64,000 nucleotides of DNA, from positions 1 to 64,000 of the forward strand of contig DASYHQ010000055.1 of assembly GCA_035998445.1 (NCBI GenBank), in the 5' to 3' direction. Within the stretch, counting starts at the first letter, position 1. Each line of letters opens with the position of its first letter. Below the pieces are notes generated by a model. The model made no database searches. It worked only from the letters and a program-made list of their open reading frames with translations, and was not told the origin of the DNA. This stretch comes from Tepidisphaeraceae bacterium. GTDB taxonomy: Bacteria; Planctomycetota; Phycisphaerae; Tepidisphaerales; Tepidisphaeraceae. The translations under genes were made by a program, and so were the position numbers. This document shows, piece by piece, positions 1 through 64,000 of this stretch.

Positions 1-181
1 CGACGCGATCGAGCCGGCCCCGTCGTTCGGCGGCAGCGTCGACCGCCAGTTCATCCTGGGCATGGGCAAGGTCGGCCAGACCGTCAAGATCCTGCTCGAC
101 ATCGACAAGGTCCTCGGCGACGACGAGGTCGAGGCGCTGGCGCAACTCGCCACACCGGCGACCACCGCCGCGGCCGCGTAA
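1..181 (+). CDS. cheW: CheW-like chemotaxis coupling protein, C-terminal end (partial)
   Basis: The frame opens at base 2 and stops at 179-181. The visible 59 residues include [11 protein letters not shown] and [11 protein letters not shown], the pattern at the end of CheW domains, where CheW bridges chemoreceptors and the CheA kinase. An Ala/Thr-rich tail follows. A methyl-accepting chemotaxis protein starts 64 bp downstream on the same strand, which supports the assignment and suggests co-transcription. The start lies outside the window, so I cannot exclude that the CheW domain belongs to a longer protein. Confidence 0.8.
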
Positions 182-245
182 CGAACAACTAGAACCACTT
201 AACTTCATCAATTTCGAGATCAACAAACGAAAAGGGAAACTCCTC

Positions 246-1832
246 ATGGCACTTACCATTGGAAAACGCGTCATTGGCGGCTTCGGCCTTCTGCTGGCTC
301 TCACGGGCGGCATCGGCGTCTTCTCGGTCATTCAACTTCGCGGAATCGATAAGAATGCACACTCGCTCGCCGAGGATGCGCTTCCGAGCGTCGTCGTCGC
401 TTCGGCGATCGAGTCGACCTCGAAGGACGGATACGGCTACATGTTGAACCACATCATCTCCGACACGCCCGACGAGATGACGGAGTTCGAGAACCGCATA
501 AAGGAATCTGGCGGTCAGGCGGTGGAGCAAACCCAGAAGTACAAGACGATGATTACCAGTGACGTCGACCGAAAGATCGTCGACGACATGGAAGCGGCGC
601 AAAGCGCCTATCGCGAAAGCCGCGACCGCGTCATCGCGCTTAGCCGTGCGTTAAAGACCAAAGAGGCGTTCGATCTAGTCAAGAAGGAGACGCGCGGGCA
701 CTTCAACCGCTACCAGGAACAGGCTCAGAAGCTCGCGAAGTTCAACGTGGAGCTAGGTGACAAAGGTGGAGCGGAGATCATCGCCGCCAGCGCCAGCGCG
801 ATCAACGGTGTCATGATCGGTCTCGGCGTCGCCCTATTAGTTGGCGTGGTGGCCGCGGCACTCATCGTCCGCGGCGTCAACAAGGCCCTGACGCGCATCG
901 CCAACACGCTGGGCGAGGGTTCAACGCAGGTCGCGTCGGCCTCCACGCAGGTGTCGGCCGGCAGCCAGTCGCTCGCCCAAGGCGCCAGCGAACAGGCCGC
1001 CGCCCTTGAGGAAAGCACCAGCGCCCTCGAGGAGATGTCCTCGATGACGAAGAAGAACTCTGAGACCGCGATTCAGGCCCGCGCCCTGGCCAACGACACG
1101 CAGGCTGCCGCCAGCAAGGGCAACGAGGCGATGGCCAAGATGTCGACCGCGATCAACGACATCCAGAAGAGCGCGACCGAGACGAGCAAGATCCTCAAGA
1201 CGATCGACGAGATCGCCTTCCAGACCAACCTGCTCGCCCTGAATGCCGCAGTGGAAGCCGCCCGTGCCGGTGAGGCGGGCAAGGGCTTCGCCGTGGTCGC
1301 CGAGGAAGTTCGCAACCTGGCAATGCGTTCGGCCGAGGCGGCCAAGAACACCGCGACGATGATCGAGGGATCGGTCCAGAACGCCCGCAACGGTGTGGCG
1401 ATCGTGACCGAGGTCGGCAGTTCGCTGGCCGAGATCACCGAGGCGTCGCAGAAGGTGAACAACTTGGTCGGTGAGATCGCCGCGGCGAGCCAGGAGCAGA
1501 GCCAGGGCATCGGTCAGATCAACACGGCCGTGTCGCAGATGGACAAGGTGACCCAGGAGTCCGCCGCCAACGCCGAGGAATCCGCCGCCGCCGCCGAGGA
1601 ACTCAGCAGCCAGGCCGAGCAGCTGCAGGGTGTGGTGGGCGAATTGGTCGCGCTCGTCGGTGGTTCGGCCCAAGCGGCAAGCCGCGAGCCGGCCCGCAAG
1701 GTGAACAAAGCGAAGGCCCCCACCACCGCCCATAAGGCACCGGTGCGGATCAAGCCCAAGTCATCGTCCGCCGAAGCCGCCATCCCGTTCGGTGACGACG
1801 GCGACTTCAACGAGTTCAGCAAGGCCGCCTAA
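246..1832 (+). CDS. Methyl-accepting chemotaxis protein
   Basis: A 528-residue transmembrane chemoreceptor. Segment 1 spans about residues 11-31. A helical sensor region of about 150 residues resembling a four-helix bundle follows. Segment 2 is at about 185-208. The long cytoplasmic signalling coiled coil carries the conserved hairpin tip [18 protein letters not shown] around residue 319, where CheA and CheW bind. The HAMP linker after segment 2 is short and not clearly recognisable. Glu/Gln/Ala-rich heptads around 250-265 and 430-450 are candidate methylation sites. The basic tail ends in a short acidic stretch (GDDGDFNEF), which may be a tether for a methylation enzyme. It lies directly after cheW and before a strong terminator. 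Confidence 0.93.
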
Positions 1833-1861
1833 CGCAGTCCGCTGGCCAACCGCAGCAGTTC

Positions 1862-1914
1862 GATCGGCGAGTGCTCGAAGGACAGGAGGTCCTTCAGCAC
1901 TCGCCGATCTTGTT
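1862..1914 (+). terminator. Rho-independent terminator after the chemoreceptor
   Basis: A near-perfect inverted repeat of about 21 bp (arms GATCGGCGAGTGCT... and ...AGCACTCGCCGATC) with a short AGGAG-type loop is followed by TTGTTT. It lies 30 bp after the stop codon, so it should end the cheW-receptor transcript. From 1915 to 2330 I see no convincing gene or other feature. Confidence 0.8.
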
Positions 1915-2330
1915 TCATGCGCGGCGCATTGGCACGGTGCGCCGTGGCCATTACGCCCAGTTGATGTTCACGATTTACGCGCGGCGGAAGCGGAACGGAA
2001 CTGCCTGATGGACCTCGGATCAGAGCTGTCCGAGATCAAGCGGAACCGATCCGCTCGGGTCATCCGAGGTCCGGTTGAGCATGTCCGTAGATCATTTTTG
2101 GCGACCGACCCACGACGAACAGGTACGATGTTGCGCACAATTCTGAAGCCTTCCAAGAAACGAATAGCCCGCCATGGCTGCAATGCCGCAGGCGAATGAT
2201 GCCCTGCACGACGGCCAAATATGCGTGCGTTAGCGAAGCAGTTCAGCGATGCTTCGATAGGAAGACAGGACAGCGCGGGCGGGAAATGAGTCGAAACTAC
2301 TACGAATACTGTATATTTAGAGTACTCAAA

Positions 2331-2415
2331 CGGAGAGGGGGAGATTCGAACTCCCGTAACCTTTCGGCTAACCGGTTTTCGAAACCGGCGCATTCAACCA
2401 CTCTGCCACCTCTCC
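2331..2415 (-). tRNA. tRNA-Ser(CGA)
   Basis: The minus strand folds as a class II tRNA. The acceptor stem GGAGAGG pairs with CCTCTCC. The anticodon stem CCGGT/ACCGG holds the loop TTCGAAA (anticodon CGA, codon UCG). A variable arm and a T loop GTTCGAATC are present. The discriminator base is G, as expected for serine. CCA is not encoded. Confidence 0.93.
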
Positions 2416-2668
2416 AAGTGGGACCGGAAGATTACAGGATTCCGGGTTGCCCGTCAAAACAGGTTCTTTTTCTGCGATCTCTGGCAGATGGACGCCGTGA
2501 AGGATCAATGTGAATCGACGGCCGCGGCCGGGCATTCTCGGAGGTTTGCTGGAGCTCTCACGTGGTGGAGACGCAGAAATAGCTGGAGGCGCTGTGTGAA
2601 ATAAAGGCAGTTGTCGGTCGACTAGAAATGGCACGACCCGGCGTCGCGTGACACCGGGTCGTTTGAGA

Positions 2669-2740
2669 AGCGGGTGAAGGGGGTCGAACCCTCGACATTC
2701 ACGTTGGCAACGTGACGCTCTACCACTGAGCTACACCCGC
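2669..2740 (-). tRNA. tRNA-Gly(GCC)
   Basis: The minus strand reads as a standard class I tRNA: acceptor GCGGGTG/CACCCGC, D loop AGCTCAGTGGTAGAGC, anticodon loop TTGCCAA (GCC, codons GGC/GGU), and T loop GGTTCGACC. The discriminator is U, typical of glycine. It lies 84 bp after the end of the sigma-54 activator gene on the same strand, and about 250 bp before the serine tRNA in transcription order. Confidence 0.95.
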
Positions 2741-2823
2741 GGATGGTGAGGCGAGATATTATCGAGTTTGGCGGGCGCGTCAAGAGTGGGGACGCGGGCG
2801 GTCAAAATCGGGTCGAGGCTGAC

Positions 2824-4452
2824 CTAATCGACAGCTTCGATCCCCAAGTCTTTCACTTTCTTGTTCAAGGTATTGCGATTGATCCCGAGGAAGTCGGCGG
2901 CCTTGGTTTTCACGCCGCCGCACTTGTTCAGGGCGCGGTCGATCAGAGCGTGCTCGATCTGGTCGATCACCAGTTGGTAGATCTCGCCCTCACGCATTTC
3001 GTAGTCGACGATGGACTGGTCGGCGAGGCGCTTGGTCAGGGTTTCGATCGACTCACTCGATTGGTTCGTCCGCCGTTGGGCGGCGAACATGCGAACGCTG
3101 AGCGGCAGCAGTTCCTCAATGAAGTCTTCGTTGTTGCTCAGGACGACGGCCCGCTCGATCGCGTTTTCCAGCTCGCGCACGTTGCCGGGCCACGGGTAGC
3201 GCAGCAGCACGTTCAGCATCTCGCGGCTGATGCGGCGCAACCGGCGGTCGTTGACGGCGTTGTACTTGTCCAGGAAGTAGTCGATCAGCCGGGGGATGTC
3301 CTCGCGGCGGTTGCGCAGCGGGGGCAGGTAGATGCTAACGACGTTCAGGCGGTAGAACAGGTCCTCGCGGAAGTTGTTCTTGGCCACCTCTTCCTGCAGA
3401 TCGACGTTGGTCGCTGCGATCACGCGCACGTCGACCTTTACCACCTGCGTATCACCGACGCGTTCGAACTCGCGCTCCTGCAGCACGCGGAGCAGTTTTA
3501 CCTGCAGTTGCGGCTCCATCGTGCCGATTTCATCGAGGAAGATCGTGCCACTGTCGGCGGCCTCGAAGCGGCCCATCTTGTCGCGAATGGCGCCGGTGAA
3601 GCTGCCCTTCACGTGGCCGAACAACTCGCTTTCCAGCAGCGTGCCCGTCAGTGCGCCGCAGTTGACGCGGACGAACGGCTTATCCTTGCGCGGGCTGTTG
3701 TAGTGGATCGCCTTGGCGATCATTTCCTTACCGGTGCCGGTCTCGCCCAGCAGCAGCACCGTCGCGCGACTGTTGGCGACCTGCCCCACCGTCGCGAAGA
3801 CGTCGTGCATCGCCGGGCTGTCGCCGATGATGTTCTCAAAGCGATACCGGTCGCGTACCTGAGCCCGAAGTTGGGCATTTTCTTCCAGCAGCTCTTCCTT
3901 TTGCCGCATGACCATGCGGTTGATCTGGATGGCCTGGGCCAGGAAGGCCGCGATAATCTCAAGGAAGCCGCGATCACTGACCAGCTGCGCTTCGTCCACC
4001 AGTGGCTTGTCGACCGACAGGGCACCAGCGGTGCGGTTTTCAATCTTAATCGGGACGCACAGAAAGCTGACGGCCCCCGCCTGGTGGTTGTACCGCCCGG
4101 TACGGTTCAGGAAATCTGGTTCACTCCGAATGTCGGCGATCACTCGAGCCCGGCCGGTGGCGACGACGTTTCCGGTGATGCCTTCGCCCAGCGCATACTT
4201 GCCGCGTTCGATTTCGTCGGTGGTCATGCCGACTGCCGCCTCAGTGCGCAGGCGACCCGTCGATTCATCCAGCAGAACCAATGCACCGCGGTGCATATGT
4301 AGCTTATCGCTAATGATTTGCATAATCCGGCCGAACGCTTCTCGCAATTGAAGCGTGGACGACAGGATCTGCCCGATCTCGGTTAGAACAGCCAATTCCT
4401 GATCGGCGTGTCCTGCGGCTGCTTGCAAATTAGGCGTTTCGCCAGAAGGCAT
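2824..4452 (-). CDS. Sigma-54-dependent activator with GAF sensor domain
   Basis: An enhancer-binding protein of about 542 residues counted from the ATG at 4452. The reading frame extends to 4560 but that extension looks non-native. A GAF domain (about 20-180) and a helical linker precede an AAA+ core: Walker A GETGTGKE near 236-243, the sigma-54 contact loop GSFTGA near 283-288 (usual consensus GAFTGA), and Walker B GTIFLDEI near 302-309. A Fis-type helix-turn-helix ([20 protein letters not shown]) closes the protein. This NifA/FhlA-like layout activates RpoN promoters on sensing a small ligand or redox state. There is no receiver domain, so it is not a simple two-component regulator. It is divergent from a diguanylate cyclase across about 155 bp, but the regulatory target cannot be read from the sequence. 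Confidence 0.92.
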
Positions 4453-4607
4453 GTCGATACTGTAAGCAGGGCCCGCTGCGTTAGCAATCACCCCGTCATT
4501 TTTGCATACCCAATCTCCCGCGAGTGCGTTCGATATGAGTGAGACTGAAGCAACCCGCAATTTTCGCCGATAACGATTGTAGCGTACGCACCGGCAAGGA
4601 ATTGGTT

Positions 4608-6059
4608 ATGGGCGCATGTCTACTCTCAAGCACGCTCCGTCAACTGCGGGACAAGTCACTTCGTTGGCAGTTGGTGGGCCTATGCATGACCGGCACGGCC
4701 GCCTGCACGGTGGCCGCTGGCGTTGCGCTGAACTGGGCGCGCTCGCCGGGCGAAGGGACGGGGATCGAACTTCTGCACACGCGGGTCTTCCTGCTGATGC
4801 TCTCGCTGGGTGGCATCTGCGCGATCGCCGTCGCGATCGTCGCGGGCAAGATGCTTCGGCCACTTCACCAGATCCGCCAATCCATGTTAAACGTGATGGC
4901 CGGCCAGTACGACGTCGCGCCCAAGATCGCCCCCTTCGGGCGCGAGATGGTTCAGCTGGACGACGCGTTCCGCCAGATGGTCGGCTCGCTGCGCGATAAG
5001 CACGCCGTGGGCGACGACGCCAAGCTGGTGCTGGCCGCCCGCACGCAAACGGTCGATCGGTTGCTGGAGTTCTCACAGACGATCCAAGGCGCCGGCCGAC
5101 CGGACCAGGTCTTCCAAACGCTGTCGTACTTCCTGCAGCAGGAGCTTTCACTGGCGGGGCTCATGGTGCTGGCGGTCGAGCCGGGCGCCACGCCGTCCAC
5201 GCAGGTGAAGGCTTCGTACCCTACCGACCTGAACGTCTCAGAACGCATCATCGCCGACATCGATTCGACCGTCTGCCCCTGCCTGCGGCAGAACCTACCC
5301 CGGTTGTTCGCGTGCGAGAAGTCGCCCATCCGCTGCGCGATCGACAGCGTCCTGGCGCTGCCCCCGGCGCACCCGGCGTACTGCATTCCGTTCAACATCC
5401 GCAAGAGCCAGTGCGTCGCCCATATGTTGCTGCCGATCGGGCAGACGTGGACGGAGGACCGCAGGCAGCTGGCACAGACGTACATCAACACCGCCCATTC
5501 GGCGCTCGTGTCGCTCAACCTGCTGGCGGAAGCGGAAAAGCAGAGCATGACGGACGTGCTGACCGGCCTGTACAACCGCCGGTCGATGGAGAGCCTGCTG
5601 GAGCGCGAGGTCGCGTTGGCCGAGCGGCACCAGCACACGCTGTCGATCGTGATGATCGACATGGACAAGTTCAAGGAAGTGAACGACACGCACGGCCACG
5701 CCGCCGGCGACTACATGCTGAAGTCGTTCGCCGACTGCGTCCGCATCACGCTGCGCAAGACGGATCTCGCCTTCCGTTACGGCGGTGACGAGTTCTGCAT
5801 CGCCCTACCGCAGACCCCGATCGAACAGGCCCAGCAGGTCGTGCAGAAGCTACGGCAGGCATACATGTCGGTCGACTTCAGCGACGCGATCGCCAAGCTT
5901 GAACACCAGCCCACCCTCAGCATCGGCGTCGCCGAGCGGGCCAAACCGTCGATCCTGACCCTGCAAGCCCTGTTGGCTGCTGCCGACACGGCGCTGTACG
6001 ACGCGAAGAACAACAACCGCAACTGCATCAAGCTCTACACGCCGCCCAAAGCCGCGTGA
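4608..6059 (+). CDS. Membrane GGDEF diguanylate cyclase
   Basis: About 483 residues from the ATG at 4608, chosen because AAGGA lies 7 bp upstream; an in-frame ATG at 4539 would add 23 residues. Two membrane segments (about 18-38 and 55-76) are followed by a HAMP-like linker. A GAF-like region of about 150 residues contains several cysteines (CPCLRQNLPRLFAC). The C-terminal GGDEF domain has an intact active site RYGGDEF near residue 390 and an inhibitory I-site RKTD five residues before it. It should therefore make c-di-GMP with product feedback. The cysteine-rich sensor suggests metal, haem or redox input, but that is inference. A PilZ protein at 10.7-11.1 kb is a possible effector. Confidence 0.92.
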   Translation: MGACLLSSTLRQLRDKSLRWQLVGLCMTGTAACTVAAGVALNWARSPGEGTGIELLHTRVFLLMLSLGGICAIAVAIVAGKMLRPLHQIRQSMLNVMAGQYDVAPKIAPFGREMVQLDDAFRQMVGSLRDKHAVGDDAKLVLAARTQTVDRLLEFSQTIQGAGRPDQVFQTLSYFLQQELSLAGLMVLAVEPGATPSTQVKASYPTDLNVSERIIADIDSTVCPCLRQNLPRLFACEKSPIRCAIDSVLALPPAHPAYCIPFNIRKSQCVAHMLLPIGQTWTEDRRQLAQTYINTAHSALVSLNLLAEAEKQSMTDVLTGLYNRRSMESLLEREVALAERHQHTLSIVMIDMDKFKEVNDTHGHAAGDYMLKSFADCVRITLRKTDLAFRYGGDEFCIALPQTPIEQAQQVVQKLRQAYMSVDFSDAIAKLEHQPTLSIGVAERAKPSILTLQALLAAADTALYDAKNNNRNCIKLYTPPKAA

Positions 6060-6075
6060 GATCCGACGAGACATT

Positions 6076-6707
6076 CTTCTGTAGGACAGGCATTCCTGCC
6101 TGTCTCTCCCTCCGTCTTCTTTATTCTGTGGCACAGGCATTCTTGCATATGTCTCTTCTGTCTTTGCCATTCTCGGCGGCACCGACATTCTTGCATGCCA
6201 ATCTTTATGCGTTGCGCTTCCACAAATGCAAAAGAGACGCGAAGTCGCGAAGGCGCGAAGCCCGACGCGAAGGAAGACGGAGAGAGTAACGCGAAACGGT
6301 ATGGCGACGGCGGTCTGGGTAAGGCAAAACGCGATTTCGTGCACCATTGTGCACCATTTTGCACCATCGCGTGATGGCAACGGGGATTCACGACGTCACG
6401 CACGTCAGCTATTCGGTTGTCAAAGAGCACGCTATCCATCTCTACGCCCGCGCTGCGCAGTTGAGGGGGTTCTGGCGCAACGCTCTTCGGATTTCTTCGT
6501 GTCCTCCTTCGTGTCCTTCGCACCTTCGTGGCTCCCCGCGTTCGATCGCGGCTCCGCCGCGTGGCAGACACGAATGTCCGCCCCACCAATTGGAAAGACA
6601 GGATACAGAAGAGACACAGGCAAGAATGCCTGTGCCACAGAATATAGAATACGGGGGGAGAAGCGGACGGGGGGAGGAGACAGGCAGGAATGCCTGTCCT
6701 ACAGAAG
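6076..6707. repeat. Long MITE-like element with nested terminal inverted repeats (copy A)
   Basis: A 632-bp non-coding block. Its ends are inverted copies of CTTCTGTAGGACAGGCATTC, each itself a hairpin. Inside lies a second inverted pair built on CTGTGGCACAGGCATTCTTG, and inside that a weaker third pair around ACATTCTTG / CGAATGTCCG. The core has stretches such as GCGAAGGCGCGAAG and three successive GTGCACCAT-like words. The same core occurs reverse-complemented at 52293-52918, and a short version at 16212-16503. Open frames through it (translating as GRNACPTE) are by-products of the repeat. No transposase is visible. Confidence 0.8.
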
Positions 6708-6753
6708 ATCAATGCACACAGACTACAACAAGGCGCAGCCGGATCACGCAAGA

Positions 6754-7398
6754 TCAATCGTCACCACTGCGGCCGCCGAGCACAGCGTCCACTACGGGCT
6801 TGATCGCCTCATAGTCAAACCCCCGCCGCTGGAGCATGCCGACGAGGCGGCGCTTGGCGACGATCGGGTCCAGCCGCGATAGTCGCGCAGCCTGCTTCTC
6901 CGCCAGCGCGCGGGCCTCGGCGACGGGGTCGGTAGCATCGTAGACCTCGTCCAATGCCGCCTTGGCGACGCTGCCCTTCACGCCGGCCCGCATCAGTTCC
7001 TGCATCGCGCGGCGTTTGCCGTGGTGCTTGTATTGAGCCGTCGTCGTGGCCTTCGATTTGGCGAAACGCGCATCGTCGATGTAGTTCAGCCGTTCGAGGT
7101 CAGTCAGCACCCCTTCAATGACGGCGTCGCCGTACTCGTGCCGGCCTAGCTTCTTCTTCAGTTCCGCCCGGCTGTGCAACCGCCCTTCCAGCAGGCGGAT
7201 GGCGCGATCAAAGCATTCCTGCCGAACTTCCCCCCGCTCGATCTCCGCCACCTGCTCGGCCGACAGCGACAGCCCCTCGCGCAGCCGAAACGTCGCGACC
7301 ACGTTCAGGTTCACGCCGAACGCGAACGCGCCATCCAGATAGATGTTCCGCCGATTCTGGCGGCGCTTTTGTTCGGAGATTTGGGTGATGACGGGCAT
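6754..7398 (-). CDS. recX: RecX family regulator of RecA
   Basis: A 214-residue protein with the three-helix tandem repeats of RecX: RAIRLLEGRLHSRAELKKKL, then GVLTDLERLNYIDDARFAK, then a third repeat (KRRLVGMLQRRGFDYEAIK). RecX binds RecA filaments and limits their extension. The N-terminal 50 residues (KRRQNRRNIYLDGAFAFGV) match the extra N-terminal region of many RecX proteins. recA is not in the window. It ends 46 bp from repeat copy A and starts 26 bp after the stop of the PIN toxin on the same strand, so it may be read from the same transcript. Confidence 0.88.
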   Translation of the reverse strand: MPVITQISEQKRRQNRRNIYLDGAFAFGVNLNVVATFRLREGLSLSAEQVAEIERGEVRQECFDRAIRLLEGRLHSRAELKKKLGRHEYGDAVIEGVLTDLERLNYIDDARFAKSKATTTAQYKHHGKRRAMQELMRAGVKGSVAKAALDEVYDATDPVAEARALAEKQAARLSRLDPIVAKRRLVGMLQRRGFDYEAIKPVVDAVLGGRSGDD

Positions 7399-7424
7399 GA
7401 GTGCGAATCGATCGTAGTTCGCAA

Positions 7425-7841
7425 CTAAGGGGTGCTTACAACTTCCAGAAATTCCGTTGGCGAAAGTACGCGGAGTGGACCGCCTGCGAATCCATCTGGA
7501 TCGCGCCTGATGACATGCGTTGCACCGAATCGCTCGCCAGCAAATGCTTGAATAGCGTCCTCGTAATCGACCAGAGGACTTGCGAACGCCTTAGTGAGAA
7601 TGTCCCCATCAACCGCTGCGATCGGGAACGCCTTCAGCAGGATGTCGACCGCCTCGCGTGCGACGGCGCGATCGCGCGTCTTAGCAATGACGTAGTAAAC
7701 ATTGTTGACGCTTATCGCGGCGACGACACCGTCCGCCCGCCCGGTTTCCAACGCCGCCCAGACATTCACAGCGGGTTCCAAAAAGGGTTGGCGGCGCAGC
7801 AAGACGTCCAGTAGCACGTTCGTATCGAGGAGAACCCTCAC
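7425..7841 (-). CDS. vapC: PIN-domain toxin of a VapBC-type pair
   Basis: A 138-residue PIN-domain ribonuclease. The first conserved Asp is in LLDTNVLLD (residue 6), and further acidic residues are in the central helices and in VDYEDAIQAF near the end, as needed for Mg-dependent RNA cleavage. The GTG start at 7841 overlaps the antitoxin stop by 4 bp (GTGA), a common translational coupling in toxin-antitoxin pairs. PIN families vary widely, so the symbol states the type only. The RNA target is unknown. Confidence 0.85.
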   Translation of the reverse strand: MRVLLDTNVLLDVLLRRQPFLEPAVNVWAALETGRADGVVAAISVNNVYYVIAKTRDRAVAREAVDILLKAFPIAAVDGDILTKAFASPLVDYEDAIQAFAGERFGATHVIRRDPDGFAGGPLRVLSPTEFLEVVSTP

Positions 7842-8113
7842 TTGTTAGCCTCGTACTTATCGAAAAGTGCGTCGGCCAGTATTTCCTTGTAGTCACGGTC
7901 GTCCGCCGGTGTTGCACCCTTCAACAATCCTAGAGCGCTCCGGGTGATGGGCGGCAACTTGGTCTCGTCCAACGGCACGTCGCCATGCTCAACGGCGGCG
8001 ACGAGCAATCGCCGTAACATCGCGTCGACCGTCGTGTTGCGGGCAAGCGCCAGGCGTTCGGCGCGACGGATCAGGTCTTCGTCGGCTTCAACTGTGACTC
8101 GTGCTACACCCAT
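7838..8113 (-). CDS. vapB: Antitoxin of the VapBC-type pair (ribbon-helix-helix)
   Basis: A 91-residue protein from the ATG at 8113, preceded by AGAGAGG at a good distance. The N-terminus MGVARVTVEADEDLIRRAER is a beta strand plus helix as in ribbon-helix-helix DNA-binding antitoxins (CopG/Arc class). The second helix follows (NTTVDAMLRRLLVAA). The C-terminal part (LADALFDKYEANK) would wrap the toxin. It starts 22 bp after the stop of ffh on the same strand. Autoregulation of its own promoter is typical of the class, but no operator was identified here. Confidence 0.82.
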   Translation of the reverse strand: MGVARVTVEADEDLIRRAERLALARNTTVDAMLRRLLVAAVEHGDVPLDETKLPPITRSALGLLKGATPADDRDYKEILADALFDKYEANK

Positions 8114-8135
8114 GTCAGTACCTCTCTTGCAGGGC

Positions 8136-9605
8136 CTACCGCTTCTTCTTCTTATTCCGGTCCTTCTTCTCCATGAACCCGCTCTTCTTCGTTCGCAGCG
8201 CCGGCGCCCCGCCACCGGCCAGGCCACCGAGGCCGCCGCCCATGATGCTCTTCATAGCGCGCATCTTGCCCATTGCGCCCATGCCGGCGAACGAGCGCAT
8301 TACGTTGCGCGTCATCTCGAACTGCTTGATGAACTGGCTGACCTCGTGCGGCGCCACGCCCGCGCCCTGCGAGATGCGCCGGCGGCGGTTGCCGTCTAGC
8401 AGGTCGGTGTTGCGGCGTTCCTTCTTCGTCATCGAGTCGTAGATCGCCTGCATGCGACCCATCTGGTTCTCGATCAGGCCCTCGTTCTGCCCCAGCGTCT
8501 TCGAGAGCTGGTTCATGCCGGGAATCATGCCCATGACCTTGCCCATCGGGCCCAGCTTTTTCACCTGGGTCATCTGGGCCATGTAGTCTTCGAGCGTGAA
8601 CGTGCCCTTCTCCATCTTTTCCTGGAGCTTGGCCGTCTGTTCCTCGTCGAACTTTTCCATCGCCTCGTTCACGAGGCCGACGATGTCGCCCATGCCGAGG
8701 ATGCGCTGGGCCATGCCCTCGGCCCGAAACTCTTCGAGCCGATCGAGCTTCTCACCAATGCCGAGGAACTTCACCGGCTTGCCGGTGATGACTTTGGACG
8801 ACAGCAACGCGCCGCCGCGCGTGTCGGAGTCGAACTTAGTCAAAATCAGGCCGTCGATCTCAAGCTGCTCGTTGAACCGCTTAGCGGATTCGACGGCGTC
8901 CTGGCCGGTCATGGCGTCTAAGACGAGGAAGACCTGGTGCGGGTTGAGCTGGGTGTTGACGTCCTTCAGCTCGGCCATCAGGGCGTCGTCGATCGCCAGT
9001 CGGCCGGCAGTATCGAGGATGACGATGTCGCGGCCGTTCTGCTTCGCGTACTGCACCGCGGCCTTACACACCGCGGTCGCGGCACCCTTGGCGACCTCGC
9101 CGTGCGGGGCGATCTTCGTGTTGTCGAGGTAGACCGGCACGCCCACCTGTTCGCCCACCACGCGCAGCTGTTCGACGGCGGCGGGCCGTTGCAGGTCGGC
9201 GGCGGCCAGCATGGGGTTCAGGCCCTTGCCCTTCAGGTAGAGCGCCAGTTTGCCGCAGGTGGTCGTCTTACCGCTACCCTGCAGCCCGCACATCATGATG
9301 ACGGTGGGCCCGGGCGTAACGGTGTAGATCTTCGTGTCGACCGGGCCCATGAGGTTCACAAGCTCGTCGTAGACGATCTTCACCATCAGCTGGCCCGGCT
9401 GAAGGCTCTTGATGACCTCCTGCCCGGCCGCCTTCTCGGTGACGGCGGCGACGAAGTCGTTGACGACCTTGAAGTTCACGTCGGCTTCGAGCAGCGCGGT
9501 GCGCACGTCGGCGATGGCGTCGCGCACGTTTTCTTCGGAGATGCGACCCTTGCCGCTCAGGCTGCGCAGGGCGTCGGAAAGCTTGTCGGTTAATGCGTCG
9601 AACAT
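8136..9605 (-). CDS. ffh: Signal recognition particle protein Ffh
   Basis: 489 residues from the ATG at 9605 (MFDALTDKLSDALRSL, the usual Ffh start). The N domain leads into the GTPase G domain with P-loop GLQGSGKTTTCGKL, DTAGRL and TKFDSD. The methionine-rich M domain (GMIPGMNQ, MTRNVMRSFAGMGAMGKM) binds 4.5S RNA and signal sequences. With FtsY it delivers nascent membrane proteins to the translocon. A Gly-rich and Lys-rich tail (KKDRNKKKKR) extends it beyond the usual length of about 450. No SRP RNA gene was recognised nearby. Confidence 0.97.
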   Translation of the reverse strand: MFDALTDKLSDALRSLSGKGRISEENVRDAIADVRTALLEADVNFKVVNDFVAAVTEKAAGQEVIKSLQPGQLMVKIVYDELVNLMGPVDTKIYTVTPGPTVIMMCGLQGSGKTTTCGKLALYLKGKGLNPMLAAADLQRPAAVEQLRVVGEQVGVPVYLDNTKIAPHGEVAKGAATAVCKAAVQYAKQNGRDIVILDTAGRLAIDDALMAELKDVNTQLNPHQVFLVLDAMTGQDAVESAKRFNEQLEIDGLILTKFDSDTRGGALLSSKVITGKPVKFLGIGEKLDRLEEFRAEGMAQRILGMGDIVGLVNEAMEKFDEEQTAKLQEKMEKGTFTLEDYMAQMTQVKKLGPMGKVMGMIPGMNQLSKTLGQNEGLIENQMGRMQAIYDSMTKKERRNTDLLDGNRRRRISQGAGVAPHEVSQFIKQFEMTRNVMRSFAGMGAMGKMRAMKSIMGGGLGGLAGGGAPALRTKKSGFMEKKDRNKKKKR

Positions 9606-9869
9606 AGGCGGATGATTATAGGTCGCGACGCCGTCGGAATACACACGCACGTCCGTCGCGCGACTGGCGCAACTTCGGCAGTGCACGATTGGCAGCGTTG
9701 TCGCGGTTCGGCTGTCGCACTTCGTGAAGCAAAGCGCGCAACCACCCCACCGCCGGCGCGAGCCAAGAGATTATCGGATGAAGCGTGCCCAGCCGTACTG
9801 GCACGAGCTTTGAGATGAGGAGAACGTCGCAGCAAAGGGGCTGCGACGAGTTGTACGAAAGGTGGAGCA

Positions 9870-10064
9870 ATGCAGAACCTGATGAACCGTCCGACGAAGT
9901 CCAGCCACATCATCCTCCGCACCCTCGCCGCCCGCCCGGGCGAGCAACGCCCAACCGCCGCCGAGCGGGCCGCGGTGCGCCAGGCAGTTGAAGAGGGGAA
10001 GGACATTCCGGAACGCGCGGTCGATACGATCGTCGATCGGTTGATGAAGGAACTATCATGGTAG
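9870..10064 (+). CDS. Small hypothetical protein
   Basis: A 64-residue protein with GGTGGAG placed 3-5 bp before the ATG. It is Arg/Glu-rich and predicted helical (TAAERAAVRQAVEEGKDIPE, AVDTIVDRLMKEL). No family was recognised. It lies between divergent ffh and a secreted protein. Reality rests on the ribosome site and amino-acid make-up only. Confidence 0.5.
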   Translation: MQNLMNRPTKSSHIILRTLAARPGEQRPTAAERAAVRQAVEEGKDIPERAVDTIVDRLMKELSW

Positions 10065-10176
10065 CACCACGCGATCGGGTAGCGCGGCCAATGGGTACGC
10101 GGCATCAGCAAATAATGCTTATGAATCGGGTGATTTTTCCGTTGTTGCGCCGCGTGAAAGTGGTTCAACTATATGG

Positions 10177-10632
10177 ATGCGACACGCAAACAAACTTCTG
10201 GTGTTGATTGCGGCCATAGCGACTCCCTCCCTCGCCATCGCGGGCGAGCAGCCGACCACCCGACCCACTCAAGTCGTGACCTATTACGGGTACGGACATG
10301 ACGCGGGCGTTCCGCTAAACGACATGTCCCCGCGCACGACAGACGTTGGCGCCGCCAGTCGCCAGTTTGGAGAGCCCAATCCGGACGCGACGCCCGAGCC
10401 GTTCACGGAGATAGATAAGCCCGTGTTTACCGTGCCGGGCGTTTACGGCAATTACATCAAGCCGCGGTATCGCAACTACAACCGGGCACTGTCGCCGAAC
10501 TACGTCCGTCCCCAAAGCAACAATTTCGACGATGGCTCTGGCATGAGCGGCGCGCCGATGCGTTCGAACAACACCCCTGCCGGCGGCACCAACAAGGCCA
10601 GCGGTGGCAATTACATGAAACCGCAGCGATAG
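10177..10632 (+). CDS. Secreted hypothetical protein
   Basis: 151 residues with a clear signal peptide (hydrophobic LLVLIAAIATPSLAIAG, cleavage around residue 23). The mature part is rich in Pro, Asn, Tyr and Gly without obvious globular pattern (SNNFDDGSGMSGAPMRSNN), ending in NYMKPQR. Tyr-containing short motifs (VYGNYIKPRYRNYN, GGNYMKPQR) recur around NYIKP/NYMKP. No family was recognised; it may be an envelope or surface protein. A strong terminator follows. Confidence 0.6.
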   Translation: MRHANKLLVLIAAIATPSLAIAGEQPTTRPTQVVTYYGYGHDAGVPLNDMSPRTTDVGAASRQFGEPNPDATPEPFTEIDKPVFTVPGVYGNYIKPRYRNYNRALSPNYVRPQSNNFDDGSGMSGAPMRSNNTPAGGTNKASGGNYMKPQR

Positions 10633-10658
10633 CTCGGTCTTCCAAAAGAGGTAGCGGC

Positions 10659-10702
10659 AAACGAAGAAGGCGACCCCGTACAGCGGGTCGCCTTCTTCGT
10701 TT
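10659..10702 (+). terminator. Terminator after the secreted protein
   Basis: A perfect 18-bp inverted repeat (arms AAACGAAGAAGGCGACCC and its complement) closes on a short loop and ends in GTTT. It can work in both directions and also faces the PilZ gene end at 10737. Confidence 0.8.
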
Positions 10703-10736
10703 ACGTCTGCGTGCGGGGTTCATCCAACGAAAAAGA

Positions 10737-11087
10737 TCAAGCCGCCATCGGAAGCGGATCGAACTCGACCGCCAGTCGATACCCGGCGCTGCTTGGTTCG
10801 CAGCGCAGCACCTTGCCGTACGCATCCCAGCCACGCTGAGCGCCATGGGGCGGGAAGAAGACGCTGAGGCGCTCTCCCTGCTGCACGGGCGTCTGGCTGA
10901 TGGCAGATAGGCCGCCGAGCGACAGGTCGCGAAGGGCGAGGCTCAGGTGCGATTGCTGGCGGGCCTCGATCGAGTGGTCCAGACGACGCCCCTCGACACG
11001 CGTCCGCAACTCCCTACGTTGGAAGAGGCGGCGGTTGTCGTAGCTCTCCTGGGTATCCCAATCGGACATTCGCAGCATGGCAGCCAT
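10737..11087 (-). CDS. PilZ-domain c-di-GMP-binding protein
   Basis: A 116-residue single-domain PilZ protein. The arginine motif (RRELRTRVEGRR, about residues 24-35) and the second ligand motif RDLSLGGLS (D-x-S-x-x-G class) are both present. C-di-GMP binding is therefore likely. A beta-rich C-terminus (GYRLAVEFDPLP) completes the barrel. There is no output domain, so it probably acts by binding a partner. The nearest GGDEF enzyme is at 4.6-6.1 kb. Confidence 0.85.
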   Translation of the reverse strand: MAAMLRMSDWDTQESYDNRRLFQRRELRTRVEGRRLDHSIEARQQSHLSLALRDLSLGGLSAISQTPVQQGERLSVFFPPHGAQRGWDAYGKVLRCEPSSAGYRLAVEFDPLPMAA

Positions 11088-11240
11088 AGTTCGCTCCCGG
11101 TAAACCTCAGCCGATGTGGCCTACGTCCACCTTTCTCATCGGCATCGCGCACGGCAAGGTTTACCTGAATTGCCATCGGATTTACGGCGTCATTTACCGA
11201 CACTAGTGATCGGACCCGGACCGCCCTACGATACAGTTCT

Positions 11241-12809
11241 ATGTCCGCGTCTCCTGGATTTGTCTCGCTGGTCGGCGCCGGGCCCGGTGATCCCGGCCTG
11301 CTGACCGTTCGCGGCCAAACATTATTGGCCACCGCGGACGTCGTGATGTGCGATGCCCTGGCCAACCCACGGCTGCTGAGCCACTGCCGACCGGAAGCTG
11401 AAATCATCTTCGTCGGGAAACGGTCCGGCAAACACGGCATGACGCAGGACGCGATCAACGCCATCCTGGTCGACCGCGCCAAACTTGGCCGACGCGTGGT
11501 GCGGTTGAAGGGTGGCGACCCGTTCGTCTTCGGACGCGGCGGCGAAGAATGCCAAGTACTGGCAGCGGCGGGCATCCCGTTCGAAGTTGTGCCCGGCGTG
11601 ACCGCGGGCATCGCCGTGGCGGCGTACGCGGGCATTCCGATCACCCACCGCGAATTCAACGGCAGCGTGACGTTCATCACCGGGCACGAAGGTCACCGCT
11701 GCGCGTCCACGGGTCTTGATGTGGATACGACCGACTGGGCGGCACTGGCCAAATTGCCCTGCATCGCGTTCTACATGGGCACGAAGGCGTTGCCGGACAT
11801 CTGCGCGAAACTGGTCGCTGGCGGCATGCCACGCACCACCCCCGCCGCCACCGTGTCGCGAGGCACGACACCGCTGCAGCGCACGATCGTCGGTACCATC
11901 GCCGACCTGCCCGATCGCGTGGCGGCTGCGCACGTGGCGACGCCGGCGCTGACGATCATCGGCCGGGTCGTCGAGTTGCGCGAGCAACTGAGCTGGTTTG
12001 AGTCGCGTCCGCTGTTCGGGCAGACGATCGTGGTGACGCGGGCGCGCACGCAGCAAAGTACGCTCGTCGAACGGCTGGAAGCGCTCGGCGCGAACGTGTT
12101 GGAAGCCCCGACCATCGAAATCGCGCCGCTGTCTGACTTCGCGCCGCTCGACCGCGCGTTGCGGTCGCTGCGGCCGCAGGACAGTGCCGGTGGCCCTGGT
12201 TGGGTCATCTTCACAAGTGCCAACGCGATCGGCGTCGTCCGCGATCGACTACGTGCCATCGACCTCGACGCTCGCGCGTTCGCGGGCACGCACGTCGCCG
12301 CCGTAGGTGAAGCGACTGCCAACGCACTACGCGATGGCCTGGGCTTACGTGCCGACCTTGTCCCCTCCCGCGCCACCGCCGACGCGCTGGTAGACGAGTT
12401 GATCCAGCGCGATGCCGTCCGCGACCGCCGACTGCTGCTGTTGCGCGCCGACATCGCCCGGACCGACATCCCCGACCGCCTGCGCCACGCCGGCGGCATC
12501 GTTGACGACGTGGCCGTCTACCACACGCGCCCTGCCACCGCCCTGCCCGCCGGCGTCGTTGAGGCGATCGAATCGGGCCGCGTGGACTGGATCACGTTCA
12601 CTAGCAGCAGCACCGCGACGAATCTATGTTCTTTGCTCGGGCCGCAGTACAGCGACCATTTGGCCAACGTGCGGATCGCGAGCATCGGTCCCGTTACGAC
12701 CGAGACGCTGCACTGCCTGTCGCTCGAGCCCGCGGTGGTCGCGACCACCTTCAACATCGACGGATTGGTGGATGCGATCGTCACCCATAGTCGAGATCAT
12801 TCGACCTAA
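11241..12809 (+). CDS. cobA-hemD: Uroporphyrinogen-III C-methyltransferase / uroporphyrinogen-III synthase fusion
   Basis: A 522-residue bifunctional enzyme. Residues 1-250 are an SAM-dependent methyltransferase (VGAGPGDPGLLTVRG, RLKGGDPFVFGRGGEE, VPGVTAG), which makes precorrin-2 from uroporphyrinogen III. Residues 260-515 are a HemD-type synthase (IVVTRARTQQSTLVERL, WVIFTSANAI, ITFTSSSTATNL), which cyclises hydroxymethylbilane with D-ring inversion. The fusion places two consecutive steps at the branch to haem, sirohaem and cobalamin in one protein. The ATG at 11241 is right before the conserved start of the methyltransferase. No other tetrapyrrole genes are adjacent. Confidence 0.95.
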   Translation: MSASPGFVSLVGAGPGDPGLLTVRGQTLLATADVVMCDALANPRLLSHCRPEAEIIFVGKRSGKHGMTQDAINAILVDRAKLGRRVVRLKGGDPFVFGRGGEECQVLAAAGIPFEVVPGVTAGIAVAAYAGIPITHREFNGSVTFITGHEGHRCASTGLDVDTTDWAALAKLPCIAFYMGTKALPDICAKLVAGGMPRTTPAATVSRGTTPLQRTIVGTIADLPDRVAAAHVATPALTIIGRVVELREQLSWFESRPLFGQTIVVTRARTQQSTLVERLEALGANVLEAPTIEIAPLSDFAPLDRALRSLRPQDSAGGPGWVIFTSANAIGVVRDRLRAIDLDARAFAGTHVAAVGEATANALRDGLGLRADLVPSRATADALVDELIQRDAVRDRRLLLLRADIARTDIPDRLRHAGGIVDDVAVYHTRPATALPAGVVEAIESGRVDWITFTSSSTATNLCSLLGPQYSDHLANVRIASIGPVTTETLHCLSLEPAVVATTFNIDGLVDAIVTHSRDHST

Positions 12810-12849
12810 ACACCCGCGGGTGAGAAGGCCTCAGGCGATCATCAACACA

Positions 12850-12953
12850 TGTCATCCCGAAGGGAGCGGAAGCGACTTGAGGATCTCGGACTAAGGACGG
12901 TTCTCGGCCTTGGGAGATGGGTCAGGTCGGCAAGCCTCCCATCGGGATGACAA
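12850..12953. repeat. TGTCATCCCGA palindromic repeat, copy 1
   Basis: An imperfect inverted repeat of about 104 bp bounded by TGTCATCCCGA and TCGGGATGACA, with inner arms around GGGAGCGGAAGCGACTTGAG and GGGTCAGGTCGGCAAGCCTC. Seven more copies are in the window. Confidence 0.8.
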
Positions 12954-13044
12954 CGGGGCCATCCGAAAAGGCTCTGGCCCCCTAGCGTCAATCGGACTCG
13001 CTGTTTCGTTTCGGCACCTCCCCCTCTAGAATCCCCACCCACCA

Positions 13045-13974
13045 ATGGCCAAGGAGCGCAACGATCTCGTCGACCGCCTGCTGTACGTGCTACTGCGCGC
13101 GGTCGCTGCGGCGCTCTACTGCTTCCCGGTGAACGCGAACCTGCGGTCCGCAAAGTTGCTCGGTTCGGCGTTGTATCGGTTGGACCGCAAGCACCGCGAA
13201 CGGGCGCTTACCAATCTGAAGCGCAGCATGCCGGAACTGTCACCGCGGCAGCGCGAGGCGATGGCCGAGCGGTCGATGCAGGAAGTGTTCATGCTGTTCG
13301 TCGAGGTGCTGTTCACCACCCGGCTGATCCGCATCGACACCTGGCCGCGCTACATCACGCTGCACAATTTTGAGCCCGCGCTCGATTTGCTGCTGAAGCG
13401 CAAGCAGGGCCTGCTGCTGCTGACGGGCCACTACGGCAACTTTGAGATTCTTGGCTACCTGCTGGCCGTCCTAGGCTTTCCCACCGCCAGCGTCGCGCGA
13501 CCGTTGGACAACAAATACATCAGCCGCTGGGTGTTCGGCGTGCGCGAGCGGCTCGGACAGCGCATCATCGTGAAAAAAGGGGCGACCGAGGACGTGGTCG
13601 ACGAGATGGAGCGTCACGGGGCCGTCGGTTTCGTCGCCGACCAGAACGCCGGCGCCAAGGGTATCTTCGTCGACTTCTTCGGCCGAAAGGCCAGCACGTA
13701 CAAGTCGATCGGCCTGGTCGCGATGCAGTACAACGTGCCGATCGTCATCGGTTACTCGCGCCGGGTAAATGAGAAGTTCCAGTTCGTCGTCGGCGTGCAG
13801 GACATCATCTACCCGGCCGACTGGGCCGACCAACCGGACCCGCTGCGCTACGTCACCCAGCGGTACACGAAGGCGATCGAAGACTTCATCCGCGTCGACC
13901 CCGGCCAATACTGGTGGGTCCACCGCCGTTGGAAAACGCGGCCGAAGGGGGAGATGCCGGAAGCGTTTGATTAG
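13045..13974 (+). CDS. Lysophospholipid / lipid A acyltransferase of the LpxL (HtrB) family
   Basis: 309 residues. The catalytic motif HYGNFE (H-x4-E) is at about residue 129, and the second conserved block VGFVADQNAG at about 190-200. The C-terminal YWWVHRRWKTRP is characteristic of the LpxL/LpxM family, which adds secondary acyl chains to lipid A on the inner face of the cytoplasmic membrane. An N-terminal hydrophobic helix (about 10-30) fits membrane anchoring. It supports a Gram-negative-type outer membrane. Substrate chain length cannot be read. Confidence 0.9.
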   Translation: MAKERNDLVDRLLYVLLRAVAAALYCFPVNANLRSAKLLGSALYRLDRKHRERALTNLKRSMPELSPRQREAMAERSMQEVFMLFVEVLFTTRLIRIDTWPRYITLHNFEPALDLLLKRKQGLLLLTGHYGNFEILGYLLAVLGFPTASVARPLDNKYISRWVFGVRERLGQRIIVKKGATEDVVDEMERHGAVGFVADQNAGAKGIFVDFFGRKASTYKSIGLVAMQYNVPIVIGYSRRVNEKFQFVVGVQDIIYPADWADQPDPLRYVTQRYTKAIEDFIRVDPGQYWWVHRRWKTRPKGEMPEAFD

Positions 13975-13985
13975 GTCCGGGATCA

Positions 13986-14040
13986 GATGCTTCCCGGGCT
14001 GGAGGCCCGGGTCACGTGATGCTTAGCATGGGGAGACGTC
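13986..14040. repeat. Short GC palindrome between genes
   Basis: The inverted repeat CCCGGGCTGGAGGCCCGGG lies after the acyltransferase stop, followed by a few weakly related words. It could act as a weak terminator, but no T-run follows. Confidence 0.4.
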
Positions 14041-14083
14041 CTACCATAGTCGTACGGCATTCATCTTCATCCACCCGTACATC

Positions 14084-15040
14084 ATGACGCTTCCAATCCT
14101 CAACGAGATCCTGAATCGCACGCGTGCAGGAGAAGCGCTCGCACTATGCGTGGTCGTCTCGACGCGCGGCAGCACACCACAGGGCGCCGGCGCGAAGATG
14201 CTCTGCCTGTTGAACGGCACCACCATCGGCACGCTGGGCGGCGGTTGCGTAGAGGCGGAGGTGCGCCGCAAGGCGATGGAGCTGCTGAACGGCGGGCAAT
14301 CGCAGTTGCTGACCTTCCGGCTCGACTCCGACTACGGTTGGGACGACGGCCTGATCTGTGGCGGCACAATGGACATTCTCGTCCACCTCGTCCGCTCCCC
14401 CACCGATGCCGCCGTCTTCGCGCCGCTGGCCGATGCGCTGCAGCAGGGGCAGCCGGCGCAACTGGTCCTGCCATACGAGCGCAACGGCCAGGCGTCCAAG
14501 TACATCGAAGACCTCGGGCCGCCGCCTGTGCTCGTGATCGCCGGGGCGGGGCACGTCGGCCAAGCGCTGGCAACGCTGGCCTCGCAGGCGGGGTTCGACG
14601 TCGACGTGATCGACGACCGAACCGACTACGCCAACCGCGAGCGCTTCCCCACGGCTCGACAACTGATGTTGGGCGAGATCGAAACAAGTCTTCGCCAGTA
14701 CCCCACTGACGCCGATACGTACATCGTCATCGTCACCCGCGGCCACCGCAACGATGGCAGGGCGCTGGAAGCCGTCGTTCGATCACCGGCGAAGTACGTC
14801 GGCCTGATCGGCTCGAAGAGCAAGATCAAGCTGATCTTCCGCGAAATGCTGGCCAACGGTGTGGCGCTCGACGACCTGCTTCGCGTCCACGCGCCGATCG
14901 GCCTGAACATCGGCTCTGTTACCGTCCCCGAAATCGCAATCAGCATCGCCGCCGAGTTGGTCGCGGTACGCCGCGGCGTGCAGGTGGCGGGGGCAATGCG
15001 AATGGCCCAGGCGGAACTACGGGTGTGGTTGAAGGGGTGA
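14084..15040 (+). CDS. XdhC/CoxI family protein
   Basis: 318 residues. The N-terminal XdhC/CoxI domain (CVVVSTRGSTPQGAGAKML, GTLGGGCVEAEV, CGGTMDILV) is followed by a Rossmann-like XdhC C-terminal domain with IAGAGHVGQALATLA near residue 153 and VGLIGSKSKIKLIF. The family binds molybdenum cofactor and supports sulfuration and insertion into xanthine-dehydrogenase-type enzymes. No hydroxylase subunit or other moco gene lies in the window, so its client must be elsewhere. Confidence 0.9.
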   Translation: MTLPILNEILNRTRAGEALALCVVVSTRGSTPQGAGAKMLCLLNGTTIGTLGGGCVEAEVRRKAMELLNGGQSQLLTFRLDSDYGWDDGLICGGTMDILVHLVRSPTDAAVFAPLADALQQGQPAQLVLPYERNGQASKYIEDLGPPPVLVIAGAGHVGQALATLASQAGFDVDVIDDRTDYANRERFPTARQLMLGEIETSLRQYPTDADTYIVIVTRGHRNDGRALEAVVRSPAKYVGLIGSKSKIKLIFREMLANGVALDDLLRVHAPIGLNIGSVTVPEIAISIAAELVAVRRGVQVAGAMRMAQAELRVWLKG

Positions 15041-15114
15041 AGGCATGTCTCAGCCGCGCTGCATCTCGCCACGTAGCGAAAACTAGGTTCACCGCACTAC
15101 CGCATATCGCCAGT

Positions 15115-15221
15115 TGTCATCCCGAAGGGAGCCTAAGGCGACCTGAGGGATCTCGACGCGCGGACGGTTCTCGGCCTTGGGAGATCCCTCAGGTCGCTTC
15201 CGCTCCCTTCGGGATGACAGT
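15115..15221. repeat. TGTCATCCCGA palindromic repeat, copy 2
   Basis: A hairpin-like pair: TGTCATCCCGAAGGGAGC...GACCTGAGGGATCTC and GAGATCCCTCAGGTCGC...CTTCGGGATGACA. It sits in a 340-bp gap that otherwise shows nothing. Confidence 0.85.
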
Positions 15222-15380
15222 CGTTAGCATGAGGCACGCGACTGGCCCTGCCCCGCACGACCCTCAACCTTTCACCTTCTTTGAGCGCCCGCCCCTTGAA
15301 CAATGGGGCACCGCATCTTAACATCCGCCGTACCTTCACATGTTGTTCCCGCCTGAAGGTTTGGCAATGGAGTGCCGCCG

Positions 15381-16160
15381 ATGTCACAGAACACCCTGCA
15401 GCCGTGCGACGAGTCCACCGACCTGTTCGAACCCGCCAAGCCGCCGCGACGGTACGGTGAAACCGACCTGCACAAGACGCTGAAGAAGGAAGCCTGCCGG
15501 TGGCTGTACCGCATGGGCTACCGCTGCATTGCCGCCGAGGTGCGCCTGAAGCCGCTGGGCATCATCGACGCCGTCGGTACGGGCTGCTTTCGCCCGTACC
15601 ACAACTACAACAATCAGCCGCGCGAGGTGCAGCAGGTCTGCTTCATCGAATGCAAAGCCAGCCGCAGCGACTTCCTGCGCGACATGAGCGACGACGGCCA
15701 GCTGAAGCTTTGCCTGATGGAACGCGACCGGAACCGTAAGGCCGAATCCAAACGCCGCAGCCGCAAGCCGCGCGTGTTACGGCAGACGGTCGGCCTGGGC
15801 AAGTTCGATTCCTGCCTCATGCAACCGATGGCGAACCTGCATTACGTGTTAGCACCGGTCGGTATGCTGCAGAAGAAAGACCTGCCCGCCCGCTGGGGCC
15901 TGCTGGGCTGCGGGCCGGGCGGCATCAACGTCGTCGTGCGGGCCGAGTGGCAGGAAGTCTCGCGGACCGAGTACGTCGAGTCCGCCATCGCCCGCACCCT
16001 CACCGGCGACATCTTCCGCGCCGACGACCGCGCCATCAGCTCCGTCAACCGCGCCCTGTTCGCCCAGCAGCAGACATTGGCCGAGCGCATCCGCAGCGTG
16101 CGCCCGCAGAGCATCCTGTCGCCCCTGCCGCATGGGCAGGTCGCGGTGGCGCGGCAATAA
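15381..16160 (+). CDS. Putative PD-(D/E)XK nuclease-like protein (MmcB-like)
   Basis: About 259 residues from the ATG at 15381, which has GGAG 8 bp upstream; a GTG at 15372 is also in frame. Residues around 50-100 read LGIIDAVG...VCFIECKASRSDFLRD, the D...ExK spacing of restriction-like nucleases, and IECKASRSDF resembles the core of MmcB DNA-repair proteins. A basic stretch (RKAESKRRSRKPRVLRQ) could bind DNA. Several Cys residues are scattered but give no clear zinc site. The AP endonuclease nfo is the next gene, convergent. The nuclease assignment is by motif only. Confidence 0.55.
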   Translation: MSQNTLQPCDESTDLFEPAKPPRRYGETDLHKTLKKEACRWLYRMGYRCIAAEVRLKPLGIIDAVGTGCFRPYHNYNNQPREVQQVCFIECKASRSDFLRDMSDDGQLKLCLMERDRNRKAESKRRSRKPRVLRQTVGLGKFDSCLMQPMANLHYVLAPVGMLQKKDLPARWGLLGCGPGGINVVVRAEWQEVSRTEYVESAIARTLTGDIFRADDRAISSVNRALFAQQQTLAERIRSVRPQSILSPLPHGQVAVARQ

Positions 16161-16211
16161 ACATAACGGGCACCGCCGAAGCGAACCTCCCGCGGTGTAA
16201 AGGTTCCACCT

Positions 16212-16503
16212 CTTCTGTAGGACAGGCATTCCTGCCTGTCTCTCCCCCCGTCTGCTTCTCCCCCGTACTCGCGAGATCAAAATCCCAAGCCCCAATGCCA
16301 AACAAATGACCAATCACCGAATCCCAATCGGAAAGACTCCCTGCTCTGTGTTTGCCTCTGTGCTCTCTGTGTCCTCTGTGGTTCAACCGCTTCTTCGCGC
16401 CACCTATGCGTCTCCTTTGCGGCCTTCGCGTCCAGCCCTTCCGTGAATACGGGGGGAGAGGCGGACAGGGGGGAGACAGGCAGGAATGCCTGTCCTACAG
16501 AAG
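16212..16503. repeat. Short copy of the MITE-like element (copy B)
   Basis: A 292-bp block with the same outer inverted ends as copies A and C (CTTCTGTAGGACAGGCATTC at left, its complement at right) and the GGGGGGAGAGGCGGACAGGGGG tail region in degraded form. Its core differs: TCTGTGTCCTCTGTGGTTCA and GGCCTTCGCGTCC words, of the type of CACGAAG repeats. This indicates that the ends can enclose different interiors. Confidence 0.75.
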
Positions 16504-16536
16504 AGGAGTCTCGTGCGTTAATCACGCGATTTCGGT

Positions 16537-17385
16537 CTACTTCATCAACCCGCGCAACGTCTCCAGATTCACCGTGTCCCAGTCCCGGCCATCCTCATGC
16601 TTGGCTTTGGGCGTCTCCAGGATCTTCGGCACGTTCTTGAACGCCTTGTCGCGCACGAACGGCTCAAAGCCTTCCAACCCGATCTGACCATGACCGATGT
16701 GTTCATGGCGGTCCACCCGGCTGCCGAGTTCTCGCTTGGAATCATTCAAGTGCAATACGCGCACGCGCTCGACGCCAATCGACTTCTCCAGGTCCTTCCG
16801 AAACGCCTTGTACTTCGCTCCGCGGAAGTCGTAGCCGGCCGCGAACAGGTGGGCGGTGTCGAGGCAGACGCCAAGCTTCTCCGGGTGCTTCACGCCATCG
16901 AGGATGGTCGCCAAATGCTCGAGCGAGCACCCAAGGCAGCTGCCTTGGCCCGCAGTGATCTCCAGACAAGTGATGACGTTTGGCGCGTCGACTTCACCGA
17001 AGAGGATATTCAGCGCCGCCGCCACCCGCGCAAGGCCCGCCTCTTCACCACTGCCGACATGCGCGCCCGGGTGGGTGACGAGGAGCCCGATGCCAAGCTG
17101 TTCGCACCGCCGTAGTTCCTCACCGAACAAATCGATGCTCTTCCGCCAAAGCGTTTCGTCCGGCGACGCCAGGTTGATCAGATAACTATCGTGGCTGACC
17201 GTATGCTTGAACCCGGATTCCGACAAATGCGATTTCCATAGCGAGATCGCCTCGGCCTCCAGCGGTTTCACCTTCCACTGCTGTTGATTCTTCGTGAAGA
17301 CTTGAACTGATTCCATGCCAAGCCGCTGGGCTTCCAGGATGGCCTTGTGCATGCCGCCGGCGATGGAGAGGTGGGAACCGAACAT
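16537..17385 (-). CDS. nfo: Deoxyribonuclease IV (endonuclease IV, AP endonuclease)
   Basis: 282 residues from the ATG at 17385; the open frame extends to 17928 but only as an artefact opposite panC. Family signatures appear in order: FGSHLSIAGG, SHDSYLINLASPDE, VTHPGAHVGSG, LEITAGQGSCLG, VCLDTAHLFAAGYD and HLNDSKRELGSRVDRHEHIG. They supply the His, Glu and Asp ligands of the tri-zinc site. The enzyme cleaves DNA at abasic sites in base excision repair. It is divergent from panC with about 105 bp between starts. Confidence 0.96.
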   Translation of the reverse strand: MFGSHLSIAGGMHKAILEAQRLGMESVQVFTKNQQQWKVKPLEAEAISLWKSHLSESGFKHTVSHDSYLINLASPDETLWRKSIDLFGEELRRCEQLGIGLLVTHPGAHVGSGEEAGLARVAAALNILFGEVDAPNVITCLEITAGQGSCLGCSLEHLATILDGVKHPEKLGVCLDTAHLFAAGYDFRGAKYKAFRKDLEKSIGVERVRVLHLNDSKRELGSRVDRHEHIGHGQIGLEGFEPFVRDKAFKNVPKILETPKAKHEDGRDWDTVNLETLRGLMK

Positions 17386-17491
17386 GCCGCGGGAGTCTAC
17401 CTGTCGCCCAGGCGTTTGTCGCATCGGTGCCACGGTCAGCCGCCCGCCTACGGCTGTTGCTTTCCGCCTCCGGTTTCGTAACGTGGCCGAC

Positions 17492-18328
17492 GTGATCGTC
17501 ACGCACACCATCGCCGAATGCCGCGCGGCCCGCGCCCAGTTGGGGCGCGTCGCGTTCGTGCCCACCATGGGCGCGCTGCACGCCGGCCACATGTCGCTCG
17601 TGGAGACCGGCCGCCAGCACGCGCCGCACGTCGCCGTCAGCATCTTCGTCAACCCCACCCAGTTCGGCCCGCGCGAGGATTTCACCAAGTACCCGCGCCC
17701 CGTCTTCGAAGACCTGCAGAAGCTGGAAGAGGCCAACGTCGACCTCGTCTTCAACCCCGCGCCCGAGGAGATGTATCGCCCCGGCGTGCCAGACGTGCCA
17801 ATCGACGTGCCGCAGCTCACCACCATGCTGGAGGGCAAGCACCGCCCGGGGCACTTCAAGGGCGTTTGCCAGGTGGTCGCCAAGCTGTTCAACATCGTGA
17901 AGCCCGACGTTGCGCTCTTCGGCCGCAAGGATTTTCAGCAGCTGCGCGTGTTGCAGGCGATGGTGGATGGGCTCGACTTTCCGATCGACGTCATCGGCTG
18001 CACCACGCTGCGTGATGCGGACGGCCTCGCCATGAGCAGCCGCAACCAGTACCTGTCGCCTGTCGACCGCGAGCGCGCCCTCTCCATCAGCCGCGCGTTG
18101 CGATTAGCCGAGGCGGAGTTCACCAACGGCGCTCGGCAACCCCAGCGGTTGCTGTCGCTGATGAAGCGCACGCTGCTCGAGAAGCATTTGCAGATCGACT
18201 ACGTCGCCTGCGTCGATGCCGTCACGCTGAAGGATCTGCTCGAAAACATCAGCGCCCCCACCGTCATTGCCATCGCCGCCCGCGTGGGCAACACGCGGCT
18301 TATTGATAATGTGACGCTGACCCCCTAG
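17492..18328 (+). CDS. panC: Pantothenate synthetase
   Basis: About 278 residues from the GTG at 17492 (MIVTHTIAECRAAR, the typical start; a GTG at 17483 is possible). Signatures of the nucleotidyltransferase fold are FVPTMGALHAGHMSLV (HIGH-like HAGH), SIFVNPTQF, FGRKDFQQLRVLQAMV and MSSRNQYLS (KMSKS-like). It condenses pantoate with beta-alanine using ATP in coenzyme A synthesis. No panB or panD is nearby. The window's pyrimidine-degradation genes would yield beta-alanine only if an amidohydrolase is present elsewhere. Confidence 0.95.
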   Translation: MIVTHTIAECRAARAQLGRVAFVPTMGALHAGHMSLVETGRQHAPHVAVSIFVNPTQFGPREDFTKYPRPVFEDLQKLEEANVDLVFNPAPEEMYRPGVPDVPIDVPQLTTMLEGKHRPGHFKGVCQVVAKLFNIVKPDVALFGRKDFQQLRVLQAMVDGLDFPIDVIGCTTLRDADGLAMSSRNQYLSPVDRERALSISRALRLAEAEFTNGARQPQRLLSLMKRTLLEKHLQIDYVACVDAVTLKDLLENISAPTVIAIAARVGNTRLIDNVTLTP

Positions 18329-18343
18329 CGTTCACCAACCTCT

Positions 18344-19336
18344 ATGCTGCAGGAACTCTTCCGCATCCCCGGTCTCGACCTCCCGATCTTCAGCTATGGC
18401 CTGCTGATGGTCATCGGCTTCCTCTGCGCCACGCAACTGGCCAAGTTCCTCGCGCGCCGAACGGGGTTCAACGGTGAACTGTTCGTGAACGCGGGACTTA
18501 TCGCGCTGCTCACCGGCGTGGTCGGGGCGCGCCTGTCGCACGTGCTGGAAAACCTGCCCACCTATACCGATGCCAGCCGATCGGTCTGGGCCAACTTCAC
18601 CGATGCCATCAACATTCGCAGCGGAGGGCTGACTTACTACGGTGGCGTCCTGCTGGGGGTGCCCTGCACGATCGCCTATGGGCTGTGGAAGAAGCTGCCG
18701 ATCCGCCACGGCATGGACATCATGGCGCCCGCCCTCATGATCGGCCTGGCCTTCGGCCGCATCGGTTGCTTCATGAATGGCTGTTGCTACGGCGCACAGT
18801 GCGAGTTGCCCTGGGCCGTCCACTTCCCCTATCACAGCAACGCGTACGTCGATCAGTTTAAAACCGACCAGCTGGCAGTGCCGTCGGAACTGCTCATCAC
18901 CACGCCAAACGGCCCCATGCTGTCCCCGCCCGAGCGCGTGCAACGCGACCCACTCTTGCGCGAGCTGGCCCGGCAGCAGGTCGCAAACCCGGTTCACCCC
19001 GCGCAGCTCTACAGCGCCTTCACCGCGTTCCTGCTGGCGGGCGCACTGCTGGCGCTCTTCACCTTGCCACACGCGCAGGGCAGCATCTTTATGCTGATGC
19101 TGATCCTCGAAGGATCTTCGCGTTTTGTGTTGGAACTGCTGCGCGCCGAACCGGCCATCGCCGACACCACGTTTGGCGGCTTCAGCTTCAGCATGATCAT
19201 CAGCCTTGGCCTGGTGATCGCCGGCATCATCGGCTGGCTCGCCTTCCGTAGAATGCCCCCACGTCAGGACGTCCTCACCTACTCGGCCCCCGCCACTGAA
19301 ACCAACCACGCCCGCGCCCTTGCGCCACGCGCTTGA
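18344..19336 (+). CDS. lgt: Prolipoprotein diacylglyceryl transferase
   Basis: 330 residues with about seven membrane segments. Hallmarks: SGGLTYYGGVLLG, GRIGCFMNGCCYG around 140-155 (essential Arg), and NPVHPAQLYSAF near 225. Lgt moves diacylglycerol from phosphatidylglycerol to the lipobox cysteine of prolipoproteins at the cytoplasmic membrane. A lipoprotein candidate is the last gene in the window. It begins 15 bp after panC and is probably co-transcribed with it. Confidence 0.95.
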   Translation: MLQELFRIPGLDLPIFSYGLLMVIGFLCATQLAKFLARRTGFNGELFVNAGLIALLTGVVGARLSHVLENLPTYTDASRSVWANFTDAINIRSGGLTYYGGVLLGVPCTIAYGLWKKLPIRHGMDIMAPALMIGLAFGRIGCFMNGCCYGAQCELPWAVHFPYHSNAYVDQFKTDQLAVPSELLITTPNGPMLSPPERVQRDPLLRELARQQVANPVHPAQLYSAFTAFLLAGALLALFTLPHAQGSIFMLMLILEGSSRFVLELLRAEPAIADTTFGGFSFSMIISLGLVIAGIIGWLAFRRMPPRQDVLTYSAPATETNHARALAPRA

Positions 19337-19446
19337 TCCGAAGAAGAGTTGGGGGGCGCCCCCTGGCCGCCGCTAGCGATTGGCTTGACTCACTTCCTGC
19401 CCGCGTTATCGTGCCGGAACCAGCGCCGCTCGATCCCATTTCGATT

Positions 19447-20829
19447 ATGACCACGCTCATCAAAAACGGTCGCATCGTCACCGCGGTTGACGACTACCTC
19501 GCCGACGTCTTCATCGACGGCGAGATCATCACCACTATCGGCCGCAACCTCGCCGTGCGGGCCGACAAGGTCATCGACGCCGCTGGCCTGCTCGTTATCC
19601 CCGGCGGCATCGATCCGCACGTTCACATGGAACTGCCCTTCGGCGGCACCGTCTCCTCCGACGATTTCACCACCGGCACCATCGCCGCGGCCTTCGGTGG
19701 CACCACGACGATCATCGACTTCGCGATTCAGTACAAAGGCAAGACGTTCCAGCAGACGATCGACGACTGGCACGCCAAGGCCGCCGGCCGGTGCGCCATC
19801 GATTACGGCTATCACCTGGCCGTCACCGAATATCGCCCCGATCAGGAGAAGGAGTTCGCCAAAGTCGTCGACCAAGGCATTCCGACGTTCAAGCTCTTCC
19901 TCGCCTATCCCGGCGTGTTCATGGTCGACGACGCCACCATGTTCCGCGTGATGCGCTCTGCCGGCGCCGCCGGTGGCCTTACGCTCGTTCATGCGGAGAA
20001 CGGCGACGCCATCCACCTGAAGATCGCCGAGTTGCTGGCCGCCGGGAAGACCGAACCGAAGTATCACGCCCAGTCCCGCCCGCCCGTCATGCAGGCCGAC
20101 GGCACCGCTCGCGCCCTCCGCGTCGCGGAATTCGCCAACGCCCCCGTCTTCATCGTCCACGTGAGTTGCGAAGCCAGCATGCGCGAGATCGTCCGCGCCC
20201 GCGACCGTGGCCTGCCCGCATACGGCGAGACCTGCACGCAATACCTCTTCTTAGATGATTCCTATTACGACCGCCCCAACTTCGAAGGCGCCAAGTACGT
20301 CTTCACGCCGCCCCTCGTCGGCAAGGAAAACATCGAACCCCTCTGGACCGCCCTAAAGCTCGGCTACCTTCAAGAAGTCTCCACCGACCACTGCCCCTTC
20401 CACTTCAAAACCCAAAAATCCCTCGGCCGCGACACCTTCACCAAGATCCCCAACGGCGGCCCCGGCGTCGAAGACCGCCTCGCCATGGTCTACCACGGCT
20501 CGGTCGTCCAGCGCGGCTTCTCGCTCAACAAGTTCGTCGACCTTACCAGCACCGCCAGCGCCAAGATGTTCGGCATGTTCCCCAAGAAGGGCACGATCGC
20601 CGTCGGCTCTGATGCCGACATCGTCCTCTTCGATCCCCACAAGCAACAGACCCGCAGCGCCGCCACCCACCACACCAACTGCGACTACAATCTGTTCGAA
20701 GGCATGACGATCCAAGGCGTCGTCGAAACGGTTCTATCCCGCGGCAAGACGATCATCGAGAACGGCCACTACACCGGCAGCAAGACCGACGGCCAATTCC
20801 TGAAGCGCGGCGCCTGCGCGCAGGCCTAG
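19447..20829 (+). CDS. hydA: Dihydropyrimidinase / D-hydantoinase
   Basis: 460 residues from the ATG at 19447 (MTTLIKNGRIVTAVDDY, the usual start). Binuclear metal centre residues are visible: GIDPHVHMELPFGG, the carboxylated lysine in TFKLFLAYPG, HAENGD, FIVHVSCEAS and STDHCPFHFKTQK. It opens the ring of dihydrouracil/dihydrothymine (or hydantoins). With the PreA-like enzyme at 27.5 kb and the NCS1 permease at 25.8 kb it would form a reductive pyrimidine-degradation set, now separated by about 5 kb of island. No beta-ureidopropionase is seen. Confidence 0.93.
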   Translation: MTTLIKNGRIVTAVDDYLADVFIDGEIITTIGRNLAVRADKVIDAAGLLVIPGGIDPHVHMELPFGGTVSSDDFTTGTIAAAFGGTTTIIDFAIQYKGKTFQQTIDDWHAKAAGRCAIDYGYHLAVTEYRPDQEKEFAKVVDQGIPTFKLFLAYPGVFMVDDATMFRVMRSAGAAGGLTLVHAENGDAIHLKIAELLAAGKTEPKYHAQSRPPVMQADGTARALRVAEFANAPVFIVHVSCEASMREIVRARDRGLPAYGETCTQYLFLDDSYYDRPNFEGAKYVFTPPLVGKENIEPLWTALKLGYLQEVSTDHCPFHFKTQKSLGRDTFTKIPNGGPGVEDRLAMVYHGSVVQRGFSLNKFVDLTSTASAKMFGMFPKKGTIAVGSDADIVLFDPHKQQTRSAATHHTNCDYNLFEGMTIQGVVETVLSRGKTIIENGHYTGSKTDGQFLKRGACAQA

Positions 20830-20967
20830 CGCGACTCACTCTACGAGTACCACGCGTTGCGCGCCGCCCCGTTCAATCGCCCAGTTTCACAGCCGTCGAT
20901 CCGGCTGGCTGCAAAGGTTGTCGGAACCGGCTTGACCTTCCCCTGCCAAGCCTTACGTTGAGGGCCA

Positions 20968-21564
20968 ATGCTGAAGCGGACAAAACTATCGTTGGGGGTG
21001 TTCGGGCTGGCCCTATTCCTGGCCGCGCCATTGCAGGCGGCCATCATGACGCTGACCTTCACCGGCCAGGTCACCGAAGGGAACAACCTCTACTCCGGGA
21101 TCTCGGTCGGCACACCCTACACCGTCACCGCCGTCTACGACGACACCGCCGCGCCTGCCGCGATCGCGCCGGACATGGGCATGGGCTACTTCCAGCTCTC
21201 GTCGCTTCGCCTGCAGATCGCCTCGTTCGACGTGATTTCCACCGGCAGCGAGGTGCACCTGCTGGAGCGCAACGGCGATCGTGCCGCCTTCACCACGGGC
21301 AGCCGGCTGTTCAACTACAGCGTGGTCCTGTTCGACCCGACCGGCGAGATGTTCGACATCACCACGATCAACTCGCTCGCCTCGCTCGACGCCACCAAGA
21401 CCGACCGCTTCCACCCCACGACGGCCTTCTTCATCGAAGGCTACAACGGCTACATCTACGGCAACCTGACCAACCTCACCGTCTCCGCCGTCCCCGAACC
21501 CACCATCGCCACCTCCCTCGCCCTGCTCGCCGGCGCCACGCTGCTTCGCCGCCGGTCGCGCTAG
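20968..21564 (+). CDS. PEP-CTERM sorted exported protein
   Basis: 198 residues: signal peptide (LSLGVFGLALFLAAPLQA), a beta-rich body (MTLTFTGQVTEGNNLYSGI, YTVTAVYDD), then the PEP-CTERM anchor VPEPTIATSLALLAGATLL followed by RRRSR. PEP-CTERM proteins are processed by exosortase EpsH/XrtA-like enzymes in species with exopolysaccharide; no exosortase is in the window. The domain is of the kind seen in many PEP-CTERM proteins without known role. Confidence 0.88.
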   Translation: MLKRTKLSLGVFGLALFLAAPLQAAIMTLTFTGQVTEGNNLYSGISVGTPYTVTAVYDDTAAPAAIAPDMGMGYFQLSSLRLQIASFDVISTGSEVHLLERNGDRAAFTTGSRLFNYSVVLFDPTGEMFDITTINSLASLDATKTDRFHPTTAFFIEGYNGYIYGNLTNLTVSAVPEPTIATSLALLAGATLLRRRSR

Positions 21565-21609
21565 TCGGGTAGGGTGTGCGACCGTGCACGGTTGGTCCGC
21601 GTCATCATC

Positions 21610-21924
21610 TCACGCGAACCACCAAACGAGGAAACCGATCAGCGGCAGCGCTACGGTCTCCGGGAATTCTTTGAAGGTCATTTTAATATTCGAGAAGCCT
21701 TCCCGAATATCTTTGAGACCCTCTTTGATATTGCGGAAGCCCTCCCGAAATTCTTTCACGCCCTCTTTAATATCTTTGAAGCCTTCCCGAATATCTTTTA
21801 GACCTTCCAGGAATTCCGAGAAGCTCTCCCGAAATTCTTTGCAGCCTTCCTTTAATTCTTTTAGACCTTCATTAAATTCTTTACGAGGGTGATTCCTGCG
21901 ACGCCCTCCCGCATCGTTCGACAC
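21610..21924 (-). CDS. Heptad-repeat coiled-coil protein with hydrophobic C-terminal tail
   Basis: 104 residues from a GTG at 21924. After a basic N-terminus (GGRRRNHPRKEF), eleven consecutive seven-residue units run from about 17 to 92, with consensus (D/E)IREGFK: for example EFNEGLK, ELKEGCK, DIREGFK, DIKEGVK, EFREGFR, NIKEGLK. Hydrophobic residues at two fixed positions give an amphipathic helix or coiled coil. The last 15 residues (VALPLIGFLVWWFA) are hydrophobic, like a short tail anchor. The DNA has 21-bp periodicity and lower GC than neighbours. No family was recognised. The periodic DNA also lacks stops on the other strand, so coding on this strand is favoured but not proven. Confidence 0.55.
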   Translation of the reverse strand: MSNDAGGRRRNHPRKEFNEGLKELKEGCKEFRESFSEFLEGLKDIREGFKDIKEGVKEFREGFRNIKEGLKDIREGFSNIKMTFKEFPETVALPLIGFLVWWFA

Positions 21925-21982
21925 CGCCCCATCATTGGTAACACCCCGCCCCCGTGCAGGTCCGCCAACTCAAGCCTCAGTT

Positions 21983-22062
21983 CGTAGGGTCCGCTGGTAC
22001 TCCTGCGGACCGATTCATTCCCCCGACGGGAATGGTCCGCAGGAGTACCAGCGGACCCTACG
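21983..22062. repeat. GTAGGGTCCGCTGGTAC palindrome
   Basis: An 80-bp near-perfect inverted repeat, arms of 29 bp beginning CGTAGGGTCCGCTGG and closing with its complement, around a loop with CCCCGACGGGAAT. A single degenerate arm recurs at 25161-25189. The 816-bp gap 21925-22740 holds this palindrome and, at 22384-22520, several copies of GCGTGGCCATG. No gene is supported there. Confidence 0.8.
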
Positions 22063-22383
22063 AGACTGCTCGCCGTGCCTACACGAGATGGCCGTGGTTG
22101 GCCGAGAATCTGCGTCAGAATGCTTAATGCCCACGTCCTGGGCGCCACGGGTCGCAGCACGCCGAGACCCGTGCTTTGCCACGCAGAAGACACAGATCTG
22201 CGCGTAAGCCGACCTGTGGCACCCGGCCCGACGCCGCTTTCACCCACCCCACCGCCCACGCGGCCGCAAGTCCCGCGGACCACGACCCGATGCCCGTGGA
22301 CCACGACCCAATGCCCGCGGGCATCAGGTCGATTATCGCGGGGTTTGCCCAAAATTCCGGGAGATGCAGCACCGCCGTTGCCG

Positions 22384-22520
22384 GGTGCCATGGCCACGCC
22401 TACGTTTCGCGTCAGTCAGACGAGGCCGTCCGGGCGTGGCCATGCCTGAGGTCAGCAGGAAAGAACATGGCCACGCGGGACCTTAACCCGACGCTCCTGC
22501 GACCCCCCACTGCGTGGCCA
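22384..22520. repeat. Cluster of GCGTGGCCATG words
   Basis: CATGGCCACGC and its complement GCGTGGCCATG occur four times within about 135 bp in alternating orientation, so the segment can fold on itself. Just upstream at 22278-22325 there is a short near-tandem of GACCACGACCC(G/A)ATGCCC. No protein-coding signal is seen. Confidence 0.55.
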
Positions 22521-22740
22521 TGCCACCCGCCGCCCATTCGCCCTCACCCCCACCGACCGCCCCGCCGCGCCGATCATCATGCCGCCCCCGCGCCGCCCGC
22601 ACGATAGCATCCTGTCCAACTTAGCCCGCCCCCGCCCGTAACCCCCCGCTTGACCACCAATTACCGCGTGCGCCTAATAGTCGACGGCGGCACGATGATC
22701 GGCGCGCGCCGGTCAGATCAATCACTAGTTATCCGGCACC

Positions 22741-23031
22741 ATGCTGACCGCATTGCACCAACTCGCGTTCCGGCTGTTCCCGGGCGGGTCTGAGATCACG
22801 CCTGACCAGATCCGTGTGCGCCAGCGCAGCGGATGGGTGACGATCCCGAAGGACCAAATACACGCGGTGAAAGCGCGGAACGTGAGCCACGTGATTGTCC
22901 GCCTGTTCAACGGACAGCGGCTGGTCCTAAACTTCTTTCGGTTCCCCGTTGACGAGTTCCTGCAGCTCTTGAGGGCGCTTCGCGATTCTCAACGAGCGAA
23001 TGAAGTCGCACGGTCGGCGGAGGGTCGATAA
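22741..23031 (+). CDS. Hypothetical small protein
   Basis: 96 residues without recognisable family. Predicted beta-rich core (ITPDQIRVRQRSGWVTIPKD, HVIVRLFNGQRLVLNFFR) then a helix (VDEFLQLLRALRDSQ), reminiscent of a small PH-like fold, but this is a guess. No good ribosome site precedes the ATG. It ends at the edge of the GGGGTCGGGAGTC repeat, whose first unit overlaps its stop. Confidence 0.45.
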   Translation: MLTALHQLAFRLFPGGSEITPDQIRVRQRSGWVTIPKDQIHAVKARNVSHVIVRLFNGQRLVLNFFRFPVDEFLQLLRALRDSQRANEVARSAEGR

Positions 23032-23100
23032 AGGGGTCGGGGTCGATAAAGGGGTCGGGAGTCTTTGATTGTCGACAACAATGACTCCCGACCCCTTTAA
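23029..23100. repeat. AAAGGGGTCGGGAGTC palindrome
   Basis: Inverted arms AAAGGGGTCGGGAGTC (23048-23063) and its complement (ending 23099), with a partial extra copy (TAAAGGGGTCGG) just before. It could work as a bidirectional terminator between the 22.7-kb gene and the 23.1-kb operon end. Confidence 0.75.
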
Positions 23101-23112
23101 TCCTCGCTGGAG

Positions 23113-23607
23113 TTAAAGCTTCCGGTTGTTCAATTCGAACCGCAATTTGTGAGCGGCGTTAACGACATGGAGAAAGCGATGATAGTCGGCTCCGCGGATT
23201 TCGACCTCAAAATTGCCGTTTGTGCATGCATCGTGAAGGTCGGCCATCAACTGAATATATTCGGGTGACTTCTTCGCTGCGTATTTCGCCGAATACATTG
23301 ACAACGCGCCGTTTAGATTTTGCGAGGTACTCTTGACCTTCTGAGCCAGCTTCTTCGCTTCAATACGATTTTCCGCAACGCCAGTCACGCCCTTCGAACA
23401 GTCGATTGACCAGTATTCCAGCGTCTCGTCAACAAGCCTGTGAATTTGGTCGGTCAGGTATTGGATCAGCGAAGCCTCGTTTGACTTTCTCACCCAGTAT
23501 CGCTGGACAAGGATCCCGCCCAAAACTACGCCAGTGACCACCGGTGCCACATGCCATGCGAACGCCTCGATACTATTCAGCAGCCACCAGACGATCGACC
23601 AGCCCAT
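23113..23607 (-). CDS. Membrane-anchored helical protein of the STAS-HATPase operon
   Basis: 164 residues, no family recognised. One clear membrane segment near the start (VAPVVTGVVLGGILVQRYWV, about 20-40), preceded by another hydrophobic stretch (IVWWLLNSIEAFAW), then a charged, mostly helical cytoplasmic domain (LIQYLTDQIHRLVDETLEYW; EAKKLAQKVKSTSQNL; a C-terminal helix HRFLHVVNAAHKLRFEL). It starts 17 bp after the DUF4325-like gene and is the last gene of a three-gene operon. The GC content is well below that of surrounding genes. A role as membrane partner or effector of the two upstream proteins is inferred from position only. Confidence 0.7.
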   Translation of the reverse strand: MGWSIVWWLLNSIEAFAWHVAPVVTGVVLGGILVQRYWVRKSNEASLIQYLTDQIHRLVDETLEYWSIDCSKGVTGVAENRIEAKKLAQKVKSTSQNLNGALSMYSAKYAAKKSPEYIQLMADLHDACTNGNFEVEIRGADYHRFLHVVNAAHKLRFELNNRKL

Positions 23608-23624
23608 ACGGTCCTGCCTTCAAT

Positions 23625-23951
23625 TCACTTTTCCCGTTTGGCACGCCGGATATAGCGCCAGATAAGTTCACGATGCATTTCAAAAGCCGTATCATCCAAT
23701 ACGATCTGGAGTTTCTTCTCGAGCTCGCTGGCGGTGAAGTACCCTTTGCGCACTAGGCCGCCAAATGCTTCTTCGAGAAATGATGAACCGTAGCCTTCGA
23801 CTTCGTCTATTTTGACTCTTACGAGCTTGTAGTCCTGAATCGCGGGCCGCAACATGTCTTCACGGAATGCCTCTCCGCTGAAATCGTTATCTTCTCGGTA
23901 GCGACCGAGCGGGGTCTCTGAGAAATCCTTAGCAATGTTAATCGTCGTCAT
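23625..23951 (-). CDS. STAS-like protein resembling DUF4325
   Basis: 108 residues. The core VRVKIDEVEGYGSSFLEEAFGGLVRKG matches the shape of DUF4325, a STAS-like domain related to anti-sigma-factor antagonists: a strand, then a Ser-containing loop and amphipathic helix. The serine pair in EGYGSSFLEE sits where classical STAS proteins are phosphorylated by their partner kinase. The gene overlaps the end of the upstream HATPase gene by 14 bp, suggesting translational coupling and physical partnership, as such domains are usually found with HATPase proteins. Family recalled from memory. Confidence 0.75.
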   Translation of the reverse strand: MTTINIAKDFSETPLGRYREDNDFSGEAFREDMLRPAIQDYKLVRVKIDEVEGYGSSFLEEAFGGLVRKGYFTASELEKKLQIVLDDTAFEMHRELIWRYIRRAKREK

Positions 23952-25056
23952 GTGATGGCAGCCTGACGGACCACTCGATCAATGTTCCATTGATGGACGT
24001 TGTGTGGTCACGAAAGACCCTCTCGTCTTTATGGCCTTTTCGATGGACCATCTGGTATACGCCGCGGTTGCTGTAGATTGACAGCCTACCCTCGTCGTAT
24101 GCCCGAGCAAACAGTTCAAGTTCGACCAACCCTTTTCCACGCTCCGGACGGCCGGTGGAACTCTTCCCGTACCGCATGGCGGTCTTAATCTTGTACGAAT
24201 CGGTCCAACCCAGCACGCGGTCACGGAATTGCGAGAAAAATCCCTTTCGCACCAGCGTGGCTGGGATACCGACGCCTTGGTCGAACGCAATAACTGTGAG
24301 TTGATTTGTGTTTTTAGAGTACGCTGCCGATAGCCACCACCGTTTTCTTGCCCGCACCTGACCTAGGGTGGGATACGCATGATCCGTTACGTTTGCGATG
24401 GCTTCGGACACGCCCGTAAACAGCGAGTGCTTCTCTATCTCTCGCCCAACAAGCGACTCGATTTGAATCCTTAGTTGTTTCGCGATCTTACCCTTGTCGC
24501 GCTCCTCTGAGAGCCCCGCGATGAACTTCAGGAAGACATTGCTCCCTGGTGCCTCGGGCGGAAGAGGTCGCTCTAGGTCTAACAACTCAAAGTACCCCAT
24601 TTCGCACAACAACCGCTTTACGTCCTCATGCCACCTGTCCGGCTGTGCTCGTAATCTAAATCCGGTCGTCCGATTCCATTCATCGACCTCGCTCGCCAGT
24701 ACGAGTGCCGCCGCCGGTGAAACGTGCGTGAGCTGATCAAAGTGGAGATACCGTATCTTTAACTTGGTGCGTGATGCGCGTCGAATAGGGAGCAATGCAC
24801 TAGTTGACTCCTCGTAATTATCTTCGAAATCGAGTCGTGTCGGCAACTTTACGAATACCGCCTCGTTGGGTGCTTGCGCGATCAGCTTTCGGTTGAACCT
24901 ATTTACCGCGCCGTAGCGAGCGGCAACAGTTGGATAAGAATAAGTTCGCTCTCTAGGGCGAAGGAAATCACGGCGCGCTTTACGCAACTGCCACTGCTTA
25001 CGATGGTGGCGCCGTGCTCGATTGCCGGCTGATCTTCCCGCTTTTCTCTGACTCAT
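23938..25056 (-). CDS. Fused STAS-like and GHKL (HATPase) protein
   Basis: About 372 residues from the ATG at 25056; a TTG at 25065 adds three. In order: a strongly basic leader (RKAGRSAGNRARRHHRKQW, about 3-40), a STAS-like segment (LKIRYLHFDQLTHVSPAAAL and a second helix, about 100-165), then a GHKL ATPase fold. The fold has N-box EAIANVTDHAY, G1 box FDQGVGIP, a Gly-rich lid region (GKSSTGRPERGKGLVEL) and a G3-like SINGTLIEW near the end. No histidine phosphoacceptor or receiver domain is visible, so it resembles anti-sigma-type or MutL/Hsp90-like ATPases more than a sensor kinase. First gene of the three-gene operon with a DUF4325-like and a membrane protein. Confidence 0.75.
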   Translation of the reverse strand: MSQRKAGRSAGNRARRHHRKQWQLRKARRDFLRPRERTYSYPTVAARYGAVNRFNRKLIAQAPNEAVFVKLPTRLDFEDNYEESTSALLPIRRASRTKLKIRYLHFDQLTHVSPAAALVLASEVDEWNRTTGFRLRAQPDRWHEDVKRLLCEMGYFELLDLERPLPPEAPGSNVFLKFIAGLSEERDKGKIAKQLRIQIESLVGREIEKHSLFTGVSEAIANVTDHAYPTLGQVRARKRWWLSAAYSKNTNQLTVIAFDQGVGIPATLVRKGFFSQFRDRVLGWTDSYKIKTAMRYGKSSTGRPERGKGLVELELFARAYDEGRLSIYSNRGVYQMVHRKGHKDERVFRDHTTSINGTLIEWSVRLPSHDDD

Positions 25057-25160
25057 GCGTCCCAAGATCGGAGAATTCCCCTGCCCCTCAGATTTGCCCC
25101 CGCGTGAATGCTTCTTGATGGTTGCGATCCTAATCAGCCTCTACCTGTGGTGCAAGTTTT

Positions 25161-25189
25161 GTAGGGTCCGCTGGTATGCCGGCGGACCA
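25161..25189. repeat. Single degenerate arm of the GTAGGGTCCGCTGG repeat
   Basis: GTAGGGTCCGCTGGTATGCC followed by GGCGGACC is one short hairpin of the family found complete at 21983-22062. The two lie on either side of the STAS-HATPase operon. Confidence 0.6.
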
Positions 25190-25236
25190 TTCTCTTGGCA
25201 GACCACGGAAACGAAAAAGGTGACGTCCGTCATTAC

Positions 25237-25590
25237 TCACGTTAGCAGCGCAGGTTCCTTCTCCCCTATTCCCAACCCTTCAATCTCCCCCAGCGTCTTC
25301 CCGGCAATTCCCTGCAGTTCGCCGTACATGCCGACGGTGGCTTCCATGACGCGGGTGATTTGTTCCTCGCGTTTGGACCACTGCTTGAGGATGACCTTTT
25401 TCTCCTTCGTGAGGTCGTCGCTCATGGCAGAAAAAGCCTCGACGATGGCCTGGACGCGGAGGCGGAACTTGGGGCCGGTGAGGTAGTGGTAGATCATCTC
25501 CATCTTGGTCTGCTGGCCCTCGCCGGCCTGGCGGGCGCAGTGGACCTCGATGAGCATGTGGCTGACGTCGTCCCCCGCCAACGGTTCAGA
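25237..25590 (-). pseudogene. C-terminal remnant of a DUF2130 protein
   Basis: About 118 residues match, from memory, the end of DUF2130 proteins: EPLAGDDVSHMLIEVHCARQ, GEGQQTKMEMIYHYLTGP, then a coiled coil and GMYGELQGIAGKTLGEIEGL. Full proteins are several hundred residues with a long coiled coil and a nuclease-like core, all of which is missing. Upstream of 25590 the frame continues to 25791 but reads as unrelated sequence with no sign of the family. I call it a 5'-truncated relic. It sits between the low-GC operon and the NCS1 transporter. Confidence 0.65.
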
Positions 25591-25795
25591 TGGGACCGGT
25601 TGAATATAGCCGGGCGATTCGGTGGGGCAAGGGATTATCTTTTCGAGGAACCGCGTGCGTCGCCCGTGGACGGCCGACACGGGTTCGAGGGCGAACCGGC
25701 ACCGCCCGTGGCGGACGTGACGCGGTGAATCTTGCCAAGGGCGACGCGTTTGTGGATGATCGTTCGTAACCACCGCCCCCGTTGTTTCCATTCAG

Positions 25796-27304
25796 ATGAT
25801 GTCCAGCAACACAACGCACGCTAGCCCGTCGCAGGCCGTCGCCGCCGACTTTGTCGAGTTGGGGGAGGACGTGTCGGGGTCGCCGTTGTGGAACAAGGAT
25901 CTGGCCCCCACCACCCTTGCGCAGCGGACGTGGAGCACGTGGAACATCGCGGCGTTGTGGATCGGGATGAGCGTGGTCATCTCCACGTACACCATTGCCG
26001 GCGGGATGATCGCCGACGGCATGACGTGGTGGCAGGCGATGGGGACCGTGCTGCTGGGGAACGCGCTGGTGCTGATTCCCATGTGCCTCAACGCGCACGC
26101 GGGCACGAAGTATGGGCTGAGCTTTCCGGTGTTGCTCCGCAGCAGCTTCGGCACCGTGGGGGCCAACGTGCCGGCGATTATGCGGGCGATCGTGGCGTGC
26201 GGGTGGTTTGGGATTCAGACGTGGATCGGCGGGATGGCGATCGACGGTTGCCTGAGGGCGCTGTCGCCCGGGTGGGCGAGCCAGCCGGGGCACTTGTGGA
26301 TCGCGTTCTTCGCGTTCTGGGCGATTCAGGTTTACTTCGTGGTGCGCGGGCTGGAGGGGATCAAGCGGCTGCAGAGCTTTTCGGCGCCGCTGCTGTTGTT
26401 GGGCGGCATCGCGCTGCTGTGGTGGGCGACGAGGGAGGCGGGCGGCATGGGCCGCGTGCTGAGCGAGAGCGACAGGCTGCACGTAAACGCCAAGCCGTTC
26501 TGGTCGATCTTTCCGGCCTACCTCACCGCAAGCGTGAGCTACTGGGCGACGCTGAGTTTGAACATCCCGGACTTCACGCGGTTCGCCAAGAGCCAGCGCA
26601 GCCAGATGGTCGGGCAGGCGCTGGGGCTGCCGTTGACGATGGCGGGGCTGGCGTTCATTGGCGTGGCGGTGACGAGCGCGACGATGATCATCTATGGCCG
26701 CGCGATCGCCGACCCGGTGGAGCTGTTGGGCGAGTTCAAGAGCTTGCCGGTGATCCTGTTCGCCACGGTGATCATCTTCCTGGCGCAGCTGAGCACGAAC
26801 ATGGCGGCCAACGTGGTGTCGCCGAGCAACGACTTTTCAAACCTGAACCCGCGGGTGATCTCGTACGTGACGGGCGGGTTGATTACGGCGGTGATCGGGG
26901 TGCTGATGATGCCGTGGAAGCTGTATGGCTCGCTGGGGGCGTACATCTTCACCTGGCTTGTGGGATACGGCGTGCTGATGGGGGCCATCGGCGGGATCAT
27001 GATCTGCGACTACTGGATCATTCGAAAGCGCAAGCTCGACCTGGCGGAACTCTTCAACCCGCGCGGGCAATACAGCTATGGCGGCGGCGGGATCAACTGG
27101 CGCGCCATGGCGGCGCTGGCGATCGCGATCTCGCCGTGCGTGCCGGGCTTCATTCGCGCCGCCACCACGCCGGGCGGCAACGTGGCGGACGCGAACTTCT
27201 TCGATCGGCTGTATCATTACGCGTACTTCGTGACGTTCGGGCTCGGCATGCTCGTCTACGGTGTGCTGATGTGGGGCCAACGGCGAGGAACGCAGGAGAG
27301 TTAA
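25796..27304 (+). CDS. NCS1 family nucleobase:cation symporter
   Basis: 502 residues with about twelve membrane segments. Signatures of the NCS1 (CodB/Mhp1/PucI-like) family: the N-terminal LAPTTLAQRTWSTWNIAALW and WIGMSVVISTYTIAGGMI, the GLSFPVLLRSSFGTVGANVP block, NIPDFTRF in mid-protein, and ANVVSPSNDFSNLNPR. It likely takes up uracil, cytosine, hydantoin or allantoin with Na+ or H+. It is followed at 27.5 kb by a PreA-like dehydrogenase and preceded at 19.4 kb by a dihydropyrimidinase, which points to pyrimidines or hydantoins. Exact substrate is not readable. Confidence 0.92.
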   Translation: MMSSNTTHASPSQAVAADFVELGEDVSGSPLWNKDLAPTTLAQRTWSTWNIAALWIGMSVVISTYTIAGGMIADGMTWWQAMGTVLLGNALVLIPMCLNAHAGTKYGLSFPVLLRSSFGTVGANVPAIMRAIVACGWFGIQTWIGGMAIDGCLRALSPGWASQPGHLWIAFFAFWAIQVYFVVRGLEGIKRLQSFSAPLLLLGGIALLWWATREAGGMGRVLSESDRLHVNAKPFWSIFPAYLTASVSYWATLSLNIPDFTRFAKSQRSQMVGQALGLPLTMAGLAFIGVAVTSATMIIYGRAIADPVELLGEFKSLPVILFATVIIFLAQLSTNMAANVVSPSNDFSNLNPRVISYVTGGLITAVIGVLMMPWKLYGSLGAYIFTWLVGYGVLMGAIGGIMICDYWIIRKRKLDLAELFNPRGQYSYGGGGINWRAMAALAIAISPCVPGFIRAATTPGGNVADANFFDRLYHYAYFVTFGLGMLVYGVLMWGQRRGTQES

Positions 27305-27349
27305 CCACGAAGACACGAAGGTATGGAAGCCGTATGGAGATTGCAGCTT

Positions 27350-27431
27350 CGTCATCCTGAGGTACTCCGAAGGATCTCTTTCGTCCTGAGGCGAGTACGG
27401 GGGGAGATCCTTCGGAGTACCTCAGGATGAC
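27350..27431. repeat. TCATCCTGAGGTACTCCGAAGGATC palindrome (variant)
   Basis: An inverted repeat: TCATCCTGAGGTACTCCG... and ...CGGAGTACCTCAGGATGA around CGTCCTGAGGCGAGTACGGG. It is related in layout to the TGTCATCCCGA family but differs in sequence. CACGAAG-type repeats (ACGAAGACACGAAGG at 27307; its inverse CCTTCGTGCCTTCGTGG at 27489) flank it. Confidence 0.75.
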
Positions 27432-27532
27432 GGGACTTGGCGTTTCGCACTTACGTGAAGACGCGGGACTGACGGAAATCGCTTCGCGCCTTCGTGCCTT
27501 CGTGGTTCGATTTGTTTTTCAGGACGTACGAT

Positions 27533-28654
27533 ATGCCCACACTCGAAACGACCGTCGATGGCATCAAGCTGCCCAACCCGTTCCTGATCGGTTCCGGCCC
27601 GCCTGGCACGAACGCGAACGTGGTGGGCAAGGCGCTGGAGGAGGGCTGGGGCGGGGTGATCATCAAGACGATCAGCCTGGACGCGTCGAAGGTGGTCAAC
27701 GTCGCGCCGCGCTATGCGCGGCTGCGCACGGGGACGAAGGAAGTCATCGGCTGGCAGAACATCGAACTGATCAGCGACCGGCCGTTCGAGACCTGGATCG
27801 ACGAGCTGAAGCTGCTGAAGGACAAGTACCCGGACGGCGTGGTGATCGCGTCGATCATGGAGGAGTATCACAAGGACCGCTGGATCGAAATCGTCGAGCG
27901 TGTGCAGGCGACCGGCGTGGCGGGGTTTGAGTTGAACTTTTCGTGCCCGCACGGCCTGCCCGAGCGCAAGATGGGGGCGGCCATGGGGCAGGACTGCAAC
28001 ATCATGGGCGAGGTGTGCGGCTGGGTGATGGAAGCGGCGAAGGTGCCCGTGTGGGCGAAGCTGACGCCGAACGTTACCAGCATCGCGCAGGGTGCGGAGG
28101 CGGCGCTGGCGGCGGGTTGCCAGGGTGTGGCGGCGATCAACACGATCCTGAGCGTGATGAGCGTCGACCTCGAGACGCTGCGCCCGGAGCCGACCGTGGA
28201 GGGCTACACCGTGCCGGGCGGTTACTCGTGCATCGCCATGCGGCCGATCGCGCTGCGCATGGTGAAGGAATGCGCCGAGGTGATCAGGGACAAGTTCCCC
28301 GGGCGCAGCCTGAGCGCCATTGGCGGGATTGAGACAGGTAAGGACGCGGCCCAGTTCATCCTTTTGGGTGGCGATACGGCCCAGGTCTGCACCGGTGTGA
28401 TGAAGCACGGCTACGGCATGGTGCGGGCGATGAAGGACGATCTGCTGGCGTTCATGGCCAAGCACAACTTCGAGACGATCTCCGACTTCAAGGGGCACAG
28501 CCTGCAGTACTTCACCACGCACGCGGATCTGGTGAAGCGCCAGGCCGAGGCCAAGGCCGCCGCGGCCGCCAAGGTGAAGGGCATGGTCGTGAAGGACGCG
28601 GAATGGCAAGGGGACCAGTTCGTGAAGCAGAGCGACGCGCTGGCGCGGAATTAG
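27533..28654 (+). CDS. preA: PreA-like NAD-dependent dihydropyrimidine dehydrogenase subunit
   Basis: 373 residues from the ATG at 27533. The FMN-binding barrel is clear: PNPFLIGSGPPGTNANVVGK at the start, the catalytic-loop cysteine in FSCPHGLPERKMGAAMGQ around 137, NTILSVMSVDL, and GGIETGKDAAQFILLGG. It reduces uracil or thymine at the 5,6 bond. E. coli PreA ends with a two-cluster ferredoxin domain; here the C-terminus (AAAAKVKGMVVKDAEWQGDQ) has no Cys clusters, so electron delivery must differ. No PreT partner is visible in the window. Preceded by the NCS1 permease. Confidence 0.88.
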   Translation: MPTLETTVDGIKLPNPFLIGSGPPGTNANVVGKALEEGWGGVIIKTISLDASKVVNVAPRYARLRTGTKEVIGWQNIELISDRPFETWIDELKLLKDKYPDGVVIASIMEEYHKDRWIEIVERVQATGVAGFELNFSCPHGLPERKMGAAMGQDCNIMGEVCGWVMEAAKVPVWAKLTPNVTSIAQGAEAALAAGCQGVAAINTILSVMSVDLETLRPEPTVEGYTVPGGYSCIAMRPIALRMVKECAEVIRDKFPGRSLSAIGGIETGKDAAQFILLGGDTAQVCTGVMKHGYGMVRAMKDDLLAFMAKHNFETISDFKGHSLQYFTTHADLVKRQAEAKAAAAAKVKGMVVKDAEWQGDQFVKQSDALARN

Positions 28655-28683
28655 CAGGCGTGGTGTTGCTACTCGTTCATATC

Positions 28684-28767
28684 GTTTAGCCGCGGGCTTG
28701 CCCGCGATGGGTATTTCGTTAGGTGTGTCCAGAAAAAGTTCATCGCGGGCAAGCCCGCGGCTAAACA
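28684..28767. repeat. GTTTAGCCGCGGGCTTGCCCGCGATG palindrome
   Basis: Arms GTTTAGCCGCGGGCTTGCCC and the complement GGGCAAGCCCGCGGCTAAAC, each itself a hairpin (CGCGGGCTTGCCCGCG), around a 30-bp loop. It lies between the convergent preA and the LTPEQ protein gene and may act as a terminator. A related unit occurs at 47335-47356. Confidence 0.8.
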
Positions 28768-28827
28768 AAAATTGAAGGGATTGTGCGCGCCCGGATTGAC
28801 TGCAGACCTGATTACATTGACAGGAAA

Positions 28828-29538
28828 TTAATCTCCCCGCCGCAGCAGCTGAATCTGTTCGGGGGTGAGGATCGCGCGAACGGATTCGACGTTGGCCGCG
28901 AGAGCAGTTTTGGTGGGCTCGAGGTTCTTCTGTTCCAGATTGCTTAGCACTTCCAGCAGTTTGGCCTTCGGTTCCTCTCGTTGCTCGGGCGGGGCTTTCT
29001 CGAACGCTTCGAAGGCGGCGCGGAGGGCGGCCTCGTCCTCGGGCGACATGGCCATGCCGCGCTGCGGGCGCACTTTGCGAAGCGACTCGATCTGCTCCGG
29101 CGTCAGCTTGAGACGCTTGGCCTGTTCTTCCCGACCGACGGCCGCGGTGGCCCGGAGGACGCTCAGCTGATCCGCGGGCATGAGTTGCGAGCGGTAGAAG
29201 ACGACGAGGCTGTACGGATTGTTGTCGCGCCGGCGGGCGGCCATCTGAAGGGTGCCGGTGCGGGCCATGAAACCGTTGTTCGTCTGACGAACATCATTGT
29301 TCCACTCCGGGCGCGGTTGCGGTTGCTGGCGGTTCTGCTGGCCACCAGGCCTTCGCGGGGCCGGTTCGCTCAATGCGACGGTGACCACTTTGGGCGGCGC
29401 CGTGAAGTACCACCACACCAGTGCCCCGCCGCCTCCGACGCTGAGCAGCACAACCAGCGCGACAAGCCACGTGGGAAGGTCGCCAGTGTTGCGGCGCGCA
29501 TTGGCGTTGTCGCCGTGCTGATAGTTGGTGTCGCTCAT
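28828..29538 (-). CDS. Membrane-anchored protein with LTPEQ motifs
   Basis: 236 residues: a short cytoplasmic N-terminus, one membrane segment (WLVALVVLLSVGGGGALVWWYF, about 24-45), a Pro/Gln-rich linker, then a helical periplasmic domain with two LTPEQI motifs (KLTPEQIESLRKV and ILTPEQIQLLR). The LTxxQ pattern recalls the CpxP/Spy family of periplasmic chaperone-like proteins; similarity is limited to the motifs. It follows the prepilin-like gene (29545-30294) by 6 bp and is probably co-transcribed. Confidence 0.7.
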   Translation of the reverse strand: MSDTNYQHGDNANARRNTGDLPTWLVALVVLLSVGGGGALVWWYFTAPPKVVTVALSEPAPRRPGGQQNRQQPQPRPEWNNDVRQTNNGFMARTGTLQMAARRRDNNPYSLVVFYRSQLMPADQLSVLRATAAVGREEQAKRLKLTPEQIESLRKVRPQRGMAMSPEDEAALRAAFEAFEKAPPEQREEPKAKLLEVLSNLEQKNLEPTKTALAANVESVRAILTPEQIQLLRRGD

Positions 29539-29544
29539 TGTTCG

Positions 29545-30294
29545 TTAAAAGGCCCAGGGATTGAACGCCTGATCTTCCGCTTTCGACTTCACCAGTTCGA
29601 CGTGGCCATCGAAAAAGAGGTAGTTCGACCCCTTGCCCCGGCCGTGCCGCTCCTGCTCGACGACGCGCTCGAATTCGGTCTTTGTCGGGTCCAGCGTGCT
29701 GGACCCAGCATCGTAGATGCCGATCTCCATGTAGTAGTCGGCCGCGACCGTGGTCTTCTCACCGGCGACGATCAGCTCGGTCGGGCCCTTCGAGCCTGCC
29801 TTGCCGCCGAAGCGCAGCAACTTCTCCTGGTTCTGCACCAGCAGTTTGTTGACGATGTATGAATGGGCGCCGCGCGGTTCAAGGTCGGCTTGGCAGACCA
29901 TTACTGAAGGCGTCCAAGGCTTGATGTCCGAATCGATGTAGTCGCCGTCCGCCAACTGGGGCGCGTAGGTCGGCGTGGGATCGAGCGGCGGGTGCGAGAA
30001 CTTGAACACGTGCATCGGCCAACGCTCGTGGGGTTGAACGTTCGAACCGAGCGACTTGTACTCGGTGCCGGTCCATTCCCCCACCGGGAAGATCCACCCA
30101 CGGTACTGGTCGCCGTACATGATCAGGTTCATGCCCAGCTGCCGCAGGTTCGAGGCGCACGCGACGGCGTTGGCAGTCTGCTTGGCGCGGGTGAGCGCGG
30201 GCAGCAGCATCGAGATCAGCAGCGCGATGATCCCGATGACCACGAGCAGTTCAACGAGCGAGAAGCCCTTACGGCGAGCAATCTTGCGATTCAT
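29545..30294 (-). CDS. Prepilin-like protein with N-terminal cleavage/methylation motif
   Basis: 249 residues from the ATG at 30294 (AAAGGA 8 bp upstream; an ATG at 30303 is less well placed). The type IV prepilin leader [20 protein letters not shown] is cut after the Gly by a prepilin peptidase, giving an N-methylated hydrophobic helix. The tail RHGRGKGSNYLFFDGHVELV is the H...DGHV motif of planctomycete/verrucomicrobial prepilin-processing-associated proteins. These are pseudopilins of uncertain role. A second, similar gene is at 58301-59200. Confidence 0.9.
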   Translation of the reverse strand: MNRKIARRKGFSLVELLVVIGIIALLISMLLPALTRAKQTANAVACASNLRQLGMNLIMYGDQYRGWIFPVGEWTGTEYKSLGSNVQPHERWPMHVFKFSHPPLDPTPTYAPQLADGDYIDSDIKPWTPSVMVCQADLEPRGAHSYIVNKLLVQNQEKLLRFGGKAGSKGPTELIVAGEKTTVAADYYMEIGIYDAGSSTLDPTKTEFERVVEQERHGRGKGSNYLFFDGHVELVKSKAEDQAFNPWAF

Positions 30295-30461
30295 ATACGT
30301 CATCCTTTAGAAGCCGCCAACCCTTGGTGGCTCCGTCAATTCATACAGCCGTCCGGCACCACCGTTGCAAGGAAACCGCGGCCACCGGTGCGATCGTTCC
30401 GCTGGAAACGGATGCGTGCCGAGCGCAAACGCGCACCCGTCGTGCAGCTCTTCCGCGGTGC

Positions 30462-31355
30462 CTACGGATTGCTTAACGGCTCTTTGGCCAAAATCTTCCG
30501 AAATTCTTCCCGGAAATCGAATTTTGGCACCCAATCGAGCTTTTCCTTCGCTTTTGTCGTCAAAACCGGACTTCTGAACGCCGGCCAATCCGTGGGCACC
30601 GTCGGCCAGTCGGGGCGGAAGCGACGCAGCAAATCGGAAAGCGGTTCGTTGATGAGCAGGTCGTCGGCGACCAGATGGTAGGTCTCGCATCCCGGCAGAG
30701 CCCGCTCGATGGCCTGCGCGTAGGCGGTGGCGGCGTCGGTTGCGTGCAGGTAGGTGCCGAGCTCGTTCGGCATCTCGGTCGCGGGCCTGTCGATGTGCAT
30801 CGCCCACGACTCGTGAAACCGCCGGAACACCATGGGCAAGCGGAAGATGGATACCGACAGACCGAACTGCGCGCTCACCCACTGGGCGTACATCTCGTTG
30901 GCGACCTTGCTCAGCGCGTAGTGGTTCTGCGGCTGGGTCGGGTGCGTCTCGTCCATCGGCAGGAACTTCGGCGCCAAGTTGGGCCAGCCCCACGTGCCGT
31001 ATACCTGGCACGAACTGGTGTAGACCACGTGCCGCAGCTTCAGGTCGGCCACCGTCTGCAGCACGACCGAACCGATGCGGGTATTTGTGTAGAAGAGCTC
31101 GTCCTGGCTGATCGGCGCGCCGGGATTGGGAATCTCACCCAGATGGCAGACGGCGTCGACGGTCTCCAGGATCGGTTGAATCAGCTCGCGCTGGCGCAAA
31201 TCGACGTAGACGAACCGCGCCCCCTCCACCGGATGCCGTGGCCCCCGGCGATCCAGGTTCAACACCTGGTGGCCCCGCGCGATCAATTCACGACAGACGG
31301 ATGTCCCGATCTGCCCACTGCCACCGGTCACCGCCACCCGCAATCCGTTGCTCAT
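30462..31355 (-). CDS. NAD-dependent epimerase/dehydratase family protein
   Basis: 297 residues from the ATG at 31355, overlapping the tilS stop by 4 bp (ATGA). Extended SDR fold: nucleotide loop VTGGSGQIGTSVCREL, catalytic YALSK (Y-x3-K) with SSCQVYG just before. It is similar to UDP-glucose 4-epimerase-like and UDP-glucuronate epimerase-like families; the sugar nucleotide is not readable. A frame extending to 31793 is not real, as it covers tilS in another phase. Confidence 0.88.
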   Translation of the reverse strand: MSNGLRVAVTGGSGQIGTSVCRELIARGHQVLNLDRRGPRHPVEGARFVYVDLRQRELIQPILETVDAVCHLGEIPNPGAPISQDELFYTNTRIGSVVLQTVADLKLRHVVYTSSCQVYGTWGWPNLAPKFLPMDETHPTQPQNHYALSKVANEMYAQWVSAQFGLSVSIFRLPMVFRRFHESWAMHIDRPATEMPNELGTYLHATDAATAYAQAIERALPGCETYHLVADDLLINEPLSDLLRRFRPDWPTVPTDWPAFRSPVLTTKAKEKLDWVPKFDFREEFRKILAKEPLSNP

Positions 31356-32359
31356 ATGGGCGGGGATTGTAGCGGCGCGACCGCCGGATGCGAGGGCGGC
31401 ACTTTCCCTGAGGGCTCGGCCACAATTTCCCGCCGCTTCCGCGTCACCCGCACGGCGCCGGGGAAGTCCGCTCGCCGGCCTGAGGCAGCGTCGTCCATCA
31501 TCTGCAGCAATCGCGCCGCCACCCGGTCGTTCAAATCGTCCACCGGCACGCCCGCACTCGCCAGCCACGTTCGGGCCGCCTGCTCGCGCACGAGGGGTGG
31601 AAGTCCGTCCAACCCGTCGATCGGCAACGAAGTGGGCAGCGCCGGCGTTGTACGCTGTAGCCAGTCGCTCAGGCCGTCGCACGTGTGGCCCAGCGCCAGA
31701 AGCGCGTCGATCAGCGCCGGATCGGCGTTCAGCAAGTTCCGCACGCGGTTCCGCCGATAGCACGGCGACGCGTTGCTCGCATCCTCTCGCCAAGGTTGCC
31801 CCAGTTGCGCCAGATACGCCCGCAGCGACTGAGGTGGTACCGCGAGCAGTGGGCGAAGCAGCGTTAAGTCGCCATTTGCGCTAACGGCCGCCATCCCGCG
31901 CAGTCCGGCGGGCCCGGCGCCGCGCATCAGGCGCAGGAGGAGCGTCTCAGCCTGATCGAGCCGATGATGTGCGAGGATCACACCATGCAGCTTGTTCTCG
32001 CGCACCACATCCCGAAAAAGCATCAGCCGCGCCGCCCGGAACATCGCGCTTCGGTTGGCCGGCAGTGGTGAAATGCGCGGCAGCACGCGATGCAGCCGGT
32101 CGACCGTCACCGGCAGCTGCAACTGTTTCACCAGTGCATCGACAAACGCCGCGTCGGCATCAGAGTGTTCGCCGCGCGTTTCGTGGTTCAGGTGCACAAC
32201 GTGCAGGCGAAGGTCTGGCCGATGCGCGTGCAGCAACCGCAGCAGCGCCACACTGTCGGCCCCCCCGCTCACCCCCACCGCCCAGGCGCCGGCGGGCACC
32301 GATTCGATTGAAGATTGCAACGCCGGCTGGGTCATCCGGTAGTATTGTAACGAAGCCAA
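31352..32359 (-). CDS. tilS: tRNA(Ile)-lysidine synthase
   Basis: 335 residues (or 327 from an internal ATG at 32335). The PP-loop SGGADSVALLRLLH is near residue 30, followed by HVVHLNHETRGEHSDADAAF, ILAHHRLDQAETLLLRLMRG (HxxDDxxET-like; here H-R-L-D-Q-A-E-T) and WREDASNASPCYRRNRVR. It converts cytidine 34 of the AUA-reading isoleucine tRNA to lysidine, which is essential for decoding. The C-terminal domain is short. Together with the epimerase gene it forms a two-gene unit. Confidence 0.93.
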   Translation of the reverse strand: MASLQYYRMTQPALQSSIESVPAGAWAVGVSGGADSVALLRLLHAHRPDLRLHVVHLNHETRGEHSDADAAFVDALVKQLQLPVTVDRLHRVLPRISPLPANRSAMFRAARLMLFRDVVRENKLHGVILAHHRLDQAETLLLRLMRGAGPAGLRGMAAVSANGDLTLLRPLLAVPPQSLRAYLAQLGQPWREDASNASPCYRRNRVRNLLNADPALIDALLALGHTCDGLSDWLQRTTPALPTSLPIDGLDGLPPLVREQAARTWLASAGVPVDDLNDRVAARLLQMMDDAASGRRADFPGAVRVTRKRREIVAEPSGKVPPSHPAVAPLQSPPI

Positions 32360-32408
32360 CGCGTCCGTGGATCTTCATCCGCGACGTTTGTCGGCCGGTT
32401 GCAAACAG

Positions 32409-33050
32409 ATGATGCGTACCACCCCATATTCGCTCCCGCACGTTACGCTGCTGCTAGCCTGCGTTGCATCTGGCATCGCGCTCGCAGCCAAGCCCACCAC
32501 GGCGCCGGCCGACGACGCGATCGACTTCATCCTGAACGCCAGCGCCCCCACCACCGCCCCCGCTGTGCCGACCACGACGACCACCGCGCCCGCTTCACCG
32601 TTCACCGCCACGGCCGACGCCGCCGCGCGCAAGGGCACGTTTACGTTCAGCGATGGCAAGATTATCAGTGGCACGGTTACGACCACGCTCGACAAGCCGC
32701 TGCGCATCTGGGTGCCGGCGGATAAGGAGTTCGTCGACGTCTCGTTCGAGAACGTCCGCTCGGCCGAGGCGCAGGTGCTGTGGGAGCGCGACCAGCGCGA
32801 GTACCAGTTCCTGACGAGCGGGTCGGACATCAAAACCTACACCGGCCGCACGTATCCGGCGCGCGAGACGGCGTACGCCTTTACACTGAGCGACGGCCGC
32901 ACGATAACCGGCAGCATCGTCGCGCCGTTCGACGTGCGAACCGCCGACGGTGGCGACAAGCTGATCGTGCTGGGCAAGCGCGACAAGGGGCCGGTGGGCG
33001 CGACGCTGAACGATCTGGTCTACGTGACGAAGCTCGAGTTTCACCATTAA
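32409..33050 (+). CDS. Secreted hypothetical protein
   Basis: 213 residues from the ATG at 32409. Signal peptide HVTLLLACVASGIALA, then a Thr/Pro/Ala-rich spacer (TTAPAVPTTTTTAPASP) and a beta-rich domain with two similar strands GTFTFSDGKIISGTVTTTL and YAFTLSDGRTITGSIVAPF, each followed by a valine-rich stretch. These two related segments suggest a duplicated SH3-like unit. Unknown function. It lies 34 bp before a large GT-C-like membrane gene on the same strand. Confidence 0.7.
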   Translation: MMRTTPYSLPHVTLLLACVASGIALAAKPTTAPADDAIDFILNASAPTTAPAVPTTTTTAPASPFTATADAAARKGTFTFSDGKIISGTVTTTLDKPLRIWVPADKEFVDVSFENVRSAEAQVLWERDQREYQFLTSGSDIKTYTGRTYPARETAYAFTLSDGRTITGSIVAPFDVRTADGGDKLIVLGKRDKGPVGATLNDLVYVTKLEFHH

Positions 33051-33084
33051 CCTCCCTCGCCAGCCGGAAGGATCTCCTAATCGA

Positions 33085-35319
33085 ATGCAAGTTGAATTCC
33101 CTGCCGAGATCCCTGCGGTCCCGACGTCGTCAGACCGTTCGCGCGCAAATCGGTCGAGCGCCCGCTGGGCGCTGGCGCGGCGCGTCGCGACGTTGCTGCT
33201 GATGGCGTTCATCGTGGTGGCTTCGGTTTACGCCGGCTTCAAGCTTCGCCGCTGGACGTGGGAGATGACCGACCCGATCCACTTCCGGGGCGACATCAAC
33301 CGCGGCTACAACTGGGGCCGCGAGGCAGCCACGAACGGCTACGTGAACCTGTACGAGAAGATGAGCGTGCAGGAGGCCCACTGGGGCAACTGGCTCGACT
33401 ACGCGCCGCTTCGCCTTGCGGTGATGACCGGCTGGGGCCATTGGACCAAGAGCAGGTTCCCCGAAGCCACGCGCTGGCAGGACGACTGGGAATTCAACAA
33501 GTTCGTCCTGCTGTTCAACACCGGCATGGAACTGCTTGGCGCGATCTGCGCGTTCCTGCTGGTGCGACTTTGGCTCGTGCGGGCGCACGGGTCGGCCAAG
33601 CCCTTCACCGGCTGGGGCGCGGGTCTGGCGGCAGGCCTGTTGTTCTGGTTCAACCCCGCCACGATCCTCAGCGCACACGGTTGGCCGACGTGGGACATGT
33701 GGATCATGCCGATGTACCTGCTGGCGATCCTGCTGGCCAGCCACAACTGGTGGTTCGCTGCGGGCGTGACGGTGGCGGCGGGCGCGCTGTTCAAGGGACA
33801 GCAGTTGACGGTCGCGCCGATCTTCCTCATCTGGCCGCTGATCATGTGGCGGTTCGACGCGATGGCAAAGTGGGCCGCCGGGCTCGTCTTCGGCATCGGC
33901 CTGCTGGCTTCCCCCTGGCTGGTGACGTACGTGCCCGCCGACGCGCTGGCCGCGATGCGTGCAGAGCAGGCAACGTATCGCGAGCCATGGGTGGTCTCGG
34001 ATCTCAAGCTGCCCGACCGCCTCGTTGACGTGCCGGCGATCGCGTGGGTGATCGGCATCGCAATCGCCGCGACCGTCCTGCCGTTGCTGATGGCTCGCTT
34101 GCGTCGAGGGCGGTCGGACGGGCTTATCGACGGGCCCGACGGGCCCGACGGGCCCGATGATGCCGCCGACGTGCCAAATCGTTTCCGTTCTCCGCCCACC
34201 GCACTTCGGCTGGCAGCGGCGCGGTTTGAGGACAGTGGCGTGTGGCGCTACGTGGCGCTTGCCGTGGTGGCGGTGATCGCGGTGCTGTCGTTCGCGCTGA
34301 TCCGGGCCGGCGGGGCGTCGCCCGCGGTGTGGTTCTGGCATGCGATGTTCGGCGTCGCGTGCATCACCAGCCTTGCGGTGGCAGTGGCAATCTCACCGCA
34401 CGCCGCGATGTGGCCCGTGCGCGCCGGTGGCGCGTTGGTGGCGGTCGGCGTCGTCGTGTGGCCGTGGCTACGGGGTGACCACGGCGCGGCCTGGACCGAC
34501 GGCCTGCTGCTCGCGACGCTGTTCGCGGTCGTGCTGCTGATCATCCGGCTGCGAAACGTCGGCATTCTGGCGGCGGCAGGCGTCGGAGCGTCGCTGTTGC
34601 TTTGCTCGACGCTGTTTAACGGTAGCGACGCGTGGTGGATCTGCGGGTGGAAGTACGGCACGTTTCACTGGCCATGGATGATCATGGGCCTGACCAGCAA
34701 CCTGCCGGGCCTGCTCGCCGAGCGATTCAACTGGCCCAAGCAGGACACCACGACCGTTGTGTTCCAGTTGCCGGCCGAACTGCTGCTGGGGTACCCGAAG
34801 TTCGCGATCGACGTAACGATCAAGCAGTTCCTGGCCGCCCTTTATGCCGTCACACTGCTGCTGTCGGCGATCGGCGTCGGCCTGCAGGCGCGGCGGCGCG
34901 ACCCGCGCATTCTGATCGCGTTCACGGCGCCATGGCTGATGTTCTTCTGCTTCCCGGTGCAGATCCACGAGCGCTACCTGCTGTACGCCGCCGGCGTCGG
35001 CGCGATTACCATCGGCGCGGGCGTGGGGCCGGCGTTGCTGACGGTGCTGCTGAGCATCTTCACGTGGATCATGACGATGCACGTGATGCTCGGCGGTGGT
35101 CGTGGGCGCGGCGTCAACGAGTTTGGCCGGCTGCTCGCCGAGACCTACCCGTCGCTGTTCTCGCCGACCGCTGGCCGCACGCTGCACAGCTTCATCCGCG
35201 GCACCCACCCCGACATCGCCTGGGCCATCCTGCTGATCGCCGGGATCTTCCTCTACCTGTCGCTGATGCCCTCGCGCCCGCGCGTGCGCCGCGACGGACT
35301 GATTCAGCCGGTGGAGTAA
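33085..35319 (+). CDS. Large multi-pass membrane protein, GT-C glycosyltransferase-like
   Basis: 744 residues, 14 or more hydrophobic segments. The early periplasmic loop has acidic residues (HFRGDINRGYNWGRE) as expected for a lipid-sugar-dependent GT-C enzyme, and the late motif VQIHERYLLYAAG near 630 resembles the H-E-R/K motif of Alg6/Alg8-type or bacterial relatives. A short nine-base tandem (GACGGGCCC, four units) at about 34130-34155 encodes a DGPDGPDGPDGPD insert in a cytoplasmic or periplasmic loop. Sugar donor and acceptor are unknown. Preceded on the same strand by the secreted protein at 32.4 kb. Confidence 0.6.
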   Translation: MQVEFPAEIPAVPTSSDRSRANRSSARWALARRVATLLLMAFIVVASVYAGFKLRRWTWEMTDPIHFRGDINRGYNWGREAATNGYVNLYEKMSVQEAHWGNWLDYAPLRLAVMTGWGHWTKSRFPEATRWQDDWEFNKFVLLFNTGMELLGAICAFLLVRLWLVRAHGSAKPFTGWGAGLAAGLLFWFNPATILSAHGWPTWDMWIMPMYLLAILLASHNWWFAAGVTVAAGALFKGQQLTVAPIFLIWPLIMWRFDAMAKWAAGLVFGIGLLASPWLVTYVPADALAAMRAEQATYREPWVVSDLKLPDRLVDVPAIAWVIGIAIAATVLPLLMARLRRGRSDGLIDGPDGPDGPDDAADVPNRFRSPPTALRLAAARFEDSGVWRYVALAVVAVIAVLSFALIRAGGASPAVWFWHAMFGVACITSLAVAVAISPHAAMWPVRAGGALVAVGVVVWPWLRGDHGAAWTDGLLLATLFAVVLLIIRLRNVGILAAAGVGASLLLCSTLFNGSDAWWICGWKYGTFHWPWMIMGLTSNLPGLLAERFNWPKQDTTTVVFQLPAELLLGYPKFAIDVTIKQFLAALYAVTLLLSAIGVGLQARRRDPRILIAFTAPWLMFFCFPVQIHERYLLYAAGVGAITIGAGVGPALLTVLLSIFTWIMTMHVMLGGGRGRGVNEFGRLLAETYPSLFSPTAGRTLHSFIRGTHPDIAWAILLIAGIFLYLSLMPSRPRVRRDGLIQPVE
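34132..34157 (+). repeat. Nine-base tandem repeat inside the GT-C-like gene
   Basis: GACGGGCCC runs three times and is followed by a near-copy GATG. It encodes GPD units and is a likely site of length variation. Confidence 0.65.
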
Positions 35320-35330
35320 AGGTGGCCTTC

Positions 35331-35476
35331 TTCCCGTAGCATGGGCGTCTCGCCCATGCCTGTGGATTGGAATGAGGGTCGTGATTAGTGGCAAGCAGCG
35401 CTGATTAAGCGATCAGCCACTAATCCAATCTTTTGGCCTCACTCAATGCATGGGCGAGACGCCCATGCCACGGGAA
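35331..35476. repeat. CATGGGCGTCTCGCCCATG palindrome, copy 1
   Basis: Outer arms TTCCCGTAGCATGGGCGTCT and ...AGACGCCCATGCCACGGGAA, each a hairpin on its own. The middle is a second inverted pair around AGTGGCAAGCAGCGCTG / CAGCCACT. Related elements occur at 42705-42845 and 51031-51225. Confidence 0.8.
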
Positions 35477-35520
35477 GAACCCATTGCCACGATGTCGGCA
35501 ACAGCTAACATCGGGTGCCT

Positions 35521-36006
35521 ATGCGATATCTCGCCTCGTTGATGCTGGCCGTCTGTTGGGCGCTGTGGTTCGGGGGCATCATCATGCTGCTGATCGGCGT
35601 GATGGCGGTGTTCAAGGAGTTCCCACCCGAGCAGCGCACCACCGCCAGCAAGGCGACGGCGGCCATGTTCCGGGCGTACGGGTTTTACGAGCTGGCCGTC
35701 GCCAGTGGCGCGCTGATCGCGGCCGTCGTGCTGCGCCTCATTCAGCCGGCGAAGCTGCGGACGGCAATATTCGTACTGCTGGCGCTGGCGGCGCTGTTGG
35801 CGGCGGTCACGACCGGCATCGTCACGCCGAACATGGAAAAGCTGCGAATGGCCGGCGAAGGCACGACCGACGCGTTCCGCTCGCTGCACGGTCAGGCGAT
35901 GATGCTGTTTTCAAGCCGCACGCTGTTGCTGCTGGTTGCAGGTGTGCTGCTGCCACTGGCGATTCAGCGGGAACCGCGCGACGCGTCAAACAGCGCCAGC
36001 AGTTGA
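35521..36006 (+). CDS. DUF4149-like small membrane protein
   Basis: 161 residues, four membrane segments. SLMLAVCWALWFGGIIMLLI and the loop SLHGQAMMLFSSRTLLLL resemble DUF4149/TMEM205-like proteins; the match is from pattern memory. The start at 35521 is an ATG; a GTG two codons upstream is in frame. Its last 43 bp overlap, tail to tail, the end of ksgA. Confidence 0.6.
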   Translation: MRYLASLMLAVCWALWFGGIIMLLIGVMAVFKEFPPEQRTTASKATAAMFRAYGFYELAVASGALIAAVVLRLIQPAKLRTAIFVLLALAALLAAVTTGIVTPNMEKLRMAGEGTTDAFRSLHGQAMMLFSSRTLLLLVAGVLLPLAIQREPRDASNSASS

Positions 36007-36812
36007 TCGGCCGCGATTTCCTCCGGCCGGCGCTTGGGGTCGAGCCCGACTTTCGCCAGCAGCTCATCCGCAGGCAGATCCGCATTCAGCAGCGCATTCC
36101 GCAGCGTCTTCCTGCGGGCGGCGAAGACCTGCTGTACGAAACGGCTGAACGCATTGCCGTTCTCGCCCAGCCGATCGCGCCGCACGAGCCGCACGAGCGC
36201 CGAATCGATCTTCGGCGCCGGCCAGAACGCCTGCGGCGGCAGCGTGCGCAGCACCTCGACGTCCGACAGCATGTTCACCACCACCGACAACGGCCCGTAC
36301 GCTTCATCGTTGGCCACCGCGCGCAGTCGGTCAGCGACCTCTTTTTGCACCGTGAACGCCAGCGACGCCACCCCCACCAGCAGCAGTTCAATCACCAGCG
36401 GCGACGCGATGTTGTACGGTAAGTTCGCCACCAGCCGAACCACCTGCCCATTTGCCTGAGCCGCGCGAATGACCACCAGCAGATCGTCGTTCAACGCGTG
36501 CTTGCCCGCCAGCGCGTCGCCTTCGATTAAACGAAACGTTGCGCGGTCGGCGTAACGCTCGCGCAACATACCCGCCAGGTCGCGATCGATCTCGACGGCC
36601 ACCACCTGCCCCGCGCGGGCGAGCAGTTCATCGGTAAGCGTGCCAGTGCCGGGGCCGACCTCGATCACCACGTCGTTCGGTCCGATCATGCCGGCATCGG
36701 CGATGAGGCGAACGAGGTTCTGGTCGATCATGAAGTTCTGACCGAACCGGTGCCGTGGGTGCGAGCCGGCCTGCGCGAGAAGCGATTGGATATCTTGCTT
36801 TGATTGGGCCAC
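35964..36812 (-). CDS. rsmA: 16S rRNA adenine dimethyltransferase
   Basis: 282 residues. SAM-binding VIEVGPGTGTLTDELLARAG, acidic VVAVEIDRDLAG, and the catalytic NLPYNIASPLVIE motif are typical of KsgA/RsmA, which dimethylates the two adjacent adenines near the 3' end of 16S rRNA. FGQNFMIDQNLVRLI is the usual N-terminal block. Single gene; its end overlaps the DUF4149-like gene by 43 bp. Confidence 0.96.
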   Translation of the reverse strand: MAQSKQDIQSLLAQAGSHPRHRFGQNFMIDQNLVRLIADAGMIGPNDVVIEVGPGTGTLTDELLARAGQVVAVEIDRDLAGMLRERYADRATFRLIEGDALAGKHALNDDLLVVIRAAQANGQVVRLVANLPYNIASPLVIELLLVGVASLAFTVQKEVADRLRAVANDEAYGPLSVVVNMLSDVEVLRTLPPQAFWPAPKIDSALVRLVRRDRLGENGNAFSRFVQQVFAARRKTLRNALLNADLPADELLAKVGLDPKRRPEEIAADQLLALFDASRGSR

Positions 36813-36875
36813 AGGGGAAGGAATCTAACCGGGAACCCCGCGCGACGCGATGCGCGAAACCCAAGCCCTTACCGG

Positions 36876-36898
36876 ACTGGCCACTCCAGTGGCCAGTA
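36876..36898. repeat. ACTGGCCACTCCAGTGGCCAGT hairpin
   Basis: A perfect 10-bp inverted repeat with a 2-base loop between ksgA and the DUF1206 gene. There is no T-run; function unknown. Confidence 0.5.
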
Positions 36899-36947
36899 CG
36901 AATGACGGAAGAGCTTCGATGGTAGCGCTCACCTCGAACGTTTGGAA

Positions 36948-37793
36948 TCACGTGCCAATGCGACGATATCGCGAGAGCACAAACTGGTACGCGCCATAGG
37001 CAATCAGGCCCAGCGCCACCAGGCCCAAGAGCCACGGGCCGAACGGTTGGCGTTCGAGCGTCGCCAGCGCGCCGCCCAAACCCTTGGCTTCGCTTGCGTC
37101 ATACTGCCACGCAGCCACGATCAGCAGCGAGCCGATGATCGAGAAGACCACGCCGCGCGCGGCCAGTCCGAATCGGCTCACCTTGCGGACGATATCGCGC
37201 GTCCCGTTGCTCAGGTCGTCCAGGACCATCTGATCGCTCAGCTTCGCTTTCCAAGCGCGGACGAATTGAGCGATCCCGTACACGATGATCCCCACACCGA
37301 TGGCCGCGATCAGCCACCGACCAAGCGGATACTCCATGATGGTTGCGGTCCACGATTGCGCGCCTGAGTCCTCTCCACCACCGCTCGACCGCCCCACCAG
37401 CATTCGCGCAGCGGCCAGAAAGAGCGACGCGTGGATCACGCCACTGATGAAGAACCCGGCCCGCTTCAGCATGGCCTTGCGGTCGTTCCCTTCTTGCTCG
37501 GGATCTTCAACGGCCCGCACGAACTGGAAGATCGAGTACCCGATCAACCCCACCGCCACGACGCCCAGAAGAAATTTGCCGAACGGCTGTTCGATCAGTG
37601 TCTGCAGCGCCCCCCGCGAACCGGTCGCCCGACCACCAACTCCCAACGCACTCGCAGCGGCAAGCAAACCCACCACGACGTAGAGCGTCCCTTTGGCCGC
37701 GTATCCGATGCGTGCGAGCTTGGCGAGGAACGGACGAGCGTGATGCCGGGCATCACGCGCGTGCGACGCGATTTGCGATGGAATCGTGGACAT
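36948..37793 (-). CDS. DUF1206 membrane protein with three repeated two-helix units
   Basis: 281 residues from the ATG at 37793, which has an ideal GGAGG six bases before it. Three homologous units each contain ARIGYAAKG/RFGLAARG-like entry, a hydrophobic helix, then QPFGKFLLG or YPLGRWLIA or QPFGPWLLG, a second helix, and FVRA-like exit. This is the DUF1206 pattern. Function is unknown; a transport or stress role has been suggested for such small repeated membrane proteins but I infer nothing further. Confidence 0.88.
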   Translation of the reverse strand: MSTIPSQIASHARDARHHARPFLAKLARIGYAAKGTLYVVVGLLAAASALGVGGRATGSRGALQTLIEQPFGKFLLGVVAVGLIGYSIFQFVRAVEDPEQEGNDRKAMLKRAGFFISGVIHASLFLAAARMLVGRSSGGGEDSGAQSWTATIMEYPLGRWLIAAIGVGIIVYGIAQFVRAWKAKLSDQMVLDDLSNGTRDIVRKVSRFGLAARGVVFSIIGSLLIVAAWQYDASEAKGLGGALATLERQPFGPWLLGLVALGLIAYGAYQFVLSRYRRIGT

Positions 37794-37961
37794 CGGCGTC
37801 CTCCTTAAACGTAGACGTGAGGGAACCAGTCGCTGCACGCAACCCATGCATTTTGCGTGCCAACGCGGTTCAGCCTGCCCAGGAGGTCATCTTGCTGATG
37901 TACTTTGATCGACCGCGACAGTTCAGGAACGCCTTCGTCGCAACTGACGCAGCCGAGCCTG

Positions 37962-39233
37962 CTAGGGATTTGTGGCCCCCGTGTAGCTCCCAGCCAGGAT
38001 GATGGTGCCCGTCACCTCGTCTACCACCGTAAACAAAAATGGGCGATTGGCGGTGAAATTGACCGGTTGGCCGATCGCGCCGACGTCGTACATCGCCCCT
38101 TCAGAGGTCGCATGGCCTGCGCCAGCCTCGTTGATTGAGAGGCTGCATCCTTGTGCGAAGGTGACCTGTCCCGATTCGTCACTGCCCTTCATCGCGGCGC
38201 GGGGCGACCGCACGACGAAGCGCGGCAGCGCGAGCGTGACGGCCTTCACGGGGTAGGTCGCCACCCAGCGCTCTCGAACGGCCTCGTTGTCGCTCTCCGG
38301 TGACGCCGCCTCCCACGCCGCCAGCGCTTCCTTGGACGCGGTCGCCTCCTTCATCCACTGCTGCAACCGCTCGGCAGACAGCGTCGCGCGCAGCTTCGTC
38401 AGGTCGCCACCGGCCAGCGGCATCATCACGACCAGCTTGTAGTGCGGCTCTGAATCATCATCCACCGCAGCGGTGAACGGGACGGCGGTCAGCTCGACAT
38501 CCGCATTCTTCAGGTACGGCAGGTTCGCAAGGCGGTGCATAAAGGGCAGCTCAACCGTTGTGCCGTCGGCATTGGTGAACGGCGCGGGCTTGGTTTGGGC
38601 CGGGTCGAAGCGGTCCGCCCAGGCGGCGCGGAAGATGACGCCGTCGGTCACCAGCGTTGTGGGAAGGCCGGCCAACCGGCCCGGCTGCGACACCTCGTCG
38701 CGCGTGTTCTGCAACACCCAGCTATCCACCTCACCGGCGGCCACACCTCTATTGCTAAGGTCCAGCGGACGCGCCATGACGCCAAGCAACTTCTCGAGTC
38801 GGGCAGCCTGAGCCTTGTCCACGATGCGTGGGTTCACCGACGACCAGAACGCCGTCGCCAACTGCAGTTGCGGCATGCGATCCGCCTGCCCGTCGAGCGC
38901 CAGGAAATCGCAAAGCACCTTTAACGGGGCTGGCTCGACCGGCCCCTTCTTGTCCAGGCGCTGCGCGATCTCGGCCGCCTTTGCGTAGCCGATGGGTGAG
39001 AAGACCGTCCCAGCTTCCGCCCCTGACTGCGCCGCCCACAGCCCCACGCCAATGCGGTTCGCGTGCACGGCCGAGTTAGTCAGCGTCGGCTTTCCGCTTG
39101 GCGACAGCGTGGCACTGGCGAGTCGCGCGCCCGGCCCCTTGCTTGGCTTGGCTTCATCGGAGAAGACGCTCTGCCCCAACGACAACGAGGCGGAGAGTCC
39201 AAGGACCGCACAAGCCACGGCAGTTCGAATCAT
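37962..39233 (-). CDS. Serpin-family protease inhibitor, exported
   Basis: 423 residues from the ATG at 39233. Signal peptide AVACAVLGLSASLSLGQ. Serpin fold marks: NSAVHANRIGVGLWAAQSGA and TVFSPIGYAKAAEIAQRL in the first helices, the beta-sheet blocks LPYLKNADVELTAVPFTA and LVVMMPLAG, and the C-terminal SINEAGAGHATSEGAMYDVG (hinge and reactive loop) leading to FTANRPFLFTVVDEVTGTII. The hinge AGAGHATSEGA is close to the small-residue hinge of inhibitory serpins, so it may trap proteases. The P1 residue cannot be set by eye. Serpins are patchy in bacteria. Confidence 0.85.
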   Translation of the reverse strand: MIRTAVACAVLGLSASLSLGQSVFSDEAKPSKGPGARLASATLSPSGKPTLTNSAVHANRIGVGLWAAQSGAEAGTVFSPIGYAKAAEIAQRLDKKGPVEPAPLKVLCDFLALDGQADRMPQLQLATAFWSSVNPRIVDKAQAARLEKLLGVMARPLDLSNRGVAAGEVDSWVLQNTRDEVSQPGRLAGLPTTLVTDGVIFRAAWADRFDPAQTKPAPFTNADGTTVELPFMHRLANLPYLKNADVELTAVPFTAAVDDDSEPHYKLVVMMPLAGGDLTKLRATLSAERLQQWMKEATASKEALAAWEAASPESDNEAVRERWVATYPVKAVTLALPRFVVRSPRAAMKGSDESGQVTFAQGCSLSINEAGAGHATSEGAMYDVGAIGQPVNFTANRPFLFTVVDEVTGTIILAGSYTGATNP

Positions 39234-39390
39234 GGTGAGGACTCCAGAGGTGCAAAATTGGACGGTGGTCGACCGGCGCCGCGCCACCCTCCAAACATAC
39301 CTCACGGAATCGTCGCCCGCTTTACGATTCACGCCATCGGTCTGCCCATTTCGCGTCCGGCGGATCAGCGGGTATCATTTGCGGTTAACG

Positions 39391-39867
39391 ATGAAATCTC
39401 ACGAGGTCATTCGGCAGGCGGTGGACGAACCGGGGGTAAAGGCAGTGGCGGCGGCACTGAAGGTGTCGGCGGCGCTCGTCTATAAGTGGTGCGAGGCACC
39501 GGCGGCCAGTGACGACCCGGACCAGTCCGGCGCGCGCAACCCGCTCGACCGCGTCCGCGACATGTACCACCTGACCAAGGACATCCGCCTGATCCGCTGG
39601 CTCTGCAACGAGGCCGGTGGCTTCTACGTCGCCAACCCGGTGCCGCAGACCGCCCCGGACATCGACGCCGCCATCTTCGGCGAGACGCGCGGCATGGTCC
39701 GCGACTTCTCGGAACTGCTCGATGTCGTCACCAGTTCAATCGAGCACGACTCCCACATCGACGCGAAGGAAGCCGACGAGATCCGCCAGAAGTGGGAAGA
39801 CCTGAAGGCCTGCGTCGAACGGTTCGTCATCAGCTCTGAAAAGGGACACTACCGCACCGAGCGCTAG
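39391..39867 (+). CDS. HTH protein resembling phage regulatory CII (CP76) family
   Basis: 158 residues from the ATG at 39391, divergent from the serpin. The N-terminal part EVIRQAVDEPGVKAVAAALK then VSAALVYKWCE is a helix-turn-helix with the recognition helix around 26-35. The body (DRVRDMYHLTKDIRLIRWLC, NEAGGFYVANPV) fits the Phage_CP76-type layout, from memory. Helices (ELLDVVTSSIEHD, IDAKEADEIRQKWEDLK) follow. Such proteins occur widely in planctomycetes outside prophages; no phage genes are nearby. Confidence 0.65.
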   Translation: MKSHEVIRQAVDEPGVKAVAAALKVSAALVYKWCEAPAASDDPDQSGARNPLDRVRDMYHLTKDIRLIRWLCNEAGGFYVANPVPQTAPDIDAAIFGETRGMVRDFSELLDVVTSSIEHDSHIDAKEADEIRQKWEDLKACVERFVISSEKGHYRTER

Positions 39868-39940
39868 TCGGCCCTGCAGTTGGGCGGAAATGCTCGTGCG
39901 CCAGCAGCCGTAGATGTAATATCGACGGCGCGCTTGTTGA

Positions 39941-40684
39941 TCAGTTTCTATCGACCGGAACGCTCGGGTCTTCCATGGGCGCGTCGGTCTCGCGCGGTTT
40001 CGATGGCGCGTCGACCGCGGCCTTCATCATTTGACCGTGCAGCAGCGTCAGCACCTCGCGCATCGAGCGATGCCGGTCGGCCCGAATGTCGACCGCCAGC
40101 GCGTTCAACACCGTGGCCTGACGGGTGATGCCACCCACTCGGCCTTCGATCGCGCCGGAGTTCTCGGCGTTCGATAGCGTCCCGATCACCACCTGCCAGC
40201 CGTCGGCTGCGCGGCGAAGCACGACGGGGGGCTCATTGGGTTGGCCGAGGGTCGCGGTGTCGCCGGTGATCTGCTCGTTGGCGGACTCGATGCGGTCCAG
40301 GGCGGCGGCGTGGACGGTGTCGGGGTTGTTTAGGGCAAGGTCGGCCTCGGCCTTTCCGAATTGCACTTCCGCCGCCTGCCGAAAGCTTGCCAGTGCGACG
40401 GCCAGTTCGATCGTCGCGTCGACCATCCGCCGATCGACTTCCGACCCGTTGAAGATCAAGCCGCGCAACGCATCGGCATCCCCCTGATGCAGCGCCACCG
40501 CAAACGAGCGAACCGTCGACCGCGGCGACGAACGGTCGACCGCGACCGGAGCGGTCGTCGCGGCTTGCGTCGCAGGTTGGGTTGCGGCGGATTGCGCGAC
40601 CGCAGTCGAACCGGCGATTCCCACCGTAAGAAAAACGGCGCAGGGGCGAGCGATAAGCGATAAAAGGCGTCCGCGGAATGTCAT
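39941..40684 (-). CDS. Secreted hypothetical protein
   Basis: 247 residues from the ATG at 40684, which has AAGGTAAG upstream. Signal peptide (RPCAVFLTVGIAGSTAVAQ), an Ala/Thr/Gln-rich linker, then SPRSTVRSFAVALHQGDADA, a segment with the look of NTF2-like or lumazine-type small domains found in planctomycete secreted proteins. The C-terminus is charged without further motif. Function unknown. Confidence 0.65.
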   Translation of the reverse strand: MTFRGRLLSLIARPCAVFLTVGIAGSTAVAQSAATQPATQAATTAPVAVDRSSPRSTVRSFAVALHQGDADALRGLIFNGSEVDRRMVDATIELAVALASFRQAAEVQFGKAEADLALNNPDTVHAAALDRIESANEQITGDTATLGQPNEPPVVLRRAADGWQVVIGTLSNAENSGAIEGRVGGITRQATVLNALAVDIRADRHRSMREVLTLLHGQMMKAAVDAPSKPRETDAPMEDPSVPVDRN

Positions 40685-40913
40685 TGGCTTACCTTGGTTT
40701 GTAGCGGATCGGGTGGGAACGGTCCACATGGATTATCCGCTCGCTGCGCGCATCGCGTGGCGGCCGCCACCGACGTGGCGACCCCCGGGTGCCGAGCATT
40801 GGCCGCCCCCTCGCGCGAGGGCATCGTCGGAGGTAGTTGTGTCGGGACGGCAGGCACAGTATGATTCCCTGCCCGTTTTGTGCGGGTCTGAATCTTGCTG
40901 AATAGAGGTTGAT

Positions 40914-41225
40914 ATGTCGCTGGATCGTAGTTTGAAGAGCGCCAGCTCGCTGGTTCGTCACCGTAACGTGCTGAGCCGCGCCGAGCGCCTGGACATCCTG
41001 AAGGACGCGGAGAAGTGGGACGAGAGCAAGCCGGTCTACGGCCTGCCCAAGGTCGGCCACCGCAAGCAGACGGTCGGTAAGGCCGTGAAGAAGGAAGCAG
41101 AGGGCGATGAGGCCGCAGCCCCCGCCAAGGGTGGCAAGGGTGGCAAGGCCGCTCCCGCCGCCGCTGCGGCACCTGCTGCTGGCGCCAAGGGCGCCGCTGC
41201 TGCCCCCGCGAAGAAGGGCAAGTAG
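40914..41225 (+). CDS. Small basic protein (TIGR04137-like) with Ala/Lys-rich tail
   Basis: 103 residues after a good AGAGG ribosome site. The first 55 residues (MSLDRSLKSASSLVRHRNVL, SRAERLDILKD, PVYGLPKVGHRKQTVGKAVK) match a small basic protein family of planctomycetes, verrucomicrobia and chlamydiae, recalled as TIGR04137 and probably ribosome-associated. The remaining about 45 residues are a Lys/Gly/Ala-rich low-complexity tail (AAAPAKGGKGGKAAPAAAA), longer than I remember for the family and similar in make-up to histone-H1-like tails. Confidence 0.8.
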   Translation: MSLDRSLKSASSLVRHRNVLSRAERLDILKDAEKWDESKPVYGLPKVGHRKQTVGKAVKKEAEGDEAAAPAKGGKGGKAAPAAAAAPAAGAKGAAAAPAKKGK

Positions 41226-41472
41226 GTCGATCGGGTTATGGGGTTGAGCGTGGTGTGCGCGATGCTGCCCGGTTGCTTGCCATAAAAGTGGCAGGTCCGG
41301 TCGATGCGACACGACCGTTCGACTTGTTCACCCGTCTCCGTCTATCTCGCTAGCGCCATTCGCCGACGCCGGGCTTGCCGCTTCAGCGGTGAGCATCTTC
41401 GAGGTCACCCGACCTCCCCGCGTCGCGTGATCCGCCAGCGTACATAAGGCGCGAGGACCGACGATTGAATTA

Positions 41473-41526
41473 GACAGAGGACCGTCCCCATGCTTGGCAT
41501 CGCCAGCGTGGGGACGGTCCTCTGTC
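41473..41526. repeat. GACAGAGGACCGTCCCCA palindrome
   Basis: Arms GACAGAGGACCGTCCCCA and the exact complement, separated by 18 bp (TGCTTGGCATCGCCAGCG contains a small loop). It ends 4 bp before the aminotransferase start codon. The 305-bp gap 41226-41530 shows nothing else. Confidence 0.85.
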
Positions 41527-41530
41527 GTCA

Positions 41531-42673
41531 ATGGTTGGTTCCTCGCGAACGTCTATGCGTTCCCCAGCCGACTTTGTCTCTCGCCGCGCGATGGGTGTCG
41601 ATGCCTCGGGCATCCGCAAGGTCTTCGACCTCGCCGCCAAGATGAAGGACCCGATCAACCTCTCGATCGGCCTGCCCGACTTCGACGTCCCCGAGATCGC
41701 CAAAGACGCCGCCATCGAGGCCATCCGCAGCGGCCAGAACCGCTACACGCAGACCCAGGGCATCGCCCCACTGCGCGATCGGTTGCGGGCCGACCTGTCG
41801 ACCGAGTTTGGCCGGGATGTGGGGGACGTGCTGATCACCAGTGGCGTGTCGGGTGGCCTGCTGCTGGCGATGCTGGCCATCGTAGACCCCGGCGACGAGG
41901 TCGTCTTCCTCGACCCCTACTTCGTCATGTACAAGCACCTGGTGACGATGGCCGGCGGCAAGTCGGTGGTCGTCAACAGCTACCCGAGCTTTACGTTCCC
42001 CGCCGACGAGGTTGAAAAGACCATCACGCCGCGCACGAAGGTGTTGATCCTGAACTCACCCAGCAACCCGACCGGCACGGTGATGAGCGAGACCGACGTG
42101 CGGGCCGCCGTCGAGATCGCGCGCCGGCACGACTTGCTGCTGCTGTCCGACGAGATCTACGAGCCCTTCCTGTACGACCAGACGCGCGGCCTGCCCAGCC
42201 CGGCGAAGTCGTACGAGAACACGCTGGTGCTGCGCGGCTTTTCCAAGAGCCACGCGATGACCGGCTGGCGCCTCGGTTACGCCGCCGGGCCGGAACAGAT
42301 CATCTCGCAGATGACCAAGCTGCAGCAGTACACGTTCGTCTGCCCGCCCAGCCCCTTGCAGTGGGCGGCACTGAAGGCGATGGACGTGGACATGAAGCCG
42401 CACGTCGACGCTTACCGGCACAAGCGCGACATCGCCTACGACATGCTCTCGGGCAAGTTCGAGGTCGAACGGCCGGGCGGCGCATTCTACATCTTCCCCA
42501 AAGCCCCCGCCGGTGTGACCGCCAGCGAGTTCGTCGCCAAGGCAATCGAGAACAACGTCCTGATCATCCCCGGCAACGTTTTCAGCGACCGCGACACCCA
42601 CTTCCGCATCAGCTACGCGACGACGGACGATCGGCTGAAACAGGGCTGCGAGATCCTGCGCAGCCTGGCTTGA
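41531..42673 (+). CDS. Class I/II pyridoxal-phosphate aminotransferase
   Basis: 380 residues. Fold type I marks: LSIGLPDFDVPEIAKDAAIE, YTQTQGIAPLRDRL, SPSNPTGTVMSE, LLLSDEIYEPF, and the PLP-lysine site LRGFSKSHAMTGWRLGYAAG around residue 240. Of the aspartate aminotransferase / aromatic aminotransferase subgroup; the substrate cannot be read. The start is uncertain: the ATG at 41531 follows directly a palindrome with no ribosome site, whereas ATG 41555 (MRSPADFVSRRAMGVD) is an alternative. Confidence 0.9.
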   Translation: MVGSSRTSMRSPADFVSRRAMGVDASGIRKVFDLAAKMKDPINLSIGLPDFDVPEIAKDAAIEAIRSGQNRYTQTQGIAPLRDRLRADLSTEFGRDVGDVLITSGVSGGLLLAMLAIVDPGDEVVFLDPYFVMYKHLVTMAGGKSVVVNSYPSFTFPADEVEKTITPRTKVLILNSPSNPTGTVMSETDVRAAVEIARRHDLLLLSDEIYEPFLYDQTRGLPSPAKSYENTLVLRGFSKSHAMTGWRLGYAAGPEQIISQMTKLQQYTFVCPPSPLQWAALKAMDVDMKPHVDAYRHKRDIAYDMLSGKFEVERPGGAFYIFPKAPAGVTASEFVAKAIENNVLIIPGNVFSDRDTHFRISYATTDDRLKQGCEILRSLA

Positions 42674-42704
42674 AGCTGACTCCTGGGTGTTTCGCGGGCT
42701 CCGA

Positions 42705-42845
42705 CCGTGGCATGGGCGTCTCGCCCATGCGTGTCATGAAGCCAAGCGATTGACTTGGTTCATTGCCGCGCTGTCGAAGCAGACCCCACCAATAGAGTCG
42801 CTTGTTCCCACCGCATGCGCGGGCGAGACGCCCATGCCACGGGAA
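42705..42845. repeat. CATGGGCGTCTCGCCCATG palindrome, copy 2
   Basis: Arms CGTGGCATGGGCGTCTCGCC and GGGCGAGACGCCCATGCCACG, closing on a loop of about 90 bp. Followed at once by repeat family TGTCATCCCGA. The gap 42674-43286 is occupied almost entirely by repeats. Confidence 0.8.
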
Positions 42846-42891
42846 GACAGCCCAAAGACTGGCGGACTAAACATGTCGCTTCGCGCGCAAA

Positions 42892-43056
42892 TGTCATCCC
42901 GATGGGAGCCTCAGGCGACCTGAGGGATCTCGAATCACGGGCGGTTCTGGGCCGCGAGAGATGGGTCAGGTCGGCAAGCCTCCCATCGGGATGACACGTC
43001 CCTCGATAACGAAGGGGGTTCGTCCGGTGGCCTTGAGGCCTCCATCGGGATGACAC
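42892..43056. repeat. TGTCATCCCGA palindromic repeat, copy 3, with an extra half
   Basis: A full inverted repeat (42892-42998) bounded by TGTCATCCCGATGGGAGCC and CATCGGGATGACA, then a further half-unit ending in TCCATCGGGATGACA at 43056. The extra half suggests a recombination or a second, degenerate copy. Confidence 0.75.
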
Positions 43057-43286
43057 CGGTAAATGATCCCGCTAGGGGTTCGGTCCGCTGGCTTCCCTCA
43101 AGGGCAGCCGCTCGCCCAGTAGGTCGCATCTACCCCACCGTGCCCATCCGCTTCCAGTTCGGTTGAAAAGCGACGTTCGGGGGTGGAATTTCCCCGGCGT
43201 ATGCCCGTATCATGGATGTTCGCCTAATGGCGAGAGGCACGGCTGGCGCAACGACTTGCCGTGCGGGACTTAAGGAAGACCAATCT

Positions 43287-45350
43287 ATGTCCGAGCAACG
43301 CCCCGATCGTCAACAGCCACCGCGCAAGCCGGGTCGTCCCGGCACCACCCCCGCCGGACTTAAGTTCCGCGGGCTCTTTGGGTGGTTCCTGTTCATCGCG
43401 CTGGGCATCATGTTCGTGGTCCTCGTCAACAAGAGCGACAACAAGCACAAGGCCGTCGACCTCAGCCAGTTCAATCAAGCGTTGGTCAGCGGCAACGTGA
43501 AGGTCGTCGAGATCGAAGGCGACATCGTCCGCGGTCAGTTCGTCACGCCGATCAAGGTGCAGTTGGCCGGCTCGACGCAGATCGAAGACGTCGAGTTCTT
43601 CCAGACCGCAGTGCCGCAGGGCGTCTCGACGTCGTGGCAGTTCTCGCAGTACATCTTGGACAAGGCCGGAGCGGCGACGCAGGTGAAGGCGCGGAACCCC
43701 GACACGTTCCTCGTGAACCTGCTCATCAACATGATCCCCTGGCTGTTGATCCTGCTCTTTATCTGGTTCTTCGTCTTCCGCCAGTTGCGCAGCAACGGTG
43801 GCGCCGGTGGAATGCTCGGCAACTTCGGGCGCAGCAAGCACAAGATCACCAGCAAGGAACACACGAACGTCACCTTCGACGACGTGGCCGGCATTGAGGA
43901 GGCCAAGGACGAGGTGATGGAGATCGTCGAGTTCCTGAAGAACCCGAAGAAGTTCCAGCGTCTCGGTGGCCGCATCCCGCGCGGCGTCATGCTCGTAGGC
44001 GAGCCCGGCACCGGTAAAACCCTGCTCGCCAAGGCGATCGCCGGCGAGGCGGACGTGCCGTTCTTCAGCATCAGTGGTTCGGACTTCGTCGAGATGTTCG
44101 TCGGCGTGGGCGCCAGCCGCGTGCGCGACTTGTTCAAGCAGGCGAAAGACAACTCGCCGTGCATCATCTTCCTGGACGAAATCGACGCCGTCGGCCGTCG
44201 CCGTGGCAGTGGGTTTAGCAGCGGTGGTCACGATGAGCGCGAGCAGACGCTGAACGCGATCCTCGTCGAGATGGACGGCTTCGATACGAACGATCAGGTC
44301 ATCCTCGTCGCCAGCACCAACCGCGTGGACGTGCTCGACCCCGCCCTCACTCGCCCAGGTCGTTTCGACCGCCAGGTGACGGTTCCACTGCCCGACGTGA
44401 AGGGCCGCCTGGAAATCCTGAAGGTTCACAGCCGCAAGGTAAAGCTTGGGCCGCAGACCGATCTGGCCCGCTTGGCCAAGGCCACGCCCGGCTTCAGTGG
44501 CGCGGACCTGGCCGCCATCATCAACGAAGCCGCGCTGGGCGCGACGCTAGCGGGCAAGGAATACATCGAGCAGGACGACATGGAAGAGGCCCGCGACAAG
44601 GTGCGCTGGGGCCGGGCCAAGAAGAGCCGCGTGATCGACGAGAAGGACAAGGTCGCCACCGCGTATCACGAGGCCGGCCACGCCGTCATCCAGCATTTGC
44701 TGCGTCCGGATTCCGATCCGATTCACAAGGTCACGATCATCCCGCGCGGCAACTACGGTGGCGCGACGATGGCGCTGCCCGAGAAGGACCGCACCAGCTA
44801 CAGCAAGAAGTGGTGCCTTGCCTTCATGAAGGTCTGCTTCGCCGGCCGCATTGCCGAGCAGCTATTCTGTGGCGACATCAACACCGGCGCAATCGGTGAC
44901 ATTCGCCAGGCCACCGGCGTCGCCCGCCGAATGGTGCGTGACTGGGGCATGAACGACCGCCTGGGCTTCGTCTACTACGGTGACGACGACAGCAAGCCGT
45001 CCATGTTCGGTGAGTTCGGCGGCAACCGTGAGTACAGCGAAGAGGTCGCCAAGCAGATTGACGAAGAGGTCAAGAAATTGATCGACACGCTGTACGAAGA
45101 GACGCGCGTGATGATCGAAGCGAATCGCGACCGCGTCGACGCGTTGGCCAAGGCGTTGGTCCGCTACGAGACGCTGGACACGAACGACGTCGACCGCATC
45201 ATGCGTGGCGACAACCTGACCAAGCCGACCGTCTCCGATTTGCTCGAGATGGAAGGCCGCCGCGGCACAGTGATTCAACCCGGCCCCACCGACGCCGCCC
45301 CGGACATCAACCCGGGCTTGGGTGGCGGTCCGCTGCCGAGCCCTGGTTGA
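43287..45350 (+). CDS. ftsH: ATP-dependent zinc metalloprotease FtsH
   Basis: 687 residues from the ATG at 43287, with AAGGA nine bases before. Two N-terminal membrane segments ([38 protein letters not shown]) enclose a periplasmic domain. The AAA module has [32 protein letters not shown] and the second region [19 protein letters not shown]. The peptidase has the zinc motif HEAGH and a later Asp ligand region. It degrades membrane and short-lived proteins. A strong terminator follows. The N-terminus is Pro/Arg-rich ([16 protein letters not shown]). Confidence 0.97.
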
Positions 45351-45383
45351 TAGCAGGTTGGCAACTCTTGAATGACAGGTACT

Positions 45384-45412
45384 GGGACGAACGGCAACGT
45401 TCGTCCCTTTTT
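45384..45412 (+). terminator. Rho-independent terminator after ftsH
   Basis: GGGACGAAC, loop GGCAAC, GTTCGTCCC, then TTTTTC. A textbook stem-loop and T-run, 33 bp after the ftsH stop. Confidence 0.92.
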
Positions 45413-45439
45413 CGTTAGCGAGGCTCGCCACCGACCAGT

Positions 45440-45544
45440 TGTCATCCCGAAGGGAGCGGTAGCGACCTGAGGGATCCCCACGGCCGCGAACCGTCCGAAG
45501 TTCGAGCTCCCTCAGGTCGCCTGAGGCTCCCTTCGGGATGACAA
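45440..45544. repeat. TGTCATCCCGA palindromic repeat, copy 4
   Basis: Bounded by TGTCATCCCGAAGGGAGCGG and GGCTCCCTTCGGGATGACA; inner arms GCGACCTGAGGGATC and CTCCCTCAGGTCGC. Confidence 0.85.
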
Positions 45545-45738
45545 CCGGGCGCGAGGGGACAGACAGAGTTTCGTCCGCCAGCTTTAAGTCTGCGTTCGAA
45601 GTGACAGTCTGCTTGAGCCTCGCAGCCGCCGGACCTCCGAAGGCCTCCCTCGACTCCCACATCCCACGACTCGCGCAGATGATTCCGCCCCCGTTTTCGC
45701 TACAATGCGGTTGCGCTCAAGAGAAAAGGAAGACTGCA

Positions 45739-46188
45739 TTGGCCCAGGCCGACATCATCATCGCAGACGACAAGCTGCTGCCGCAGGCGGTGGAGCTTTA
45801 CAACTCCGTGTTTCGCCCGAAGCGCGAGTTGGACTTCTTCAAACGGCGGTTCATGGGTCGCTACAACCCGCTGACGCTGATTGCCCGCGTCGACGATCGG
45901 CCGGTGGGGTTCTGGATCGGCTTTGAGCTGAAGCCGGGCATGTTTTATCACTGGCTGGGCGCCGTCGCGCCCGACTTCCGCCGAAAGGGCATCGGCCGGC
46001 AGTTGCAGGAAGCGCAGCAGGCGTGGGCGAAGGATCACGGGTACGAGTACGTGCGCTGCGAGTGCATGAACCATCAGCGGGAGTTCACGCACTTCGCGAT
46101 AACGATGGGGTACGACATCGTCGGCGTACGGTGGGACTCGACGCACGCCGACAATTTGATCGTCTTCGAGAAGAACCTAATCGAGTAG
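45739..46188 (+). CDS. GNAT family N-acetyltransferase
   Basis: About 149 residues from a TTG start at 45739, chosen because AAGGAAG lies ten bases upstream and earlier in-frame sequence is repeat-derived. The GNAT core is clear: acetyl-CoA loop GAVAPDFRRKGIGRQLQEA (R-x2-G-I-G), then a beta strand and helix EYVRCECMNHQREFTHFA. The C-terminal GYDIVGVRWDSTHADNLIVF is typical of such enzymes. Substrate unknown. Converges on a small membrane protein gene with a 12-bp overlap. Confidence 0.8.
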   Translation: MAQADIIIADDKLLPQAVELYNSVFRPKRELDFFKRRFMGRYNPLTLIARVDDRPVGFWIGFELKPGMFYHWLGAVAPDFRRKGIGRQLQEAQQAWAKDHGYEYVRCECMNHQREFTHFAITMGYDIVGVRWDSTHADNLIVFEKNLIE

Positions 46189-46383
46189 CGACGCCTGCTC
46201 GGCATGCAACGTCGCCGCGGGTGCCTCGACCGGTTGCGCAGCGACCATCGGTCGGTCGGACGACGGGCGGAGGTGACGCTCGACCTCGGCCTCACCCGAC
46301 CGGGCCATCGCCATGGCGTAGACGCTGCCAACGATGGCGAGCACGGTCAGGGGAAACAACAGTTCGCGAAGCCGATCCATCAT
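46177..46383 (-). CDS. Small membrane protein, hypothetical
   Basis: About 68 residues from an ATG at 46383 (or 46380). One N-terminal hydrophobic segment (LLFPLTVLAIVGSVYAMAMA) then a charged tail. Overlaps the end of the GNAT gene by 12 bp. No ribosome site of note. Low certainty. Confidence 0.4.
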   Translation of the reverse strand: MMDRLRELLFPLTVLAIVGSVYAMAMARSGEAEVERHLRPSSDRPMVAAQPVEAPAATLHAEQASLLD

Positions 46384-46424
46384 GGTCAATCCGATCTTAA
46401 CGAAACGTTAACACGCGTGTAAGG

Positions 46425-47303
46425 TTGAAACCGGACGCATTTCCATCCTGGCTGCGCTGTTCGAACGGCCCGCGTCGCCCACTGGTGATGGGCGTGCTGA
46501 ACGTGACGCCCGACAGCTTCAGCGACGGGGGCCGCTACGCCGACCCTACGATCGCCATCGCCACCGCGGCGCAGATGGTCACCGACGGCGCCGATCTGAT
46601 CGACATCGGTGGCGAGTCGACGCGGCCGGGCTCACAGCCCGTGCCCGCAGCCGAGCAGATCCGCCGGGTGACACCGGTCATCGCCGGCATTATGGCGGCC
46701 GGTCTGCCTGTCACCCTCTCTATCGACACAACGCGGGCCGAGGTTGGGCAGGCGGCGCTGGACGCCGGCGCGACGGTGCTGAACGACATCTCCGCCGGTC
46801 TGGACGACCCCCAAATGCTGCATTTGGCGGCCAAGCGGCGGGTGCCGATCGTCCTGATGCACATGAAGGGCACCCCCGCCGACATGCAGGCGTCACCGAG
46901 TTATTCGGACGTGGTGGCGGAGGTTTCGCAGTTCCTGCTCGCCCGCGCCACCGCGGCCATCCACGCGGGTGTGCCGGTCGAGCATGTGCTGCTCGACCCC
47001 GGCATTGGGTTCGGGAAGACGATGACGCACAACCTGCAGCTACTGGCGGCGCTGCCAAGGCTTGCGGCGTTGGGCCATCCGTTACTGGTCGGCACGAGCC
47101 GGAAGAAATTTATCGGGACGTTGACCGGTGACGACCACCCCGCCGACCGCGTCTTCGGCACCGCGGCGTCGGTCGGTTGGGCCATTGCCAACGGTGCCGC
47201 GGTCGTCCGCGTGCACGACGTCGGCGCGATGGTGAAGGTCGTACGTGTCGTGCGCGCGATCCTCGATCCGGCGCAGGCGGATCAAATCGTTGATAATCGA
47301 TAA
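46425..47303 (+). CDS. folP: Dihydropteroate synthase
   Basis: 292 residues from a TTG at 46425, or shorter from GTG/ATG around residue 21. Family blocks: MGVLNVTPDSFSDGGRYADP, DLIDIGGESTRPGS, STRPG-type pterin loop, VLLDPGIGFGKTMTHNLQLL, LVGTSRKKFIGTLTG, and RVHDVGAMVKVVRV at the end. It joins p-aminobenzoate to the pterin pyrophosphate in folate synthesis. First of a likely folP-cdaA-ybbR unit. Confidence 0.94.
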   Translation: MKPDAFPSWLRCSNGPRRPLVMGVLNVTPDSFSDGGRYADPTIAIATAAQMVTDGADLIDIGGESTRPGSQPVPAAEQIRRVTPVIAGIMAAGLPVTLSIDTTRAEVGQAALDAGATVLNDISAGLDDPQMLHLAAKRRVPIVLMHMKGTPADMQASPSYSDVVAEVSQFLLARATAAIHAGVPVEHVLLDPGIGFGKTMTHNLQLLAALPRLAALGHPLLVGTSRKKFIGTLTGDDHPADRVFGTAASVGWAIANGAAVVRVHDVGAMVKVVRVVRAILDPAQADQIVDNR

Positions 47304-47334
47304 GACCGTGACGCCATCGATTTCGAATCGAAGA

Positions 47335-47356
47335 CCACGGGCAAGCCCGTGGCCAT
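47335..47356. repeat. CCACGGGCAAGCCCGTGG hairpin
   Basis: A single perfect hairpin of the type found at 28684-28767 (CGCGGGCTTGCCCGCG), here between folP and cdaA. Confidence 0.55.
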
Positions 47357-47521
47357 GTGGGGGAAACGGGCGTTGCGCCGGTTCAAACGTCTTACCGCGT
47401 GGCGTTATCTCGCGTTGCTGGCTATGATTCCGCACGATTTCGGCGTCACTTTGCCGATCATAAATTTGCGACGGGCGCCTTGCGTGGCGCCGGCCGTCCT
47501 CTGATCGTCTGCCCGGGTGCA

Positions 47522-48376
47522 ATGAAAGAGCTGTTCCGCAACCTCGAGAACTACATCCGCTCCGTCGGCTACTACGGCTGGGGCGCGGTCTTCATCGAAC
47601 TGCTGCTGATCGGCACGGTCGTCTACTACATCCTGCGCTTCCTGCGGGGCACGCGCGGGGCGCGCATGCTCAAGGGCATCGCCCTGCTGCTGATCGTCCT
47701 CTTCGTCGTCGTGCGGCTCGGCGACCAGCGGTTCGGCCTGGAACGGCTCGACTTCCTCTTCCGCCAGTTCCTGGGCATCGCCTCGATCGCGGTCATCGTC
47801 GTCTTCCAACCCGAACTCCGCCGGGCGCTCATGCGCCTCGGCGAGACGCGCCTGTTCCGCGGTTTCAGCAAGCAGTTGGACGAGGAGATCGAAGCGCTCG
47901 TAGAATCGGCGACGTTCCTCAGCAAGCGCAAGATCGGGGCCCTGGTCGCGATCGAGCGCGACGTCGGCCTCGGTGGTATAGCCGAGAGCGGCACGAAGCT
48001 GAACGCCGATTTGTCGTCGGACCTGTTGAACACGATCTTCTGGCCCAACAGCCCGCTGCACGACCTGGGCGTCATCGTCAGCCAGGGTCGCATCGCGTAC
48101 GCGGGCGTGCAGTTCCCGTTGGCCGAGTCGGGCGATCTGGAAAAGGACCTCGGCAGCCGCCACCGCGCCGCGGTGGGCATGAGCCAGGAAAGCGACGCGG
48201 TCATCATGATCGTCTCCGAAGAGTCGGGCGACATCAGCATTGCCGAGCGCGGCATCCTGTTCCGCAAGCTCACGGTCGACGCGCTGCGTGGCATGCTGAC
48301 CGACCTGCTCGGCCGGGCCGTCACGAGCGACGATCCGCAGTTGAAGACCGCCAACGAGGCTTCGCACGAGGATTGA
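47522..48376 (+). CDS. cdaA: CdaA-type diadenylate cyclase (altered DGA motif)
   Basis: 284 residues from the ATG at 47522. Three N-terminal membrane segments (GWGAVFIELLLIGTVVYYIL and others) precede the DisA_N cyclase domain. The RHR motif is intact in DLGSRHRAAVGMSQ, and the nucleotide-binding block LVAIERDVGLGGIAESGTKL is present. The position of the usual DGA motif reads SPLHDLGVIV: the Asp is kept, but Gly-Ala is replaced by Leu-Gly. C-di-AMP synthesis is the family role; whether this variant is active is open. Directly followed by its usual partner, a YbbR/CdaR-like protein. Confidence 0.9.
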   Translation: MKELFRNLENYIRSVGYYGWGAVFIELLLIGTVVYYILRFLRGTRGARMLKGIALLLIVLFVVVRLGDQRFGLERLDFLFRQFLGIASIAVIVVFQPELRRALMRLGETRLFRGFSKQLDEEIEALVESATFLSKRKIGALVAIERDVGLGGIAESGTKLNADLSSDLLNTIFWPNSPLHDLGVIVSQGRIAYAGVQFPLAESGDLEKDLGSRHRAAVGMSQESDAVIMIVSEESGDISIAERGILFRKLTVDALRGMLTDLLGRAVTSDDPQLKTANEASHED

Positions 48377-48422
48377 GACGACTTAGAATCGGATTTGCGG
48401 TAACGACGTTCCTGTCATCCCC

Positions 48423-49532
48423 ATGGCCAAGCAAGACCTCCCATCCTCTGCCGTCAGCTTCGCCCGTCGAGCGCGGCGAAGCGCGCGCTCGTGGGCGCGC
48501 ACGCGGTTCACGCGCGAGCAGGTCTGGAGCACCACCAAGAGCCTGGCGTGGATCACGCCGCTCACGATCCTGATCTGGGTGTACGCCGAGCGCGAGCAGG
48601 TGCGCCCCCCGGTCAAGCAGGCCATCCCGTTCCAGATCCGCACGTCCGACGCACGGCAGGTCGTCACCGTGCTGCGCCCCGAAGGTGAACAGACGATCTT
48701 GGCCGAGCTGCAAGGCCCGCAGCAGGCGATTGAAAACGTCGTGCGCAACCTGGTGCCCAGCGACGCCGGCCCCGGCCCGGTCATCGTGCTGCCAAGCACC
48801 CTGCTCGGGCAGCGTGAGATCCCGACGTCGCTCATCCGCGAGTCCGACTTCTTCCAGAACAGCGGCGTGCTGATCTCCAACGAGTCACCCCTGACGCTGC
48901 TGGTGCGTGTGGACAAACTGGTGGACGTGGAACTGGAGGTCCGCCCACCGGAAGGCATGGACAACTTCATCACGCCACCGAAGTTTGAGCCGCGCTACGT
49001 GAGGGTGACGCTGCCGCAATCGGTGAAGGACCAAGCCGCCGCCGACAACCCCCTGACCGCCGTCGCCGAACTGGGACGGTTCGACGCCATCCGCACGCCC
49101 GGCGCCAAGACGTTGACGGACGTGCCGGTTTCCATCGTGGGCATGCGCGACGTGCCGAGCATCACCATCGACCCCCAGCGCGTCACGGCCCACGTGAACG
49201 TGCGCAACGCGGAACGCGAGTTCAAGATTTCGTCGGTGCCGGTCTGGGCGCTCTACCCGCCGGTACTTCAGGGTAAGTACGTCGCCCGCATTTCGCCGGA
49301 CTTCGAGTTCATTCGGGACGTGGTGGTGACGGGCCCGGAAGACATCATCAAAGCGATCGAAGCCAACAACACCGACCTTCGCCCCAAGGCGATCCTCGAC
49401 GTGCTGCCGGAAGACATCAACAAGGACGTCATCGAACGCGAGGTGCGCTTCGACATGCCGCCCGGCGTGAACGTTCAGAACAAGCAGCAGAAGGTGACCT
49501 TCAGGTTAGAACCCATCCCCGTCGTGCCGTAG
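48423..49532 (+). CDS. YbbR/CdaR-like regulator of diadenylate cyclase
   Basis: 369 residues. After a basic cytoplasmic N-terminus and one membrane segment (TKSLAWITPLTILIWVYAER), extracytoplasmic repeats of the YbbR type follow (VDVELEVRPPEGMDNFITPP; VTVLRPEGEQTILAELQGP), rich in beta strands with turn motifs such as P-x-V. It starts 46 bp after cdaA. In other bacteria CdaR binds CdaA at the membrane and tunes it. GlmM, the usual third gene, is absent; proA follows instead after a repeat. Confidence 0.85.
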   Translation: MAKQDLPSSAVSFARRARRSARSWARTRFTREQVWSTTKSLAWITPLTILIWVYAEREQVRPPVKQAIPFQIRTSDARQVVTVLRPEGEQTILAELQGPQQAIENVVRNLVPSDAGPGPVIVLPSTLLGQREIPTSLIRESDFFQNSGVLISNESPLTLLVRVDKLVDVELEVRPPEGMDNFITPPKFEPRYVRVTLPQSVKDQAAADNPLTAVAELGRFDAIRTPGAKTLTDVPVSIVGMRDVPSITIDPQRVTAHVNVRNAEREFKISSVPVWALYPPVLQGKYVARISPDFEFIRDVVVTGPEDIIKAIEANNTDLRPKAILDVLPEDINKDVIEREVRFDMPPGVNVQNKQQKVTFRLEPIPVVP

Positions 49533-49570
49533 CTTAGCCATCTCGCAGCCAAGTCGCAGAGCTCCCCTCC

Positions 49571-49610
49571 GGTCCCTCTCCCGGTACTCCGGGAGAGGTT
49601 AGGTGAGGTT
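49571..49610. repeat. CTCTCCCGGTACTCCGGGAGAG hairpin, copy 1
   Basis: CCCTCTCCCGGTACTCCGGG and the following AGAGGTTAGGTGAGG make a hairpin between ybbR and proA. A full double copy lies at 63542-63660. Confidence 0.7.
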
Positions 49611-49686
49611 GATTTCGAACTGCAGAGGGCCCACGAATAGGCACGCCTCTTAGCTTCCACGGCCGATCGGTATACAATCGGGGGAC

Positions 49687-50955
49687 ATGGACGACGCTCA
49701 GACCTACGTGCAAACTCTCGGAAAGTCCGCCCGCCGGGCCGCGGCGCAGTTGGCGACGCTGAACGGCGACGCGAAGGTCGCCGCCCTTACCGCGATGGCG
49801 GCGGCGCTGCGCGCGTCGAAGGCAGCGCTGATCGAGGCCAACGCCAAGGACTTCGCCGCCGCCGAGGCCGCCGATCTGGCGCCGGCGCTGGTGAAGCGCC
49901 TGCTGCTGGACGACAAGAAGGTCGAATCGATGGCCAAGGGCGTCGAGGAGATCGCCGCCCAGGTCGATCCGGTCGGGCAGGTGATTGAGGGGTTCAACCG
50001 GCCCAACGGGCTGCGCATCACGAAGGTGCGCGTGCCACTGGGCGTCGTGCTGTTCTTCTACGAAAGCCGCCCAAACGTGACGAGCGACGCGGCCGCCCTT
50101 TGCATCAAGAGCGGCAACGCGATCATCCTGCGTGGTGGCAAAGAGGCGTTCCACTCGAACAAGGCGATCACCGCCATCATCGCTGCCGCGCTCGATAAGG
50201 CCGGCATCGATCCGGCGGCCGTCCAACTGGTGGAATCGACCGACCGCGCGCTCGTGCCGCAGCTATTGAAGCTCGACAAGTACATCGACCTGGTCATCCC
50301 ACGCGGCGGTGAGAACCTCATACGCGCCGTCGTAAAAGATTCGACCATTCCCGTGCTGAAGCACTACACCGGCAACTGCCACATTTACGTCGACATCGCC
50401 GCCCGGCAGTCCGAAAAGCTCGTGCGCGACGTTTGCGTGAACTCCAAGACCAGCTACCCCGGTGGCGCGGTCTGCAACGCCGTCGAGCACCTGCTGTTCC
50501 ACAAGGACGTCGCTGCCGAACTACTGCCGAAGGTCTGCGCGGACCTGGCCGCCAAAGGCGTTGAAGTGCGCGGCGACGACCGCTCGCGGCAACTCTGGAA
50601 GGACGCCAAGCCCACGACCAGCGAGGACTGGGACACGGAATACCTGGCGTTCATCGTCAGCACAAAGATCGTCGACAGCATGGACGACGCCATCGCCCAC
50701 ATCAACGAGCACGGCAGCCACCACACCGATGCCATCCTCACCACCGACCTGTCGGCCGCCCAGCGGTTCGTCCAGCAGGTCGACAGCGCCAGCGTCATGG
50801 TCAACGCCAGCACCCGCTTCGCCGACGGTGGCGAGTACGGCCTGGGCGCCGAAATCGGCATCAGCACCGACAAACTCCACGCCCGCGGCCCGATGGGCGC
50901 CAACGACCTGACGACCTACAAGTGGGTCGTCACCGGCGAAGGTCATGTGCGGTAA
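49687..50955 (+). CDS. proA: Gamma-glutamyl phosphate reductase
   Basis: 422 residues. The ALDH-like fold is clear: FYESRPNVTSDAAALCIKSG, LRGGKEAFHSNKAI, LVIPRGGENLI, and the catalytic cysteine in SYPGGAVCNAVEHLLFH near residue 262. ASTRFADGGEYGLGAEIGIS and GPMGANDLTTYKWV end the domain. It reduces gamma-glutamyl phosphate with NADPH to glutamate semialdehyde in proline synthesis. proB is not in the window. Confidence 0.96.
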   Translation: MDDAQTYVQTLGKSARRAAAQLATLNGDAKVAALTAMAAALRASKAALIEANAKDFAAAEAADLAPALVKRLLLDDKKVESMAKGVEEIAAQVDPVGQVIEGFNRPNGLRITKVRVPLGVVLFFYESRPNVTSDAAALCIKSGNAIILRGGKEAFHSNKAITAIIAAALDKAGIDPAAVQLVESTDRALVPQLLKLDKYIDLVIPRGGENLIRAVVKDSTIPVLKHYTGNCHIYVDIAARQSEKLVRDVCVNSKTSYPGGAVCNAVEHLLFHKDVAAELLPKVCADLAAKGVEVRGDDRSRQLWKDAKPTTSEDWDTEYLAFIVSTKIVDSMDDAIAHINEHGSHHTDAILTTDLSAAQRFVQQVDSASVMVNASTRFADGGEYGLGAEIGISTDKLHARGPMGANDLTTYKWVVTGEGHVR

Positions 50956-51030
50956 GAGACTCATCCCTGGTGTGAGTCATCCCGTTCAAACACCGTCATC
51001 CTAACGAACACGGCCGCGTCCGGTCTTCAC

Positions 51031-51225
51031 CGTAGCATGGGCGTCTCGCCCATGGTGTCGGTACACCGACACGTCGGATGGTACACCATCCGAAACAGCA
51101 ATCGCGCCAGCGAAGGATTTGCCAGCACCAATGGACTTGAAGATCGCTAGCGCTCGTTCCTCGGACGGCGTACCGTCCGACACCGCGGGGTACCGCGGCT
51201 CCATGGGCGGGACGCCCATGCTACG
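51031..51225. repeat. CATGGGCGTCTCGCCCATG palindrome, copy 3, compound
   Basis: Outer arms CGTAGCATGGGCGTCTCGCC and GGGCGGGACGCCCATGCTACG. Inside, a series of smaller inverted words: GGTGTCGGTACACCGACAC, GGATGGTACACCATCC and CGGACGGCGTACCGTCCG. It gives a multi-armed cruciform-like layout. Confidence 0.75.
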
Positions 51226-51468
51226 GTCGGAGCGGACCCGGCACCGTTCTTAACACCCTCTTAGGATGACGATCAGTGGCAGGGTCGCGTCAATCTCATT
51301 CGATCGCATGGGTTTCTCGGCCCCAGATGACCGAGCAGAACCACAAAGCCGCAAAGACACGAAGGATGCACGAAGGTCATCTTTGAGATTCGGTGCCTGG
51401 GGTTTGTTTGGCATTGGGGCTTGGGATTCCGAGTCTCCCTCCCTTCCTGTCACCGATCTGAAATTTTG

Positions 51469-51496
51469 TTGACATAGGTAATCTGCGCCATATCCT
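51469..51496 (+). promoter_or_regulatory. Candidate sigma-70 promoter
   Basis: TTGACA (51469-51474) and TATCCT (51491-51496) with a 16-bp spacer. It would drive the 51731 gene with a leader of about 230 bases. A leader this long may hide regulatory RNA; none was recognised. Repeat words (AACCACAAAGCCGCAAAGAC) lie upstream. Confidence 0.4.
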
Positions 51497-51730
51497 ATCC
51501 CTGTCACTTGAGGTGATTTTCATTGCCGAGAGTGACAATGGGCTGGCCGGCCACTGCAGGGATGCAAGAAGTGGCTGGTTTATATTCGAATGGGCTTCGG
51601 GGCGGTGACCGCCTTGCTCGGCTCCCCCTCCCCGAAAATTGACTGGCTTGCATTGTCGACCGATCGCAGCGGGCAACACTGCGATCATCGCTACGGCGCG
51701 GCGTGCGGGTTCGTCGGGGCATTTCGTATC

Positions 51731-52030
51731 ATGGCACGAAATCCAATTCTGGATCTTCCCTTAAGCGACGTCATGCGATCGGAGATCGCGCTGCCGTTGC
51801 AACACGTTTTGAACCTCTACACGGTCGGCAACTTCCTCAACGCGTGGCGCAACCCGCGTAACCACGCCGGCATCGAGCGCGTCTTCGACACGCCGCACCA
51901 GGCCCGGCACGCCGTCGCCGTGTGCGCCGCGTGGCTCGGCATCAACACGCACGCGTCGGTCGAATCCGTCCCCGCGTGGTGGGTGCAGGACACGACCGCC
52001 CCCGCGACCGGCAACGGCCTGAGCGCCTAA
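51731..52030 (+). CDS. Hypothetical small protein
   Basis: 99 residues from the ATG at 51731. Blocks: DLPLSDVMRSEIALPLQHVL, LYTVGNFLNAWRNPRNHAGI and CAAWLGINTHASVESVPAWW. No family recognised. Trp- and His-rich. A frame upstream of the ATG is open to 51590 but reads as low-quality sequence. Confidence 0.5.
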   Translation: MARNPILDLPLSDVMRSEIALPLQHVLNLYTVGNFLNAWRNPRNHAGIERVFDTPHQARHAVAVCAAWLGINTHASVESVPAWWVQDTTAPATGNGLSA

Positions 52031-52070
52031 AGGCTGGCGGACGAAACCCACGCTGCGTTGATCAGGGACG

Positions 52071-52175
52071 TGTCATCCCGACGGGAGGATTGCCGACCTG
52101 AGGGATCTCCCCCGGCCGAGAACTGCCATCGATTGAGATCCCTCTGGTCGCCTGAGGCTCCGATCGGGATGACAA
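52071..52175. repeat. TGTCATCCCGA palindromic repeat, copy 5
   Basis: Bounded by TGTCATCCCGACGGGAGGA and CTCCGATCGGGATGACA; lies in front of long element copy C. Confidence 0.8.
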
Positions 52176-52292
52176 GTGCGCGGGAGGCGACAGAGTTTCG
52201 TCCGCCAGCCCAAGGTTCTCGATCCCCAAACTGACCGATCGTCCGCATCCTGTGATTCTACGGGACCGCCACCCCTGCGCCCCGCCGTCGCT

Positions 52293-52918
52293 CTTCTGTA
52301 GGACAGGCATTCCTGCCTGTCTTTCCCCCGTCTGCTTCTCCCCCCGTATTCTTTTTTCTTCTGTGGCACAGGCATTCTTGCCTGTGTCTCTTTCTGTCTC
52401 TCCTTTTCGTGGGACGGACATTCTTGTCCGCCAAGCCGCGGAGCCGCGACGGTGAAGAGGCAGAGACGCGAAGGCGCGAAGGACACGAAGGCGGACGCGA
52501 AGAAATGCGGATGGTGTTGCGCCGAACCCGGGTCTTCTGCGCAGCGCATCCGTGGAGATGGATAGCGTGTTCTTTGACAACCGAATAGCCGACGCGCGTT
52601 ACATGTCGCACCCCATTCTCCCCACCCGATGTTGCACAATGGTGCATAATGGTGCCCGGTTTCGCGTTTTGCCTTACCCAAACCGCCGTCATGACACGGG
52701 GGCCCCTGATTTTTTCGCCCTACTTCGCGTCCTGCTTCGCGCCTTCGCGTCTCTGTTGCATTTATGAAAGCGCAACGCGTAAAGAGAAACAGACAAGAAT
52801 GTCCATCCCGCCGGGAAAGGGAAGGCAGAAGAGACACAGGCAAGAATGCCTTTGGCACGGAATACGGGGGAGAGGAAGACTGGGGGAGAGACAGGCAGGA
52901 ATGCCTGTCCTACAGAAG
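52293..52918. repeat. Long MITE-like element (copy C), inverted relative to copy A
   Basis: A 626-bp block with the same outer ends and second-level ends as copy A. The core is the reverse complement of copy A's: GAGATGGATAGCGTGTTCTT at about 52553 corresponds to the complement of 6420-6445, and TTGCCTTACCCAAACCGCCG at about 52670 to the complement of 6310-6330. GTGCACCAT-like words recur here as TGGTGCATAATGGTGC. No transposase is visible. Confidence 0.8.
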
Positions 52919-52966
52919 AGGATAGGAGAAAGAGAAGCGCCGCCGCGCGATACTCGGTCGCGAGAG

Positions 52967-54157
52967 TTACTGACCGTCACCGAACCGGCGGACGAGGTCC
53001 ACGAACATCCGCATCCCGACTTCCACCGCGCCATCCGCGAAGTTGAAGTGCTCGTTGTGCAGCGGATATGACACCTTCGCCTCGACGGCTTCAACACCGA
53101 TCAGAAAGAAACAGCCGGGCACTTGCTGCAGGTAGTACGCGAAGTCCTCACCGCCCATGCTCGGCCGGCCGACGGGCAGGAAGTGAGCGGCGCCAACCGT
53201 CGTTCGCGCGACGCGTGCGACGTAGTCGGCCATCTGCGGGTCGTTGATCGTGGGTGGGTAACCTTCGGCCCATTCGAACTGCAGCGTGCAGTCGTTGGCG
53301 GCGGCGATGTGGTGACAGCGGCGTTGGATCGATCGCGCGATCGCAACGCGCTGCTCGGGCAACAGCGTGCGGGCGGTGCCTTGGATGGTGGCGCTATCCG
53401 GGATGATGTTCGTGGCGCTACCTGCGCGGATGACGCCGACGGTAACCACTGCCGACGCACCCGGGTCGGTCTCACGGCTGACGAACTGCTGGAGGTTCAG
53501 AACCGCCTCGCACGCGGTGACGATCGGGTCGCGACCGAGGTGTGGAAACGCGCCGTGACACCCCCGGCCGACGAACGTCGCGCGGAAGTTGTCCGTCGCC
53601 GCCAGCAACGGGCCCGGCTTCGTCGCGACCGTACCCACCGGCAGCCCCGGCCAACCGTGCAGCCCGAAGATTGCGGTCACCTTCGGGCCGATGCGACCGT
53701 CCAACACACCTGCATCGCAAAGCACCTCACCCCCACCGCCGCCCTCTTCGGCCGGTTGAAAGATGAGCTTCACGCAGACCGGCAGTTCGTGCTCGCGCGA
53801 CTTCAGGACGGCAGCCGCGCCGAGCAGCGTCGCGGTGTGACCATCGTGCCCGCAGGCGTGCATTCGCCCCTCGTGGATGCTGGCGTAAGGAACGCCGGTC
53901 CGTTCGACGATCGGCAGCGCATCGATGTCGGCCCGCAGCGCGACGCACGGCTTGGCGGTGTCACCGAACCACGCGATCGTCGCCGTCTCCGCCTCGGGCA
54001 CACCGTCGACGTGGTGGATGTTCAGCCGATCCAGCTCCGCCCGAATCGCAGTGGCGGTTTTGAATTCCTGATAGCCCAGTTCCGGAATGCGATGCAGTTG
54101 ATGGCGCAGCTCGACCGCGTGCTGGACCGCAGAGGTGAACAGGGTGTCGGTCGTCAT
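52967..54157 (-). CDS. M20 family amidohydrolase
   Basis: 396 residues from the ATG at 54157 with GAGAGG seven bases upstream. Metal-site blocks: HACGHDGHTATLLGAAAVL near 100-118, QPAEEGGGGGEVLCDAGVL, and GGEDFAYYLQQVPG near the end. N-terminal HQLHRIPELGYQEFKTA and ALRADIDALP fit the IAA-amino-acid hydrolase / N-acyl-aminoacid amidohydrolase branch. It cleaves an N-acyl or peptide amide; the substrate is unknown. Convergent to no gene; ends at the edge of element copy C. Confidence 0.93.
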   Translation of the reverse strand: MTTDTLFTSAVQHAVELRHQLHRIPELGYQEFKTATAIRAELDRLNIHHVDGVPEAETATIAWFGDTAKPCVALRADIDALPIVERTGVPYASIHEGRMHACGHDGHTATLLGAAAVLKSREHELPVCVKLIFQPAEEGGGGGEVLCDAGVLDGRIGPKVTAIFGLHGWPGLPVGTVATKPGPLLAATDNFRATFVGRGCHGAFPHLGRDPIVTACEAVLNLQQFVSRETDPGASAVVTVGVIRAGSATNIIPDSATIQGTARTLLPEQRVAIARSIQRRCHHIAAANDCTLQFEWAEGYPPTINDPQMADYVARVARTTVGAAHFLPVGRPSMGGEDFAYYLQQVPGCFFLIGVEAVEAKVSYPLHNEHFNFADGAVEVGMRMFVDLVRRFGDGQ

Positions 54158-54234
54158 CGGCAAACCTCTCGCAGCAGACTCACCGTCAGAAAAATATCAT
54201 CCCGCGGCCGCCGCGGTCATACGCCTGCTTCCCC

Positions 54235-54561
54235 TTACGCCATCGGCAGTTCCGCCTGTATCAGCGCTGGTCGCCCCGGCCGCTCGAATAGCCGTGTTTT
54301 ATACGTCGGAATCGTCACCATCGGTGAATTCCGAAGCTCACCATCATCCAGCTTGAACGCCCAACCGTGCCACGGGCAGACGGCACAACCGGCATCGATA
54401 TAACCGGCCGACATTGCCCCACCGGCGTGCGGGCAGGCGTTGTCCATCACGAACGGTTTGCCATCCTGCACGAAGACGGCCAGCTGAAAACCGTCGATCT
54501 CGACGTACTTCCCCTCGCCGGCCGGCACCTCGTCGACGTCGCATAGTGACACCCATGCCAT
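54235..54561 (-). CDS. Rieske [2Fe-2S] ferredoxin-like protein
   Basis: 108 residues. The two cluster motifs are intact: CPHAGGAM (C-x-H) around residue 43 and CPWHGWAFKLDDG (C-x2-H) around 61-64. It is of the small NirD/BphF-like Rieske type, feeding electrons to an unknown enzyme. No oxygenase or nitrite reductase is adjacent; next upstream is an M20 hydrolase on the same strand, 77 bp away. Confidence 0.9.
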   Translation of the reverse strand: MAWVSLCDVDEVPAGEGKYVEIDGFQLAVFVQDGKPFVMDNACPHAGGAMSAGYIDAGCAVCPWHGWAFKLDDGELRNSPMVTIPTYKTRLFERPGRPALIQAELPMA

Positions 54562-54707
54562 GACCGGAGCCTACGGCATATCCCCACCCACAGGCAAGCC
54601 GGTCGGAAAAACAGCAGGTTCAACGGTTTGCGTTTTGGCGCGTATCTTTGCAAACTATCTCGCCGAACAGGCCGGTAAACCAATATTTCTCACAAGGATA
54701 ACTGCAC

Positions 54708-55823
54708 ATGGCAGAGAAGAGCGTATCGACGGACTCCCTGGCGATGGAGAAGAAGCAGGAGTTTAAGGGCAAGAAGTTCCGCATTGCGATGATCGGTTGC
54801 GGTGGCATCGCGCAGACCCACCTGGGCGCCTTGAAGGAAATGCCCGACGTGGAGGTCGTCGCCGGCGTCGATATCGACACCGATCGGTTGAAGGTGATGG
54901 AGGACAAGTGGGGCGTCTCCCAGAACTACACCGACTGGAAGAAGATGCTGAAGGAAGTGCGGCCCGACGCCGTCAGCATCTGCACGCCCAACGGCCTGCA
55001 CAGCGCCCCCGCCATCGACGCCGCCAACGCCGGTTGTCACGTCATCGTTGAGAAGCCGATGGCGATGAAGCCCGCCGAGTGCGAGAAGATGATCGCCGCC
55101 TCGAAGAAGGCCGGCAAGAAGCTCGTGATCGGCTTCCAGTACCGCTACCACCCCAACAGTGAGTTCCTCGTGCGCGCCCGTGAGGACGGTCGTTTCGGGA
55201 ACATCATGTTCGTGAAGTGCCAGGCGCTGCGCCGCCGCGGCATTCCGAACTGGGGCGTCTTCGGTCGCAAGGAGATGCAGGGTGGCGGGCCGATGATCGA
55301 CATCGGCGTGCACGTGATCGAGATGGCCCACTACGTCATGGGCAGCCCCAAGCCCGTCGCCGCCATGGGCAACACCTGGACGTACATGGGCAACAAGCCC
55401 AGCAACACCGTCAGCCAGTGGCCGAACTGGGATCACAAGACCTACACGGTCGAAGACCTGGCGATCGGTCAGATCCGCTTCGAGAACGGCGCGATCCTGC
55501 ACATCGAATCGATGTTCGCCGGCCACATCGAGAAGGACGTGTGGAACTTCAACCTGATCGGCGACAAGGGTGGCTGCAACTGGGACCCGGCCATGATCTT
55601 CACCGATCGCGCCGGCACCATGACCAACGAGGTGCCCGCGTTCCTGCCCAACCAAACCGGCTTCAGCTACCTGTTCGGCCGCAAGCTGCGCAACTTCGTC
55701 GACGGCTGCACGAAGGGCACCCCCCTGACGGCCCCCGGTGAAGCCGGCCTGGCCATCCAGAAGATCCTCGACGGCGTCTACCGCTCCGCCGAATCGGGTG
55801 GCCGCGAGGTCGCGATCAAGTAA
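54708..55823 (+). CDS. Gfo/Idh/MocA family oxidoreductase 1
   Basis: 371 residues. Rossmann start FRIAMIGCGGIAQTHLGAL at about 26, EKPMAMKPAECEKM with the catalytic-region Lys, and the C-terminal mixed-beta domain: GGGPMIDIGVHVIEMAHYVM (D...H motif), EDLAIGQIRFENGAILHIES. NAD(P)-dependent oxidation of a sugar or cyclitol is the family role; the substrate is unknown. Ends in a strong terminator. A second, divergent member lies at 56058-57257. Confidence 0.93.
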   Translation: MAEKSVSTDSLAMEKKQEFKGKKFRIAMIGCGGIAQTHLGALKEMPDVEVVAGVDIDTDRLKVMEDKWGVSQNYTDWKKMLKEVRPDAVSICTPNGLHSAPAIDAANAGCHVIVEKPMAMKPAECEKMIAASKKAGKKLVIGFQYRYHPNSEFLVRAREDGRFGNIMFVKCQALRRRGIPNWGVFGRKEMQGGGPMIDIGVHVIEMAHYVMGSPKPVAAMGNTWTYMGNKPSNTVSQWPNWDHKTYTVEDLAIGQIRFENGAILHIESMFAGHIEKDVWNFNLIGDKGGCNWDPAMIFTDRAGTMTNEVPAFLPNQTGFSYLFGRKLRNFVDGCTKGTPLTAPGEAGLAIQKILDGVYRSAESGGREVAIK

Positions 55824-55847
55824 GTCGTTCGCTTGACCATAAAACGC

Positions 55848-55885
55848 AGAACGGGCCGATCTCTCGCGAGATCGGCCCGTTCTCA
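55848..55885 (+). terminator. Terminator after the first Gfo/Idh gene
   Basis: AGAACGGGCCGATCT and its complement AGATCGGCCCGTTCT around CTCGCG, followed by CATTC. 24 bp after the stop. Confidence 0.85.
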
Positions 55886-55923
55886 TTCGCCGTCTTACTA
55901 AAGTACCACTGCTCCGCTTCAAG

Positions 55924-56030
55924 TGTCATCCCGACGGGAGGCTTGCTGACCTGACCCATCTCCCAAGGCCGAGAAACGTCCGTCGTTCGAGATCCCTCGG
56001 GGTCGCCTTAGGCTCCCTTCGGGATGACAC
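55924..56030. repeat. TGTCATCCCGA palindromic repeat, copy 6
   Basis: Bounded by TGTCATCCCGACGGGAGGC and GGCTCCCTTCGGGATGACA. Between the convergent oxidoreductase genes. Confidence 0.85.
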
Positions 56031-56057
56031 GTGGGAGCGAACTCCCACTGCGCCCAA

Positions 56058-57257
56058 TTACCCCACCTGCGATACCTTGATCGGCATCCGTTCTTTCGCG
56101 CTGATCGCCGCCGCCTCGAGCACCTGCTGCGTCTTATAAGCGTCCTCAAAATCGGGCAGCGGCACGACGGGTTCCTTGCCGCCGAGGATCTGCATCATGT
56201 CGTACGTCTGGTTGACGAACGCATGCTCGTAACCACCGGGGTGGGCGGTGGGCCAGTAGGCGAAGGCGTAGGGGTGTTCGCCGGGCACGCTGGCTTGAAT
56301 CTTCGTCCAGCCCTGCACCTTGCGGGGCTGGGTGGCGTCGAAGTACATGAGGTTATTGAGGTCTTCGAAGTCGAAGTAGATCGATCCGTTCTCGCCGTTC
56401 ACTTCCAGGCCGTTCTTGTTCTCGCGACCGGTAGCGAAGCGGGTCGATTCGAACGATGCGACCGCCCCACCCTTGAAGCGCGCCAGGAACAGCACGGTGT
56501 CGTCGACCGTCACCTTGCCCTTCTTGCCGCTGCCGCCCTTGGCGCCGCTGGCGATGCCCGCGCCGGCGACACCGGTGGGAATGACGCGTTCCTTGATGAA
56601 CGTCTCGGAGATCGCGCCGCTGACTTCCACGATTTCGTCACCCGTGACGAAGCGGGCCATATCGATGATGTGCGCGCCAAGGTCGCCATGCGACCCCGAG
56701 CCAGCGGCCTCCTTGTCAAACCGCCAGACGAGCGGGATGTCCGGCGAGCTCGCCCAGCCCTGCAGGTAGAACGCCCGCACGTGGTAGATGCGACCCAACC
56801 GCCCTTCCTTGGCCAACTGGTGTGCCAGCGCCAGCGCCGGCACCCGGCGGTAGCTGTAGCTCACGAACGTCTTGGCCTTGCGCTTCACCTTGCGGGCCGC
56901 GTCGCGCATCTCTCGCGCATCGGCCAGCGTGGCGGCGAGCGGCTTTTCGCAGAAGACGTGCTTGCCGGCCTCCAGCGCCGCCAGCGTCATGTCCTTGTGC
57001 TGATTGTTCGGCGTACCGATGTCCACCAGCTGTACGTCCGGGTTCGTGACCGCCGTCCGCCAGTCGATCGACGCCGTCTGCCAACCCCAGCGATCCTTGA
57101 ACGCCTCGAGGTCCGCACGATTGCGTCCGACGACCGTATGCATCACCGGCTGCACCGGCACGTCGAAGAACTTGCCGACCTTCATGTACGCGTTGCTGTG
57201 AGCACGGCCCATGAACTTGTAGCCGATCATGCAGACGTTGAGCGATTTCGCCGCCAT
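56058..57257 (-). CDS. Gfo/Idh/MocA family oxidoreductase 2
   Basis: 399 residues from the ATG at 57257 with AAAGGAAAC upstream. Nucleotide loop LNVCMIGYKFMGRAHSNAY, EKPLAATLADAREM, then GSGSHGDLGAHIIDMARFVT (D...H). Internal Gly/Lys-rich low-complexity stretch (VAGAGIASGAKGGSGKKGK) near 240-260 inserted in the C-terminal domain. Substrate unknown. A different subgroup from the 54.7-kb gene, which suggests a sugar-oxidation theme but no sure link. Confidence 0.92.
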   Translation of the reverse strand: MAAKSLNVCMIGYKFMGRAHSNAYMKVGKFFDVPVQPVMHTVVGRNRADLEAFKDRWGWQTASIDWRTAVTNPDVQLVDIGTPNNQHKDMTLAALEAGKHVFCEKPLAATLADAREMRDAARKVKRKAKTFVSYSYRRVPALALAHQLAKEGRLGRIYHVRAFYLQGWASSPDIPLVWRFDKEAAGSGSHGDLGAHIIDMARFVTGDEIVEVSGAISETFIKERVIPTGVAGAGIASGAKGGSGKKGKVTVDDTVLFLARFKGGAVASFESTRFATGRENKNGLEVNGENGSIYFDFEDLNNLMYFDATQPRKVQGWTKIQASVPGEHPYAFAYWPTAHPGGYEHAFVNQTYDMMQILGGKEPVVPLPDFEDAYKTQQVLEAAAISAKERMPIKVSQVG

Positions 57258-57443
57258 AGATGGGTTTCCTTTCCGATTTGAAGTGCGCGAAGTGTAGCGG
57301 CAACGTTCCGAGGTGAAAACATCAACATGAAACGACATCGGCCCCGCCCGCGTGGTGCGGGCGAGGCCGATGCTTGGTTCGCAATAGTCTCGGCCCTGCC
57401 GCTTCAGCGGCAAGGGGCAGCTTGTCGCACGCGCGTTGCGAGG

Positions 57444-58124
57444 CTAAACGCGACGACGGCGCAGCGCCATCAATCCGCCCACGGCCAGCAATCCGAGGGT
57501 CGTCGGCTCCGGAACGGCGGCGATGACGCCGGGCGAACCGATCTCGCCGTCCGTGAGCGACGCGAATGCGCCGTTCACGCCGATCTCGCTCAGCGTCGAA
57601 ATCAGCCCCGTCGCGCCCGCAGCGTTGTCGAACGTGACGCGGTCCGTCGAGGCGCCGAATTCAACGCTGGTGATGACCGTCCCGCTTCCATCAAAAATGT
57701 TGATGGCATCGCCACCCGTGCTCAGGCCAATGCCCGCGCCACCGTAGGCGCCTATCAGAAAGCCGGCTGGCACGTTCGAGCCGAACCAAGCATCCAGAAA
57801 GTCGGCAATCTTGGTCGGATCGTTGGTGCCGTCGGCGTTCGATTCCATGAACACCGCCGACGATCCCGCGGGCAGGCTCGTCACACCGCGAAGCGCGCGG
57901 GCCGTCAAGAAGCTGGCCGAACTGTCGTCCACGGCCCAGCCGGCGATGTCGACGGCCGACGACCCGGTGTTCGTCAGTTCGAACCAATCGGAACCGTACG
58001 AGCTTAAACCGCTGCCGGAGGGGTGAACCTCCGTTACGACGATACTCGCGTGCCCGGTCGACGTCAGGCTGACGCTCACAAGGGCCATGGCCGCAACGGC
58101 GGCAAACAGTTGTGACTTCTTCAT
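57444..58124 (-). CDS. PEP-CTERM protein with lamin-tail (LTD) domain
   Basis: 226 residues: signal peptide LFAAVAAMALVSVSLTSTGHA, then an LTD-like beta domain: VVTEVHPSGSG, SDWFELTNTGSSAVDIAGWA, LPAGSSAVFME, then a C-terminal VPEPTTLGLLAVGGLMAL RRRRV-type sorting tail. The LTD strands and W-F-E-L-T-N pattern are characteristic. Probably an exosortase-sorted envelope protein. Second PEP-CTERM protein in the window. Confidence 0.9.
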   Translation of the reverse strand: MKKSQLFAAVAAMALVSVSLTSTGHASIVVTEVHPSGSGLSSYGSDWFELTNTGSSAVDIAGWAVDDSSASFLTARALRGVTSLPAGSSAVFMESNADGTNDPTKIADFLDAWFGSNVPAGFLIGAYGGAGIGLSTGGDAINIFDGSGTVITSVEFGASTDRVTFDNAAGATGLISTLSEIGVNGAFASLTDGEIGSPGVIAAVPEPTTLGLLAVGGLMALRRRRV

Positions 58125-58300
58125 TCTGATCCTCCCGCCCCATTCAGGGGCAATTTCGGTGACGCAGACGTTCAGGCCACATCCTCACGTGAGGCGCGCG
58201 CCCGGACTCATTCGTGCCGTGTCCGTTCGATCGATTGATTGATTGGTTAAAGCGCATCCTTCAGCGGTCGGTGCGCTCCCGTCATGCCCGCTTGCGTCGC

Positions 58301-59200
58301 TCAGGGCGCTGCATCGGCATCGCTGAGCGACCAGCGCAGGAAGCCCGGGCGGTTCATGGTCTCGTCGAATACCCCCGCGGTCGTCGCGTCCTTGTGGGAC
58401 ACGAACTGCACGTGTCCGTCGGCGAACAGCATATTCCCGCCCCGCGATTTGCGGTGGCGCGTGGTGAAGCGCTGGTAGTCGCCCTTGATGCGGTTCAGGT
58501 CACGGCTGGTGAGCCGGTCCGCGTCGCCACCCTGTGACTGGTAATAGGCATCGTCGGACGCGTTCACCTCACCGCCGCGCATGCGCTTCTCGAGCATCAG
58601 CACGAACTCCGATGCGGGCCGCAGCCGAGCCATCTTCAGGCCGGGGGTGCCGTCGGACATCTTCGAGTTAAGCACGTAGCAGATGAACGTGTCGCGCGCC
58701 TGCCCCGCACTTGAGGCGGCGGTGCGGCCGTACATCGTGAAGTAGCCGTTGTTCACGTTGGTCGCCGGGCTGCTGGTGCGGTTGACGGCGGTGCTGGCGA
58801 CCGGGCAGACGAAGATGCTGTTGTCGCCGTCGAGTGGCAGTCGCGTGGTTCCCGCGATGTGATCGGCGTACATCTGGTTGTAGCTCTTGCCGTTCAGCAG
58901 AGGTGGGACGGCGTTGAACCATAGCCCGTCCGAGTCCCAGCCGCGTAGGTCTGGACCGGTGATGCGGTTGCCGTTGCTGTTGCCATCTTCTGGGCCATCG
59001 CTTGGCATCGTGCCCTTGTTGGCGTCCACGTACATCGTGAAGCCCAGGCCCCACTGGCGCAGGTTGCTGGCGCACTGCACCTCGCGTGCAGACTCACGCG
59101 CTTTCCCGAGCGACGGCAACAAAATCCCCAGTAGCAGAGCGATAATTCCAATCACTACGAGCAGTTCGACCAACGTGAAGCCACGACGATTCTTCTGCAT
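58301..59200 (-). CDS. Prepilin-like protein with H...DGHV tail
   Basis: 299 residues. Leader [20 protein letters not shown], cleaved after Gly, then [20 protein letters not shown] (the typical conserved block), and [20 protein letters not shown] near the end. Larger than the copy at 29.5 kb. It follows the DUF2252 gene by 16 bp on the same strand. Confidence 0.9.
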
Positions 59201-59216
59201 GTCTAGTCCTTCCAGT

Positions 59217-60638
59217 TCAATTCGCGGGCGTCTTGCCCGCGGCGGTTAGTGCTTTACGTACTTGTTCGATGTCGGCGCCCGCCCGCGCGTCGGCAGTGAC
59301 GGTGGCGAAGTCGGCTTTGAGTTGCCGGTTGTATTCCAAGGCTCGCGCGTCGAGCGTGCGGACGAGGTCCGGTGTCAGTCGACCGGCAATCGCGGTGGCG
59401 TCAGTGGTCGTGCGGCGGTGAGCGGCGCCGGTGACAGCGCCCCAGATTTCTGCCATCTCCAGTAGTTCAGCAAGATTGCCCACGTCCTCGGTGTCCAGTT
59501 CGTCGCTCCAGGGCTCGCGCAGGCTGATCCAGTAGGATGCGCCGTTCACGTCCATCGTGCCGCACACCCACGGTTGCGTGTCCAGCGCCGCCTGCATGTT
59601 CGCCACGCATCGCTGGGCTGGCGTGCGCTCGTCCAGTGGAACGACGCCTGCCCGCTCGGCGGCGCTGGGGATCTGTTGCTTCAGGTAGACGACGGCGTCG
59701 CCATCGATGCCGGTCAGCGGATTGGCCAGCAACACGTAACACTTTCGCAACCCTTGGCTACCGGACGACCCCACGCGCGACCGCAGCACGACGCCCTTCA
59801 TTGCCGCGCGCACTTCTTCCGTCCCGCGAAGGCGGAACTGCGCCTTCAGGTCCGGCGATTCGTCGATGGCCGCTGCAAGCGCCGCGGCGATCGCGTCGGC
59901 CTGCTCGCTGGCGTCCTGCAACACCTCTTTGACCTTGCTCGACTTGCTCGTGATGGTTGCGTGGAACCGGTTCGTGTCATCCAGCAGTTCCTTCCGTGCG
60001 CCGTCGAATGGCTTTCGTTCCTTCGCCAGCATCTTGCGGACCTGTACGTTCCCCGCGAGATCGGCCGCCGCCGACTTAGCTTCAGACGTTAATGCCTCTC
60101 GATAGCGGCCGAGCATCGCCTCGGTCACCTTGGCGCGGTCGGCGGCCGCCAGCGTCATGCCGTTCGTTTCCGCGACAAGGTTCAGGCTGATCAGCCCGTG
60201 CAGCAGTTCCAATTGAAACGGCAGGCGGGCGCTGTCGTCGAAATCCACCCAACCGAACGCCAGCTTGCCCGGTTCCACGGCGTAGGTTCCGATGTTGCCC
60301 GGGTGCAGGTCGCCGTGACAGATGACGTACGCGGCATCGTCGGCCAGCCAGTCGGTGGTGTGCTGTTTGGCCCAGCGGTAGTAGAGGTCCTTCGTCCCCC
60401 GCCAGAACTTGTACTTCGACTCGGTGATCGCGGCGACCTTCATCGGGAAGCCGTACGGATCGCCCGCCTGCACGTACGGCGACCATGCGTCGCGCAGCAC
60501 GGCGTACGGATCGCTCTGCTGCTGGCCCAAGGCAACCGCCGACGACCCACCGATCGCCGCGCCTAGCACGACGCTCATGGCGACGTGGCGAATGCATCTA
60601 AACAGCCGATGGCGAGCGATAGGGAGGGACATGTCCAT
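59217..60638 (-). CDS. DUF2252 protein, exported
   Basis: About 473 residues from the ATG at 60638 (or 60632). A signal peptide-like segment ([20 protein letters not shown]) precedes the kinase-like fold: [33 protein letters not shown] (the HGDLHxGN motif) and [19 protein letters not shown] (D-x-D). DUF2252 proteins resemble aminoglycoside phosphotransferases, so a kinase role is likely, but an exported location would be unusual for an ATP-dependent kinase; the signal may be misassigned. Followed by a prepilin-like gene. Confidence 0.85.
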
Positions 60639-60808
60639 TTCAGAGCATCTTCTGCAAGGTTGGCGACTTTCTATCACCGCCATCCACGGTTGGGGGTTAT
60701 CACCGCGGTGGCGCTGGGTCGTTTCAGCAACGCGCATGCGTTGCGCTAATTGTCGAGGCTGCTGCAAAGGTGACGCTGCCACGCGCTCGGCGGTATGATC
60801 GATCTTGT

Positions 60809-62131
60809 ATGCGATACGCCCGCCCTGCCCACCGCCGCTGCCTTGTCCTGCTGATGGTCGCCGTCACGATCGGTGGTGGCATCGCCACGGCCAGGTCGCA
60901 GGACGGCACGATCAACCTGCGTCGAACGGTCGCCGTGGACGTGGTCGACAAGACGAAGGACGCCGTCGTCAACATCGCGGCGCGGCGGTTCGTGAACCAG
61001 CGGGTGAACGCGCTGGGGGGCAACCCGATGTTCGACACGCGCGAGGTCGTGAAGGTGCCGTCCAACTCACTGGGCAGCGGGATCATCGTGCATGCCGACG
61101 GCTACGTGGTGACGAACAACCACGTCGTTGACCGCGCGCGGCAGGTCATCGTCGAGATGAACGACGGTCGAAAGCTGCCGGCCACCCTTATCAGCGCCGA
61201 TGCCGGCGCCGACCTGGCGATCCTGAAGATCACCACCGACCAACCGCTGCCCGCCATCCCGCTCGGCGATTCGTCCGACCTGATGATCGGCGAGCCGGTG
61301 ATCGCCGTCGGCAACGCGCTGGGGTTCAGCCACACCGTCAGCACGGGCATCGTGTCGGCCATGCATCGCGATCTGCGCGAGAACAACGGCACGGTCCTGC
61401 TGACCGACCTGATTCAGACCGACGCCGCGATCAACCCCGGCAATTCCGGCGGGCCATTGCTGAACGCGTACGGGCAGGTCATCGGCATCAACACCGCCAT
61501 TCGCGGCGACGCGCAGAACATCGGGTTCGCGGTGCCGGTGAACAAGCTGCGCGAGCTGATTCCCGAGCTGATGAGCCCCGCGGTGGTGTCGAAGATGAAC
61601 ATCCCGATCAAGCTCGGCGAACGCCGCACGCTGACGCCCCCCGCAACGGTCACCACTGAGGTAATCGCCGACGATGGCGCGCCGATCACGGCGATCAACG
61701 GCAGCGAGGTGAAGGACATCGTCGACGCTTACGTGCAGTTGTTGAAGGTCGGCCGAGACGTGAAGGAAGTCACGCTGCGGATGGCCTCGGGCCAGCAGCG
61801 GCGGATCGAGATCAGCCCGGTGCCGTTGCCCGACGCGCTCGTGCGCGCACGGGAAACGCTGGGGGTAACGATCGAGCCGCTCACGCCGATGCTGGCGAAC
61901 CGCTATCGACTGCAGACGGAGGAAGGCCTGATCGTGACCGCCGTCGAACCCGCCACCGCCGCAGCGAACGCCGGCCTGCAACCGGGCGACGTGATCGTGC
62001 AGATGGGCCGTTACCGCGTGTCGACGCTGGAGGACTTCTCGGCCTTGCTGCAACATTTGCCGGCATCCGGGCGAGTGCGCGTCGGCGTGGTGCGCGGCGA
62101 CCGGTTCGGCGTGGCGGTGATCGAGTTTTAG
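60809..62131 (+). CDS. HtrA/DegP-type serine protease with PDZ domain
   Basis: About 440 residues from the ATG at 60809. Signal peptide (CLVLLMVAVTIGGGIATARS). Catalytic triad: His in VVTNNHVVDRA (about 104), Asp in GADLAILKI (about 133), Ser in NPGNSGGPLL (about 213). A PDZ domain follows at about 350-430 (GLQPGDVIVQMGRYRVST); the preceding region (260-345) may hold a degenerate one. Periplasmic protein quality control is the family role. Confidence 0.93.
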   Translation: MRYARPAHRRCLVLLMVAVTIGGGIATARSQDGTINLRRTVAVDVVDKTKDAVVNIAARRFVNQRVNALGGNPMFDTREVVKVPSNSLGSGIIVHADGYVVTNNHVVDRARQVIVEMNDGRKLPATLISADAGADLAILKITTDQPLPAIPLGDSSDLMIGEPVIAVGNALGFSHTVSTGIVSAMHRDLRENNGTVLLTDLIQTDAAINPGNSGGPLLNAYGQVIGINTAIRGDAQNIGFAVPVNKLRELIPELMSPAVVSKMNIPIKLGERRTLTPPATVTTEVIADDGAPITAINGSEVKDIVDAYVQLLKVGRDVKEVTLRMASGQQRRIEISPVPLPDALVRARETLGVTIEPLTPMLANRYRLQTEEGLIVTAVEPATAAANAGLQPGDVIVQMGRYRVSTLEDFSALLQHLPASGRVRVGVVRGDRFGVAVIEF

Positions 62132-62172
62132 GTTCGGAACGGTCGGAGAGATCGAGCGTCTACGAAAAAGTC

Positions 62173-62277
62173 TGTCATCCCGAGGGGAGCGGAAGCGACC
62201 TGAGGGATCTCCCACTGGCATGGATCGCTCGTCATTCGCGATCCCTCAGGTCGCTACCGCTCCCCTCGGGATGACAA
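62173..62277. repeat. TGTCATCCCGA palindromic repeat, copy 7
   Basis: Bounded by TGTCATCCCGAGGGGAGC and GCTCCCCTCGGGATGACA, with GGATCTCCC / GATCCCTCAGG inside. Between htrA and glycerate kinase. Confidence 0.85.
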
Positions 62278-62360
62278 CTATCACAAAGGGGCACGCGAGG
62301 ATGATCGGTCAGACAGTACCTAGATTCGAAAAATGGCGTGCCACCGCTAACGCTCGAATT

Positions 62361-63509
62361 ATGCGAATCCTGATCGCCCCGGACAAGTTCAAAGGCTCGC
62401 TGAGCGCGGTCGAGGTGGCCGACGCCATCGCACGTGGCGTTGGCCGCGCTGTTGCGAGCGCCACCGTCGACCGCTGCCCAATTGCCGACGGGGGCGAGGG
62501 AACGGTTGCCGCCTTGGTGTCGGCGATGGGTGGGCGGCTCATCTCGGAGCGCGTCACCGGGCCGTTGCCGGAGATGAAGGTCGACGCCGTCTTCGGGCTG
62601 CTGCCAAACGACGTCGCCGTCGTCGAAATGGCGGCCGCCAGTGGGCTGGCGCTGCTGCCGCCAAGCGATCGTGATCCGATGGCCACCACGACCTTCGGCA
62701 CGGGCGAACTGCTGGCGGCGGCGGCTCGACGCGGGGCGAAGAAGGTCATCCTGGGCATTGGTGGCAGCGCGACGATCGACGCCGGCATTGGCTGCGCACA
62801 GGCCGCGGGGCTCACCGTGCTGCTGGCCGACGGTGAACCGGTGCACGACACCGAACCGCTCTGTGGTCGTGATTTGGAGCGCGTTGTTTTAATCAAGCAC
62901 GGGCGCGGCGGCGCGGTGGATCGGTTGACGATCGAGGTCGCCTGTGACGTCACCAATCCCCTGCTAGGACCCGATGGCGCCGCGGCGGTCTACGGTCCGC
63001 AGAAGGGCGCGTCAGCCACGGACGTGCAGTGGTTTGACGAGAAGCTTCGGCAGTTGGCGACACGCACGGGCAAGCTGGACATCGCCGGCCGTCCGGGCGC
63101 CGGCGCCGCGGGCGGGCTTGGGTTCGCAATGATGGCATACTTCAACGCGAGTCTACGCCCGGGCATCGAACTGGTGCTGGAGGCATGCCGATTTCACGGA
63201 CGGCTAGCAGGTGTCGATCTCTGCATCACCGGTGAGGGCGGGCTTGATGGACAAACCGCCAGCGGGAAAGCCGTGCATGGCGTGGCGGCGGCGTGTAAGA
63301 CCGCGGGGGTGCCGTGCATCGCGATCGCGGGAAGTCTGGGCGAAGGACACGAGCGGTTGCGCGACGTGGGCATCACGCGCATCATTTCGCTTGTTGATGA
63401 GAGCACCGATGTCGCCACCGCGATGCGCGATGCCGCGGCGTTGGTCGAACGGCGGGCCGAGACCGCGGTGGCGGCGTTCGTCGGTGATCGATCAAGGGGA
63501 TCGAAATGA
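62361..63509 (+). CDS. Glycerate kinase (GarK/GlxK type)
   Basis: 382 residues from the ATG at 62361. Signatures: MRILIAPDKFKGSLSAVEVA, GLALLPPSDRDPMATTTFG, ILGIGGSATIDAGIGCAQAA, and ITGEGGLDGQTASGKAVHGV. Phosphorylates glycerate with ATP in glycerate/glyoxylate use. Its TGA overlaps the ATG of the next gene (ATGA). Confidence 0.92.
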   Translation: MRILIAPDKFKGSLSAVEVADAIARGVGRAVASATVDRCPIADGGEGTVAALVSAMGGRLISERVTGPLPEMKVDAVFGLLPNDVAVVEMAAASGLALLPPSDRDPMATTTFGTGELLAAAARRGAKKVILGIGGSATIDAGIGCAQAAGLTVLLADGEPVHDTEPLCGRDLERVVLIKHGRGGAVDRLTIEVACDVTNPLLGPDGAAAVYGPQKGASATDVQWFDEKLRQLATRTGKLDIAGRPGAGAAGGLGFAMMAYFNASLRPGIELVLEACRFHGRLAGVDLCITGEGGLDGQTASGKAVHGVAAACKTAGVPCIAIAGSLGEGHERLRDVGITRIISLVDESTDVATAMRDAAALVERRAETAVAAFVGDRSRGSK

Positions 63510-64000
63510 AGGGCAGCGCCGCGGTCGCGAGCGATTCCGTTCCGGTCCCTCTCCCGGTACTCCGGGAGAGGTTAGGTGAGGGTGATTCGAACTGCTGGCG
63601 ATCAGTGCAGATCAAATTCACCCCCACCCAGCCTCCCCCGGCGTACCGGGAGAGGGGCAGGAGGCTGTTTTTCCTCTCCCTTATCGTCCTGCTTCTCGGC
63701 GTAGTTGGCTGTGGCGCGAAGGCGCAGCCGTTGCCGCGGGATGATGCGCAGGTCTACCTGCTGCGTGGGTATCGCGATTGGTACTCCACCGGCATCAACG
63801 ACCTCGGCCGTCAGTTGCAGCACCGTGGCATCGATTCCGTCGTGCTGCCGCAGAAGAATAGTGGCGAGCTAGGCGAGGCACTATTGGGCCGCGACGGGTC
63901 GCAGCCGCTGGTGCTAGTCGGCTTCTCATACGGCGCCGACGACGTCATTCGCATTGCCCGCCGAATGGCCAAGGTGGGCAAGCCGGTGGATCTGTTGATT
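63506..64000 (+). CDS. Alpha/beta-hydrolase-like lipoprotein with repeat-derived N-terminus (partial)
   Basis: Starts at ATG 63506, overlapping the glycerate kinase stop by 4 bp, and stays open to the window end (165 codons). Residues 1-53 come from the palindromic repeat (VPVPLPVLRERLGEGDSN, FTPTQPPPAYRERG) and contain no stop. The signal peptide begins at about 54: RLFFLSLIVLLLGVVGC with a lipobox-like GVVGC. The mature part shows VYLLRGYRDWYSTGINDLGR, then a nucleophile elbow GFSYGADD, resembling AcvB/VirJ-like hydrolases. If translation starts at a later codon (GTG 63605), the first segment is absent. End is outside the window. Confidence 0.6.
   Translation, partial: MKGSAAVASDSVPVPLPVLRERLGEGDSNCWRSVQIKFTPTQPPPAYRERGRRLFFLSLIVLLLGVVGCGAKAQPLPRDDAQVYLLRGYRDWYSTGINDLGRQLQHRGIDSVVLPQKNSGELGEALLGRDGSQPLVLVGFSYGADDVIRIARRMAKVGKPVDLLI
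63542..63660. repeat. CTCTCCCGGTACTCCGGGAGAG repeat, complete double copy
   Basis: The left unit CGGTCCCTCTCCCGGTACTC and GGGAGAGGTTAGGTGAGGG, then an inverted right unit CACCCCCACCCAGCCTCCCC to CGGGAGAGGGGC. The 119-bp element lies in the frame of the following lipoprotein gene. Confidence 0.8.

Follow-up and report, generated by a model that had tools for sequence, protein, structure and literature searches.

A REP-bounded, REPIN-like element with a private core, probably spread in trans by a thiE-linked RAYT

In the window, by which we mean the whole 64-kb stretch of DNA analysed here, a GGDEF-type gene and a RecX-like gene converge on a gap that holds a repeated element at 6076-6707. GTAG-tagged hairpins stand at both of its limits (level A), with two more inverted levels of REP sequences within (B and C), and two other copies lie in the same window. 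The features are as follows.

4539..6059, + strand: GGDEF-type gene, 3′ end towards the element (convergent gap); name read from the sequence
6075..6104, + strand: left outer REP (level A): TCTTCT, GTAG and hairpin GACAGGCATTCCTGCCTGTC; 193 such 15-mers genome-wide
6128..6152, + strand: left middle REP (level B), GTGGCACAGGCATTC, here with a degenerate hairpin
6176..6199, + strand: left inner REP (level C), here diverged; consensus GTGGGACGGACATTCTTGTCTGTC (family D1)
6238..6273, + strand: left GCGAAG module (level D), half of an inverted repeat
6308..6373, no strand: conserved core block 1, three TGCACCATT repeats; pairwise identity 0.87, 37 copies
6410..6458, no strand: conserved core block 2, TTGTCAAAGAGCACGCTATCCATCTCT; pairwise identity 0.894, 68 genomic copies
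6475..6482, no strand: conserved core block 3, GCGCAACG; pairwise identity 0.935, 8 columns
6492..6530, − strand: right D module
6563..6587, − strand: right inner REP (level C)
6613..6638, − strand: right middle REP (level B), hairpin intact
6679..6708, − strand: right outer REP (level A), with CTAC/AGAAGA
6754..7398, − strand: RecX-like gene, converging on the element; name read from the sequence
16211..16504, no strand: short copy, with only A ends and another interior between them
52292..52919, − strand: second long copy, 78% identical

The outer ends, CTTCTGTAGGACAGGCATTCCTGCCTGTC and its complement, are 92% complementary across 39 nt, and their 8-bp hairpin folds at −8.8 kcal/mol (z −5.5), which bears out the first-pass annotation's description of hairpin ends. 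The second inverted pair and the weaker third pair that it described are also present: the second, GTGGCACAGGCATTC, is degenerate and folds weakly on the left and is intact on the right, and the third lies at 6176-6199 and 6563-6587. Units in the left arm are spaced near-regularly, at 47 and 48 bases, and the whole strand folds with a z of −14.4 against 20 shuffles. The two long copies and one short copy reported for the 64 kb were confirmed (6076-6707, 52293-52918 and ~16211-16504); all three lie in convergent gaps, and a 17-mer search finds nine outer ends in the window against 0.08 expected. What the earlier reading missed are a fourth, innermost inverted level (the GCGAAG module), the conserved core inside it, the ~190 outer ends genome-wide and a transposase inside the same ends.

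Across the genome (5.84 Mb in 64 contigs, completeness 95.5%; all copy counts come from this one assembly), A-type 15-mers occur 193 times at up to one mismatch, B-type ends 103 times and core block 2 68 times at up to two mismatches, with 0, 1 and 0 hits for the respective reversed-pattern controls. The genome contains at least 68 scattered passenger copies of ~600 bases. In the regions examined there are 114 element places and 57 closed pairs of facing A ends, 128-844 bp long and mostly 450-760 bp. The window's core is common to 41 of the 43 full-length closed elements, the other two being a transposase-bearing unit and one copy without the core; since the short copy encloses yet another interior, the A ends carry several interiors. 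A ends stand beside all 58 distinct core hits (on both sides of 43, one side of 15 and neither side of none), in a scoring that was not selected on A, although most regions examined had been chosen around A ends.

The copies are old. Among 41 aligned copies, chosen by A ends with at most two mismatches so that conservation of A therein is biased upward, median identity is 69% and the closest pair reaches 86%. In their consensus, the core blocks retain 87-93% pairwise identity, compared with 42-60% for the spacers. Beyond its own lineage, the core pattern has 10 single matches to unrelated taxa in a contig collection, about the chance number (~7.5, estimated from pattern length and collection size; the scan may have omitted own-genome records), so that the core looks private to the lineage. 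A search of 40 relatives did not recover the whole composite. For co-evolution between the arms of a single copy, the 8 usable pairs give no support (p 0.81).

The first-pass annotation saw no transposase linked to the element, which proves wrong at the scale of the genome. Of its eight Y1_Tnp loci, one (C64:27715-28146) sits between identical outer A ends, TCTTCT flank included. It scores 76.4 bits against NCBIfam REP_Tyr_transpos, just under the cut-off of 80, among solved structures it matches E. coli TnpA-REP best (4er8, E 0.004), and both the HUH motif (HVH) and the Tyr are intact, which on sequence grounds identify it as a RAYT/TnpA-REP relative. It is the only RAYT unit with A ends and carries A alone, without B, C or the core. 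The RAYT has no obvious start of its own; one frame of 553 aa runs from ThiD2-ThiE through the REP into the RAYT. G003, G013 and G022 show this arrangement too, again at the thiE end (579-594 aa), so that a RAYT lies in frame at the ThiD2-ThiE C terminus in four genera, where the REP is translated as well (VGQAFLPV / VGQTFLS) (L127 on C64 of the present genome, G000; L128 in G022; L129 in G013; L130 in G003). In other relatives, of which G001 belongs to the genus of G022, the thiE end is plain and lacks both REP and RAYT. REP type and RAYT co-vary in these relatives: the inverted REPs on either side of the thiE-RAYTs in G003, G013 and G022 belong to the type that the genome in question has in abundance (A for G003, GTGGGGCAGACATTC for G013 and G022), and the A-type REP is found in only 2 of 61 genomes, both of which have the thiE-RAYT. 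Two further RAYTs of the present genome (L021, L027) have their own, different GTAG hairpins (GTAGGGTGGGATTTATCCCACC; GTAGGGTCCGCTGG...), and several REP systems thus coexist in it.

Sequences flanking the GTAG end in TCTTCT (85-96% per position, CT 93-96%), and target duplications around closed elements are no commoner than in shuffles. HUH/Y1 elements produce no target duplications. Their absence, which had been put forward together with shared synteny as grounds for rejecting mobility, does not count as a refutation here. E. coli TnpA-REP cuts at CT beside GTAG hairpins (PMC8266576); the CT|GTAG flanks together with the missing duplications are a good fit to cleavage of this kind, which would then operate here as well.

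Relatives also throw light on the nested levels. B types are abundant in G020, G047 and G055 and C-like types in G001, G010 and G013, which indicates that A, B and C are three related REP variants. The D module is a separate one, as A is missing from 17 of its 45 sites within contiguous stretches of the own genome, and in relatives it forms an inverted repeat of its own, without REPs. REP arrays in relatives are ordered ++..--, i.e. with tandem same-direction units in each arm, and G003 has 48-base REP units. Every one of the 104 arms scored in the genome has A on the outer side of B, and the other copies space their units less evenly than the window's left arm does. The clade also has a second type of doll-like repeat: L045 (G001:C295, ~1500-1900) is a nested inverted repeat in which GCGAAG and CACAGATG units surround a GTGGCATGGGCG hairpin, and has no A, B or C type REPs.

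How, then, did such an element arise? Levels that are nested and inverted, of which B and C types stand on their own in relatives, could suggest that the element grew like a Russian doll, inserting repeatedly into itself, as had been proposed. We consider this improbable, given the identical level order in every arm, the near-regular 47/48 spacing and the tandem REPs per arm in relatives; moreover, no copy turned up in which a partial nest had landed elsewhere. The doll-like look would be better explained if the arms had grown in tandem around a passenger. Still less probable is a structured non-coding RNA family, the other role suggested for the nested layout. The strong folding (z −14) and the conserved blocks would agree with it, but the folding is that of the inverted repeat itself, no Rfam covariance model matches the element, the covariation term in the core is −0.11 with a double change at only 1 of 35 predicted pairs, and no promoter match was found. 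A structured-RNA role is accordingly unsupported, and the core does not prove to be a known ncRNA, which would have spoken against a mobile element. The label MITE-like holds in outline, for a non-autonomous element with inverted ends. A classic MITE of a DDE-transposase insertion sequence would likewise have terminal inverted repeats, many copies and no need of an ORF, but target duplications do not exceed shuffles and the GTAG-tagged hairpin ends are shared with a Y1/HUH gene, which leaves this origin scarcely credible.

A role for the host is harder to set aside. By a simple, codon-based and crude gene caller, convergent gaps hold 40 of the 57 closed elements, tandem gaps 13 and divergent gaps 2 (2 unclear), against a background of 63 convergent, 187 tandem and 59 divergent gaps (309). 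For long copies the figure is 35 of 42 (background 63 of 309; Fisher p ~1e-15), for short copies 5 of 13 (p 0.003 against the long ones). This bias agrees in kind with the known 3′-end preference of REPs (PMC3733652) but is extreme. Purging of other sites and a function of the elements in convergent gaps would both account for it. Domestication, with selection keeping the element, wherever it came from, as a two-sided site for termination, RNA ends or supercoiling where genes converge, would explain both the position, most pronounced in long copies, and the conservation of blocks over spacers. However, selection against harmful insertions elsewhere yields the same bias, T-tract terminators do not exceed shuffles (2 found, 1.2 expected) and the flanking sequence is not notably structured, so that both the terminator and the flank-structure idea are weak, covariation is lacking and the gene calls are crude. 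We thus regard domestication as possible, yet well short of probable. Somewhat more doubtful still is the fuller version, in which the host took over the core-bearing nested elements as standard spacers of convergent genes, their ends and core blocks being maintained by selection, and the RAYT would persist solely as an in-frame tail on the thiamine enzyme ThiD2-ThiE.

In our judgement, the explanation with good odds of being right is a REP-bounded, non-autonomous passenger spread in trans by the thiE-linked RAYT. Each arm would be a short array in which the REP units all point the same way (A outermost, then B and C), the two arms being inverted to each other and enclosing the GCGAAG inverted module and the private core. 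The thiE-linked RAYT, an HUH/Y1 single-strand transposase, would recognise the outer GTAG-tagged A hairpins and cut next to CT, so that the whole ~600-nt unit could spread in trans without target duplication; copies would then have built up, or been spared, chiefly where neighbouring genes converge. We infer that the thiE-RAYT, cleaving ssDNA at CT|GTAG, moved the elements and that this movement is mostly over. The closest of the 41 copies are only 86% identical, which leaves recent movement unsupported; the earlier proposal of mobility in trans or in the past is upheld, probably with the emphasis on the past. Given the age of the elements, the present RAYT may not be the one that spread them.

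We would like to place the element among known systems. A GTAG tetranucleotide, or a variant of it, 5′ of a short hairpin is typical of REPs, and an inverted REP pair as the repeated unit, in high copy and extragenic, with a RAYT in the same genome flanked by the same REP, is typical of REPINs; our element shows all of these (the family score of its RAYT being just below the NCBIfam cut-off). The REPINs described in Pseudomonas are ~70-110 bp long, with an inverted REP pair and a matching RAYT (PMC3116915, PMC8049555). Like them, our element is non-autonomous and extragenic, has an inverted REP pair as its unit and makes no target duplication. Unlike them, it is ~600 bp long, has two or three levels of REPs in each arm, encloses a GCGAAG module and a long conserved core, and shows a strong convergent-gap bias; with closed pairs of 128-844 bp, it is too long for a standard REPIN, hence 'REPIN-like'. 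GTAG-tagged REPs and REPtrons have been described, planctomycetes included (PMC3733652), and share with our system the tag, the hairpin, a RAYT flanked by the same REPs, the 3′-end bias and REPs translated in frame inside genes; here, however, the RAYT frame is fused to ThiD2-ThiE and the REP arms surround a large passenger core. TIRtrons and TIR repeat families likewise combine a Y1 gene with long terminal inverted repeats and a repeat family (PMC3733652), but their TIRs are REP-free, whereas the ends here are canonical GTAG REPs. With IS200/IS605 the element would share HUH/Y1 chemistry in addition to hairpin ends; it differs in that its ends are inverted copies of one hairpin and that the passenger itself lacks tnpA and tnpB. 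What is unusual is the private core with strongly conserved blocks, and the concentration of long copies in convergent gaps.

In-frame RAYT-like domains were also seen in other proteins. A DinG-like helicase contains one in several genera (L025:1-2592 of the own genome, L137, L139, L140), apparently at the same place and with REP-like translated peptides on its flanks. Valyl-tRNA synthetase contains one in two families of the class (L131 in G051, L135 in G025), at the same position and with the host protein continuing in frame afterwards; Pfam Y1_Tnp is reported in L131 only. Further insertions lie in Eco57I-type methylase and DUF1156-type proteins (L134 in G047, L136 in G009, L141 in G004). 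Literature searches of partial coverage found no paper describing such fusions. Those with ThiE, DinG and valyl-tRNA synthetase suggest that a transposase can persist without a promoter of its own.

REPINs are usually short; here a REP/RAYT system has a long passenger at at least 68 sites, and its likely transposase is identified. If the host-spacer reading were true, the elements would be two-sided transcription ends or topology sites. With diverged spacers, conserved blocks and convergent gaps side by side, the long-standing question of whether a REP is a parasite or useful becomes directly testable in one genome.
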